This document shows, piece by piece, positions 1 to 46,110 of a stretch of 46,110 bases of DNA. The stretch comes from an uncultured Eubacteriales bacterium. Lineage in GTDB: Bacteria; Bacillota; Clostridia; Lachnospirales; Lachnospiraceae. The notes under the pieces were generated by a model. That model saw only the letters and a list, made by a program, of their open reading frames with translations, made no database searches and was not told where the DNA came from. The first letter of the stretch is position 1, and the number at the start of each line of letters is the position of its first letter. The stretch lies in the NCBI GenBank assembly GCA_900316715.1, contig ONEC01000023.1:1-46110 (forward strand), written 5' to 3'. Position numbers and translations under genes: made by a program.

Positions 1-939
1 ACGGAAGAACGCAGTCCGGAAAATACAGAGTATGTGAGAAAACAGTTTGAGAAAATGGAAGACATTATCAGAGAGTATTCCGATATAGAAGAACGCTATG
101 GCTTCGAAACTACATATATGCTATTAAACGGTGAAAAGCTGTACTGCGTTATGTCTGAGGATGAAGAGGTATTTACCGTTACTAAAGGACGCGCACCTCT
201 CTATGAAAACGAAATTGTCGTGAGCCAGATATATGCGGAGGATATGGGATATAATATCGGTGATGTGGTTGAAGTATCCTTTAGAGGAAGGAGAAACAGC
301 TGTGTCATTTCCGGATTTATTACAGATATTAATGATGCGGGACGATTCTTCGGAATGAACAGCGAGGCTGCAGCATTCTTTATAGATGATTTTGTCGTAC
401 AGTATGTGGGCTATAAGCTTTCGAATCCTGAAAAAGCAGAAGAAATCAAAGATAAGATCGAGTCCGAGCTGTCAGGAGATATTTTCATATCTGTATATTC
501 GGAGGACGGTTCCGCGCCTAGATTGATAACAACGATAGCATATTCGATCAAAGCAGTCATATATGTTATCTCTGTGATATTTGCCCTGGTGGTTGTGTCC
601 ATGATATGTTCGAAGACCTTTGTCAGGGAGAAGATAGATATAGGAATATATAAGGCTCTGGGATTTACTTCAAGGAATCTCAGACTGCAGTTTGCAGTAA
701 GATTTCTGATAGTTGCCATCTTCGGAATCATAATCGGAACTACACTCAGTCTGACATTATCTGAAAAACTTCTGTCCCATCTGCTGAGAAGCATGGGAAT
801 AGTAAATTTTGTTATAGACTACAGATTTATCACAGTATTTCTTCCGATAGCGGCTGTAGCTCTTTGTTATTTCCTGTTTGCATATATGGCAGCGGGTAAG
901 ACCAAGAGGGTTGAAGTAAGAAATCTTATCACAGAATAA
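1..939 (+). CDS. FtsX-like ABC transporter permease, C-terminal part (5' end outside window)
   Basis: The frame is open from base 1, so the gene begins before the window; the first start-like codon (GTG at 34) is not a true start. The visible part is an extracytoplasmic region (about the first 180 residues) followed by three hydrophobic membrane segments near residues 180-205, 230-255 and 275-300, with the loop sequence YKALGFTSRNLRLQF between the first two. That order and the alignment of a K-A-L-G-F loop after a membrane helix are typical of the FtsX/MacB permease fold, which works with an MacB/LolD-type ATPase to move lipids, peptides or drugs or to transmit mechanical signals. The ATPase partner would lie upstream. 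Family call is firm, substrate unknown. Confidence 0.8.
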   Translation, partial: TEERSPENTEYVRKQFEKMEDIIREYSDIEERYGFETTYMLLNGEKLYCVMSEDEEVFTVTKGRAPLYENEIVVSQIYAEDMGYNIGDVVEVSFRGRRNSCVISGFITDINDAGRFFGMNSEAAAFFIDDFVVQYVGYKLSNPEKAEEIKDKIESELSGDIFISVYSEDGSAPRLITTIAYSIKAVIYVISVIFALVVVSMICSKTFVREKIDIGIYKALGFTSRNLRLQFAVRFLIVAIFGIIIGTTLSLTLSEKLLSHLLRSMGIVNFVIDYRFITVFLPIAAVALCYFLFAYMAAGKTKRVEVRNLITE

Positions 940-958
940 CATTAGGAATATTAGTGCT

Positions 959-987
959 TTGACACTGCCTGCCCGTTATGTTAGAAT
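959..987 (+). promoter_or_regulatory. Sigma-70-type promoter of the nitrogenase-like/hyp operon
   Basis: TTGACA at 959-964, a 17-bp spacer, and TAGAAT at 982-987. This is a near-consensus housekeeping promoter. Transcription would begin near 994, giving a leader of about 195 nucleotides before the first gene at 1190. Confidence 0.7.
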
Positions 988-993
988 GATAAT

Positions 994-1133
994 CCAAAGA
1001 TGAATATAAGACCAACCTGATATTGAAACTCGAAATAATATTTCGGCTTGAGATAGAAGCATGTGGGAATGACGTAGGTTCGTAGTCTACGCTATTACTC
1101 GCACTCTTCGCATGCCGTTGAGTGCGATTTTTT
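994..1133 (+). promoter_or_regulatory. Structured leader RNA ending in an intrinsic terminator (possible attenuator or riboswitch)
   Basis: Between the promoter and the first operon gene the leader can form a CTCGAAA.../TTTC...GAG hairpin (about 1030-1051), a CGTAG/CTACG hairpin (1073-1077 with 1087-1091) and a terminator (TCGCACTC 1099-1106, GAGTGCGA 1120-1127, then six T). GCATG at 1059-1063 can pair with CATGC in the terminator loop (1111-1115). I could not match it to a riboswitch class I know (no T-box, SAM, cobalamin, TPP, Moco or c-di-GMP core was recognised). Because the terminator lies inside the transcript 57 bases before the first start codon, conditional read-through is the natural reading. 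Confidence 0.5.
1099..1133 (+). terminator. Intrinsic terminator in the leader of the nitrogenase-like operon
   Basis: Eight-bp perfect stem TCGCACTC/GAGTGCGA with a 13-nt loop followed by TTTTTT. It sits downstream of the promoter at 959-987 and upstream of the operon, so it is more likely an attenuator than the end of the FtsX transcript, though it could serve both. Confidence 0.75.
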
Positions 1134-1189
1134 ATGCAATTGGATATAGAGTTCACCGAACTTGCAGAGCATTTCAAAGGAGTTTATAA

Positions 1190-1936
1190 ATGATAAAGTT
1201 TGCAATTTACGGAAAAGGTGGAATAGGTAAGTCGACACTGTCTTCGAATCTTTCTGCAGCTCTTGCTGCTCGAGGACTTATTGTTATGCAGATCGGCTGT
1301 GATCCGAAGGCGGATTCGACCACGCTTCTTCGTCCCAAGGAGGAGATGTCAACTGTTCTTGATCTTGTAAGAAGCGGAAAGCCATTTACTCTTGAGGATA
1401 TGGTAAAGGAAAGCTCGGCCGGTGTTTACTGTGTTGAGGCCGGTGGCCCGATACCGGGACTGGGCTGCGCAGGAAGAGGAATCATTAACGCTCTGGAATC
1501 TCTTGAGGCTAAGGGAGCTTATGAGAAGTATAAGCCGGATGTTGTTATATATGATGTTCTCGGAGATGTGGTCTGCGGAGGCTTCACAATGCCTATGCGT
1601 AAGGGCTATGCAGATAAGGTATATATAGTTACTTCCGGTGAGAAGATGTCCATATATGCGGCAGCAAACATTGCTATGGCTGTGGAGAATTTCAAGAAGC
1701 GAGATTATGCTAAGCTGGGCGGAATCATACTTAACTGCCGTGGCGTTGAAGATGAAGAAAAGAGAGCCCGCGAACTGGCGGCGGATTTTAATACAGATGT
1801 TATTACGGTAGTACCGAGAGACAGTATATTTGAAAAGGCTGAAGCAGCAGGAAAGACAGTTGTGGAGCTCTTCCCTGACAGTGAAGTAACAAAGATACTT
1901 CTGGCAGCTGCGGACAGGATCATGGCAGCAGAGTGA
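1190..1936 (+). CDS. NifH-like ATPase, copy 1 (nitrogenase iron-protein family)
   Basis: 248 residues, related to NifH/BchL/CfbC reductases that bind a [4Fe-4S] cluster at a homodimer interface and pass electrons, with MgATP hydrolysis, to a NifDK-like partner. Visible motifs: P-loop GKGGIGKST (8-16), switch I CDPKADST (37-44), cluster ligands Cys93 in GCAGRGI and Cys129 in [12 protein letters not shown], and the conserved Arg96. It is shorter than true NifH (about 290) at the C terminus, as in nitrogenase-like groups. AAAGGAG at 1176-1182 supports the start. It is the first gene of the operon, 54 bases before the NifD-like gene, and clearly a paralogue of the protein at 4656. The family is certain; the reaction is unknown. 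Confidence 0.93.
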
Positions 1937-1990
1937 GAACTGCATGACGGCAATCGAGGTTGATTGTGCAATTGTGATTGAGGATGGAAT

Positions 1991-3406
1991 ATGATAAAAG
2001 CACTTCGGACAACTGAAAACAGAACACCGGAACCGGTACTGCTGAAGGATATAGATTTCAGTGCGCCTTTTTATGAAGGACTGCAGTACAACGCTCCGGC
2101 AAGAGGCGTATGGAATATTGTTCATACCGGAATGCTGATCCCGGAGTCACATCAGGTCTATGTATGTGCTCAGGGATGTCTTCGAGGCGTTATTCTTACG
2201 GCTGCAGAGATGAATGAAACAACCCGTATGTCCTGGGTCGCTCTGCGCGAAGAAGATATGTGGAACGGCGAGATGGAGAAGCGTGTTATAGAAGGTACTG
2301 CTCACATCGTGGATAAGATGGAGAAGAAACCACGCTGCGTTCTTATATATCTCAGCTGCATGCATATGTTTGAAGGCTGTGATTTCATGATGATAACTGA
2401 TGAACTGTCACAGATGTATCCGGGAATCGACTTTGTGGAGTGCTACATGATACCGACTATGAGAAAGACCATGTCGCCGGATGGCATGATGAAGATCAGT
2501 CTCTATGAAGCTGTAAAGAAGCTGGAGAGGGATGACGGCCTGGTGGGAATCGTCGGTTCAAATCTTCCGAATGATAAGGCCTCAGATCTGGTATCACTTA
2601 TAGAACTTTCGTGTCATAAGGTCTGGGATATAACAGATTGTAAGTCATACGATGAGTATCTGCGCCTAGGAGCGGCAGGACGTATAGTATCATATCTTTC
2701 TGTTACAGATGCTGCAGCAAAACAGCTGACAGAAAGACTGGGATGTGAGTGGAGCAGAGTTCCTCTTCGATTTGATGAGAGTAAACTTGATGAGAGCCTT
2801 ATCGCATTTGGGCAGGAGCTGGGACTTTCCAGAGCAGAGATTGAAAGCTGGATAGACGGGCGTAAGTCAGAAGCCTATGCGGCACTTGACGAGGCGTATG
2901 GCATAATCGGAGATACGGAGATTGCCATAGATTACACAGCATTTCCATATATACTTGAGTTTTCAGAATTATTACTGAAGCATGGCTTCAATGTTAAGAG
3001 AATATATTCGGATAATTTCCCAGCGGATGAGAGGGATGCCTATGAGAGACTCGCAGCGCACGAGCGGAGCCTGAATGGCCATTTTATAAAACTGTATCCG
3101 ACCAACGATCCTGCCATGAGATTTGCGGCTCAGGCTAGCTGCAGTACAGCTTCAACTCAAAGCGCAGTGAGTTCAGTGCAGGCAAACAGCACCGAACCTC
3201 AGGCGAGCAGTATACTTGCCATTGGACAGAAGGCTGCTTACTTTACAGGAACACAGCACTTCGTTGACATAGTTGAAGGCGGCGGAATGTTCGGATATGA
3301 CGCAGTAAAGAAGATTGCAGGACTTATGATAGAAGCCTATCAGAAGCCTAAAGATACAAAGAAGATTATCAGTCACAAGGGATGGGGGTGCGACAGCTGC
3401 CTATGA
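1991..3406 (+). CDS. Nitrogenase component 1-like protein, NifD/E-type, copy 1
   Basis: 471 residues of the Oxidored_nitro (NifD/K/E/N) superfamily. Candidate cluster-binding cysteines are Cys59 and Cys63 (CAQGC), Cys123 and Cys130 (SCMHMFEGC); Cys63 and Cys123 line up with Cys69 and Cys130 of the second copy at 5424. A typical C-terminal MFGYD element of component 1 proteins is present, and the chain ends in GWGCDSCL, a CxxC pair (Cys467, Cys470) not expected of NifD. A Ser/Thr/Ala/Gln-rich insert covers about residues 380-408. The position of the first NifD P-cluster cysteine appears to be NAPAR, i.e. lacking Cys. GAGG before the ATG supports the start. The stop overlaps the next start as ATGA. 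It is probably the larger subunit of a heterodimer with the next gene. Substrate unknown. Confidence 0.85.
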   Translation: MIKALRTTENRTPEPVLLKDIDFSAPFYEGLQYNAPARGVWNIVHTGMLIPESHQVYVCAQGCLRGVILTAAEMNETTRMSWVALREEDMWNGEMEKRVIEGTAHIVDKMEKKPRCVLIYLSCMHMFEGCDFMMITDELSQMYPGIDFVECYMIPTMRKTMSPDGMMKISLYEAVKKLERDDGLVGIVGSNLPNDKASDLVSLIELSCHKVWDITDCKSYDEYLRLGAAGRIVSYLSVTDAAAKQLTERLGCEWSRVPLRFDESKLDESLIAFGQELGLSRAEIESWIDGRKSEAYAALDEAYGIIGDTEIAIDYTAFPYILEFSELLLKHGFNVKRIYSDNFPADERDAYERLAAHERSLNGHFIKLYPTNDPAMRFAAQASCSTASTQSAVSSVQANSTEPQASSILAIGQKAAYFTGTQHFVDIVEGGGMFGYDAVKKIAGLMIEAYQKPKDTKKIISHKGWGCDSCL

Positions 3407-4656
3407 ATCAGACTGCAAGAATAATATCAATATATGCAGCGGATACTTCAGGCGTCTGCTCAGCGCTGTTCGAGTTTGGCGGCATGACAGTCATTCATGA
3501 TGCTTCAGGCTGCAACTCCACCTATACAACTCATGACGAGCCAAGATGGTATGACATGGACAGTATGATGTACATATCCGGGCTTACAGAGAGTGATGCA
3601 GTTATGGGTAACGATGAGAAGTTCATCGACGACCTCTCTACTGCAGCACAGGAGCTTCGTCCTGAGTATATCGCAATATGTGCCTCCCCTATGCCGGCCA
3701 TGATCGGAATAGATATGGATGCCATAGCTTATGAAGTGGAGAACCGGACCGGAATTCCTGCCTTTGATGTAAAGACAAATGGCATGCAGAGCTATATAAC
3801 GGGAGCGGGCAATGCATTTCGTACGCTCTCTGAAAGGTTCACGGGAACTTCAGGCGAGATGAGAAGTTCAGTGGACAGCACAGCAGATGTGCCAAAGAGT
3901 GATACAGCCGAGATAGCAGGAAAGCGGGTCAACATCCTTGGCATGACACCTCTGGACTTTCCGCTTGGAACCGATAAGGAAATGAAACGATGGCTTGAGA
4001 AGAACGGCTTCACAGTAAATGCATGCATCGGAATGGGAACTTCCCTTGACGAGGTAAGGAGACTGGACAGAGCAGATGTAAGCCTCGTTGTTTCTTCCGC
4101 AGGACGCCCACTGGCTGAGAGTCTGCAGCAGAGATATGGAATTCCGTTTATAGTGGGAGTGCCATATGGAAAATGCTTCGCTGCATTTCTCGCAGAGGAA
4201 CTGAGACGGGCTGCAGATAAAAAGCATAAGTTGTCAGAAAATTCTGTGGATGAAAAAGCGGCGTCAGCTGACGTAGGTTCGAACGTAGCTGAGAAGTACA
4301 GAAGCTTTGACAGCAGGATTGCAGTGGTCGGCGAAAGCGTTCTTGCCACATCTCTGGCAGCGGCCATATCCATTTGCACAGGACATGGAACGAGAGTTCT
4401 GGAAACTGTGGGTGATGGAGATATGTCACAGCTTTCGGATAAGGACATTTCCTGCGATGATGAGGAACGTCTGGAAGAGGAACTTAAGGCTTCAGAGATA
4501 GTGATCGCAGATCCGCTGTTCCAGCCGATATGCAGGAGCCAGAGATTCATCCGTCTTCCACACGATGCATTTTCAGGAAGATGCTATAAGTCGGAAGAGA
4601 TAAATATGATAGATACGGATATACCGTTTTTTAATACATTGAAGGAGTTTAGATAA
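3403..4656 (+). CDS. Nitrogenase component 1-like protein, NifK/N-type, copy 1
   Basis: 417 residues, Oxidored_nitro family. I prefer the ATG at 3403 (ATGA overlap with the upstream stop) over the ATG at 3382, because from there it aligns without gaps for the first 94 residues to the paralogue at 6719. Shared features: Cys19 (DTSGVC), Cys37 (HDASGC) and the DEPRW segment at 45-49. Cys93 (AICASPMP) is the third P-cluster-like cysteine and is replaced by Val in the second copy. There is a charged low-complexity stretch around residues 279-298. It should pair with the NifD-like protein just upstream and receive electrons from a NifH-like partner. It ends with a 1-base overlap with the second NifH-like gene. 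The family is secure, the substrate unknown. Confidence 0.85.
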
Positions 4657-5423
4657 TGATAAAGGTAGCCATATACGGCAAGGGTGGAATCGGTAAGTCA
4701 ACGGTTACGTCGAATCTTTCGGCGGCTCTTGCTTCCCTTGGTAAAAGAGTAATACAGATCGGATGTGATCCTAAGGCGGATTCAACTGCGAATCTCCTTT
4801 CAGGAAATCCTGTGATGCCGGTCATGAACTATATGCGTGAGCATGATGAGGAGCCGACCTCTCTTGATCAGATAACAAGGGAAGGTTTCGGAGGCGTTCT
4901 CTGTATAGAGACAGGAGGACCTACACCGGGACTGGGCTGTGCAGGAAGAGGAATCATAACTACATTTTCACTTTTGGAAGAGCTGGAGCTTTTTGAAAAG
5001 TATAAGCCGGATGCGGTTCTCTATGATGTACTTGGAGATGTTGTCTGCGGAGGTTTTGCAGCACCGATAAGAGAAGGATATGCGGAAAAGGTTCTGATAG
5101 TTACATCAGGCGAAAAGATGGCCCTTTATGCTGCAGATAATATCAACAGTGCAGTTAATAACTTCCAGGACAGAAGCTACGCAAAAGTAAGAGGTATCGT
5201 TATGAACCGCCGTGCGGTTGAAGGTGAGGAAGAGAAGGTACGTGCATTTGCAGAGAAGACCGGACTTCCTATAGTTGCAGATATTCCGAGAACCAATGAT
5301 ATCATTCATTATGAGGATATGGGAAAGACTGTGATCGAAGGTGATCCGACACTTGAAGTAAGTAAGAGATTCCTTGATCTGGCAAGACTGCTTATAGAAG
5401 AAGATGAAAAGGATAGTAAGTAA
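4656..5423 (+). CDS. NifH-like ATPase, copy 2
   Basis: 255 residues with all iron-protein hallmarks: P-loop GKGGIGKST (8-16), CDPKADST (37-44), Cys95 (GLGCAGRGI) and Cys131 ([10 protein letters not shown]), and Arg98 at the position ADP-ribosylated in NifH. It shares long identical blocks with copy 1 (1190), so the two arose by duplication, but the switch region (residues 45-80) and C-terminal third differ, as expected if each reduces its own partner. Translation is coupled to the upstream gene (TAATG, 1-base overlap) and the next gene starts directly after the stop. Predicted cytoplasmic homodimer with a bridging [4Fe-4S] cluster. Confidence 0.93.
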
Positions 5424-6704
5424 ATGAGCGAAGCATATTTTAAAACTGCAAAAGAACTGGCAGAGCAGGGACTCGCCGGACTTCCGGCAGAACTTAAGAG
5501 TTCCGAGCATCTGATATACAGCTCGCCGGCAACACTGTCCTTTAACTCTCCGGGAGCAAAGGGATTTGGCGTAAAGCGCGCGGGACTCGCGGTGCCGGAC
5601 TCGGTCATGCTGCTTGTTTCTCCGGGATGCTGCGGCAGAAATACATCCCTTTTCCGTTCAGCACCGGAGTATAGAGATCGCTTCTTCTTCCAGTTACTGG
5701 ATGATACGGATATAGTTACGGGAAGACATCTTACAAAGATTCCTCAGGCAGCTGAGGAGATGCTTTCAGTACTAGGCAAGAAGCCATCAGCAATCATGAT
5801 ATGTATCACCTGCGTTGATGCACTTCTTGGAACAGATATGGAACGTGTCTGCAGACGTGTAACTGAGAAGACAGGAATACCTGCAGTGGCTTGCTACATG
5901 TATGCACTTACAAGAGAGAAGAGACTTCCGCCTATGGCAGCAGTCAGAACCTCTGTTTATTCTCTTCTGGAAAAACAGGACAGACGTAATTCTGCTGATA
6001 TGAATATACTCGGATACTTTACACCACTTTTTGACAGCTCAGAGCTTTATACTCTGATGAAATCCATCGGTATTAAAAATATCCGTGAGCTTTCAAGATG
6101 TAATAATATTGAGGAATATCATGAACTCTCAAAGGCCAACTTCAGCCTCGTGCTGAATCCGGAAGCCAGAGCAGCAGCTCAGGATATGCAGCAGAGACTG
6201 GGCATTCCATTTATAGAAATGCTCAGACTATACAGAATAGATAAGATAAGAAATCAGTACAGACTTCTGGGACAGGCCCTCGGAGCGGAACTGGATGATA
6301 CAGAATATTATGAAAATGCAAGAAAGACCATAGATGATTTCAGAGACAGATTTGGAAAACTGGAGTTTGCAGTGGGCGAGATCCAGAACGGAGATCCTAT
6401 CGAGATGGCGCTTATGCTTATTGAGGAAGGACACGCTGTTAAGGAAATATTCGCAACCATTGGAGAACTGAATTTCAGATTCCTGAAGAGACTTGCAGAA
6501 CTCAGTCCCGATACCAAGATATATTCTAATCTTTCACCGACCATGCTTCACTATAAAGAAGAGAAGGTGGATGTATATATCGGAGCAGACTGTGAGTACT
6601 ATCATCCTGAAACTCCGGGAATTGACTGGTGCGATGATGCACAGCCATTCGGATATGACGGAACTATCAAGCTGTTTGAGAGATTAGCTGAGAAGCTATC
6701 ATAA
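5424..6704 (+). CDS. Nitrogenase component 1-like protein, NifD/E-type, copy 2
   Basis: 426 residues, Oxidored_nitro family. Cysteines at 69 and 70 (SPGCCGRN) and at 127 and 130 (ICITC) are in the positions used for Fe-S binding in this superfamily; Cys69 and Cys130 match Cys63 and Cys123 of copy 1. The C terminus has the typical QPFGYDGTIKLFERLAEKL element. It lacks the Ser/Thr-rich insert and the CxxC tail of copy 1. The start codon follows the stop of the NifH-like gene with no gap, and the NifK-like gene comes 14 bases later, so copy 2 forms a compact H-D-K unit. Cofactor and substrate cannot be read from the sequence. Confidence 0.85.
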   Translation: MSEAYFKTAKELAEQGLAGLPAELKSSEHLIYSSPATLSFNSPGAKGFGVKRAGLAVPDSVMLLVSPGCCGRNTSLFRSAPEYRDRFFFQLLDDTDIVTGRHLTKIPQAAEEMLSVLGKKPSAIMICITCVDALLGTDMERVCRRVTEKTGIPAVACYMYALTREKRLPPMAAVRTSVYSLLEKQDRRNSADMNILGYFTPLFDSSELYTLMKSIGIKNIRELSRCNNIEEYHELSKANFSLVLNPEARAAAQDMQQRLGIPFIEMLRLYRIDKIRNQYRLLGQALGAELDDTEYYENARKTIDDFRDRFGKLEFAVGEIQNGDPIEMALMLIEEGHAVKEIFATIGELNFRFLKRLAELSPDTKIYSNLSPTMLHYKEEKVDVYIGADCEYYHPETPGIDWCDDAQPFGYDGTIKLFERLAEKLS

Positions 6705-6718
6705 TATTTGGAGCATTT

Positions 6719-7822
6719 ATGAAAAAACTACTTAAGTATTTATCACCCTTTGCACCGGATCAGTCGGGAGCATGCGGGGTATTATATGAACTGGGCGGAC
6801 TGATAGTAATCTGCGATGCAGGTGGCTGCGCCGGAAATATTTGCGGTTTTGACGAGCCGAGATGGTTTACAAAGAGAAGTGCAGTCTTCAGTGCAGGACT
6901 CCGTGATATGGATGCCATAATGGGACGTGATGATAAGCTTATCGCAAAGCTGGCCAGTGCCCAGGAAAGCCTTAACTGCAATTTCACAGCCATAGTTGCG
7001 ACCCCGGTTCCAGCAGTTATCGCAACGGACATGAAGGCACTGAAGCGTATGGCAGAGAAGAAGACCGGAGTTCCATGCATTACTGTAAATGCAATCGGCA
7101 CGAGATATTACGATGAGGGCGAGAGTGAAGCCTGGGATCAGCTGTTTCGTGAATTCGCGGGAAAGGATGCCGGAACTGACGCATCGGAGAATTCAGGCGG
7201 AACTGAAGTTGCCGTGGTCGGTGTTATCGGTGCTACACCGCTTGAAACCGGATATTCATCGGAGGCGCCTCTTAAGGAAGGACTCCGCCGTTATGGAATA
7301 GAGGATTCTGTAATATATGGAGTCGGAACTGATCTGGATGCTGTAAGAGCAGCCGGAACGGTTAAGAAGAATCTGGTTGTAAGTGCAGCCGGTATAAAAG
7401 CGGCAGAGTATCTGAAGGAAAAGTTCGGAACACCATACGAAGTTGGTTATCCGTTTATTCCGGAAAGTGTTCTTGCAGAAGTTAAGACGGCTTCAGAAGC
7501 AGGTTCTCTTGGAAAAACACTTATCATCGGATCTCAGTTTGCAGCAAATGAATTAAGAAACATAATAGGAGAAGGAAGTAACGTAAACTGCGCAACCTTC
7601 TTTATGTCAGATAAGAACTATGCGGCAGAAGGAGACAGAAGACTTGACGGAGAGGATGAACTCTGGAAGCTGGTACTTGATAGTGATTATGATACCATCA
7701 TCGCAGATGATGATATAAAGAGACTTCTGGATGCAGCGGGCTATAAGGGTGCATTTATCTCATTCCCGCATTTCGCAATATCAGGAAGACCTCTGGATGA
7801 GGGAAAGACACTGTACAACTAG
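6719..7822 (+). CDS. Nitrogenase component 1-like protein, NifK/N-type, copy 2
   Basis: 367 residues, paralogue of the protein at 3403 and 50 residues shorter. Cys19 (DQSGAC) and Cys37 (DAGGC) are kept, but the third cysteine of copy 1 is Val93 here (AIVATPVP). Extra cysteines at 32, 42 and 87 are not shared with copy 1. This suggests the cluster of the second complex is bound differently, or that its role is scaffold-like as in NifEN. The stop overlaps the GTG proposed for hypF by one base (TAGTG), tying the nitrogenase-like and Hyp halves into one transcript. Confidence 0.85.
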   Translation: MKKLLKYLSPFAPDQSGACGVLYELGGLIVICDAGGCAGNICGFDEPRWFTKRSAVFSAGLRDMDAIMGRDDKLIAKLASAQESLNCNFTAIVATPVPAVIATDMKALKRMAEKKTGVPCITVNAIGTRYYDEGESEAWDQLFREFAGKDAGTDASENSGGTEVAVVGVIGATPLETGYSSEAPLKEGLRRYGIEDSVIYGVGTDLDAVRAAGTVKKNLVVSAAGIKAAEYLKEKFGTPYEVGYPFIPESVLAEVKTASEAGSLGKTLIIGSQFAANELRNIIGEGSNVNCATFFMSDKNYAAEGDRRLDGEDELWKLVLDSDYDTIIADDDIKRLLDAAGYKGAFISFPHFAISGRPLDEGKTLYN

Positions 7823-10209
7823 TGAAGAGACAGGATGGCAAGAAGGAGGTGAGGACGACGCTCACATACAATATAAGAGTTTATGGAATCGTTCAGGGCG
7901 TTGGCTTCAGACCTTTTGTGAGCCGCACCTGTAAAGAGAATGGAATAACAGGAACCGTTGCAAATAAGGGTTCCTATGTAGAAATATTTGCCCAGGGAGA
8001 TGTGGATATTCTTCAGGATGCGCTGAAGCATATGCCTCCGGCCAGGGCAGTGATACTGAATACTATCACCCATGAATGTGATATGCCGCCCTTTGATTCT
8101 TTTGAAATAATAGAGAGTGAGAAGGACGCAGGAGATATCTTCGTATCGCCGGATATAGCAATCTGCGAGGACTGTAAGAAAGAACTCTTTGATCCGGGCA
8201 ACAGAAGATACATGCATCCGTTTATAAATTGTACGAACTGTGGACCGAGACTTACCATACTCGATTCCATGCCGTACGACAGAGAAAGAACCAGCATGAA
8301 GGATTTCGATATGTGTCCTGAATGCGAATATGAATATACACATCCTGAGACAAGACGTTATGATGCACAGCCTGTATGCTGTCCGAACTGTGGACCGAGC
8401 GTGTATCTGATCGAGACAGGGCTGAGCAGTGCAGCGATTCAGGGACCAGATGGAAGCCTGAAGGATGCGGCGACTCAGGGACTACAGATTACAGTAAGAG
8501 GCAGTGAGGCCATTACGGCAGCAAGAAGAGCTCTTGCAGACGGAAAGATAGTAGCCGTAAAGGGAATCGGTGGATTTCATCTGGCCTGTGATGCGAAGAA
8601 TGAAGAGGCAGTGGCAAGACTGAGACTGCTGAAGAACAGACCTATGAAGCCTTTTGCAGTTATGATGAAGGATATGGATACTGTTCTGAGAGAATGCATT
8701 CTTCCTGAATCAGAAGATAAGATGAGAGAGCTGCTTACGGGATATCAGAAACCAGATGACACAGCAGCTTCGGTGGGAACAGGATGCACACTGGCGGAGT
8801 CAGTAGCACCGGATAATCCGAACGTGGGGGTTATGCTTCCATATACGCCGCTGCATATGCTGCTCTTTGATTATACAGATGATATAAGAGTTTCGGACTG
8901 TCTGGTCATGACCAGTGCCAATGCATCGGGAGCTCCGATATGCAGGACTGATGAGGATGCACTGAGTGAGATCGCAGGCTTTACGGATTATATACTTTCC
9001 AATGACCGTATGATAAGAACCAGAGCAGATGACTCGGTTACAGACTTTTATAAGGGACGCCCATACATGATAAGGCGTTCGAGAGGATTTGCTCCACTGC
9101 CGATAATGATAGACAGTGATATTCGGGGTTCGGTGCTGGCCATTGGAGGAGAGCTGAAGAATACATTTGCGATAGCGAAGGATACTCTTATATATCCATC
9201 TGCCTATGTGGGGGATATGGAGGATATCAGAACCGTAAATGCTCTCGAAGAGTCGGTCCGCAGGATGGAGACTCTTCTTGAAGCAGAACCGTCACTGGTT
9301 GTATGTGATATGCATCCGAAGTATAATACTACTGCGGTTGCGGAATCCCTGGGACTTCCGGTTATGAAGGTTCAGCATCATTATGCACATATACTTTCGT
9401 GTATGGCGGAGAACGAATATCTGGATGATGTGATAGGCGTTTCCTTTGATGGAACCGGATATGGAACTGATGGAACTATCTGGGGAGGAGAATATCTTCT
9501 CTGCAGCACCACAGGCTTTGAAAGACTGGGACATATAACCCCGTTCATTCAGTCAGGCGGAGACCTGTCCTCTAAGGAGGGCTGGAGAATAGCCGCATCC
9601 ATTCTGGGAAGCGAAATCAGCAAAGAGGATATATGCAATACGTTGGGACTCTGCTCCGGTATGGAATATGACATTCTGCAGAATATGATACGTACAGGAA
9701 TAAACAGTATCACATCAACAAGTGCAGGAAGACTGTTTGATGCAGCCAGTGCAGTGCTGGGAATAAGAAGAGCGTCAACCTTTGAAGGTGAAGCATCAAC
9801 ATCACTTATGTTTGCGGCAGAAAGGTACGCAGCTTCAGCAGTGAAGGCCGGCAATGCAGATGTGATAATCAACCCGGATACCACGGGAAGAGATGACTAT
9901 GATACGAATAAGCTTCTGCTTGATATAGCCACCCGCTATATGAACGGAGAAGACAGAGATAAACTTGCCTATCATTTCCACAGGAGACTGGCAGAGATAA
10001 TCATTCAGAATTGTATTTTGTACAGAGATAAAACAGGAATAGGAACTGCTGCCCTGAGCGGTGGTGTTTATCAGAACAAACTGCTGCTGAGACTGACAGA
10101 GGAAGGACTTCTGAAGGCAGGCTTCAGAGTGCTGAGGCACAGTCTGATACCACCGAACGATGGAGGAATATGTGTCGGTCAGGCACTGGCAGGACTCTTT
10201 AAGAAATAG
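7822..10209 (+). CDS. hypF: Carbamoyltransferase HypF
   Basis: 795 residues, the usual HypF size. Domains in order: acylphosphatase-like (VQGVGFRPFV, 24-33), two zinc fingers (Cys115/118/137/140 and Cys165/168/187/190), YrdC-like nucleotide-binding domain (about 220-410), Kae1-like carbamoyltransferase domain with HHYAH and SFDGTGYGTDG. HypF converts carbamoyl phosphate and ATP to carbamoyladenylate and transfers the carbamoyl group to the HypE C-terminal Cys, the source of the cyanide ligands of Fe(CN)2CO. Start choice is uncertain: GTG at 7822 overlaps the previous stop, yet an excellent Shine-Dalgarno (AAGGAGGTGAG, 7843-7853) lies inside this frame without an ATG, GTG or TTG at proper spacing after it. 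Homology begins near 7864, so the extra N-terminal residues may not exist. Confidence 0.95.
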   Translation: MKRQDGKKEVRTTLTYNIRVYGIVQGVGFRPFVSRTCKENGITGTVANKGSYVEIFAQGDVDILQDALKHMPPARAVILNTITHECDMPPFDSFEIIESEKDAGDIFVSPDIAICEDCKKELFDPGNRRYMHPFINCTNCGPRLTILDSMPYDRERTSMKDFDMCPECEYEYTHPETRRYDAQPVCCPNCGPSVYLIETGLSSAAIQGPDGSLKDAATQGLQITVRGSEAITAARRALADGKIVAVKGIGGFHLACDAKNEEAVARLRLLKNRPMKPFAVMMKDMDTVLRECILPESEDKMRELLTGYQKPDDTAASVGTGCTLAESVAPDNPNVGVMLPYTPLHMLLFDYTDDIRVSDCLVMTSANASGAPICRTDEDALSEIAGFTDYILSNDRMIRTRADDSVTDFYKGRPYMIRRSRGFAPLPIMIDSDIRGSVLAIGGELKNTFAIAKDTLIYPSAYVGDMEDIRTVNALEESVRRMETLLEAEPSLVVCDMHPKYNTTAVAESLGLPVMKVQHHYAHILSCMAENEYLDDVIGVSFDGTGYGTDGTIWGGEYLLCSTTGFERLGHITPFIQSGGDLSSKEGWRIAASILGSEISKEDICNTLGLCSGMEYDILQNMIRTGINSITSTSAGRLFDAASAVLGIRRASTFEGEASTSLMFAAERYAASAVKAGNADVIINPDTTGRDDYDTNKLLLDIATRYMNGEDRDKLAYHFHRRLAEIIIQNCILYRDKTGIGTAALSGGVYQNKLLLRLTEEGLLKAGFRVLRHSLIPPNDGGICVGQALAGLFKK

Positions 10210-10232
10210 ATAAATTTATGGAGGATATAAAA

Positions 10233-10445
10233 ATGTGTGTAGGACTTGCAGCTAAGGTAGTAAGTGTAAAAGACGGTACGGCAGTGATCGATGCCAGCGG
10301 TGCAAAGAGAGATGTAAGCGCTGAGCTCCTTGAAGATCTTGAGCCGGGCGATTATGTTATGGTTCATGCAGGTGTTGCTATCGCAAAGATATCAAGCGAT
10401 GATACCGAAGAGACTTCAACTATCATGAACAGACACGCAAGATAA
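10233..10445 (+). CDS. hypC: Hydrogenase maturation chaperone HypC
   Basis: 70 residues from the ATG at 10233, which is preferred over the ATG at 10218: GGAGG at 10220-10224 is well placed, and it puts the essential Cys at position 2 (MCVGLAAKV), the residue by which HypC carries the Fe(CN)2CO unit with HypD. The small beta-barrel pattern (VIDASG, LEPGDYVMVHAGVAI) matches the HypC/HupF family. It is 23 bases after hypF and 24 before hypD. Known role: chaperone delivering the Fe-diatomic unit to the NiFe-hydrogenase large subunit; no such subunit is encoded in the window, so its client here may be different. Confidence 0.95.
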   Translation: MCVGLAAKVVSVKDGTAVIDASGAKRDVSAELLEDLEPGDYVMVHAGVAIAKISSDDTEETSTIMNRHAR

Positions 10446-10469
10446 TTGTGTGAATAAGAGGGAAATATA

Positions 10470-11528
10470 ATGAGCGAAATAATAGATAATGCCAGAGAGA
10501 TAATCTCAGGCTATAAAGGAAAAAAACTTCGTATCATGGAGGTCTGCGGAACTCATACGCATGAGATATTCCGTCTGGGCATAAGAAATCTCCTTCCTGA
10601 GGATGTGGATCTTATATCAGGACCGGGCTGTCCGGTCTGTGTAACTCCTGTAGGCTATATCGATGAGGCAATCTACCTTGCCCTTGAGAAAAAATGCACC
10701 ATATGTACCTTCGGGGATCTTATCAAGGTTCCGGGTACAAAGATGAATATGGCCGGTGCCAGAGCAGAAGGCGCAGATATCCGTCCGGTTTACTCACCTG
10801 ACGATGCCGTTGAACTGGCAAAGGAAAACCCTGATCTTCAGGTAGTATTCCTTGCAGTCGGCTTTGAAACAACAACTCCATCAGCCTGTCTTGCAGTGAA
10901 GAAGGCTGAGAAGCTGGGACTGAAGAATTTCTCTATCCTTACAGCCAATAAGACCATGCCAAATGCATATCAGAAGCTTAAGGGAAGTGCAGATGCCTTC
11001 CTGTATCCGGGACATGTAAATGCAATCACAGGTACAGCAATCTGTGAGCAGCTGAAGGAAGAAGGTGTATCCGGTGTTGTTGCAGGTTTTACTGCAAATG
11101 AGCTTATGACAGCTCTTGCTGTTACAATAGATAACTTAGAGAAGGGTGAGCCTTTCTTTGAAAACTGCTATACAAGAGTTGTTAAGCCTGAGGGCAATCC
11201 GGCAGCACAGAAGCTGATGGATGAGGTTATGGAACTCTGCGATACAGAGTGGAGAGGCCTTGGAATAATTGAAATGTCAGGCATGAAGCTCCGCGCAGAA
11301 TATGCAGACTTCGATGCAAGAATAAAGCACAGCATTCCTGAAATCACAGGACGTCCAAATCCTGCCTGCCGTTGTGGTGAGGTTCTTCAGGGAATGTGCA
11401 AGCCATCAGATTGTCCGATGTTCGGAAAAGCATGTACACCACTTCATGCAGTTGGCGCATGTATGGTATCTGATGAGGGTGCCTGCGCTGCTTATTATAC
11501 ATACGGACAGTCCGTAGGATTAAAGTAA
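10470..11528 (+). CDS. hypD: Hydrogenase maturation protein HypD
   Basis: 352 residues, full length. Hallmarks: VCGTHTHE around Cys26, GPGCPVC with Cys54 and Cys57 (redox/iron-binding cysteines) and the C-terminal cysteine set ACRCGEVLQGMC...DCPMF...C that binds a [4Fe-4S] cluster. With HypC it forms the scaffold where iron receives two cyanides from HypE and a CO. A ribosome binding site (GAGGGAAA) precedes the ATG. Third member of the hypFCDE run. Confidence 0.96.
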   Translation: MSEIIDNAREIISGYKGKKLRIMEVCGTHTHEIFRLGIRNLLPEDVDLISGPGCPVCVTPVGYIDEAIYLALEKKCTICTFGDLIKVPGTKMNMAGARAEGADIRPVYSPDDAVELAKENPDLQVVFLAVGFETTTPSACLAVKKAEKLGLKNFSILTANKTMPNAYQKLKGSADAFLYPGHVNAITGTAICEQLKEEGVSGVVAGFTANELMTALAVTIDNLEKGEPFFENCYTRVVKPEGNPAAQKLMDEVMELCDTEWRGLGIIEMSGMKLRAEYADFDARIKHSIPEITGRPNPACRCGEVLQGMCKPSDCPMFGKACTPLHAVGACMVSDEGACAAYYTYGQSVGLK

Positions 11529-11594
11529 GCATAAGGCCGGTCCGAAAGACTGCGGTAAGCACAGCATTTAAAATAATAAAAGAAGGAAAAACAG

Positions 11595-12599
11595 ATGGAA
11601 GATAAGATTACACTTGCACATGGCTCCGGTGGAGTCCAGACAAATGAACTGATAGGAAATATATTTAAAAAGCATTTTGCAAATCCATATCTTACGGCTG
11701 ATGATGCGGCTGTTCTTGATATGGCAGCAGGAAAGATTGCTATGTCGACAGATGGTTTCATAGTATCACCTTATGAGTTCCCGGGCGGAAATATAGGAAA
11801 GCTTTCTATATGCGGAACGGTTAATGATGTTGCCTGTATGGGCGCAAAGCCTGAGTATCTCACATGCTCTTTCGTTATCGAGGAAGGATTCCCGGTTGAG
11901 AAGCTTGAGGAGATTGCCGAGGCTATGGGCAAGACTGCAAGAGAGGCCGGAGTAAATCTTGTTGCAGGAGATACAAAGGTTGCAGGTAAGGGACAGGTTG
12001 ATAAGATATTTATCACAACAACAGGAATCGGTCATATAATCGAAGGTGCTGCTACATCAGGTGCTTTCGCAAAGCCGGGAGATAAGATCATCGTAACAGG
12101 AGATATAGGACGTCATGGATGTACTATTCTTCTTGCAAGAAATGATTTCAAGATCGATGCAGATATCACAAGTGACTGCGCACCGCTTGCAAAGAATGTG
12201 GAGGCAGTGCTTGAGGCAACTAAAGATGTGCATGTAATCAGAGATGCAACAAGAGGTGGTGTTGGTACTGTTCTCTATGAAATTGCTGCAGAAAGCAATG
12301 TTGGAATCTCTCTTGATTCTGAGAAGATTCCGGTACAGGATGGTGTAAGGGGAGTATGCTCTATGCTGGGACTGGAGCCTCTCTATCTTGCATGTGAAGG
12401 AAGACTGGTTATCTTTGCTCCTGCTTCAGAAGCAGATAAGATTCTGGATGCGCTTCATGCATGTCCGAATTCAGAAGGAGCAGCTGTTATCGGTGAAGTA
12501 ACAGAGGAGAATCAGGGTAAGGTTATTCTTAATACAGCAGTAGGTGCGAAGACATTTCTTGCTCGACCAAGCGGAGAACTGCTTCCAAGAATCTGTTAA
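11595..12599 (+). CDS. hypE: Hydrogenase maturation protein HypE (thiocyanate-forming)
   Basis: 334 residues of the PurM/SelD-like ATPase family. N-terminal LAHGSGGVQTNELI and DDAAVLD motifs bind ATP and Mg; the chain ends in PRIC, the terminal Cys334 that HypF carbamoylates and HypE dehydrates to a thiocyanate. Complete and apparently functional. The 66-base gap from hypD holds nothing notable beyond an AGAAGGA ribosome binding site. Together with hypF it supplies the cyanide ligands; hypA and hypB, needed for nickel insertion, are missing from this operon. Confidence 0.96.
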   Translation: MEDKITLAHGSGGVQTNELIGNIFKKHFANPYLTADDAAVLDMAAGKIAMSTDGFIVSPYEFPGGNIGKLSICGTVNDVACMGAKPEYLTCSFVIEEGFPVEKLEEIAEAMGKTAREAGVNLVAGDTKVAGKGQVDKIFITTTGIGHIIEGAATSGAFAKPGDKIIVTGDIGRHGCTILLARNDFKIDADITSDCAPLAKNVEAVLEATKDVHVIRDATRGGVGTVLYEIAAESNVGISLDSEKIPVQDGVRGVCSMLGLEPLYLACEGRLVIFAPASEADKILDALHACPNSEGAAVIGEVTEENQGKVILNTAVGAKTFLARPSGELLPRIC

Positions 12600-12623
12600 A
12601 TATTTTAGGGGGACATGAAGAAG

Positions 12624-14264
12624 ATGAAAAGTATTGTAACTAAAGAGGAGCTGGAGTATTCCAGCTGTGTTGAGGGAGATATTACTCCCGGAAGGGTTCT
12701 GGATTTTGACATTGTAGTTGTTGGAGCGGGAGCGGCAGGTGTTCCGGCTGCAGGATGGGCAGCAGAGCTGGGGGCTAAGGTTGCTCTTCTTCAGAAGGAA
12801 GGTACTGTGGTATCACAGGGAAACTGCGGTTCAGCTATTATAAGATCCCGTTCAACTGAGGCGGGTATTGAAAAGTGGATACATCACACCAACAGCCTCT
12901 GTGACTGGAGAGCTGATACAAAGCAGCTCCGTGCTTATGCAAAGTATTCAGAGGAAGCTATGATGTGGCTCTTTAATCGTGCCGGTTTCACTACAGAAAC
13001 AGAGTACGGTGATGGAAGTAAAGTTGATGACAACGCCAACTCAGCTGCACTGCTTAATGATGGAGATATGTTATCTGCATTCAGAAGTACCAGCGGAGAT
13101 TTTACAGGCGTATGGAAAGACAGAACCAACACTTATGATTATGGTGATGATCACTGCTATTTCTGGGCTCCGTGGATCGGACCAAAGCCTTATAATACAG
13201 GCCATGCCCTCAGAAAAATAGTTGCCAGATTATCAGAAGAACATTCGAATTTTGAGACCTTTTTCTCTACACCGGCGGTAAAGATCCTTAAGGATGGAAA
13301 CAGAGTAACAGGTGTAATAGGAAAAACATCAGATGGTGAGTACATTCAGTTTAATGCATCTAAGGCGGTAATACTTTCAACAGGAGATTATACAAATAAT
13401 CCTGCCATGGTTGATAAGTACTGTCCTGATATAGCTGAATTTGATAAAAAGCAGAGAGGAAAGACAGGAGACGGACATATCCTTGCCATCGAGGCTGGTG
13501 CTCATATGGAGCCGCTTGGACATACTAAGATGATGCACGACTTTGATTCTGCACTTATGTTTGAGGAACCGTTCTTATACCTCAATATGGAGGGAGAACG
13601 TTTCACAAATGAATATACAGGCTTTGTATATATGGGAAATATTCTCAGATCTCAGCCGTCGTATAAGGGTTCTCAGCTGGATCCGGATCATCAGGACGGA
13701 TCAAAGGGCTGGTACTGCATGATCTATGATGATGATTATATGTCACTGCCGAAGGAGGCTTTTGTTGACGGACCGGTTCCACCTTTTGTTATGGAGAAGT
13801 TTATCCCGGGCGCAGTGGAGGATCCTAAGGGCGTATTTAAGAATCTTATAGATCTTCATAGATGTGATACATTGGAAGAACTTGCAAAGGAACTGGATAT
13901 TCCATACGACAAGATGAAGGCATCCATCGACAGATATAATGAACTCTGCGATGCCGGATGTGATACAGACTTCGGTAAGCCTGCAAAGTATATGAATAAG
14001 ATAGTGAAGGCACCGTTCTGGGGCGCAAGAAAGCATATACGTGTATCAGCTGAAGTTTCGGGAATTACTGTTAATGAATTTGGACAGGCAGTCGGAGACA
14101 ACGGAAAGCCTATCGACGGACTTTACTGCGTAGGAAATCTTGGAGGTCAGTTCTATGGCGGCGCTGATTATCCATTCCACCAGACAGGACTGTCACTTGG
14201 AAGATGCTATACATTTGGAATGATAGCAGCAAGACATGCTATGGGAGAAGAACTTACGGTCTAA
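12624..14264 (+). CDS. FAD-dependent fumarate reductase-like flavoprotein
   Basis: 546 residues from the ATG at 12624 (spacing 11 from AGGGGG at 12607-12612; an ATG at 12615 is too close). FAD_binding_2 family (fumarate reductase/succinate dehydrogenase flavoprotein, ketosteroid dehydrogenase, urocanate reductase type). Dinucleotide fold GAGAAG at 34-39; the acidic residue normally ending strand 2 is Gln57 (VALLQK). The C-terminal FAD/active-site part GLYCVGNLGGQFYGGADYP then FHQTGLSLGRCY is present. No signal peptide, FMN-binding or haem domain, so a cytoplasmic enzyme dependent on an outside electron donor. It lies 24 bases after hypE and is likely the last gene of the operon, suggesting it acts on the product of, or shares electrons with, the nitrogenase-like complexes. 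Substrate unknown. Confidence 0.85.
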   Translation: MKSIVTKEELEYSSCVEGDITPGRVLDFDIVVVGAGAAGVPAAGWAAELGAKVALLQKEGTVVSQGNCGSAIIRSRSTEAGIEKWIHHTNSLCDWRADTKQLRAYAKYSEEAMMWLFNRAGFTTETEYGDGSKVDDNANSAALLNDGDMLSAFRSTSGDFTGVWKDRTNTYDYGDDHCYFWAPWIGPKPYNTGHALRKIVARLSEEHSNFETFFSTPAVKILKDGNRVTGVIGKTSDGEYIQFNASKAVILSTGDYTNNPAMVDKYCPDIAEFDKKQRGKTGDGHILAIEAGAHMEPLGHTKMMHDFDSALMFEEPFLYLNMEGERFTNEYTGFVYMGNILRSQPSYKGSQLDPDHQDGSKGWYCMIYDDDYMSLPKEAFVDGPVPPFVMEKFIPGAVEDPKGVFKNLIDLHRCDTLEELAKELDIPYDKMKASIDRYNELCDAGCDTDFGKPAKYMNKIVKAPFWGARKHIRVSAEVSGITVNEFGQAVGDNGKPIDGLYCVGNLGGQFYGGADYPFHQTGLSLGRCYTFGMIAARHAMGEELTV

Positions 14265-14518
14265 AGGTCTTTATAGATATCACCGTTTATTAAATCTCCG
14301 GGATCGATATCCAGAGCATCAGAAAGATTGTAAAGGATATCAATGGAGAAGGATTGAACGAGAGAAGGTGCTTCTATAGTGCTCAGAAATGAACGGCTTA
14401 TCCCGGCTTTTTCAGCCAGCTGATCCTGGGTAAGCCCCTTCATTTTACGAAGAAGACCGATATTGAGACCAAGCTTTATAAGCCTGTCACGGTTGTCGAA
14501 AGAATCCGTGTTCTTCAT
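14261..14518 (-). CDS. Small XRE-family DNA-binding regulator
   Basis: 85 residues from the ATG at 14518 (AAGGA lies 9 bases upstream; an in-frame ATG at 14527 touches that site and is less likely). It is essentially one Cro/C1-type helix-turn-helix: LRKMKGLTQDQLAEKAGIS then RSFLSTIEAPS, followed by a short helix bundle (LYNLSDALDIDPGDLI). It is convergent with the flavoprotein, their stops overlapping by 4 bases, and divergent from the lipoprotein at 14722. Tandem direct repeats in the gap (14603-14639) are possible operator sites. Confidence 0.85.
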   Translation of the reverse strand: MKNTDSFDNRDRLIKLGLNIGLLRKMKGLTQDQLAEKAGISRSFLSTIEAPSLVQSFSIDILYNLSDALDIDPGDLINGDIYKDL

Positions 14519-14602
14519 GTGAAACATTCCTTACAAATCAAAAAACCAAACTACTACTTCATTATAAGGTTGCTTCACATTGATATCAGCACTGTAAACT
14601 GT

Positions 14603-14639
14603 GCAAATGTCTAAAATATAAAGCAAAGGTCTAAAATAT
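14603..14639. promoter_or_regulatory. Tandem direct repeats, candidate operator between the XRE gene and the lipoprotein
   Basis: GCAAATGTCTAAAATAT (14603-14619) is repeated as GCAAAGGTCTAAAATAT (14623-14639): 16 of 17 bases identical with a 20-bp period, about two helical turns. It lies between divergent genes, as expected for a regulator binding site. A nearby inverted repeat ATTATCA/TGATAAT (about 14654-14672) adds palindromic structure. Function inferred from position only. Confidence 0.4.
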
Positions 14640-14721
14640 CAGACAAGTAAACATTATCATAAAGTGATAATATATAAAAGAGCTTTGTGATAATGTGTTA
14701 TGATTATGAGGAATACGAAGT

Positions 14722-15561
14722 ATGAAAAAGTTATCTAAAATACTGGTATTATCAATGCTTATGCTTATCTTTGTAACTTCCTGTGGGGAGAAGGAGGAGG
14801 CTGTAACGGTGGCTATAACAGAAGGTACAGTGACAGAGGCTGTGACTGAAGAAACTGCAACGGAAGCAGAAACTACCGAAGCAGTGACTGAAGAAGTGGT
14901 TGATTCTGACACTGAAGGAGTAACAGAAAGCGAGGAGGATTCTATGGGGGCAGCAGTTATCTATTATCAGGGACATGCGAGTATGAGAATTACCACACCT
15001 GAAGGAAAGACTATCTATGTGGATCCGTTTATGGGAGACGGATATGACGTTCCTGCAGACCTGATACTTATCACACACGGACATTCAGATCATACAAGAA
15101 CAGATCTGATAAAGAGCAAAAATTCCGAATGTGAGACAATCACATGGAAGGAAGCTATAGTTGATGGAGAACATCAGACATTCGATCTGGGATATGTTAA
15201 GGTTGAAGCAGTTGAAGCGGGTTACAACAAGAATCATGATGTTAGTAACTGCGTAGGTTACATACTTACATTTACAGATGGGAAAACCCTGTATCTCTCA
15301 GGAGATACATCAACAACTCCACAGATGAAGGAACTGGCAGACAGAAAACTTGATTATGCATTCTTCTGCTGTGATGGAGTTTACAATATGGATATGGCAG
15401 AAGCCATTGAATGTGCAAAGACAGTCGGAGCAAAGCACAGCATTCCGTATCATATGGTGCCGTCATCCAACAGCGCCGGCTTTGATCAGGCTGTGGCAGA
15501 GTCCTTTGATGTGCCTGACCGCATAATACTCGCGCCAGGCGAGACACTGGAGCTCAATTAA
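14722..15561 (+). CDS. Metallo-beta-lactamase-fold lipoprotein (UlaG-like)
   Basis: 279 residues. A lipoprotein signal peptide ends in VTSC (Cys21), then a Thr/Glu/Val-rich low-complexity tether (about 26-75), then a beta-lactamase_3/UlaG-like metal hydrolase domain: YYQGHASMRI, VDPF, THGHSDH (about 117-123), YLSGDTS and IPYHMVPSS. It is therefore a surface-anchored, metal-dependent hydrolase; the fold includes lactonases and phosphodiesterases, so the substrate is open. The upstream gap has an AT-rich region but no clear ribosome binding site, only GAGGAATACGAAGT before the ATG. Confidence 0.85.
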   Translation: MKKLSKILVLSMLMLIFVTSCGEKEEAVTVAITEGTVTEAVTEETATEAETTEAVTEEVVDSDTEGVTESEEDSMGAAVIYYQGHASMRITTPEGKTIYVDPFMGDGYDVPADLILITHGHSDHTRTDLIKSKNSECETITWKEAIVDGEHQTFDLGYVKVEAVEAGYNKNHDVSNCVGYILTFTDGKTLYLSGDTSTTPQMKELADRKLDYAFFCCDGVYNMDMAEAIECAKTVGAKHSIPYHMVPSSNSAGFDQAVAESFDVPDRIILAPGETLELN

Positions 15562-15593
15562 TACTTAAAATCATAAGATTATATGAAACGTAC

Positions 15594-15790
15594 GTCCGAG
15601 CATCTGGATGTCGCGCTGCACCCGTGTGAAAAGCCACTCTGCAAAAGTTCTCGGCATAGCAAAGCGATGGCGAGAATCCTGAACGAAGTGAAGGATGACC
15701 GTGCGATAGCACGGAGCAGACGCAAAGCGGATGCATAACCACGGAGTGGTTATATCACAGCACGCACCAGCCTGCTCGGACTGTTTTTTT
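15594..15790 (+). ncRNA. Hairpin-rich structured RNA candidate with terminator
   Basis: An outer stem GTCCGAGCA (594-602 past 15000) with TGCTCGGAC (15773-15781), extended by CTGG/CCAG, encloses a series of hairpins: TTCTCG/CGAGAA (15648-15676), ATCCT/AGGAT (15676-15696), CCGTGC-GATA-GCACGG (15699-15714), GCA-GA-CGC-AAA-GCG-GA-TGC (15716-15734, tandem G-A mismatches) and ATAACCAC-GGA-GTGGTTAT (15735-15753). Seven T (15784-15790) follow the closing stem. No long ORF fits. It may be a stand-alone ncRNA, a 3' UTR of the lipoprotein gene or a palindromic repeat element. Confidence 0.5.
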
Positions 15791-15843
15791 ATTTATACAC
15801 TGAACGTATACTATAGCATAATATTTGATGTTATACATAAACA

Positions 15844-15915
15844 GACCCTGAGTGCATGTGCGTGTACCAGAGCCCTATTATGGGCGGTTGGGACACGACA
15901 TCATGACTCAGGGTC
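15844..15915. repeat. Compact inverted-repeat element between convergent genes
   Basis: GACCCTGAGT (15844-15853) pairs perfectly with ACTCAGGGTC (15906-15915) and the stem continues, after one bulged G, as CATG/CATG. Inside are CGTGT/ACACG (15861-15865, 15893-15897) and GCCC/GGGC (15872-15875, 15882-15885). There is no T run on either side, so it is not a classical terminator. The rest of the 15562-15931 gap, apart from the element at 15594-15790, shows nothing I can name. Confidence 0.45.
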
Positions 15916-15931
15916 GTTCGTATATTATATG

Positions 15932-16912
15932 CTATAAACGTTCTATCCAGGCCTCGGCCATCGCGGTCCAGTGACCGGCGTCATCAGCCAGACTCTGATC
16001 TATTACGAAGCCCTCAGGTGGTCCCTGTGGGGCATCATCTGCAAACTGGGCTTCCAGTTCTGCACGCCTCTCAGGAGAAACATCAACTCCCTTTCCGGCC
16101 TTTACAGCTTCTACAGCTTTGAAGACCTGATCCATTACGTACATACCTCCGGACCAGCCTTTGAAGAAAGCTTCATTTGCAACGCTGAGTCCATGGAATC
16201 CCTTTGGAAATACATAGTGTGCAAAAGGAATCTTATTCTTACGAAGAGCTTCAGCCATAAGGTAGCTGTTCTCAACGGGAACCAGCTCGTCTTCCTCTGT
16301 CTGCCATATAAAGCAAGGAGGAGTAGTAGCCTTGACCTGCTTTTCGATTGAATAATAGTCCAGCTCTTCCTGTGATGGCTCTTTACCCAGAAGGGTCTGG
16401 ATAGAGTAAATATGTGTATACTCACCGGATGTAATTACCGGATATGAAAGTATAGCACCATCAGGTCTGTTGGATATCTTTGCATAAGCCGGATTTGCAT
16501 CGGCAATATCTTCGAAGTGAACTGCAAGGCTTCCGCAGACATGAGCACCGGCAGAAAAACCGCAGATGATAAACTTCTTACCGGAGATGTGATAGTCTTC
16601 GGCGTGCTTTCTTATGAATCTCACTGCTCTGGAAATATCCTTAAGCGGCTGATCCTTAAGTGGAACAGACATTGTTATATCTGTTGTATAAGTCAGAACG
16701 AAAGCGTTCATGCCTCTGTTATAAAACTCTTCTGCAGCAAGCTCTCCTTCGTGAGGGGTACATACACAGTAGCCGCCTCCCGGGACAACAAGCATGCAGT
16801 CGCGATCTTCTTCATCATCATGTAAATATGTATGAATATTTGGGACGAATCCGTAAGCAGCAGGATAGCTGTACTCGTCTTCCTCCCATATTGTTTCTGT
16901 AAAATTTCTCAT
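15932..16912 (-). CDS. Alpha/beta-hydrolase esterase, acetylxylan/BD-FAE type
   Basis: 326 residues with the esterase/lipase layout: oxyanion loop VVPGGGYCVCTPHEGE (about 42-57), nucleophile elbow GFSAGAH, acid residue near QTEEDELVP and a His in FPKGFHGLS. No signal peptide, so intracellular. Family members deacetylate xylo-oligosaccharides or act on other small esters. The neighbouring GH39 xylosidase on the other strand makes a hemicellulose role plausible, by inference. It is 15 bases downstream of the small membrane gene at 16928. Confidence 0.8.
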   Translation of the reverse strand: MRNFTETIWEEDEYSYPAAYGFVPNIHTYLHDDEEDRDCMLVVPGGGYCVCTPHEGELAAEEFYNRGMNAFVLTYTTDITMSVPLKDQPLKDISRAVRFIRKHAEDYHISGKKFIICGFSAGAHVCGSLAVHFEDIADANPAYAKISNRPDGAILSYPVITSGEYTHIYSIQTLLGKEPSQEELDYYSIEKQVKATTPPCFIWQTEEDELVPVENSYLMAEALRKNKIPFAHYVFPKGFHGLSVANEAFFKGWSGGMYVMDQVFKAVEAVKAGKGVDVSPERRAELEAQFADDAPQGPPEGFVIDQSLADDAGHWTAMAEAWIERL

Positions 16913-16927
16913 CAGTTTAGTTCCTTA

Positions 16928-17176
16928 TTACTTAAATATCTTTTTTCCGATTGCAAGTATGATACATGCACCTACGATAGAGGTGATCATGGTTCCTATT
17001 ATGTTGGTTGACTTGAAACCGATGAGTCCGAAAACAAGGCTTCCTACAAAACCTCCGACAATACCGAGAATGATATTGCGAAGAGTTCCGCCGTTGCTCT
17101 TCATGATAGCTCCGGCAAGGGCACCAGATATACCACCGATAACAATACCTATAGCAATTTTTAAAAGAAAAAACAT
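16928..17176 (-). CDS. GlsB/YeaQ/YmgE family small membrane protein
   Basis: 82 residues with three glycine-rich membrane helices (4-26, 34-53, 60-79). The pattern GGISGALAGAIMK...GGTLRNIILGIVGGFVG is that of the transglycosylase-associated (Transgly_assoc) family, of unknown biochemical function and often stress-linked. AGGAGGTC lies 8 bases upstream of the ATG. It is in line with the esterase and the AraC regulator. Confidence 0.9.
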   Translation of the reverse strand: MFFLLKIAIGIVIGGISGALAGAIMKSNGGTLRNIILGIVGGFVGSLVFGLIGFKSTNIIGTMITSIVGACIILAIGKKIFK

Positions 17177-17194
17177 GTATATGACCTCCTGGAA

Positions 17195-18049
17195 TTATGA
17201 TTGCACACGAAGCATTTTTCTGTAATCTCGCGGAGAACATCCTGTAACATCATGGAATACCTTGTTAAATGCAGTCGTAGACTGAAAACCTGACTGAAAT
17301 GCAGCATCTGTTATAGATATGGAATCGTCGGCAAGAAGGCGGATAGCGGTTCTTACTCGGATTCCTGACAGATATGCCGGAAACGTCATCTGCATATATT
17401 CCCTGAACAGCCTTGAAAAATAATATGGGCTGAGTCCTATGTGGGACGCAACCTCTGTCTGTGTCAGGCTGTCAGCAGAGTGTTCGGATATATAGCAGCA
17501 GGCTTCCTGAATATGCTTCCAGGATGCGTCGGAAATATGAGGTGATCCGAGCTGCAGTTTCTTCTCACGCATAACATATTCTCCGATGAGAAGAATGATG
17601 TCATATATGATGAGTTTGCAGCGGGTCTCAGCAAAATGCGGTTCCGTTACTACTATACATTTAACCTCTTCCAGCTTCTCAGCAATCTGCTTAGCAAGCT
17701 CAGGTTCCTTCAGATATTCTATATGGTGATATTCCGTCATGAACTTGGACATAGAAACAATATCCAGATTATTCTCTAAAATATCAGGGGAAAACTGGAT
17801 AAAGTATGATCCATTCTCGGGAACGTGAACTATCTCGTGAAGTTCACGAGGCCAGACCAGAAGAACATCCTGCTTATTAAGAGTAATGAGCTCATCTTTA
17901 ACTTTATATCTGCATCCATCTTTTAATGCAACAGTAAACTCAGCTTCGTTGTGCCAGTGTGCAGGGAAGCTTTCCGGTGACGTCCGATCGGTCAGTAAAA
18001 CACCGTGAATGTCAGGATATTTAATTATCTCACGCGGTTCAGATTTCAT
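17195..18049 (-). CDS. AraC-family transcriptional regulator with cupin sensor
   Basis: 284 residues: an N-terminal cupin-like domain (HWHNEAEFTVALKDG, about 26-45; sugar or small-molecule sensing) and a C-terminal double helix-turn-helix (about 180-280) with ASHIGLSPYYFSRLF and the AraC signature ITDAAFQSGFQSTTAFNKVF. Typical of carbohydrate-locus regulators. It is divergent from the Fe-ADH cluster beginning at 18170, with 120 bases between, so it probably controls that cluster; I saw no convincing promoter pair in the gap. Confidence 0.9.
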   Translation of the reverse strand: MKSEPREIIKYPDIHGVLLTDRTSPESFPAHWHNEAEFTVALKDGCRYKVKDELITLNKQDVLLVWPRELHEIVHVPENGSYFIQFSPDILENNLDIVSMSKFMTEYHHIEYLKEPELAKQIAEKLEEVKCIVVTEPHFAETRCKLIIYDIILLIGEYVMREKKLQLGSPHISDASWKHIQEACCYISEHSADSLTQTEVASHIGLSPYYFSRLFREYMQMTFPAYLSGIRVRTAIRLLADDSISITDAAFQSGFQSTTAFNKVFHDVTGCSPRDYRKMLRVQS

Positions 18050-18169
18050 AGTTCAATGATAGCAAAAACTGGGCAAAATTCAATAAATATCTGCTATTTT
18101 TTGGATTAAGGGTACATTAAAATGATAGTATCATACATACGCGATTCGGATGAAAAGGAGATAAAACAT

Positions 18170-19345
18170 ATGGAAAACTTTACATTTTATTCACCGACTT
18201 ATTTTGTATTTGGTAAGGAAACTGAGAGTGAAGCCGGTAAGTATGTTAAGAAGTTTGGCGGAACAAAGGTGCTTATACATTATGGCGGAAGCAGTGCAGC
18301 CCGTTCGGGACTGCTGGACAGAGTAAAGAAATCTCTTGAAGGAGAGAACATTCCGTATATAGAACTGGGTGGTGTAAAGCCTAATCCAAGAAGTGGTCTG
18401 GTTTACGAAGGAATCGACCTCTGCAGACGTGAAGGCATTGACTTCATACTTGCAGTTGGCGGCGGAAGCGTTATCGACTCTTCAAAGGCCATTGCAGCAG
18501 GAACCATCTATGATGGTGACTTCTGGGATTTCTACAGCGGAAAGAGAATAGAGGAAGCACTTCCTGTAGGAACTATCCTCACTATAGCAGCTGCCGGAAG
18601 TGAAGGAAGCCCTGATTCAGTTATTACTAAGGAAGAGGGAATGTTTAAGAGAGGTGCCAGCGGAGACGCCATAAGACCTAAGTTCAGTATTCTGAATCCG
18701 GCACTTACCCAGACTCTTCCTGCATATCAGACAGCAGCAGGAGCTACAGATATAATGGCTCATCTTTATGAAAGATATCTTACTAACTCTACTGAGGTTG
18801 AGGTTACAGACAGACTTATTGAAGCACTGCTTCTTACTATGAAGTATGAGGCTCCTAGAGTAATAGCTGATCCTGATAACTATGAAGCCAGAGCAAATAT
18901 CATGTGGGCAGGCATGATGGCTCATAACAATTCCTGCGGCGTTGGAAGAAGCCAGGACTGGAACAGCCATAATATCGAGCATGAGCTGTCAGCACTTTAT
19001 GACTGTGCTCACGGAGCAGGACTTGCAGTTACCATGCCGGCTGTATTTAAGTATGTTATGAAGCATAATGTTATGCGTTTTGCACAGGTGGCTGTACGTG
19101 TATGGGGATGCCAGATGAACTTTGAGAATCCGGAGGTTACAGCGCTTGAGGGTATTGAGTGTTTTAAGAAGTTCCTTAAGTCAATAGGCATGCCTGTTAA
19201 CTTTGAAGAGCTGGGAGCAAAGAAAGAGGATATTCCAAAGCTGGTTGAAGTTCTCTGCCGTGGTGACGGAAGACAGGGAAGCATATCAGGTTTTGTTACT
19301 CTTACTGAAGAGGACTGCACAAAGATCTATGAAGGCATGATCTAA
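18170..19345 (+). CDS. Iron-containing alcohol dehydrogenase (butanol dehydrogenase-like)
   Basis: 391 residues from the ATG at 18170, chosen because AAAAGGAG (18153-18160) is well placed; the frame extends to an ATG at 18122 without a site. Fe-ADH (type III) family: NAD(P)-binding AVGGGSVIDSSKAIA (95-109) and metal ligands Asp194 and His198 (GATDIMAHLYERY) plus the HNIEH and CAHGAG histidines. Reduces aldehydes or oxidises alcohols with NAD(P)H. It heads a run of five carbohydrate-type oxidoreductase and isomerase genes. Confidence 0.92.
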   Translation: MENFTFYSPTYFVFGKETESEAGKYVKKFGGTKVLIHYGGSSAARSGLLDRVKKSLEGENIPYIELGGVKPNPRSGLVYEGIDLCRREGIDFILAVGGGSVIDSSKAIAAGTIYDGDFWDFYSGKRIEEALPVGTILTIAAAGSEGSPDSVITKEEGMFKRGASGDAIRPKFSILNPALTQTLPAYQTAAGATDIMAHLYERYLTNSTEVEVTDRLIEALLLTMKYEAPRVIADPDNYEARANIMWAGMMAHNNSCGVGRSQDWNSHNIEHELSALYDCAHGAGLAVTMPAVFKYVMKHNVMRFAQVAVRVWGCQMNFENPEVTALEGIECFKKFLKSIGMPVNFEELGAKKEDIPKLVEVLCRGDGRQGSISGFVTLTEEDCTKIYEGMI

Positions 19346-19396
19346 CAAGTTGAAATATGTGTTTTAGTGGGTATGTATTAGGAGGCAGGAGTTACT

Positions 19397-20419
19397 ATGA
19401 AGGCACTTTTTATAGGTGGTACGGGAACTATCAGTACCGCTATTGTTAAGAAACTTGCAGAGGATCCAAACTGGGAAGTATGGCTCCTTAACAGAGGCAA
19501 CCGTTCTGATGTGGTACCGGAAGGGGTTCATCAGATTGTGGCAGATATATATGATGAAGCAGATGTAGAAGAAAAACTGGGAGACCTGAAGTTCGATGTA
19601 GTAAGCGAATTTATAGGATTTACAGTGGACAGAGTTGAGGGCGATTACAGACTGTTTAAGAACAGAACCAGGCAGTACATGTATATAAGCTCAGCGTCGG
19701 CATATAATAAGCCGGCAAGAAGCTATGTGATTACTGAGGGTACAACCCTTGCCAATCCACACTGGGAGTATTCCAGAAACAAGATTGCCTGCGAGGAGTT
19801 CCTTATGAAGAAGTACCGCGAGGAAGGCTTCCCGGTAACTATCATAAGACCTAGTCATACCTATGATGAGAGAAATGTACCCCTGGGCGTTCATGGAAAG
19901 AAGGGCTTCTATCAGGTTATCAAGCGTATGCAGGAAGGCAAGCCGGTAATCATTCAGGGAGACGGAACTTCTCTTTGGACCGTTACATTTAACAAGGACT
20001 TTGCAACCGGATATATCGGACTTATGGGCAATCCTCATGCAATAGGAGAGGCTTTCCAGATTACAGGAGACGAAACACTTACCTGGAATCAGATATATGA
20101 GACCATAGCTGAGGCTCTGGGTGTAGAGCTTAAGGCATATCATATATCGTCTGAATATCTGAGTGCTGTCGGTGATAAGTATGGATTCGACTTTGAGGGA
20201 AGTCTGATAGGAGATAAGGCAGCATCGGTTGTATTTGATAACAGCAAGCTGAAGAGAGCTGTGCCTGATATGAAGACCACAATCAGATTTGATCAGGGCG
20301 TAAGAATAGCCCTCGACTACGTGCTCTCACATCCTGAGTGTCAGGTGGAAGATACTGGGTTTGATGAGTGGTGTGACCGCGTTATAGAAGCAGTAGAAAG
20401 ATCAAAGGAGGAAATATAA
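19397..20419 (+). CDS. NAD-dependent epimerase/dehydratase (SDR)
   Basis: 340 residues of the extended SDR family. Rossmann motif at the N terminus is GGTGTIS (8-14) rather than GxxGxxG with a usual spacing; YISSASAY and the YSRNK catalytic Tyr/Lys pair are present, as is IIRPSHTYDERN. AGGAGG at 19379-19385 precedes the ATG. It resembles nucleotide-sugar or sugar epimerases, but the substrate is not evident. Next gene begins directly after the stop. Confidence 0.88.
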   Translation: MKALFIGGTGTISTAIVKKLAEDPNWEVWLLNRGNRSDVVPEGVHQIVADIYDEADVEEKLGDLKFDVVSEFIGFTVDRVEGDYRLFKNRTRQYMYISSASAYNKPARSYVITEGTTLANPHWEYSRNKIACEEFLMKKYREEGFPVTIIRPSHTYDERNVPLGVHGKKGFYQVIKRMQEGKPVIIQGDGTSLWTVTFNKDFATGYIGLMGNPHAIGEAFQITGDETLTWNQIYETIAEALGVELKAYHISSEYLSAVGDKYGFDFEGSLIGDKAASVVFDNSKLKRAVPDMKTTIRFDQGVRIALDYVLSHPECQVEDTGFDEWCDRVIEAVERSKEEI

Positions 20420-21541
20420 ATGAGTATTGATCTTAGCACTATGCCGAAGCTTGGTTTCGGAATGATGAGACTTCCTGAGAAGGATGGAGAGATTGATATC
20501 AGCCGTGTATGTGAAATGGTTGATAAGTATATGAAGATGGATCTCCACTATTTTGATACTGCTTATGTTTATCATGGCGGTAAGTCAGAAGTGGCTATGC
20601 GTGAGGCACTTATAAAGCGTTATCCAAGGGATACATTTAAGATAGCAACAAAGCTTCCTGCATGGGAGATAAAGCAGGAAAGCGATATTGAGAGAATATT
20701 TAATGAGCAGTGCGAGAGAGCAGGTGTAGATTACTTCGACCTTTATCTGCTCCATTCCATCGAGGATGGAAACAACTATAATACCTATGTGAAGTATGAC
20801 TGCTTCAATTGGGGAATTAAGAAGAAGGAAGAAGGCAAGATCAAGCATTTTGGATTCTCCTATCATGGAAGTCCGGAGCTTCTTACTGAGATTCTGGATG
20901 CACATCCGGAGGTTGAATTTGTTCAGATCCAGCTCAACTATCTGGACCGTACAAATCCTGTAGTAAGGTCAGAGGAGCTTTATAACATCCTTCATGAGAG
21001 AAATATACCTATCATCGTTATGGAGCCTATAAGAGGCGGTATGCTGGCTAATCTGGCACCTGAGAACGAAGCTAAGTTTAAAGCTATAAGACCGGACAGC
21101 TCAGTTGCTTCATGGGCACTCAGATTTGTATCTTCCCTTCCTGGAGTTATGACAGTTCTTTCCGGAATGTCTACAGAGGAGCAGATGGATGATAACATCG
21201 CGACCTATACGAATTTTGAACCTATAACTGAAGAAGAGATGAAGGCTATAGATGAGGTTACTGAGAATATCCTTAGTATCCCTCAGATAGGATGTACAGC
21301 CTGCAAGTATTGTACACCGGGATGCCCTATGCAGATCAGCATTCCTGATGTGTTCAGAACCATCAATACTCTTCGCCGTTATCCGGATGACTGGAGATCC
21401 AAGAACTTCTATGCAGGTCTTACAACCAGAAGCGGCAAGGCTTCAGACTGTATAGCCTGTGGTCAGTGTGAGGGCGTATGTCCTCAGCACCTGCATATAA
21501 TAGACCTTTTGAAGGAGGCATCTGAAATACTCGACGCATAG
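20420..21541 (+). CDS. Aldo/keto reductase with C-terminal ferredoxin-like domain
   Basis: 373 residues: aldo/keto reductase barrel with Asp46, Tyr51 region (DTAYVYHGGKSE), Lys78 (ATKLP) and His in LLHSIED, followed by a C-terminal Fe-S part with CTACKYCTPGCP and CIACGQCEGVCP, i.e. two cysteine sets. This is the COG1453-type predicted oxidoreductase common in Clostridia. It starts one base after the epimerase stop with AAAGGAGG inside the preceding gene, so the two are coupled. Substrate unknown. Confidence 0.92.
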   Translation: MSIDLSTMPKLGFGMMRLPEKDGEIDISRVCEMVDKYMKMDLHYFDTAYVYHGGKSEVAMREALIKRYPRDTFKIATKLPAWEIKQESDIERIFNEQCERAGVDYFDLYLLHSIEDGNNYNTYVKYDCFNWGIKKKEEGKIKHFGFSYHGSPELLTEILDAHPEVEFVQIQLNYLDRTNPVVRSEELYNILHERNIPIIVMEPIRGGMLANLAPENEAKFKAIRPDSSVASWALRFVSSLPGVMTVLSGMSTEEQMDDNIATYTNFEPITEEEMKAIDEVTENILSIPQIGCTACKYCTPGCPMQISIPDVFRTINTLRRYPDDWRSKNFYAGLTTRSGKASDCIACGQCEGVCPQHLHIIDLLKEASEILDA

Positions 21542-21552
21542 AGGAGACATAC

Positions 21553-22377
21553 ATGAGATTAGGTACTTCATCACCGCTGGCTCATAACTCAGCTGAAGAA
21601 TGGGCTGTGAACCAGAAGAAGCTTGGATGCAGAGCAGTGGTGTTTCCGGTTCAGAGTAACGAACCGATTACAAAAATAGACGAATATAAGAAGGCAGCAG
21701 AGGATCATGGACTCATGATCGCCGAGGTGGGGATCTGGAGAAATGCTCTGGCACAGGACCCGGGTGAGAGAGTTAAGATGAGGGATTACTGTGTGGAGCA
21801 GCTTCGCCTGGCTGATTATCTGGGAGCCAGATGTGCGGTGAATGTGGCCGGTGCCATAGGGCCGAGATGGGATGGCCATTACAGGGAAAACTTCAGTAAA
21901 GAAACCCGGCAGGAGATTATCCGTATGGTCAGGGAAATAATTGACCGTGCTAATGTGAAGAATACATATTTTACATTAGAGCCTATGCCATGGATGGTTC
22001 CTACAGGACCGAAGGACTGCCTGAAACTGCTTGAGGAAGTTGACAGAGACCGCTTTGCAGTTCATATGGATATAATCAACATGACGAACTCGGCTGACAG
22101 ATATTTTAATGCAGAGGAGTTTGTGGATGAGTGTGCAGAGCTGCTGGGCACAAAGATAAGAAGCTGTCATATCAAGGATATACATTTTAAGGAAGAATAC
22201 ACGCTTCAGCTTGAAGAGTGTGCACCGGGCAAGGGGGAATTCCCTCTTAGACATTATGTGGAAAAGATGAATGAGATTGATCCGGATATGCCGATAATCC
22301 TGGAACATCTGAATACAGATGATGAGTATCTGAAATACATGGCATATCTGAAGAAAGAACTGAAAGGGTTGTATTAG
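21553..22377 (+). CDS. Sugar phosphate isomerase/epimerase (AP endonuclease 2-type TIM barrel)
   Basis: 274 residues of the xylose isomerase-like TIM-barrel family. Likely metal ligands are seen in FTLEPMPW (Glu), VHMDIINM (Asp), SCHIKDIH (His) and ILEHLNTD (Glu), in family order. No signal peptide. AGAGGAGA precedes the ATG, 11 bases after the AKR stop. Context suggests a keto/aldose isomerisation or epimerisation step in the same sugar-derivative pathway as the flanking oxidoreductases. Confidence 0.88.
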   Translation: MRLGTSSPLAHNSAEEWAVNQKKLGCRAVVFPVQSNEPITKIDEYKKAAEDHGLMIAEVGIWRNALAQDPGERVKMRDYCVEQLRLADYLGARCAVNVAGAIGPRWDGHYRENFSKETRQEIIRMVREIIDRANVKNTYFTLEPMPWMVPTGPKDCLKLLEEVDRDRFAVHMDIINMTNSADRYFNAEEFVDECAELLGTKIRSCHIKDIHFKEEYTLQLEECAPGKGEFPLRHYVEKMNEIDPDMPIILEHLNTDDEYLKYMAYLKKELKGLY

Positions 22378-22378
22378 A

Positions 22379-23272
22379 ATGGAATATAACAGATTATCAG
22401 ACGCAAATATAATAACAGCACGTTATATGGATTCTATCCTGATAAAGCAGAGACTGATAGATTCTGTTCTGGCAGATACAGGAATAGAATTCTTAGGAGA
22501 GAAGTTTGATATGCCGATCATGATGCCGGCCTTCTCACATCTTGGATGTTTCGATAATCGTGAGAAGACAGGACTTGAGGAATACTCAGAGGCGGCAAAG
22601 AAGCTTAATATCCTGAACTTTGTCGGGATGATGGAGAACGATATGTTCAGCCGCATCATGGCAGCGGGGGCGAAGACTGTCCGTATCGTAAAGCCTTATG
22701 CAGATAATGCAAAGGTTCGTGATCAGATGCAGTTTGCTGAAGTGTTTGGAGCCTTTGCCATAGGAATGGATATAGATCATATCTTTGGAGAGAATGGCCT
22801 GGATGTGGTTATTGGGGAAGAGATGGCTGTGCAGACTGCGGATATGCTCCACTCCTATGTGGAGTCAACAAAGCTTCCGTTCATTGTTAAGGGAGTGCTC
22901 AGTGCAGAGGATGCAGTTAAATGTGCCGATATTGGGGTAAAGGCAATAATAGTAAGCCATCATCACGGAAGACTTCCATATGCAGCACCGCCTATGATGG
23001 TTCTTCCGGAGATTAAAGAAGCTCTTTTGGGAAGGAATGTTAAGATAATTGTGGACTGTGGTATCGCCAGTGGAGCGGATGTGTATAAAGCACTGGCTCT
23101 TGGAGCGGATGCTGCGGCAGTGGGAAGATCCATGCTTCCGTCCTTAGAGGAGGAAGGCACTGATGGCGTAGTAAGTTTTGTAGAGAGAGTGAATAAGGAC
23201 CTCAGATTTATCATGAGCTGTACCGGATATGCTAAAGTATCTGATATAGATGATAAATGCCTGATAAAGTAA
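22379..23272 (+). CDS. FMN-dependent alpha-hydroxy-acid dehydrogenase family protein
   Basis: 297 residues, shorter than glycolate/lactate oxidases (about 350). FMN-barrel elements are visible: MPIMMPAFSHLG, PFIVKGVLSAEDAVKCADIG, SHHHGR (catalytic His-Arg region, usually SNHGGR) and VDCGIASGADVYKALALGADAAAVGR (split here: FMN phosphate site). Probably oxidises a 2-hydroxyacid. The ATG starts one base after the preceding stop. Followed by 99 bases without a gene in which I see only an AGAGG site for the next gene. Confidence 0.85.
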   Translation: MEYNRLSDANIITARYMDSILIKQRLIDSVLADTGIEFLGEKFDMPIMMPAFSHLGCFDNREKTGLEEYSEAAKKLNILNFVGMMENDMFSRIMAAGAKTVRIVKPYADNAKVRDQMQFAEVFGAFAIGMDIDHIFGENGLDVVIGEEMAVQTADMLHSYVESTKLPFIVKGVLSAEDAVKCADIGVKAIIVSHHHGRLPYAAPPMMVLPEIKEALLGRNVKIIVDCGIASGADVYKALALGADAAAVGRSMLPSLEEEGTDGVVSFVERVNKDLRFIMSCTGYAKVSDIDDKCLIK

Positions 23273-23371
23273 GAAGCATTATTATGAAGTTTAACGGTAG
23301 AAAACAAGAATATGAGATGATAAAATAGAAATCGGCTTAATCTAAAAACTAAAATTGTAAAGAGGTTTGAC

Positions 23372-24865
23372 ATGAACGAAAAAATCACAGTAAATGCGGA
23401 AAACCGCATAGCATTTAATAATAATGTGGACTTCTGCGTAGGAACAGGACGTCTCGGTCTTGCACTTACGGAAGAATACTTAAAGCAGCTTGAGTTTGTA
23501 CAGGATGAGATAGGCTTTAAGTATATCAGAGGTCATGGACTCTTCTCAGATGACGTGGCTATCTACCATGAGTATGAGGAAGAGGGCGAGATCAAGGTTG
23601 AGTATAACTACACTTATCTTGACAGAATATTCGACAGATTTATAGATCTGAAGATACGTCCGTATCTGGAGCTGGGCTTTATGCCATATCAGCTGGCGCG
23701 CGGTACTCAGACAATCTTCTACTGGAAGGGTAATACAACTCCTCCAAAGGATTACAAGATGTGGACAGATATGGTTGTGGCTCTTCTTAAGCACCTTCGC
23801 GGCCGTTATGGTGAAGAAGTTCTTGAATGGCCTATCGAAGTATGGAATGAGCCTAATCTTCCGGGATTCTGGTACAAGGCAGATATGGATGAGTACTTCA
23901 AGCTCTTTAAGGAAAGCTATCTTGCTATCAAGGCTTATGACAGCAGATTCAAGGTGGGCGGTCCTGCTATCTGCGGCGTAAATGATGCAGAGTGGATCAA
24001 AGAATTCCTTACCTTCTGCAAGGAGAACGATCTCCAGCCGGATATGATAACCAGACATCACTATACAGTTGAGTTCCCAAAGACTATCGGTCACTATGAT
24101 TATCACAAGCTGGAAGATGCAGAGATGAGATTTGATAATCTTCAGTCTTCGCGTGATATAGCTGATAACTTCGAAGAATTTAAGAATACTCCTATTCATA
24201 TTACTGAGTTCAGTACTTCATATACTCCAAAGGGAGTTATACATGATACAAATATCAATGCTGCATATCTGGCAGAACAGCTGTCACGTATCGGTGACAT
24301 GAACGAGGCTTATTCTTACTGGACCTTCGGTGATGTTTTCGAAGAGCAGGGAGTTCCTTACTCACTGTTCCATGGTGGATTCGGTATGGTGGCTGCAGGA
24401 AATATTCCTAAGCCAACTTTCTGGACATTTGCTTTCTATAAGCAGCTGAAGAACGCCGGTTCAGAATGTGTATTCAGAGATAAGACATCTGTTATCGTAA
24501 AGACATCCAAGGGTTATGCCGGAATCCTTTGGAATATTGATGCAGATGAATATACAAGAGAGATAGAGCTTCCTATGACAGGAGAGTATACACTTATCAC
24601 AAAGACAGTTGATGAGGAGTGCTGTAATCCACTTAAGGTATGGCATGATATGGGTGAGCCTGCTCATCCGACTAAGTCAGAAACAGATCTTATCAGATCA
24701 TCAGCATTCCCGCTTATAAAGAGTGCGGTAGTAAAAGATACAGATGGTAAGGCAGAAATATCTGTTCCTGTAAAGAAGAACGGAGTGGTATATTTTGAAT
24801 TATCAGAAAGAATATTTACTCCGGACCGTGGTTATGACTACGACAGAGTAATATCAGATCACTAA
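23372..24865 (+). CDS. xynB: Glycoside hydrolase family 39, beta-xylosidase type
   Basis: 497 residues, typical length for GH39. Acid/base Glu160 in VWNEPN and nucleophile Glu279 in HITEFS are in the family positions, with YIRGHGLFSD and YSYWTFGDVFEE also matching. C-terminal beta-sandwich from about 350. No signal peptide, so it splits imported xylo-oligosaccharides. AGAGG precedes the ATG; a strong terminator follows at 24877. The esterase at 15932 would be a natural partner for acetylated oligosaccharides. Confidence 0.93.
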   Translation: MNEKITVNAENRIAFNNNVDFCVGTGRLGLALTEEYLKQLEFVQDEIGFKYIRGHGLFSDDVAIYHEYEEEGEIKVEYNYTYLDRIFDRFIDLKIRPYLELGFMPYQLARGTQTIFYWKGNTTPPKDYKMWTDMVVALLKHLRGRYGEEVLEWPIEVWNEPNLPGFWYKADMDEYFKLFKESYLAIKAYDSRFKVGGPAICGVNDAEWIKEFLTFCKENDLQPDMITRHHYTVEFPKTIGHYDYHKLEDAEMRFDNLQSSRDIADNFEEFKNTPIHITEFSTSYTPKGVIHDTNINAAYLAEQLSRIGDMNEAYSYWTFGDVFEEQGVPYSLFHGGFGMVAAGNIPKPTFWTFAFYKQLKNAGSECVFRDKTSVIVKTSKGYAGILWNIDADEYTREIELPMTGEYTLITKTVDEECCNPLKVWHDMGEPAHPTKSETDLIRSSAFPLIKSAVVKDTDGKAEISVPVKKNGVVYFELSERIFTPDRGYDYDRVISDH

Positions 24866-24876
24866 AAAATAAGGCA

Positions 24877-24911
24877 TTTAGGGGCATTTTCGGATGCCCC
24901 TAAAAATTTTT
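24877..24911 (+). terminator. Intrinsic terminator after the GH39 gene
   Basis: Eleven-bp stem TTTAGGGGCAT (24877-24887) with ATGCCCCTAAA (24894-24904), loop TTTCGG, then AATTTTT. It insulates the next promoter at 24924. Confidence 0.9.
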
Positions 24912-24918
24912 ACTAAAA

Positions 24919-24959
24919 ACCTATTGACATAGTAGGTAAATAGTGTTATTATCCTACCT
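24919..24959 (+). promoter_or_regulatory. Promoter of the sulfur amino-acid transport operon with overlapping operator-like repeats
   Basis: TTGACA (24924-24929), 17-bp spacer, TATTAT (24947-24952). The -35 box is flanked by the inverted repeat ACCTA (24919-24923) and TAGGT (24933-24937), and CCTACCT follows the -10 box. Such CTATTGACATAGTAGG arrangements resemble binding sites of Rrf2-family regulators such as CymR at sulfur genes in Firmicutes; that identification is inference. Confidence 0.7.
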
Positions 24960-24990
24960 GTCAACAGGGAAAAAGAAAGGAGACGTTCAA

Positions 24991-25110
24991 ATGAACAAGT
25001 TACTTACTTCTGAAAAATTTGAAATGATGTGTTGTCGAATGCTGAACTCCCGAGCATGTAATATGGCTGCAGGGTCTGCTTCACGTCGATGTTGCACCCT
25101 TTGTGATTGA
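24991..25110 (+). CDS. Cys- and Met-rich leader peptide (39 aa)
   Basis: A short ORF with a very good ribosome binding site (AAAGGAGA, 24976-24983). It encodes 39 residues of which 6 are Cys (14, 15, 23, 34, 35, 38) and 5 are Met (1, 12, 13, 17, 25), with motifs EMMCCRM, RACNMAAGSAS and RRCCTLCD. The size, position right after the promoter and overlap with an antiterminator arm make it an attenuation leader that senses Cys (and perhaps Met) tRNA charging, not a functional protein. It precedes an uptake system expected to import cystine and methionine. Confidence 0.8.
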   Translation: MNKLLTSEKFEMMCCRMLNSRACNMAAGSASRRCCTLCD

Positions 25111-25173
25111 TTGAATTTGTATAGATCAAAGCCATTTGCTCGGGAGCTAACACATTGGTAGCTTCCATTTTTT
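25047..25173 (+). promoter_or_regulatory. Attenuator: antiterminator and terminator hairpins that exclude each other
   Basis: CTCCCGAGCA (25047-25056, codons 19-22 of the leader peptide) is fully complementary to TGCTCGGGAG (25137-25146). The terminator stem is GGAGCTA (25143-25149) with TAGCTTCC (25159-25166), followed by six T (25168-25173). Bases 25143-25146 belong to both stems, so only one can form. A ribosome held at Cys34/35/38 would leave 25047-25056 free and favour the antiterminator, giving expression when Cys is scarce. Confidence 0.75.
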
Positions 25174-25189
25174 GTGCGTTAAATGAGGA

Positions 25190-25345
25190 AAAATCCCATA
25201 TGCGAAGCATATGCAGTGATTAATCCAAATGCTCGCACATTTATGTGCAAGAGCATTATGGAGTAATCACAGAATATCTGCAGAATGCAGATATGGGATT
25301 TTGACGAATTCGCATCATCGAGCAGGCTTGCCTGCGAGATGTCAA
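25190..25345. repeat. Cloverleaf-like inverted-repeat element plus hairpin upstream of the transporter gene
   Basis: AAAATCCCATAT (25190-25201) pairs perfectly with ATATGGGATTTT (25291-25302). Within are ATATGC-GAA-GCATAT (25198-25212), GTGATTA/TAATCAC (25216-25222, 25264-25270) capped by AATGCTC-GCACAT-TT-ATGTGC-AA-GAGCATT (25228-25257), and ATATCTGCA-GAA-TGCAGATAT (25274-25294). A further stem TTGAC/GTCAA (25301-25305, 25341-25345) holds GCAGG-CTTG-CCTGC. There is no tRNA anticodon arm or CCA end. It lies in the untranslated leader, so it is transcribed whenever the attenuator reads through. It may be an inserted palindromic repeat or a second control element. Confidence 0.5.
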
Positions 25346-25389
25346 AAAACCATGAAGGATTTTAAATTATCAGAAAGAAGGAAAATAAA

Positions 25390-27123
25390 ATGAGAAAAAA
25401 TATTAATGAAATAAATGAAACTAAACGAAAGAAGAAGGGTGGCCTTCTTAAGAAACTTGGAGCTCTTACACTTGCACTTACAGCCAGCTTCGGTCTTCTT
25501 ACAGGATGCGGTAATGACGGAAGCGTTGAAGCTTCTACATTAAAGGATGAGACCAAGGAAGAAGCTAAGGCAGTATACAGAACAGTAGATGAGATTAAAG
25601 AAGCAGGCGAGATTAACATCGGTGTCTTCTCCGACAAGTCCCCATTTGGATATGTTGATGAGAACGGCGATTATCAGGGATATGATGTTTACTTCGCTGA
25701 AAGAATAGGAAAGGATCTTGGAGTAAAGATCAATTATGTATCAACCGAGGCTGCAAGCCGTGTAGAGTATCTGGAGACCGGAAAGGTTGATATCATCCTT
25801 GCAAACTTTACAGTAACAGATGAGAGAGCAGAAAAAGTTGATTTCGCTCTTCCATATATGAATGTAGCACTCGGCGTTGTATCACATGATGATAACGTTA
25901 TAACAGATCTCAGCCAGGTCACAGCAGATGATCAGGTAATCGTTATATCAGGAACAACAGCTGAAACCTACCTTACAGAGAATAACCCGGACATCAAGCT
26001 TCAGAAGTTCGATACATATGCAGCTGCAAAGAGTGCATTTGAGAACGGAACAGGCGTTGCATGGGCTAACGATAATACAGAAGTTATAGCATTTGCAATT
26101 GAGAACGAGGGCTATACAGTTGGAATCGAGACACTCGGAAGTCTTGATACGATAGCACCTGCAGTATCAAAGGGCAACGAATCACTTCTTAACTGGCTTA
26201 ATGATGAGATTAAGACACTTGGAAGTGAAAACTTCTTCCATGCAGATTATGAAGCAACACTTATAGATACTTACGGTGCAGATTATGAAGATACACTTGT
26301 TGTTGAAGGTGGAGTTACCTCATCCGGTAAGGAAACAGCTTCAGAGGACAAGGCAACAGATGATTCAGCAGATAAGACTGTAGAAGATAAGGGAACTATA
26401 ACAATCGCAGCATCTCCAACACCTCATGCAGAGATTCTTGAGAAGGCTGGAGAAATCCTTAAGGATCAGGGATGGACACTTAAAGTAACAGAGTTTGAAG
26501 ATTATGTACAGCCAAACCTTGTAGTAGACAGTGGTGAAATCGATGCTAACTATTTCCAGCATGTACCTTACCTTGATAACTTCAACGAAGAGAACGGAAC
26601 TGCACTCGTTAATGCAGGTGGTATCCACTATGAACCATTCGGTATCTACCCTGGAACAAAGAGCTCACTTGATGAACTTGCAGATGGAGATGTAATAGCA
26701 GTACCTAACGATACAACAAACGAAGCAAGAGCACTTCTGCTTCTTCAGGATAACGGAGTTATAACACTTAAGGAAGGCGCAGGCCTTACAGCAACAGTAC
26801 TTGATATAGTTGATAATCCAAAGAACATTCAGATTCAGGAGCTTGAAGCAGCTCAGGTATCAAGAGTAAAGGATGAAGTTGCATTTGTAGTACTTAATGG
26901 TAACTATGCACTTGAAGCAGGTTTCTCAGTAGCTAAGGACTCAATCGCTTATGAGACATCTGATTCAGACGCAGCAAAGACATATGTTAATATCATCGCA
27001 GTTAAGGAAGGAAACGAGAATAATGAAGGCATCAAGGCCCTCGTTGAAGTACTTAAGTCTGATGAGATCAAGCAGTTTATAAATGACACATACGACGGAG
27101 CAGTTATTCCGTTCGAAGAGTAA
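25390..27123 (+). CDS. Fused dual substrate-binding lipoprotein: polar amino acid (SBP3) domain plus MetQ/NlpA domain
   Basis: 577 residues. Lipoprotein signal with lipobox LTGC (Cys40); SBP_bac_3 domain about 65-305 (GVFSDKSPFGYVDENGDYQGYDV, split as IGVFSDKSPFGYVD and YQGYDVYFAERIG; ANFTVTDERAEKVDFA); a Ser/Asp/Thr/Lys-rich linker about 308-335; NlpA/MetQ domain about 336-577 (ITIAASPTPHAEILE, ANYFQHVPYLDNFN, VPNDTTNEARALLLL). Each domain alone is a complete binding protein, so one membrane anchor displays two ligand sites, probably cystine or a polar amino acid and methionine. AAAGAAGGAAAA precedes the ATG. Ligand identities are inferred from family and the Cys/Met-rich leader. Confidence 0.9.
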   Translation: MRKNINEINETKRKKKGGLLKKLGALTLALTASFGLLTGCGNDGSVEASTLKDETKEEAKAVYRTVDEIKEAGEINIGVFSDKSPFGYVDENGDYQGYDVYFAERIGKDLGVKINYVSTEAASRVEYLETGKVDIILANFTVTDERAEKVDFALPYMNVALGVVSHDDNVITDLSQVTADDQVIVISGTTAETYLTENNPDIKLQKFDTYAAAKSAFENGTGVAWANDNTEVIAFAIENEGYTVGIETLGSLDTIAPAVSKGNESLLNWLNDEIKTLGSENFFHADYEATLIDTYGADYEDTLVVEGGVTSSGKETASEDKATDDSADKTVEDKGTITIAASPTPHAEILEKAGEILKDQGWTLKVTEFEDYVQPNLVVDSGEIDANYFQHVPYLDNFNEENGTALVNAGGIHYEPFGIYPGTKSSLDELADGDVIAVPNDTTNEARALLLLQDNGVITLKEGAGLTATVLDIVDNPKNIQIQELEAAQVSRVKDEVAFVVLNGNYALEAGFSVAKDSIAYETSDSDAAKTYVNIIAVKEGNENNEGIKALVEVLKSDEIKQFINDTYDGAVIPFEE

Positions 27124-27137
27124 TTAGGAGACAGAAG

Positions 27138-27953
27138 ATGAGCCTTATCCAAGTAGAGAATCTGACAAAAGAATATGAAGTAAACGGCGATACGCTGAAA
27201 GCACTTGATAACATAAATCTATCTATTGAAGAAGGCGAGATCTTCGGTGTTATAGGACTATCCGGGGCCGGAAAAAGTACATTTGTAAGATGCTTAAACC
27301 TCCTGGAAAAGCCGACCTCAGGAAAAGTTCTAATTGATGGCGACGAGCTTTCTACTCTTAAGGAGAGGGAGCTTAGAGACAAAAGAAAAAACATAGGAAT
27401 GATATTCCAGCATTTCAACCTGCTTATGCAGAGAAATGTTCTTGATAATGTCTGCTTTCCGCTTGAGATAGCAGGCGTGAAGAAAAAAGAAGCAAGAAAA
27501 AGGGCATTAGAATACCTGGAAATAGTTGAGCTTGCCGATAAGGCGAAGAGTTATCCGGCTCAGCTTTCAGGCGGCCAGAAACAGCGAGTTGCTATAGCCA
27601 GAGCCCTGGCATCCAATCCAAGGATCATCTTATCCGATGAAGCAACCAGTGCGCTGGATCCACAGACTACACGCAATATTCTTAACCTCCTAAAAAAGAT
27701 AAATACCCAGTACGGGATCACCATAGTAGTTATTACCCATGAAATGCGTGTTGTACGTGATATCTGCGACAGAGTAGCCGTTCTCGATCACGGCGAGCTG
27801 AAGGAAGAAGGAAAGGTCCAGGATATATTTGAAAATCCAAAGACCAGGGCGGCTAAGCGCCTCATATTAGAAACACAGTATGAAGATGAAGATTCGGATG
27901 ATGCAAGATCATCCAGTGTGATATCGATAAAAACCAGAAAGAGGGTGGGATAA
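27138..27953 (+). CDS. ABC transporter ATPase, MetN-like without C-terminal NIL domain
   Basis: 271 residues. Walker A GLSGAGKST (40-48), Q-loop FQHFNLL, signature LSGGQKQR, Walker B IILSDEATSALDP and the H-loop VVITHEMRVV are intact. Sequence style (VENLTKEY, VNGDTLKALDNINLSIEEGE) is MetN-like, but MetN is about 340 residues with a C-terminal ACT-like NIL domain that mediates methionine trans-inhibition; here only an acidic/basic tail of about 25 residues remains. It is the only ATPase of the operon, so it must energise both the MetI-type and the polar amino acid-type permeases. The stop overlaps the next start region (TAATGG). Confidence 0.92.
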   Translation: MSLIQVENLTKEYEVNGDTLKALDNINLSIEEGEIFGVIGLSGAGKSTFVRCLNLLEKPTSGKVLIDGDELSTLKERELRDKRKNIGMIFQHFNLLMQRNVLDNVCFPLEIAGVKKKEARKRALEYLEIVELADKAKSYPAQLSGGQKQRVAIARALASNPRIILSDEATSALDPQTTRNILNLLKKINTQYGITIVVITHEMRVVRDICDRVAVLDHGELKEEGKVQDIFENPKTRAAKRLILETQYEDEDSDDARSSSVISIKTRKRVG

Positions 27954-28612
27954 TGGCAGCAGATAAAATTGCAGAAATGCTTCTTGCGGGAACGGGAGAA
28001 ACACTTCTCATGGTCCTTATCTCAACCGCTATGGGTTATCTTATAGGACTTCCACTCGGAGTGGTTTTAACAGTAACTGACTCAAAGGGAATATCACCTA
28101 ACCCGGCATTATATAAGATTCTGGATGCAGTCGTAAACATAACGAGAAGCGTTCCATTTCTTATACTTCTTATCCTTATCCAGCCGCTTACAAAGCTTCT
28201 GGTGGGAAAGAGTTACGGAACACTTGCAACAGTTGTTCCTCTTACGGTTGCAGCAGCTCCGCTTATTGCCAGGATGGTAGAGAGTTCACTTAAGGAAGTG
28301 GACAGCGGAGTAGTGGAAGCGGCTCTCAGCATGGGAGCTGATAAGCGAAAAATAGTAACAAAGGTTCTTGTGCCGGAAGCCAGAATATCACTTCTTATAG
28401 GAGTGACGATCGCACTTGGTACAATTCTCGGATACTCAGCCATGGCAGGTGTTGTCGGCGGCGGAGGACTGGGAGATATAGCCATTAGATATGGATATTA
28501 CAGATATGAGACTGAGATCATGATAGTTACGGTCGTGGTCCTCGTAATACTTATGCAGGTACTTCAGTGGACGGGCAATCTCCTGTCCAAGAAACTTGAC
28601 AGACGTAAATAG
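27953..28612 (+). CDS. metI: MetI-type methionine ABC transporter permease
   Basis: 219 residues with five hydrophobic segments, standard MetI size and order. The EAA-type loop AALSMGADKRKIVTKVLVPEA and the MetI-like GYSAMAGVVGGGGLGDIAIRYGYYRY motif are clear. It begins on the last base of the ATPase stop (1-base overlap). It should dock with the MetQ half of the fused binding protein. Confidence 0.92.
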   Translation: MAADKIAEMLLAGTGETLLMVLISTAMGYLIGLPLGVVLTVTDSKGISPNPALYKILDAVVNITRSVPFLILLILIQPLTKLLVGKSYGTLATVVPLTVAAAPLIARMVESSLKEVDSGVVEAALSMGADKRKIVTKVLVPEARISLLIGVTIALGTILGYSAMAGVVGGGGLGDIAIRYGYYRYETEIMIVTVVVLVILMQVLQWTGNLLSKKLDRRK

Positions 28613-28624
28613 AAGGTGAGACTT

Positions 28625-29272
28625 ATGAACTTTGAAGCGATAACAGAATACATTCCGCTATATTGGAAGGCTATGCTTCTTACTCTGAAAATAGGCTGGA
28701 TAGGTATCCTCCTCTCGATAGTGATCGGTTTTATAGCAGCTCTCATCAGGCAGCATAAGATTCCGGTACTGTCACAATTTACCCGTGGATACATTGAGCT
28801 TTTCAGAAATACACCGCTTATGGTTCAGCTCTTCTTCATGTACTTTGCACTTCCAAGACTCGGACTTCCTATGAATGCCGAGTCTTGCGGTGTTTTAGGA
28901 ATAGCGCTTTTCGGCGGAGCATATATGGCAGAGACCGTAAGAAGTGGAATGGAAGCTGTGGATAAGGGACAGATGGAAGGAGCTCTTTCACTGGGATTCA
29001 GTCCTATCAGAGCTGAAATGTATGTCATACTCCCGCAGGCAGTTGCAACAAGTGTGCCTGCATTTACGGCAAATATAATATTTCTCCTGAAGGAGACCAG
29101 CGTGTTCTCGGCAATCAGCCTTATGGACCTGATGTTTACAGCGAAGGATCTGATAGGTCTGTATTATAAGACAACAGAATGCCTGCTGCTCCTTGTAATA
29201 TTTTATCTGATAATACTGCTTCCTGTATCCGCACTCGGAAGCGTGGTTGAGAAGAAACTCAGGTTTGTGTAA
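28625..29272 (+). CDS. Polar amino acid ABC transporter permease (HisM/GlnP type), first subunit
   Basis: 215 residues from the ATG at 28625, which is 8 bases after AAGG; a GTG at 28616 overlaps that site. His/Glu/Gln/Arg-type permease: YIELFRNTPLMVQLFFMYF near residue 58 and the EAA loop GALSLGFSPIRAEMYVILPQA. Works as a heterodimer with the next gene and likely the SBP3 half of the fused binding protein. The last 25 bases are duplicated just downstream. Confidence 0.9.
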   Translation: MNFEAITEYIPLYWKAMLLTLKIGWIGILLSIVIGFIAALIRQHKIPVLSQFTRGYIELFRNTPLMVQLFFMYFALPRLGLPMNAESCGVLGIALFGGAYMAETVRSGMEAVDKGQMEGALSLGFSPIRAEMYVILPQAVATSVPAFTANIIFLLKETSVFSAISLMDLMFTAKDLIGLYYKTTECLLLLVIFYLIILLPVSALGSVVEKKLRFV

Positions 29273-29302
29273 ACAGCTGAGAAGAAGTAGAGGTTTGTAT
29301 AA
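29248..29302 (+). repeat. Thirty-bp-period tandem duplication across a gene junction
   Basis: Bases 29248-29272 (end of the first permease gene including its TAA) and 29278-29302 match at 20 of 25 positions with a period of exactly 30. The second copy makes up the gap and runs into the ATG of the next permease. Confidence 0.55.
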
Positions 29303-29976
29303 TGAGTAATCTGGGATTTGATGTTCTTTTAAAGGGACGGAATATGATAAGACTTCTGGAAGGACTATGGGTGTCTCTCAGAATAAGCCTGATTGCGGTT
29401 CTTATAAGCATCGCACTTGGACTCATAGTCGGTACAGCCATGACTCGTAAGAATCCTGTGGTAGGGATTGTAACACGTCTGTACCTGGAAACAGTCAGGA
29501 TCATGCCTCAGATGGTACTGCTGTTCATCGTATTCTTCGGAAGTACGAAGGTACTTGGAATCAATCTGGATGCTGAGGTTGCAGCGATAATAGTTTTCAG
29601 CTTCTGGGGAACCGCTGAGATGGGAGACCTTGTAAGGGGAGCTATCGTCAGTATACCGGCAGGACAACGTGAAGCCGGCATGTCCCTCGGACTCTCAGAG
29701 GTTCAGATATATGTATTTATACTGATACCACAGACCTTAAGACGACTTATTCCGCTTACCATAAACCTTATAACAAGAATGATAAAGACCACAAGCCTTG
29801 TAATGATGATAGGCGTGGTTGAAGTACTGAAGGTAGGTCAGCAGATAATAGAGGCTAACAGAACGGCTTCGCCAAATGCAGCCTTTGGAATATACGCAGT
29901 GGTTTTTCTGCTGTACTTTATCCTCTGCTGGTCAATAAGTTTATTATCACAAAGATTAGAGAAGCGCTGGGCATGA
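29302..29976 (+). CDS. Polar amino acid ABC transporter permease, second subunit
   Basis: 224 residues, HisM/HisQ family with several hydrophobic segments, the YLETVRIMPQMVLLFIVFF segment in place of the usual FRNTP-type motif, and the EAA loop EAGMSLGLSEVQIYVFILIPQ. The ribosome binding site is weak (AGAGG about 10 bases upstream, created by the tandem duplication). The terminator at 29962 overlaps its last codons and closes the operon. Confidence 0.9.
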   Translation: MSNLGFDVLLKGRNMIRLLEGLWVSLRISLIAVLISIALGLIVGTAMTRKNPVVGIVTRLYLETVRIMPQMVLLFIVFFGSTKVLGINLDAEVAAIIVFSFWGTAEMGDLVRGAIVSIPAGQREAGMSLGLSEVQIYVFILIPQTLRRLIPLTINLITRMIKTTSLVMMIGVVEVLKVGQQIIEANRTASPNAAFGIYAVVFLLYFILCWSISLLSQRLEKRWA

Positions 29977-29995
29977 TTGCTGCAGCGCTTTTATT
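29962..29995 (+). terminator. Intrinsic terminator of the amino-acid transport operon
   Basis: AAGCGCTG (29962-29969) pairs with CAGCGCTT (29983-29990), then TTATT. The 5' arm is inside the last codons of the permease gene. Confidence 0.75.
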
Positions 29996-30079
29996 GTGGA
30001 AAAATACTGTGATTTGTGGGATAATTAGGGGCAGTGATTTATCATTTTTAAGGGTACTCAGAGAAAGGAAACTTACAAC

Positions 30080-30757
30080 TTGACTAACGGTATTAAAGCA
30101 GTAATATTCGACATGGATGGAACATTACTGGATACAGAAAGAATATATCAGAAGTACTGGAAAATAGCTGCTGACGAACTGGGATATAACCTCAGTACGG
30201 AGCAGCTGCTTCTTCTCAGAAGCCTGGGCCACAGTTTCGGTATTGAAAAGATGAAAGAACTTACGGGTTCTGCCGAGGCATATGATAAGATAAGGGATTA
30301 CAGAAAGAAACTTATGGATCCCCTGATGGAGAACATGGAAGTTATCCCTCTGAAGCCGAAGGTAAAAGAGGCACTTGCATTTCTGAAGGATAAGGGAATC
30401 CGTCTTACGGTGGCTACAGCTACCAGACGGGACAGGACAGTGGATTATCTGACAAGAACAGGACTCATTGAGTACTTTGATGAATTGATCAGCGCCAGGG
30501 AAGTCGCAAACGGAAAACCGGCGCCTGATGTATATCTTTATGCTTGCGAACAGCTGGGAATCAGCCCTGAGGAAGCTTTTGCGGTGGAGGATGCCCCTAA
30601 CGGCGTCAGATCTGCTGCGGCTGCCGGCTGCAGAGCCATAATGGTACCGGACCTTACAGAGCCGGACGATGAGTTAAGAAAGCTCATAGTATACAGAGCA
30701 GATGATCTGCTCGATGCTGCGGAGTATATAAATGATTGGAAAGAAAATACAAGATAA
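30080..30757 (+). CDS. HAD-superfamily phosphatase, beta-phosphoglucomutase-like
   Basis: 225 residues starting at TTG (30080), about 10 bases after AAAGGAA. HAD motifs: I FDMDGTLLDTE (Asp nucleophile and general acid at 10-12), II TVATATRR, III around NGKPAPD, IV VEDAPNGVRSAAAAG. The helical cap after motif I places it with beta-phosphoglucomutase and sugar-phosphate phosphatases. The MATE gene overlaps its last 26 bases. Substrate unknown. Confidence 0.88.
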   Translation: MTNGIKAVIFDMDGTLLDTERIYQKYWKIAADELGYNLSTEQLLLLRSLGHSFGIEKMKELTGSAEAYDKIRDYRKKLMDPLMENMEVIPLKPKVKEALAFLKDKGIRLTVATATRRDRTVDYLTRTGLIEYFDELISAREVANGKPAPDVYLYACEQLGISPEEAFAVEDAPNGVRSAAAAGCRAIMVPDLTEPDDELRKLIVYRADDLLDAAEYINDWKENTR

Positions 30758-32102
30758 ACATGCATATATGACCGAAACGCCTGTGCCAAAGCTGATAACA
30801 AGTCTGGCAATACCGACGATAATCAGCATGCTGGTTACAGGCTTATATAATTCAGCAGATACATATTTTGTTGGACAGATACCTCAGAGTGCAACACAGG
30901 CTGCGGCGGCAGTCGGAATAGTATTCCCGATAATGGCAGTGATCCAGGCCGTGGGTTTCATGTTCGGACATGGCTCGGGCAACTTCCTGTCACGTATGCT
31001 GGGAGCAGGAAAAATAAAAGAAGCTTCAGAGATGGCGGCCACAGGCTTCATACTCGCCATGATCACAGGAGTTATCTTTGCAATCGTCGGAAATGTATAT
31101 ATCGACGGAATAATAAAGTTCTTTGTAACAGATGAAGTTTCTGCGGAGACAGTAACCATGGCTGCTCAATACGGCCGGATAATACTCATGGGCGCGCCGT
31201 TTATGATGTGTCAGTTTGTTGTCAACAACCAGCTGAGATTTCAGGGAAGTGCAGTTTACGCCATGATTGGACTTATGGCCGGAGCGGTTATCAATATCTT
31301 CCTTGATCCACTTCTTATCATAGCTCTCGGACTTGGAGTAAAGGGTGCGGCAATCGCCACGATATCCGGTCAGGTGACGAGCTTTTTCGTTCTTTTAGCC
31401 GGAAGTTTCAGGGGAGAAAATATAAAGCTGCATGCAAAGAACATCAGAATAAATGGATACTATATCGTTCAGATCATCAACGGAGGAATCCCGTCACTCT
31501 TCAGACAGGGCCTTGCAGCACTGGCATCAATCCTTATGAACAGAGCTGCGGGAATCTACGGAGGAGTGCCTGCGATAGCCGGAATGTCGATTGTATCAAG
31601 AGTTATGCTGATGCTGTCGGCGGCACTTATAGGTTTCGGACAAGGATATCAGCCTCTTTGCTCTTATAACTATGGAGCAGGTCTTAAGTCCAGAGTCCGT
31701 GAGGGCTACTGGTTTTGCGTAAAATGGGGAACAGCGGCACTTATCGTTATATCAATTGCCTGCTATGCATATGCACCGCAGATCATAGCATTTTTCAGGA
31801 ATGACGCGGACGTTGTCAGCGTTGGAAAGGTGGCTCTCAGATTCCAATCTGTGGTCTTTCCGGCAAATGCTGTGATAGTTATGACCAATATGATGCTGCA
31901 GTCCATAGGAAAGGGCGTAAAGGCCTCAATTACGGCCTCTGCAAGGAATGGACTATTCTTTATACCTATGATAATTATACTGCCGAAATTATTCGGTCTG
32001 ACGGGTGTGGAGGCTGCTCAGAGCGTTGCTGATGCCATGACTCTTGTGCTATCTGTACCATTTGCAGTCTCAGAATTGAAATATATGGAGAAAATGCAGT
32101 AA
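30732..32102 (+). CDS. MATE-family multidrug exporter
   Basis: 456 residues, about 12 membrane helices, MatE domains in two halves (PKLITSLAIPTIISMLVTGLY at the start of the first; GGIPSLFRQGLAALASILMN at the start of the second, both split by loops). NAD-free Na+/H+ coupled exporters of this family expel cationic drugs or metabolites. GGAG at 30721-30724 supports the ATG at 30732 overlapping the HAD gene; an in-frame ATG at 30768 is an alternative. Confidence 0.92.
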   Translation: MIGKKIQDKHAYMTETPVPKLITSLAIPTIISMLVTGLYNSADTYFVGQIPQSATQAAAAVGIVFPIMAVIQAVGFMFGHGSGNFLSRMLGAGKIKEASEMAATGFILAMITGVIFAIVGNVYIDGIIKFFVTDEVSAETVTMAAQYGRIILMGAPFMMCQFVVNNQLRFQGSAVYAMIGLMAGAVINIFLDPLLIIALGLGVKGAAIATISGQVTSFFVLLAGSFRGENIKLHAKNIRINGYYIVQIINGGIPSLFRQGLAALASILMNRAAGIYGGVPAIAGMSIVSRVMLMLSAALIGFGQGYQPLCSYNYGAGLKSRVREGYWFCVKWGTAALIVISIACYAYAPQIIAFFRNDADVVSVGKVALRFQSVVFPANAVIVMTNMMLQSIGKGVKASITASARNGLFFIPMIIILPKLFGLTGVEAAQSVADAMTLVLSVPFAVSELKYMEKMQ

Positions 32103-32181
32103 AAAAGTACAATTTGTATAAAAATATATGGAAAAATTCACCCTAACGTGGTAACATTTTGTATACGAGGAGGTTGTACAT

Positions 32182-33498
32182 ATGAAGCCGTTTAAAAATG
32201 CGTATGATGCAATTAAGAGGTTATTGGAGAACATCAAGAGAAGCCTTTCAGGCGAGCCGAAAGACAAGCCGGCTGGAAAGGTCGTTGATGAGGGGTTGGA
32301 AGAATTGGGCAATTCCGGAATGGTTGATACAGCCCAGTTCGATGATGTCGACGAGATATTTGAGAAAGTAGAAGCTGAGAAGGCTGATTCTGCAAAGAAG
32401 AAGCAGTCTGATAAGGCAAAGGCTGAGAGAGCCAAGGTCGACAGAGCAGCAGCTGAAGCTAAAGAGATTAAGGATAAAGCTGCAAAAGACAAAGCTGAAA
32501 AACAGGCAAGAGAAGAAGCAGAAGCTAAGGCCCAGAAGGCTAGAGCTGAGGAGGCTGCAGCCAGAAAGAAGGCAGCTAAGGAGCGTGCAGAGACTGAGAA
32601 GAGAGTTGCTGCAGAGATGGCTCGTGAGCAGGCTGAGGCACAGAAGAAATATGAGGAAGAGGGCCGTAGGAGAGCTGAGCGTGCAGCTAAGAGAGAAGCT
32701 GAGGAGCGCAAGGCTGAACAGCGTGCAGCCAGCAGACAGATGGAGACAGAGTCTTCTTCAGGCAAGACTGTTGTTGATCCTGTAACAGGCGAGACAGTTC
32801 CACTTGGAACACTTCCTGTTGAAGCTACTTTCCTTAAGAAATATGAGAAGCTTTCAACTACAGGAGATGATGTAATAGTTGCAATCAACTCCATCCTTAG
32901 ACATCCGGATATGCCAAAGAATATAGTTGTTCTTGGTAGAAACGGATTCGGTACCGTAAAGGTCGGCGAAGACTTTGCAAGAAGTTTCTATGCTATGGGT
33001 ATCGTTAAGTCAGATAAGATTGCTAAGGTTAAGGCTAAGTCACTGAACAAGATGGGGCTTGAGAAGCTGACAGGTCTTAAGGGCGGATGTCTTATAATTG
33101 AGAACGCCGGACTTGTTAATCCTGCAAAGCTGGTTGAGGTTATCAAGAATTCTTCACCTGATGAGAACGATTATGTAGTTATCCTTACAGGTGAGATTGA
33201 TTCACTTGCAGCATTCTTCGAGGATAATAAGGAAATAGTTGATTACTTCATCTACCTGATTGATATACACAAGATCAGAGAGCGTGGAATGGTTACACTT
33301 GCTAAGGGCTACGTTAAGGAGAAGGGATATACAGCTGATAAGCCTGTATACGATAAGTTCAAGGGAGCTCTTTCAAGTATGGAAGTTGGTAACATTGACC
33401 GTTTCATAGAGATGATCGATGCTGCTATAGCTAAGTGTGACAGCCGTGAAAAGCTTGAAGGCACTGAGAAGAAGGAGATTCATACAGGAGACTGCTAA
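32182..33498 (+). CDS. Coiled-coil protein with degenerate AAA-like C-terminal domain
   Basis: 438 residues. Residues about 55-190 are an almost pure Ala/Lys/Glu/Arg coiled coil. From about 215 the chain becomes globular and resembles the AAA domain found in Firmicute ATPases: VVLGRNGFGTVKVGEDFARS (249-268) sits where a Walker A GxxGxGKT should be but lacks the Lys-Thr, and GGCLIIENAGL (301-311) replaces Walker B with Glu-Asn. It is probably a non-hydrolysing scaffold or structural protein. AGGAGG precedes the ATG. The name of its family is not known to me. Confidence 0.7.
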   Translation: MKPFKNAYDAIKRLLENIKRSLSGEPKDKPAGKVVDEGLEELGNSGMVDTAQFDDVDEIFEKVEAEKADSAKKKQSDKAKAERAKVDRAAAEAKEIKDKAAKDKAEKQAREEAEAKAQKARAEEAAARKKAAKERAETEKRVAAEMAREQAEAQKKYEEEGRRRAERAAKREAEERKAEQRAASRQMETESSSGKTVVDPVTGETVPLGTLPVEATFLKKYEKLSTTGDDVIVAINSILRHPDMPKNIVVLGRNGFGTVKVGEDFARSFYAMGIVKSDKIAKVKAKSLNKMGLEKLTGLKGGCLIIENAGLVNPAKLVEVIKNSSPDENDYVVILTGEIDSLAAFFEDNKEIVDYFIYLIDIHKIRERGMVTLAKGYVKEKGYTADKPVYDKFKGALSSMEVGNIDRFIEMIDAAIAKCDSREKLEGTEKKEIHTGDC

Positions 33499-33520
33499 GT
33501 TCTGTATGGGTTAGGTAATC

Positions 33521-33697
33521 ATGAACGAAGAAAAGATTAAAAGAATAAATGAGCTCTATCATAAGTCAAAAAGCGAAGGACTTACTGAAGTAGAGAAGGC
33601 TGAACAGCAGGCTCTGCGTAAGGAGTACGTAGCAGCGATAAGGGCAAATATAGATGCCCAGATGGCAAATGTTAGAAAATCGGAGAAGCGGACTTAA
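33521..33697 (+). CDS. DUF896 (YnzC-type) small protein
   Basis: 58 residues: KIKRINELYHKSKSEGLTE, then EVEKAEQQALRKEYVAAIRA with a short C-terminal tail. The basic helix-loop-helix pattern with RINEL, EGLT, E(K)AEQ and LRKEY is diagnostic for DUF896/UPF0291, small cytoplasmic proteins of unknown role, one of which (YneA-operon YnzC) is linked to the SOS operon in Bacillus. It lies 22 bases after the coiled-coil gene and its stop is inside the terminator stem. TTAGG is a weak binding site. Confidence 0.85.
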   Translation: MNEEKIKRINELYHKSKSEGLTEVEKAEQQALRKEYVAAIRANIDAQMANVRKSEKRT

Positions 33698-33710
33698 TAG
33701 TCCGCTTTTT
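33686..33710 (+). terminator. Intrinsic terminator at the end of the DUF896 gene
   Basis: AAGCGGACT (33686-33694) with AGTCCGCTT (33699-33707), loop TAAT containing the stop codon, then a T run. It separates the DUF896 gene from guaA. Confidence 0.88.
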
Positions 33711-33734
33711 CTATAAAAAGAGGAGGTTACAAAA

Positions 33735-34706
33735 ATGGCAGACGTAAGACCGGCAGACATGGAGCGTATAACGACTCCGGAACTGGCGAAGGCGTTCATA
33801 GATGAGCAGATTGCCGCTATGAAGGCGCAGATTGGGGACAAGAAGGTGCTTCTTGCACTTTCGGGAGGAGTTGACTCTTCAGTAGTCGCAGCTCTTCTTA
33901 TCAAGGCTGTAGGAAAGCAGCTGGTATGTGTACACGTTAATCACGGATTACTTCGAAAGGGTGAACCGGAGCAGGTTATCAAGGTATTCAGAGATGAGTG
34001 GGACGCTAATCTCATCTATGTGGATGCTACAGACAGATTCCTTGATAAGCTTGCAGGTGTTTCAGATCCTGAGCAGAAGAGAAAGATAATCGGTAAGGAA
34101 TTCATAGATGTATTTGCTGAAGAAGCAGCAAAGCAGGACGGTATCGAGTTCCTGGCACAGGGTACCATCTATCCTGATATCTTAGAGAGCGGCCCTGTAA
34201 AGTCACATCATAACGTTGGTGGACTTCCGGAAGACCTGAACTTTGAACTTGTTGAGCCTATAAAGCTCCTTTTCAAGGATGAGGTTCGTGTAGTTGGTAA
34301 GGAACTGGGACTTCCTGATAACATGGTATATCGTCAGCCGTTCCCGGGACCAGGACTTGGTGTAAGATGTCCGGGAGCTATAACACGTGAGCGTCTCGCT
34401 GCAGTCCGCGAGTCAGATGCTATCCTTCGTGAAGAGTTTGCAGCAGCAGGCCTTGAAGGAAAGGTATGGCAGTACTTCACAGTTGTTCCTGATTTCAAGT
34501 CCGTAAGAGACGAGAAGAGAAGCTTTGACTGGCCTGTTATCATCCGTGCAGTCAACACAAGAGATGCCATGACAGCCACAGTAGAGCGTATCCCATACGA
34601 CGTCCTGGATAGAATCGTAGTCCGCATCACCGGTGAAGTAGAAGGCGTAAACAGAGTCCTCTACGACCTCACACCTAAAGGCCCGGCTACTATAGAGTAC
34701 GAATAA
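33735..34706 (+). CDS. guaA: GMP synthase, ATP-pyrophosphatase domain only (no glutaminase domain)
   Basis: 323 residues. PP-loop [10 protein letters not shown] (40-49), [28 protein letters not shown] and the C-terminal dimerisation part ending [11 protein letters not shown] cover the synthetase half of GuaA, which amidates XMP to GMP. Standard bacterial GuaA (about 510-520) has an N-terminal class I glutamine amidotransferase; here the gene starts directly with the linker and PP-loop domain, with AGAGGAGG before the ATG and a terminator just upstream, so it was not cut by the window. A separate glutaminase or free ammonia must supply nitrogen. Confidence 0.92.
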
Positions 34707-34729
34707 TAAGAAAAGCAGGAGGGATGAGT

Positions 34730-35706
34730 ATGGGGAAGAATGTAGTGGCATTGGGTGAGTTGCTTATAGATTTTACAGAGATTTTACAGATAACGGAATA
34801 AGCCCCCAGGGCAATCCGGTAATGGAAGCAAATCCGGGTGGTGCACCGTGTAACGTACTTGCTATGCTTACAAAGCTTGGATATCAGACAGCCTTTATTG
34901 GAAAGGTCGGAGATGATATGTTCGGAAAGCAGCTGGCAGACGCGCTATGTGAAGTCGGAATCGGAACAGATGGTCTGGTATATGATAAAAAGATTCATAC
35001 AACACTTGCGTTTGTCCATACATTTCCTGATGGAGACAGAGATTTTTCGTTTTACAGAAATCCGGGTGCGGATATGATGCTTTCGGAAGATGAAATTGAT
35101 GAAGAGCTTATAAGAAATGCGGAAATATTTCATTTTGGCTCCCTTTCCATGACAGCTGAGCCTGTAAAGAATGCAACGATCAAGGCACTCAAAACGGCTA
35201 AAGAGGCGGGAGTTACCATATCCTTTGATCCTAATTTAAGAGAGCCGCTCTGGGATTCACTGGATGATGCAAAAAGAGAGATATCCTTCGGTATGAGCCG
35301 GTGCGATATCCTGAAGATATCGGATAACGAGATTACATGGTTTACAGGTAAAGTAGATTTTGATGAGGGAGTTGCAGCCCTTTGGGAGATGTATCCGGAC
35401 ATAAAGATGATACTTGTATCCATGGGTCGTGACGGAAGCCGATGCTATCAAAAGGGACGAAGTGTTACGGTTAAACCGTTTCTTCAGGAAAAAACGATAG
35501 AAACCACCGGAGCGGGAGATACTTTCTGTGCCGGAGTTCTTCATTATGTATTAAAACAAGGTCTCAGAGATTATTCCGAAGATGAGATGAAAGATATGCT
35601 TACATTTGCAAATGCTGCGGCATCGATCATCACTACAAGAAAGGGCGCACTTAGAGTTATGCCTTCTAAAGAAGAAGTGGAAGCTTTGATTTCTGAGCGG
35701 AAATAA
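34730..35706 (+). pseudogene. scrK: Fructokinase gene (PfkB family) frameshifted by an 11-bp tandem duplication
   Basis: From the ATG at 34730 (GGAGGG 34718-34723) the frame reads MGKNVVALGELLIDFTE and then stops at 34799. GATTTTACAGA occurs twice in tandem (34769-34779, 34780-34790); removing one copy gives LIDFTDNGISPQGNPVMEANPGG, the normal fructokinase N terminus, continuous with the downstream frame that runs to 35706. That part is otherwise complete: PGGAPCNVL, DGDRDFSFYR, SFDPNLREPLW and the catalytic GAGDTFCAGV. Translation from the ATG at 34822 would lack the first strand and the sugar-binding Asp. It is either a recent null allele or phase-variable by slippage. Its product would phosphorylate fructose released from sucrose in this locus. 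Confidence 0.85.
34769..34790 (+). repeat. Perfect 11-bp tandem repeat inside fructokinase
   Basis: Two adjoining copies of GATTTTACAGA. A change of one copy toggles the reading frame of the fructokinase gene. Confidence 0.95.
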
Positions 35707-35714
35707 TATAAAAG

Positions 35715-35748
35715 AAAAAAGTGCTTGCTTATGGCAGGCACTTTTTTT
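35715..35748 (+). terminator. Intrinsic terminator after fructokinase
   Basis: AAAAAAGTGCTTGC (35715-35728) pairs with GCAGGCACTTTTTTT (from 35734) with one G-U pair and a 5-base loop. Symmetrical A and T runs could let it act in both directions. Confidence 0.88.
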
Positions 35749-35753
35749 ATAAT
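35725..35753 (+). promoter_or_regulatory. Promoter of the amylosucrase operon embedded in the terminator
   Basis: TTGCTT (35725-35730), 17-bp spacer, TATAAT (35748-35753). The -35 box is inside the terminator stem and the -10 box begins in its T run. The operator at 35758-35773 follows directly, over the expected start site. Confidence 0.65.
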
Positions 35754-35757
35754 CAGA

Positions 35758-35773
35758 TTGTAAACGATTACAA
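35758..35773. promoter_or_regulatory. LacI-type operator 1
   Basis: TTGTAAACGATTACAA, a near-palindrome with the central CG typical of LacI/GalR family sites. The same 16 bases recur at 39498-39513. The regulator is most likely the LacI protein at 37678, which is encoded in the transcript this site would control (autoregulation). Confidence 0.8.
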
Positions 35774-35806
35774 AAGATTTTCAAATAGAATAAAAGGTAC
35801 GTGACC

Positions 35807-37660
35807 ATGATTGATGGAAAGAAATGGAATAACGTTTTTAAATCAAGAATTGATGTATATTATGATGAGCTTAAGTGGTTATATGCAGAGCTGTACGATA
35901 ATGACATGCAGGCGTTTGATTACTTTGTTGATATGCTTTATTCCTTTTATAAAAAAAGAAATAAGCAGTTAAAAGAGATGGATGAAGCGCGAAGTGTTGT
36001 TCATGACTGGTTTGCGGGAAATGATATGCTCGGTATGCTTATGTATACGGATTGCTTTGCCGGCAGCCTTAAGGGTGTTAAGTCACACCTGGATTATATC
36101 GAAGATTGTGGAGTGAATTATATACATCTTATGCCGCTGCTTGAAAGTCCAAAAGGCAAAAGCGATGGTGGATATGCAGTTTCGGATTTCCGTAAGGTTG
36201 AACCTTCGCTTGGTAATATGAGAGACCTTTCAAATCTGGCGAAGGCATGTCATGAGAGGGGCATCAGTGTCTGCCTTGATTTTGTCATGAATCATACAAG
36301 TGAAGATCATGAATGGGCAAAACGTGCAAGAGCGGGAGAAAAGGAGTATCAGGACAGATATTTCTTCTATGATAACTGGGATATACCGAATGAGTATGAA
36401 AAAACCGTTCCGCAGGTGTTCCCTACAACAGCTCCGGGTAATTTTACCTGGTGTGAAGAAGCCGGGAAGGTTGTTATGACTTCCTTCTATCCTTATCAGT
36501 GGGATCTTAATTATCGAAATCCTGTTGTGTTTAATGATATGACTGCAAATATGCTGTATCTATGCAATCAGGGGATAGATATAATAAGACTTGATGCGGT
36601 GCCTTATATCTGGAAGACGCTCGGAACAAACTGTCGAAATCTTCCGGAGGTGCATAATCTTGTAAGGATAATGAGAATTGCCTGTGAGATTGTTTGTCCG
36701 GGAACACTTCTTCTGGGAGAGGTTGTTATGGAACCGTCTAAGGTTGTACCTTATTTCGGTTCTGTCAGTAAGCCGGAATGTCATACACTTTACAATGTAA
36801 CGACTATGGCTAGCACATGGCACACGGTTGCCACAAAGGATGTAAGACTTCTTAAACATCAGCTTGGGCAGGTGTTTGCGCTTCCTAAGCAGTATGTATT
36901 TCTTAATTATCTGAGATGTCATGATGATATTGGCTGGGGCCTGGATTATGACTATCTGCAGCAGTTTGGAATAGAAGAGGTACCTCATAAGAAGTATCTG
37001 AATGATTATCTTAAGGGTGTCTGGCCGGGAAGTGACAGCAGAGGTGAACTCTATAATGATGATCCTAAACTCGGAGATGCAAGACTTTGCGGAACAACTG
37101 CATCTTTATCAGGCATAGAAGCGGCTGAATATGAAAAAGACAAGAACAAACTATCAAAATATATTGGTCTTGATCTGATGCTTCATGCATTTCTCCTTAC
37201 TCAGAGCGGTATACCGGTACTCTATAGTGGTGATGAGATAGGACAGCTGAATGATTATTCTTATCATAATGATCCTCATAAGAAGGATGACAGCAGATAT
37301 CTTCATAGAGGTAGTCTTGACTGGGCGAGTGTTGCAAGACGTCATGAAGAGGGGACTCGTGAAAAATGTATATTTGACGGTATAAGAAAGCTGACAAAGC
37401 TGAGAAACTCACATCGGGTTTTTGAAAGTGCGGCAGATACATGGATAATTGAAACGTGGAATGATCATGTTCTAGGTATTGGAAGGTATTATAAGGGGGA
37501 GAAGCTTATAGCGCTGTTCAATTTTAATGATTATGCTGAGACAGCGTGGATAGATGATGAAGAGGATTATATCGATATGATGACAGGCGAACTCAGACCG
37601 GCCAAAGCTGTGGGAATTCCGGCATATGGGTTCGTATGGCTTATCAAGAATTTTAAATGA
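35807..37660 (+). CDS. GH13 amylosucrase-like enzyme
   Basis: 617 residues from the ATG at 35807 (AAAGG at 35793-35797; a GTG at 35801 is an alternative). GH13 regions: I DFVMNHTS (158-165), II IDIIRLDAV (nucleophile Asp263), III LLGEVVM (acid/base Glu305), IV LRCHDDIGW (Asp373). The helical N-terminal domain before the barrel, the SDGGYAVSDFRKV segment and CHDDIGW are characteristic of the GH13_4 amylosucrase group, which uses sucrose to build alpha-1,4-glucan and releases fructose; sucrose hydrolysis is possible as well. No signal peptide. First gene of the amylosucrase-lacI-HAD operon. Confidence 0.85.
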   Translation: MIDGKKWNNVFKSRIDVYYDELKWLYAELYDNDMQAFDYFVDMLYSFYKKRNKQLKEMDEARSVVHDWFAGNDMLGMLMYTDCFAGSLKGVKSHLDYIEDCGVNYIHLMPLLESPKGKSDGGYAVSDFRKVEPSLGNMRDLSNLAKACHERGISVCLDFVMNHTSEDHEWAKRARAGEKEYQDRYFFYDNWDIPNEYEKTVPQVFPTTAPGNFTWCEEAGKVVMTSFYPYQWDLNYRNPVVFNDMTANMLYLCNQGIDIIRLDAVPYIWKTLGTNCRNLPEVHNLVRIMRIACEIVCPGTLLLGEVVMEPSKVVPYFGSVSKPECHTLYNVTTMASTWHTVATKDVRLLKHQLGQVFALPKQYVFLNYLRCHDDIGWGLDYDYLQQFGIEEVPHKKYLNDYLKGVWPGSDSRGELYNDDPKLGDARLCGTTASLSGIEAAEYEKDKNKLSKYIGLDLMLHAFLLTQSGIPVLYSGDEIGQLNDYSYHNDPHKKDDSRYLHRGSLDWASVARRHEEGTREKCIFDGIRKLTKLRNSHRVFESAADTWIIETWNDHVLGIGRYYKGEKLIALFNFNDYAETAWIDDEEDYIDMMTGELRPAKAVGIPAYGFVWLIKNFK

Positions 37661-37677
37661 TAAGAGGTAATTGAAAT

Positions 37678-38661
37678 ATGACTATTAAAGAAATTGCAGA
37701 GCTGGCAGGTGTTTCAACAGCTGCAGTAAGTAGATACTTTAATGGTGGATCTTTGAGTAATGAAAAAAGGGAACAGATAAGACGGGTGGTTGAAGAGTAT
37801 TCTTATATTCCAAATGCACTTGCTCAGACTATGAGAACAGGAAGAAGCGGGCAGATAGGAGTAATAGTTCCGTATATTCATTCATATTCTATGTCTAAGA
37901 TAATGAGCGGAGTGGCTGAGGGTTTAAAGGAGAATAATTACAGCTTTATACTCGGATGTACTGACGGACAGAAGGAAAGGGAAGTTCAGTATATCGAAAC
38001 TATGCAGAAAAACGGCATGGATGGAATCATTCTTATGGGAACAGCTATGACCCCATACTTGAGAGATGCAATTGATAATTCCGTTATACCGGTAGTAGTA
38101 ACAGGTCAGAGCTTCAGCGGAATATCTTCTGTATATCATGATGATGTTCATTCCATGAAGGAAATAACAATGCTTATGCTTCGGAAAAGGGATAAGGTAT
38201 GCTATATCGGTGTAGATGAAGAGGATGCGGCAGTGGGCCAGGCCAGATTGAGAGGCGCAGAAAAAGCCTTCAATGAAGCGGGAATAGGCGAAGACAAGCT
38301 GATATCTGTAGTATCAGACTATACGGTTGACGGAGGATATGAAACAACTCTTAAGCTTTTAGAAGAGTATCCTGACTTGAACGGTATAGTATGCGCAACA
38401 GACAGAATAGCTCATGGCGCGATGAAGGCGCTGAAGGAGAGCGGTCGTAAGGTTCCGGAGGATGTAAGTGTAACGGGTGTAGGTAATCACTGGGCGGATA
38501 CAATATCAGATCCTCAGCTTACAACAGTAAAGTTCTATTATGAGGAATGTGGTAAAGTTGCGGTAAATCTGCTTATGAAGATGATAAAAGCTGAGAATAT
38601 CAAGGCTCTGATCAGTGATATTAAGCTTGGTTATGAGATTATCGAGAGGGGGTCGATATAA
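37678..38661 (+). CDS. scrR: LacI-family regulator of sucrose genes
   Basis: 327 residues. N-terminal helix-turn-helix TIKEIAELAGVSTAAVSRYF (2-21) with the hinge SYIPNALAQTMRTGRSGQIG, then a periplasmic-binding-like sensor domain with QMYIETM-type and CATDRIAHGAMKAL segments. AAGAGGT precedes the ATG, 17 bases after amylosucrase. Identical 16-bp operators at 35758 and 39498 sit at the promoters of the two sucrose operons, so it most likely represses both. Inducer (sucrose, sucrose-6-phosphate or fructose) unknown. Confidence 0.88.
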   Translation: MTIKEIAELAGVSTAAVSRYFNGGSLSNEKREQIRRVVEEYSYIPNALAQTMRTGRSGQIGVIVPYIHSYSMSKIMSGVAEGLKENNYSFILGCTDGQKEREVQYIETMQKNGMDGIILMGTAMTPYLRDAIDNSVIPVVVTGQSFSGISSVYHDDVHSMKEITMLMLRKRDKVCYIGVDEEDAAVGQARLRGAEKAFNEAGIGEDKLISVVSDYTVDGGYETTLKLLEEYPDLNGIVCATDRIAHGAMKALKESGRKVPEDVSVTGVGNHWADTISDPQLTTVKFYYEECGKVAVNLLMKMIKAENIKALISDIKLGYEIIERGSI

Positions 38662-38663
38662 GT

Positions 38664-39482
38664 TTGAAATTAATATTTGTTGATATTGACGGTACATTGA
38701 CAATGCCGGGTGAAAATGTTCCTCCTGATTCGACACTTGCTGCTATCAGAAAAACTCAGGAACTGGGAAACAAGGTGTTTTTATGTACCGGGCGAAATCC
38801 GGATATGCTGAAACCACTGCTTAAATATAACTTCGATGGGGTAGTTGGAAGCGGTGGTGCTTATGTTTCAGTCGGTGATGAAGTAATAATAGATGCACCT
38901 ATGCCGGATGAGGACAGAGATAAGGCACTTGATATACTTCATAAGAATGGTGTTTTCTGTACAATAGAGGCAAAGAACGGTTCCTGGTGTGACGAGGGAA
39001 TAGGAGAGTTTATGGCTGAACAGTCCGGAGGCAACAGTGAGCTGATGCGTTGGAGAAAAGCCATTGAAGAGAGCTTGGGTATATGCTCCATGAGGGAGTA
39101 TGACGGTTCGCCGATATATAAGATAGTTATTATGTGTCGGGAAAAAGATCAGCTTGAAGAGGTGAAGATGCTTCTGGGTGACAGATATAATTTTATCGTA
39201 CAGGAGATGCAGGGCGGAAACCTTATAAATGGCGAGATAATAAGTAAAGAATATGATAAAGGAAAAGGTGTTTTGGCTGTTGCGGGACACCTTGGAGTTG
39301 GTATTGATGATACTTACGGTTTCGGGGACAGTATGAATGACCGTGAGATGATAGAGACAGTTGGGACAAGCGTCTGCATGGAAAATGGGGCTGAAGCACT
39401 TAAGAAAATCTCAGACATGATATGCCCTTCGGTTTCCGAAGACGGACTGGCAAAAGCGTTTGCCCAATTAAGTCTGATATAG
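38664..39482 (+). CDS. Cof-type HAD phosphatase
   Basis: 272 residues starting at TTG (38664), about 10 bases after GAGAGGGGG. HAD subclass IIB: motif I FVDIDGTLT (Asp 6 and 8), motif II CTGRNP, Lys region then motif IV YGFGDSMNDREMI. Such Cof/YidA-like enzymes dephosphorylate sugar phosphates or flavin/PLP precursors. It is coupled to lacI (2-base gap) and may limit sugar-phosphate build-up during PTS uptake; that is inference. The stop is one base from the next promoter's -10 box. Confidence 0.9.
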   Translation: MKLIFVDIDGTLTMPGENVPPDSTLAAIRKTQELGNKVFLCTGRNPDMLKPLLKYNFDGVVGSGGAYVSVGDEVIIDAPMPDEDRDKALDILHKNGVFCTIEAKNGSWCDEGIGEFMAEQSGGNSELMRWRKAIEESLGICSMREYDGSPIYKIVIMCREKDQLEEVKMLLGDRYNFIVQEMQGGNLINGEIISKEYDKGKGVLAVAGHLGVGIDDTYGFGDSMNDREMIETVGTSVCMENGAEALKKISDMICPSVSEDGLAKAFAQLSLI

Positions 39483-39488
39483 TATAAT
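39460..39488 (+). promoter_or_regulatory. Promoter of the PTS-GH32 sucrose operon
   Basis: TTGCCC (39460-39465), 17-bp spacer, TATAAT (39483-39488). The -35 box lies within the last codons of the HAD gene. The LacI-type operator starts 9 bases after the -10 box. Confidence 0.7.
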
Positions 39489-39497
39489 GTATCGTGG

Positions 39498-39513
39498 TTG
39501 TAAACGATTACAA
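39498..39513. promoter_or_regulatory. LacI-type operator 2
   Basis: TTGTAAACGATTACAA, identical over 16 bases to operator 1 at 35758, placed over the expected transcription start of the PTS operon. The ribosome binding site AAAAGGAGGGG follows at 39523-39533. Confidence 0.82.
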
Positions 39514-39539
39514 AAACATTACAAAAGGAGGGGCGTAGT

Positions 39540-41477
39540 ATGGCATTGGACTACAGGCGCTGTGCTGAGGAAATTGTTGCCAATATTGGCGGCAGAGATA
39601 ACGTAGCTCAGGCAGCACATTGTGCAACCAGGCTCAGGCTTGTTATCAAGGATAACGGAAAGATAAAGACATCGGAGCTTGAAAATGTTGATGGTGTTAA
39701 GGGCATGTTCGAAAATAACGGACAGCTTCAGCTCATCATCGGAACCGGTACTGTAAATAAGGTATATGATGAATTCCTTGCGGTTACAGGCATGACAGCG
39801 GCAACGAAGGATGATGTTAAGGCCGCCGCTGCAGCTCAGCAGCCTGCATGGAAGAGGGCTCTTAAATCAGTTGGCGACGTTTTTGTACCAATACTTCCGG
39901 CCATCGTAGCATCAGGTCTTATGATGGGTGTGGTAGAAGCACTTGGTAAGGCGATTCCTTCCTTTGCTTCAACAGATTGGTATGCATTCTTAGATATGGT
40001 TGCCAATACAGCCTTTGCATTTCTTCCTGTAATAGTAGCGGTAAGTGCTGCAAGAGTATTCGGCGCAAACATTTTCCTTGCTGCTGTTATCGGACTTATG
40101 ATGGTTCATACAGGACTTCTTAATGGATGGAATGTAGGTAGTGCAGAGGCTATCAATTCATTCTTCGGAATTGAATCGGGTGTTATCCCGACATGGAATC
40201 TTTTCGGTAATCTTAAGATAGGAAATTATGTTGTAGGTTCTATAGCAAGACATGGATATCAAGGTCACGTTATTCCTGTCATGATAGCTATATGGTTTAT
40301 GAGCAAGATTGAAAAGTGGCTGCATAAGCATGTTCCTGAGATGATCGATCTCTTTGTGGTTCCTATTACAACAGTTTTCCTTACAGCTCTTATAACATTT
40401 ATGGTTGTAGGACCTATCTTTGCAACCCTTGAAAATTACGTTCTTAAGGGAGCAGAGTGGCTCGTTCAGTTCCCACCGGGAGCCATGATAATGGGTGCTC
40501 TTTATCCCGCAACAGTTGTTATGGGTCTCCACCATATGTACAACGTTATTGAAGCAGGCATGCTTTCATCCGTTGGTCTTAATACATGGATGCCTATCGC
40601 ATCTGCCGCTAACTTTGCACAGTTTGGTGCCTGCCTTGCGGTTGGTATCAAATGTAAGCAGGGAAAGCTTAAGACTGTTGCGATTCCGTCTTCTATGTCT
40701 GCAGCTCTTGGTATTACAGAGCCGGCTATCTTCGGTGTTAACTTCAGATTCATGAAGCCTTTTATCTGTGGTATGATCGGCGGAGCCTGTGGAGCGATAT
40801 TCGGCGCATTAACAAAGATCGGTGCAACAGCATACGGTGTTACGGGAATTCCGGGATATCTTACAATAAATAATTACGGACTTTATACATTACTTCTTCT
40901 TATTTCAGGCGGCATTGCATTTGCACTTACAATGTTTATCTGGAAGGAAGAGGCTCCTGAAGGTGGTATAGCTGAGAAGGCTGCAGCAACAGTTGATACT
41001 CCTAAAACAGAAGTGCCAAAGTCTGATGGAGCAGAGGTTACAAAGAAGGCTGTTATAACAAGCAGTGCAGGTGAAATAGCACTTCCTACACCGGGTAAAG
41101 TTATTCCATACACTGAGATACCGGATCCGACATTTGCTTCCGGAGTTATGGGACAGGGCGTTGGTGTTGAACCTGATGAGGGGGTTGTATATGCACCTAT
41201 GGATGGAGAGATATCTTCTGTGGCTGACAGCAAACATGCTATCGGAATATACGGAGATAATGATGAGGAACTTCTTATACATGTCGGCGTTGATACAGTT
41301 GAGATGAAGGGGGACGGATTCACACCATTTGTTGCCGAGGGCGATAAGGTTAAGAAGGGACAGAAGATTCTGGAGTTTGATATTCAGAAGATAAAGGATG
41401 CAGGATATCCGGCTACAGTAGTCATGCTGCTTACAAACAGTGATGATTATGAAGATGTTAAGTTTGGGGATATTTAA
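39540..41477 (+). CDS. scrA: Sucrose-type PTS transporter, EIIBCA
   Basis: 645 residues. EIIB (1-90) with phospho-Cys28 (HCATRLRL); EIIC membrane domain (about 105-465) with GYQGHVIPVMIAIWF and the GITEPAIFGVN segment; Ala/Pro/Lys-rich linker (about 470-510); EIIA of the glucose (Crr) type with HVGVDTVEMKGDGF (phospho-His581) and the supporting KHAIGI histidine. It transports sucrose or a related glucoside with phosphorylation; GH32 in the same operon supports sucrose giving sucrose-6-phosphate. Unusually all three EII domains are fused. Confidence 0.93.
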   Translation: MALDYRRCAEEIVANIGGRDNVAQAAHCATRLRLVIKDNGKIKTSELENVDGVKGMFENNGQLQLIIGTGTVNKVYDEFLAVTGMTAATKDDVKAAAAAQQPAWKRALKSVGDVFVPILPAIVASGLMMGVVEALGKAIPSFASTDWYAFLDMVANTAFAFLPVIVAVSAARVFGANIFLAAVIGLMMVHTGLLNGWNVGSAEAINSFFGIESGVIPTWNLFGNLKIGNYVVGSIARHGYQGHVIPVMIAIWFMSKIEKWLHKHVPEMIDLFVVPITTVFLTALITFMVVGPIFATLENYVLKGAEWLVQFPPGAMIMGALYPATVVMGLHHMYNVIEAGMLSSVGLNTWMPIASAANFAQFGACLAVGIKCKQGKLKTVAIPSSMSAALGITEPAIFGVNFRFMKPFICGMIGGACGAIFGALTKIGATAYGVTGIPGYLTINNYGLYTLLLLISGGIAFALTMFIWKEEAPEGGIAEKAAATVDTPKTEVPKSDGAEVTKKAVITSSAGEIALPTPGKVIPYTEIPDPTFASGVMGQGVGVEPDEGVVYAPMDGEISSVADSKHAIGIYGDNDEELLIHVGVDTVEMKGDGFTPFVAEGDKVKKGQKILEFDIQKIKDAGYPATVVMLLTNSDDYEDVKFGDI

Positions 41478-41507
41478 TTGAAAATAATATAAAGGAGAAG
41501 GAAAGGT

Positions 41508-41765
41508 ATGAAAGAATTTAAGTATGTAATCACTGATGAAGTTGGTATCCACGCTCGTCCTGCAGGACTTCTTGTTCAGGAGGCTAAGAAGTTTACAAGT
41601 ACCATCATGTTCATAAAGGGTGAGAAGAGTGCGAAGGCAACATCTCTTATGAAGCTTATGGGTATGGGAATTGTAAAGGGCGATGAAGTTACAATTCAGG
41701 TTGATGGTGAAGATGAGGACGCAGCAGCAGCCGCTATCGAAGCTTTCATGAAGGCTAACTTCTAA
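41508..41765 (+). CDS. ptsH: Phosphocarrier protein HPr
   Basis: 85 residues. Phospho-His15 in GIHARPAG and regulatory Ser46 in KATSLMKLMGMGI are both in place, so it can take part in transport and, with HPr kinase, in CcpA-type catabolite control. GGAGAAGGAAAGG precedes the ATG. It lies between its client EIIBCA and EI. Confidence 0.96.
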   Translation: MKEFKYVITDEVGIHARPAGLLVQEAKKFTSTIMFIKGEKSAKATSLMKLMGMGIVKGDEVTIQVDGEDEDAAAAAIEAFMKANF

Positions 41766-41778
41766 AGAAGTGAGTGTG

Positions 41779-41820
41779 TATGCCGGGGTGTTCTCAGTAA
41801 GGGATACTCCGGCATATTTT
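41779..41820 (+). promoter_or_regulatory. Hairpin between HPr and EI genes (processing site or weak terminator)
   Basis: TATGCCGGGGT (41779-41789) pairs with ACTCCGGCATA (41806-41816) over 11 positions with one G-U pair, followed by only TTTT. Being inside the operon it probably lowers or stabilises expression so that HPr is made in excess of EI. Confidence 0.6.
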
Positions 41821-41840
41821 ATAACGGAGGTATTCGGGGT

Positions 41841-43493
41841 ATGATCATATATGAGGGAAAGGCGGTTTTTGAGGGAATCGCCATAGGAAAAATAAGTGTA
41901 TATAAGAAACAGGAACAGGCTGTAAAACGCGTGAAAGTCGAAGATACGGAAGCAGAAAAAGCGCGTTATGCTGAAGCAAGAGAGACAGCAATCTCTGAAC
42001 TGAAAGCTCTTTATGAAAAAGCAGTTAAGGAAGTTGGAGAGTCAGGAGCGGAAATCTTTGAGGCTCATCAGCTGATGGTTGATGATGAAGATTATATAGA
42101 ATCGGCAGAGAGTATTATTGAGAATGAGGGAGTAAATGCAGAGTATGCAGTTGCGACCACAGGTGATAACTTTGCAAAAATGTTCTCGGAGATGGAAGAG
42201 GAGTATTTCCGGGGCAGAGCAGCTGATATTATGGATATTACAGAGAGAATATTAAATGCTCTTGCAGGCGGCGGAGCAGGCGGCATAGAGTCCGATGAGC
42301 CTGTTATAGTTGTGGCGGATGATCTGGCTCCGTCAGAAACAGTTCAGATGGATAAGGATAAGATCCTGTCTTTTGTTACAGTACATGGTTCGGCAAATTC
42401 ACATACGTCTATTCTGGCGAAGACCATGAGCATTCCTGCTATAATCGGATGCCCAATACCGCTTTCTGAAGAATCCGACGGAAAGATGGCAGTTGTTGAT
42501 GGTTTCGAAGGTAAAATTTATGTAGATCCGGATGCAGATATACTTGCTGCTAAGAAAAAGCTTCTTCTGGAGGAAGAAGAAAAGAAGAGCCTCCTTGAGA
42601 GACTTAAGGGAAAGGAAAATGTTACCCTTGACGGACAGAAGATTAATCTCTATGCCAATATAGGAAATACAAAAGATCTTGGACTTGTACTTGAAAATGA
42701 TGCCGGCGGAATAGGCCTCTTCAGATCGGAGTTTATATATCTTGGTTCGGAAGATTATCCGACAGAAGATGAGCAGTTTACTATATATAAACAGGTTGCT
42801 CAGACATTGGCGGGTAAAAAGGTTATTATACGTACGCTTGATATCGGCGCTGATAAACAGGCTGATTATTTTAAACTTCCGGAGGAAGAGAATCCGGCTA
42901 TGGGTCTCAGAGCCATAAGAATATGTCTTACAAGACCGGAAGTTTTTAAGACACAGCTTAGAGCTATATTAAGAGCAAGTGCATTTGGAAAGATATCTAT
43001 CATGTTCCCTATGATAATATCAGTGGATGAAGTTAAGAAGATAAAGATTATAGTTGAAGAAGTTAAAAAAGAACTTGATGATGACGGTTTATCTTATGAT
43101 AAGAACATAGAACTCGGCATAATGATCGAGACACCTGCGGCTGTTATGATAGCTGATGAGCTTGCAGAAGAGGTGGACTTCTTCAGTGTGGGAACAAATG
43201 ATCTTACTCAGTATACACTTGCGATAGACAGGCAGAATCAGTCTCTGGATGATTTTTATGATCCACACCATCCTGCTATTATGAAGATGCTTAAGATGAT
43301 AGCAGAGGCTGCACATAGACATGATGCATGGGCCGGAATATGTGGAGAGCTTGGTGCGGATCTCAGTCTTACTAAGGATTTCCTTGCTATGGGATATGAC
43401 GAACTTTCTGTATCACCGGGAAGAATACTGCCTATAAGAAAGACTGTTATTGAAACAAATGTATCTGAATATAAAAAAGAAAAAGGACTGTAA
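41841..43493 (+). CDS. ptsI: PTS enzyme I (phosphoenolpyruvate-protein phosphotransferase)
   Basis: 550 residues, slightly short of the usual 570. N-terminal HPr-binding helical domain, phospho-His188 in HGSANSHTSILAKT (usual form GGRTSHTAIMAR), then the PEP-binding barrel with DAGGIGLFRSEFIYL, RTLDIGADKQ, and the catalytic GICGELGAD (Cys in the last motif). Catalyses PEP to HPr phosphotransfer. GGAGG precedes the ATG. The altered context of the active-site His may mark a lineage-specific or operon-dedicated EI. Confidence 0.95.
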   Translation: MIIYEGKAVFEGIAIGKISVYKKQEQAVKRVKVEDTEAEKARYAEARETAISELKALYEKAVKEVGESGAEIFEAHQLMVDDEDYIESAESIIENEGVNAEYAVATTGDNFAKMFSEMEEEYFRGRAADIMDITERILNALAGGGAGGIESDEPVIVVADDLAPSETVQMDKDKILSFVTVHGSANSHTSILAKTMSIPAIIGCPIPLSEESDGKMAVVDGFEGKIYVDPDADILAAKKKLLLEEEEKKSLLERLKGKENVTLDGQKINLYANIGNTKDLGLVLENDAGGIGLFRSEFIYLGSEDYPTEDEQFTIYKQVAQTLAGKKVIIRTLDIGADKQADYFKLPEEENPAMGLRAIRICLTRPEVFKTQLRAILRASAFGKISIMFPMIISVDEVKKIKIIVEEVKKELDDDGLSYDKNIELGIMIETPAAVMIADELAEEVDFFSVGTNDLTQYTLAIDRQNQSLDDFYDPHHPAIMKMLKMIAEAAHRHDAWAGICGELGADLSLTKDFLAMGYDELSVSPGRILPIRKTVIETNVSEYKKEKGL

Positions 43494-43510
43494 ATATCCG
43501 GGAGAAACTT

Positions 43511-45001
43511 ATGAAAGAATGGACTAGAGAGGAAAGATATCGATATCTGAAAGATCCAATGGAAGTAAAGGATCTGTTTGATAGAATATCCGTATCAAAG
43601 TATCGTCAGACCTTCCATATTCAGGCTGTTACCGGCCTTATGAATGATCCGAATGGGTTTGTGTATTTTGATAACAAGTGGCATCTTTTTTATCAGTGGT
43701 GTCCTTGGGGGGCAGTACATGGTCTGAAGTATTGGTATCATGTTGTATCGAAGAATCTTATAACCTGGGAAAATCTCGGAGTCTGTCTGCTTCCGGATGA
43801 AGGTGATGGCTATGATAATAAGGGCGCATATTCCGGTTCTGCCATGCCTATAGATGACAAGCTGTATTTATACTATACAGGTAATAATCGTGATTCCGAC
43901 TGGGTGCGGCATCCGTATACATGTCTGGCAAGGCTGGGCAGTGACGGGTGGACAGAGAAGTATCCGCTTCCGCTTTTTGGAGCACATCCGGATTATACGG
44001 ATAATCAGAGAGATCCTAAGATTATTGTTATGCCGGATAGTAATACCTATTATATTATCCTTGGCGCAGAAACCCCTGAAAAAAGAGGATGTATACTGGT
44101 ATATAAGTCGGAAAATCTTCTGCATGGATGGACCTTTGCGGGAGAGTTAAAAGTACCCGGTGTGGATTATCTTGGCAATATGTGGGAATGCCCTTCGATA
44201 GAACGTATAGGCGGCCATGATATCCTTATGTTCTGTCCACAGCATATTAAGCTTCCGGGACGTGGAGAAAGCACGAATCATAATGGATATATTCTGGGAA
44301 AGATGGACTGGGACAGCCTTACATTTGAACATGAAGGAAGCTTCCATGTGCTGGATTTTGGGTTTGATTCTTATGCCGCAACATGTGCAAATAATGTACA
44401 GGATCCGGATAAGGCCATTCTCATAGCATGGATGGGGCTGCCGGATGTAACATACCCGACTGATGAGGAAGAATGGGCAGGAAGCCTTACACTTCCGCGT
44501 GAGCTTACAGTAAGAGGAAGAAGATTGATACAGAAACCTCTTCCGGAACTGAAAAAACTGAGAGGCGAAGAACTGTCATTAGAAGAAAAATTAAATGAGG
44601 AGCAATGTATAAGACTTCCGGATGCATGTGAGATAGAAGTTGATATACGGCCGGGTGACTGTGAAATAGGAATTCTTACGGATGGCGATGGCACCGGAGG
44701 AATTGTTATCAGTTATGATGACAGAGAGAAAGAGATAACTATCGATAAAAGCGGAATGAAGGAAAGATTTAATACTGAACTTGGTGAATCGAGAAAAAGG
44801 CCGCTTCCTGATGGATTATCACATCTCAGAATCTTTATAGACAGAAGTTCTGTTGAGATTTTTGTAAATGACGGTGATGCTGTTTTTACAACCAGAGCAT
44901 TTCCGACAGATCAGGAGCATTTTATGAAGATTAAGGAAGGCGATACCTTCATGCATATATGGAAACTGAAGCCAGCCGTAAAAGATAATTTTATAATTTA
45001 G
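43511..45001 (+). CDS. scrB: GH32 sucrose-6-phosphate hydrolase (invertase family)
   Basis: 496 residues. Nucleophile Asp46 in MNDPNGF, transition-state Asp168 in QRDPK and acid/base Glu226 in WECPS are all present, with a C-terminal beta-sandwich from about 345 (LRIFIDRSSVEIFVNDGDAV split by the family's SVEIFVN motif). Cytoplasmic. Splits sucrose-6-phosphate from the EIIBCA transporter to glucose-6-phosphate and fructose, which needs the damaged fructokinase at 34730 or another kinase. GGGAGAAA precedes the ATG. Confidence 0.94.
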   Translation: MKEWTREERYRYLKDPMEVKDLFDRISVSKYRQTFHIQAVTGLMNDPNGFVYFDNKWHLFYQWCPWGAVHGLKYWYHVVSKNLITWENLGVCLLPDEGDGYDNKGAYSGSAMPIDDKLYLYYTGNNRDSDWVRHPYTCLARLGSDGWTEKYPLPLFGAHPDYTDNQRDPKIIVMPDSNTYYIILGAETPEKRGCILVYKSENLLHGWTFAGELKVPGVDYLGNMWECPSIERIGGHDILMFCPQHIKLPGRGESTNHNGYILGKMDWDSLTFEHEGSFHVLDFGFDSYAATCANNVQDPDKAILIAWMGLPDVTYPTDEEEWAGSLTLPRELTVRGRRLIQKPLPELKKLRGEELSLEEKLNEEQCIRLPDACEIEVDIRPGDCEIGILTDGDGTGGIVISYDDREKEITIDKSGMKERFNTELGESRKRPLPDGLSHLRIFIDRSSVEIFVNDGDAVFTTRAFPTDQEHFMKIKEGDTFMHIWKLKPAVKDNFII

Positions 45002-45030
45002 CATAAATGATGAATGAATCAAGATGATAC

Positions 45031-45069
45031 AAAACGCATCCCACTCAGATAGTAGCGGGATGCGTTTTT
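45031..45069 (+). terminator. Intrinsic terminator after the GH32 gene
   Basis: AAAACGCATCCC (45031-45042) pairs with GGGATGCGTTTTT (45057-45069). A runs on the 5' side make it able to act on the minus strand for the DUF624 remnant as well. Confidence 0.9.
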
Positions 45070-45073
45070 GGCA

Positions 45074-45355
45074 TTATTCCAGATTCATGGAATATTTTCT
45101 AAAAATATGATTGATCACATATGAGTTTAAATATGCGGAAAGTCCCGGTGCTATCAGCAACAGAGGCCAGAAAACAAATATTCCGAGCAGGAACAGGGAA
45201 ACGTTTATAAGTCCTACGGATAATGCCGCAAAAGGGTTCTGTATACATATTTTTACACAATTCTTTACCTGTACAGATGTAGTATCGTCGCATCTGGCAA
45301 TAATCGGAAATAACATAGAAAGAAAGATGATAAGGATCAGTTGGGAGATGTTTGG
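45074..45355 (-). pseudogene. 3' remnant of a DUF624 (YesL-type) membrane protein gene
   Basis: The minus strand encodes, up to the TAA at 45074, about 90 residues with two hydrophobic segments: SQLILIIFLSMLFPIIARC, then KNCVKICIQNPFAALSVG, LINVSLFLLGIFVFWPLLL, IAPGLSAYLNSYVINHIF and RKY near the end. FPxxARxD..., NPFxxL and the PGLxAYLNSYxxNHIFRKY ending match the C-terminal half of DUF624/YesL proteins, often found beside carbohydrate ABC transporters. The N-terminal half is gone: farther upstream on this strand the frame runs antisense through rhaD, where the translation no longer resembles the family. The coordinate of the upstream edge is approximate. Confidence 0.6.
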
Positions 45356-46027
45356 GATGAATACTGCAGACGATGCGGAGCGGAGGTTCCCGAGCTGGCA
45401 GGAGAATACTTTATGGTTACGGGCTCCGGGAAGTACTTCAGAAATGTGAAGATAGATCCGGCGGATACGACCTGCATAATAGAGCTTGATGATAAGGGCG
45501 AAAAATATAGAATAGTATGGGGACTCATTAACGGTGGAAGACCGACATCGGAGCTGCCTACACATCTTATGAATCATCAGACCAAGAAGAGAGTGACGGA
45601 TGGACGTTACAGGGTGGTTTACCATGCTCATACGACAAATGTTATCGCACTTACTTTTGTACTTCCGCTTAAGGATGAGGTGTTTACCAAAGAGCTCTGG
45701 GAAATGGCAACGGAATGCCCTGTGGTTTTTCCTGATGGAATAGGTGTAGTAGAGTGGATGGTTCCCGGAGGCAGGGAGATCGCTGCTGCTACCGAAAGAT
45801 TGATGGAAAAGTATGATGCAGCTGTGTGGGCACATCACGGAATGTTTGCAACGGGAGAGGACTTTGATCTCACCTTCGGACTTATGCATACGATAGAAAA
45901 GGCAGCTGAGATACTGGTAAAGGTCATGTCCATGAGACCGTCAAAGCTGCAGACTATCATGCCTGATGATTTCAGAAAGCTGGCAAAGGATTTTAACGTT
46001 ACTCTTCCGGAAAAATTTCTGCATTAA
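45341..46027 (+). pseudogene. rhaD: Rhamnulose-1-phosphate aldolase, N-terminally truncated
   Basis: 228 residues from a TTG at 45341, of the class II (zinc) aldolase family; complete RhaD is about 270. From about residue 18 the match is strong: LAGEYFMVTGSGKYFRNV, GGRPTSELPTHLMNH (Glu), YHAHTTNVIALTFV (HxH zinc ligands), TECPVVFPDGIGVVEWMVPG and WAHHGMFATGEDFD (His). The missing 50 or so N-terminal residues include the NGGN phosphate-binding loop, so activity is doubtful. No ribosome binding site fits the TTG well. The upstream bases belong to the antisense of the DUF624 remnant, pointing to a deletion that joined two divergent genes. Confidence 0.75.
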
Positions 46028-46061
46028 TCTGTGAGTTTTGCTGTTACGGCAGGAAAATATA

Positions 46062-46070
46062 TGCTATATT
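46062..46070 (+). promoter_or_regulatory. Possible extended -10 promoter element for a gene beyond the window
   Basis: TGCTATATT has the TGn-TATATT form of an extended -10 box; no -35 box at proper spacing is convincing (TTGCTG at 46038 is 21 bases away). The last 83 bases contain nothing else I can name. Confidence 0.25.
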
Positions 46071-46110
46071 TTAATCAGGTTAGAAGCGAAAATCAGATAC
46101 ATGGCAGGAG

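Follow-up and report, generated by a model that had tools for sequence, protein, structure and literature searches.

A ten-gene nitrogenase-like and Hyp gene set predicted to replace HydG in [FeFe]-hydrogenase maturation in gut and rumen bacteria

An operon that joins two nitrogenase-like NifHDK sets to hypFCDE raises the question of what the two machineries could make together. The operon lies in a window of 46,110 nucleotides (the whole stretch of DNA analysed; contig ONEC01000023.1, assembly GCA_900316715.1) from an uncultured Eubacteriales bacterium of the Lachnospiraceae. Many gut and rumen bacteria seem, on a prediction from their genomes, to build the iron site of their hydrogenase with this ten-gene set and not with HydG. 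We consider it likely, from comparison of genomes, that the ten genes from NifH1 to hypE (1190-12599) form a module that takes the place of HydG in the maturation of [FeFe]-hydrogenase.

An open reading frame check placed eleven genes on the + strand at 1190-14264 (Table 1), with the order, strand and spacing given in the original prediction, which had counted ten. The largest intergenic gaps were 54 and 66 bases, and the overlap of NifK2 and hypF was confirmed, the GTG start of hypF sharing bases with the NifK2 stop codon. Two proteins belong to Fer4_NifH and four to Oxidored_nitro (PF00148). HypF, HypD and HypE exceeded their NCBIfam cut-offs; HypC was identified via Pfam and probably begins at an inner ATG, with the sequence MCVGLA....

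Table 1. Genes of the operon, with positions in the window and the matches that identify them.
Gene and predicted product	Positions	Strand	Evidence
NifH1, Fe-protein-like ATPase/reductase	1190..1936	+	Fer4_NifH, E 6.2e-85; below all NCBIfam equivalog cut-offs
NifD1, NifE/NifD-like subunit, conserved C-terminal CxxC tail	1991..3406	+	PF00148, E 2.1e-10; no NCBIfam match
NifK1, partner of NifD1	3382..4656	+	PF00148, E 1.8e-36
NifH2, Fe-protein-like ATPase/reductase	4656..5423	+	Fer4_NifH, E 6.2e-88
NifD2, NifE/NifD-like subunit	5424..6704	+	PF00148, E 4.6e-32
NifK2, partner of NifD2	6719..7822	+	PF00148, E 2.8e-19
hypF, carbamoyltransferase (cyanide precursor)	7822..10209	+	TIGR00143, 717 bits (cut-off 466)
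hypC	10218..10445	+	PF01455, E 1.1e-22
hypD, Fe-S scaffold for Fe(CN)2CO	10470..11528	+	TIGR00075, 403 bits (cut-off 193)
hypE, thiocarboxamide/thiocyanate formed at its C-terminal Cys	11595..12599	+	TIGR02124, 429 bits (cut-off 252)
FAD_binding_2 flavoprotein	12615..14264	+	PF00890, E 2.3e-38

Relatives were fetched with a NifD2 alignment, and the best 80 of 464 loci were compared. All ten genes were present in 47 of these 80, in the same order and on one strand every time (47/47); 31 held a partial set with the order kept, and two (L138 and L146) were rearranged. Where the sequence reached past NifHDK2, Hyp genes followed it (hypC and hypD in 54/54 loci, hypF in 53, hypE in 51). Gene order was conserved in Lachnospiraceae, Oscillospiraceae/Ruminococcus, Lentisphaeria, and one Synergistaceae metagenome-assembled genome. 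The arrangement is more than chance, and the search upheld the earlier view that the nitrogenase-like genes and the Hyp genes go together. Other recurrent genes near the cluster look lineage-bound, the widest families occurring in at most 9 of the same 80 loci. The FAD gene had no matching open reading frame in any of these best 80 of 464 relatives, which leaves it unsupported as a member of the system; the suggestion that the flavoprotein acts on the product was not sustained, and it was dropped as a system part. It is probably co-transcribed here, outside the conserved system.

The Hyp proteins retain their catalytic residues in alignments of HypF, HypC, HypD and HypE: in HypC, H50 and the Cys that follows the inner Met are kept in at least 93% of 76 rows, and HypE ends in LPRIC in 67/67 rows. 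All four proteins and these residues are shared with the HypCDEF of [NiFe]-hydrogenase maturation. The window's own genome gave no match to a NiFe-hydrogenase, which leaves its Hyp genes orphaned; among 50 further genomes with the cluster, 4 carried a NiFe-hydrogenase and 46, unlike genomes with the standard HypCDEF system, had no large subunit. hypFCDE is thus not tied to a NiFe-hydrogenase, and the original prediction withstood the refutation test that it had set itself. In a HypD tree that took 29 module rows (part of the loci), one branch (100/99) separated all the orphan HypD from NiFe-linked HypD, and, in contrast to the [NiFe] system, neither hypA nor hypB recurred among the neighbours. 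A single HydG-positive genome, G051, has hypD and no NiFe-hydrogenase match; it was rejected as a counter-example of the window's type, its HypD grouping with NiFe-linked HypD. A hypD search of plasmids returned ordinary HypD only, at under 60% identity.

The nitrogenase-like subunits resemble NifEN (the FeMo-co scaffold), DPOR, COR, CfbCD, and methylthio-alkane reductase in fold and in having a NifH-type partner. AlphaFold2 models of NifD1 and NifD2 showed the nitrogenase component-1 fold (mean pLDDT 85.2 and 83.6), and in sequence NifE was the closest solved chain to three of the four subunits, including NifD1 and NifK1, and the second closest to NifD2. The module differs from these systems in falling below every curated cut-off: operon proteins gave no match above those for nifH, nifD, and nifK, NifH1 and NifH2 were under the NCBIfam cut-offs for nifH, CfbC, BchL, and BchX, and the Fe-protein and catalytic-subunit models of CfbCD, DPOR, and COR were likewise all under cut-off. 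It differs further in the C-terminal CxxC of NifD1 and in setting two paired sets and Hyp genes in one operon. As in NifEN and other nitrogenase-like pairs, a small number of Cys lie at P-cluster-like positions. Residues conserved in at least 93% of alignment rows were C93 and C129 of NifH1 (73 rows), C59, C63, C123, C151, C467, and C470 of NifD1 (78 rows), C26 and C44 of NifK1 (81 rows), C69, C70, C127, C130, and C226 of NifD2 (88 rows), and C32, C37, and C42 of NifK2 (80 rows). Of the FeMo-co ligands of NifD, Cys275 and His442, Cys275 appeared to have no counterpart on our reading of the alignments.

Fifty loci had enough upstream sequence for neighbouring genes to be counted (hydE and hydF as locus neighbours). 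Upstream of the module lay hydE in 35/50, hydF in 30/50, and the TM1266 regulator in 47/50, with at least one of these markers in all 50; the median gap between hydE and nifH1 was -4 bases, and one genome (G071) has hydE 41 bases after hypE. In HydG-positive genomes, HydG adjoins the same TM1266, HydE, and HydF. The window's own genome codes HydE (566 bits) and HydF (461 bits, truncated by the end of a contig) away from the module, beside which they lie in many relatives, and has a group A6 HydA (822 bits); HydF was found in each of the 12 module-bearing family genomes. On a HydE tree of 31 module rows (part of the loci) with long branches, which shows label changes and not their direction, the module label needed at least four changes (bootstrap 4-4), so the swap between HydG and the module looks repeated. 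Given hydE, hydF, and TM1266 on the flanks of the cluster and the lack of HydG, the likeliest target is the [FeFe]-hydrogenase H-cluster. The two machineries would cooperate, as first proposed, with the H-cluster a likelier target than a new free-standing cofactor enzyme.

A version of that first proposal, in which the module makes another Fe-CN/CO cofactor kept in NifD1K1 or NifD2K2 as a new reductase and the hydE/hydF adjacency is regulatory, strikes us as improbable. Two full reductase sets exceed the needs of a simple ligand source, NifD1 has its extra conserved CxxC, and TM1266 alone marks the hydrogenase link in 15/50 loci, all of which suit a separate cofactor; it leaves unexplained the hydE-nifH1 overlap, the label changes on the HydE tree, and the absence of HydG from 50/50 genomes.

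The CO and CN- ligands of [FeFe]-hydrogenases are attributed to HydG. With one model for both sets, HydG was above cut-off in 0/50 cluster-bearing genomes versus 100/200 family genomes. HydA was above cut-off in 44/50, including two Ruminococcus albus strains (KH2T6 and AR67, neither being strain 7), and under cut-off or unmatched in 6/50; the cysteines of the three H-cluster motifs were intact in 17/17 HydA inspected. R. albus 7 makes H2 via two [FeFe]-hydrogenases, according to PMC6776011. HydE and HydF free of HydG gave about 1% activation of HydA, doubled by addition of CO or CN-, as described in PMC9431212. Among 200 family genomes (119 HydF-positive; as a rule the best 8 first-look candidates per genome were scored for HydF and the best 9 for HydA), the Hyp set with NifHDK occurred in 12/22 genomes with HydF and no HydG match versus 0/97 with both (Fisher p 8e-10, with the hypD of G051 counted as a HydG-positive case and kinship uncorrected). 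Seven of the 22 had no NifD1-like gene (G011, G047, G114, G122, G128, G142, and G181), and 45 of the 200 were HydA-positive without HydF, so HydG can be absent without the module.

HydG's job might instead fall to a different radical SAM enzyme, for instance ThiH, the NifHDK-Hyp module being unrelated. A ThiH-like match, scoring roughly 171-190 bits against the HydG model, was present in 22/50 cluster-bearing genomes, and in the window's own genome, where HydG was not found, the HydG-like match is ThiH (514 bits); with no such match in the other 28/50, ThiH was rejected as a general substitute, and we hold this reading very improbable. An accidental neighbourhood or lineage-specific hitch-hiking we find scarcely credible: the data are all genomic and the family survey is uncorrected for kinship, as such an account would have it, but gene order is kept across several lineages, HypD forms a single clade, the HydE-tree changes recur, and HydG and an intact module occur together in 0/97 genomes with HydF and HydG and in 0/50 with the cluster.

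We therefore return to the module as a replacement for HydG, whose work we infer it does. Compared with the HydE-HydF-HydG pathway, HydA, HydE, and HydF are kept and TM1266, HydE, and HydF are common neighbours, but HydG is missing and its position is filled by ten genes unrelated to it. HydG normally makes an Fe(CO)2(CN)-cysteine unit that HydE accepts, and conversion of carbamoyl phosphate to enzyme-bound cyanide is established for the HypF and HypE families. In the proposed route, HypF and HypE would perform that conversion, HypC and HypD would set cyanide and CO on iron, the ATP-driven NifEN-like complexes NifH2-D2-K2 and NifH1-D1-K1 would convert the HypCD product to the iron unit for HydE, and HydE and HydF would complete the [2Fe] cluster for HydA. 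The HypCD product has two CN ligands and a single CO on each iron, the HydE substrate one CN and two CO; this mismatch of known product and known substrate stands against the reading. Given these counts, one NifHDK set may, at a guess, supply or exchange CO, and NifD1 with its CxxC tail might pass the iron unit to HydE; the step done by each set is speculative. That the module is a second H-cluster route, in which HypCD iron and carbamoyl-phosphate cyanide are remodelled by two nitrogenase-like reductases for HydE and HydF, has in our judgement somewhat less than an even chance. One reductase would perhaps make CO from CO2/formate or swap CN for CO, and in major H2-producing bacteria of the rumen and gut the [FeFe]-hydrogenase ligands would not come from tyrosine.

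The neighbourhood is in print: Dos Santos et al. (2012; PMC3464626) mention in one sentence, for Coprococcus catus and other Firmicutes, two linked copies of NifHEN-like proteins near 'hydrogenase maturation proteins', and suggest assembly of an active-site metallocluster; the available part of that paper is silent on the missing HydG, the orphan Hyp, the HydE/HydF linkage, and a pathway. The original prediction, which knew of no described system, thus holds for the mechanism, as far as the literature was searched, and not for the neighbourhood. We count the pathway as new in kind because ten genes with no relation to HydG would do the same job by a different chemistry; its function is a prediction, and any alternative function of the set would be new too. 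If correct, much rumen and gut H2 (Ruminococcus, Lachnospiraceae) would hinge on an undescribed route of maturation, two nitrogenase-like protein families would gain a function and HypCDEF a target beyond NiFe-hydrogenase, gut NifH-like genes of animals without N2 fixation would be explained, and the H-cluster could be reached by a new laboratory way.

The nitrogenase-like genes do not always come with hyp, which speaks in part against the original prediction. NifHDK2 was followed by Hyp genes wherever the sequence ran on far enough, but NifHDK1 occurred without HypD or HydG in three family genomes (G117, G134, and G175), with hydE in 3/3, hydF found in 2/3, and a BtuC/FecCD-type ABC importer adjoining NifHDK1. 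Under the second-route reading, such genomes would use imported precursors, as would HydA genomes without any maturase found. These three genomes also fit a different division of labour: NifHDK could build the iron unit, Hyp supplying cyanide only and CO coming from elsewhere, or Hyp could replace HydG while NifHDK does a later reductive step shared with the NifHDK1-only genomes. The fetched stretches of G069 and G083, which belong to the 12 module-bearing family genomes, show only one NifH, which likewise suits such a division; one Fe protein may serve both NifHDK sets. As the NifHDK1-only genomes number three and ABC ATPases lie near HydG in some HydG-positive loci as well, we regard either form as rather unlikely, though worth weighing. 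An SsuA/NMT1-type importer lies beside hydE and/or hydF in G048, G142, and G181, which are without HydG; given those ABC ATPases near HydG, the adjacency is simply noted for precursor import.

Family searches bore out the family assignments that the original prediction had made for the window's operon genes (table). Both NifH-like proteins scored under the curated cut-offs of nifH, CfbC, BchL, and BchX, and an NCBIfam search with NifD1 returned zero matches.

Features of the window and family genomes carrying a Hyp set with NifHDK
Feature	Location	Detail
NifH1-NifD1-NifK1-NifH2-NifD2-NifK2-hypF-hypC-hypD-hypE (the module, with its nitrogenase-like sets NifHDK1 and NifHDK2)	window 1190-12599	one strand; gaps ≤66 bases
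FAD protein gene	window	begins 15 bases past hypE
Two-domain ORF	window 25390-27123	PF00497, PF03180
Hyp set + NifHDK, HydF+HydG- family genomes (n = 12)	G000, G025, G069, G071, G083, G091, G124, G136, G159, G167, G183, G191	genes checked

The genome_contigs set was scanned with the NifD2 alignment (464 encoding stretches), and the best 80 of the 464 were fetched; these loci spanned Lachnospiraceae, Ruminococcus (including two R. albus strains and R. bicirculans 80/3), other Oscillospiraceae, Lentisphaeria, and one Synergistaceae MAG. The complete ten-gene set was present in 47 of these 80, with order kept in 47/47, 31 had a partial set in order, and two (L138 and L146) were rearranged. [FeFe]-hydrogenase maturation genes adjoined the cluster in relatives, as in R. 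albus KH2T6 (TM1266-hydF-hydE-nifH1-D1-K1-nifH2-D2-K2-hypF-C-D-E). Upstream coverage of NifD2 reached 8.5 kb or more in 50 of the best 80 loci, and all 50 had NifH1, D1, K1, and H2; of these 50, the regulator gene TM1266 was found in 47, the maturase genes HydE in 35 and HydF in 30, and TM1266 was the sole one of the three in 15. At least 7.5 kb downstream of NifD2 was covered in 54 of the best 80, with hypF in 53, hypC and hypD in 54 each, hypE in 51, and the FAD gene in none. At locus L123, hydE lay ahead of NifH2, and NifHDK1 was not found between them.

The maturase HydG was looked for in the best 80 of 464 loci and found in none, and the HydG model gave no match over cut-off in 50 cluster-bearing genomes, searched separately from a 200-genome survey of the family (G numbers). 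Weaker matches there had scores resembling ThiH or HydE; that of the window's own genome was ThiH (514 bits). The hydrogenase HydA had a match in 47 of these 50 cluster-bearing genomes, above the cut-off in 44. The HydG model exceeded its cut-off in 100/200 family genomes and in 3/23 genomes picked for NifD1 or hypD (G051, G072, and G143, all without the module). HydF was present in 119/200 family genomes (one under cut-off), 97 with HydG and 22 without; a Hyp set with NifHDK occurred in 12/22 HydF+HydG- genomes versus 0/97 HydF+HydG+ genomes, counts that ignore kinship. Among the 12, the module was split across two contigs in G071, three in G091, and two in G136 (both ending within hypF), NifH1 was not found in the stretch fetched for G069 and G083, and the stretch was cut at an edge in G167 and G191. 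The remaining ten HydF+HydG- genomes comprised G117 and G134, which had NifHDK1 with a FecCD/BtuC-type importer, G048, which had a distant NifHDK set, and seven that lacked a NifD1-like gene. R. albus KH2T6 and AR67 both carried the cluster and HydA, and HydG was not found in either genome; in R. albus 7, the strain concerned in the published H2 account, two [FeFe]-hydrogenases are said to re-oxidise ferredoxin and NADH, and H2 production is reported (PMC6776011, citing Zheng 2014).

A PF00374 search found no NiFe-hydrogenase large subunit in the window's own genome (98.6% complete), and a NiFe-hydrogenase was found in 4/50 cluster-bearing genomes. Across the 200 family genomes, hypD was found in 31 and PF00374 in 20; hypD occurred without PF00374 in 12, of which 11 had a NifD1-like gene. 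The HypD of the twelfth, G051, belonged to the NiFe-linked clade. G069 had two Hyp sets, one adjoining a NiFe-hydrogenase and the other inside the NifHDK cluster. A single branch (support, 100/99) parted 29 module HypD proteins from 20 others (19 from NiFe genomes, plus G051), so the module Hyp proteins are, by their sequences, a line of their own. The HypE C terminus was LPRIC in 67/67 rows, and the HypC N-terminal cysteine and the HypD cysteines were kept in at least 93% of rows. In a HydG+ genome (G150, locus L182), a hypF-like ORF with 53% identity to the window hypF lay between HydF and TM1266.

As is established for these protein families, HypF and HypE convert carbamoyl phosphate to cyanide, and HypC/HypD assemble Fe(CN)2CO. 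According to PMC11736057, HydG uses tyrosine to make Fe(CO)2(CN)(Cys), which HydE turns into a two-iron unit that HydF delivers. From the co-occurrence, we infer that Hyp and the two NifHDK sets would feed HydE in place of HydG. The NifHDK sets would then turn two CN and one CO into one CN and two CO, as the ligand count demands, or might alternatively carry the unit. A second ligand source is plausible, since HydE and HydF alone gave some activation, doubled by added CO or CN- (PMC9431212). Loci L032 (G117), L033 (G175), and L038 (G134) had NifHDK1 with a FecCD/BtuC-type ABC importer and adjoining hydE/hydF or TM1266, and no Hyp, NifHDK2, or HydG with it, which suggests that the NifHDK2-Hyp product is used by NifHDK1 and may be imported by others. 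An SsuA/NMT1-type ABC importer adjoined HydE and/or HydF in three HydG-less genomes (L057, G142; L058, G181; L070, G048).

The lack of a maturase alone is no proof of a substitute, because HydG was also missing from genomes without the module and 45/200 family genomes had HydA without HydF. H-cluster motifs were whole in 20/20 HydA from these 45 (loci L206 to L225, G059 among them). The 45 included G160, of the window's own genus, in which a HydE/HydG-like match was looked for and not found.

Rows on the HydE tree comprised 31 from the module, 16 from HydG+ loci, and 2 each of class B and class C; some branches were long. Most module HydE fell in a single clade, with those of G124, G071, and G069 with G083 placed amid HydE of HydG+ genomes. 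The module label required at least four changes (bootstrap range, 4 to 4); repeated exchange between HydG and the module, with HydE retained, thus seems to have taken place, in a direction not given by the tree.

NifK1 of the module loci and the three FecCD/BtuC-type importer loci formed one clade (100/100), and NifK2 another (100/100). The closest solved chain by sequence was NifE for NifD1, NifK1, and NifK2; for NifD2, a nitrogenase alpha chain ranked first and NifE second. All of these scores were low. AlphaFold2 models of NifD1 (pLDDT, 85.2) and NifD2 (83.6) had the nitrogenase component-1 fold, with NifDK and NifEN chains as top structural matches. Six NifD1 cysteines were conserved across ≥93% of 78 rows, including the pair in a C-terminal CxxC whose tail ended at modelled pLDDT <50 (residues 469 to 471); NifD2 had five conserved cysteines, NifK1 two, and NifK2 three. 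At locus L064 (G071), a single 812-amino-acid ORF covered NifD2 and NifK2.

Dos Santos et al. 2012 (PMC3464626) contains an earlier mention of the module's neighbourhood: for Coprococcus catus and other Firmicutes, it places two linked copies of NifHEN-like proteins close to hydrogenase maturation proteins and suggests that they help assemble the active-site metallocluster. A search of the largely open-access published literature turned up no paper that names such a HydG-free pathway. Elsewhere in the window, a family-3 solute-binding domain was joined to an NlpA lipoprotein domain in one ORF (table), which is unusual in fusing two binding proteins.
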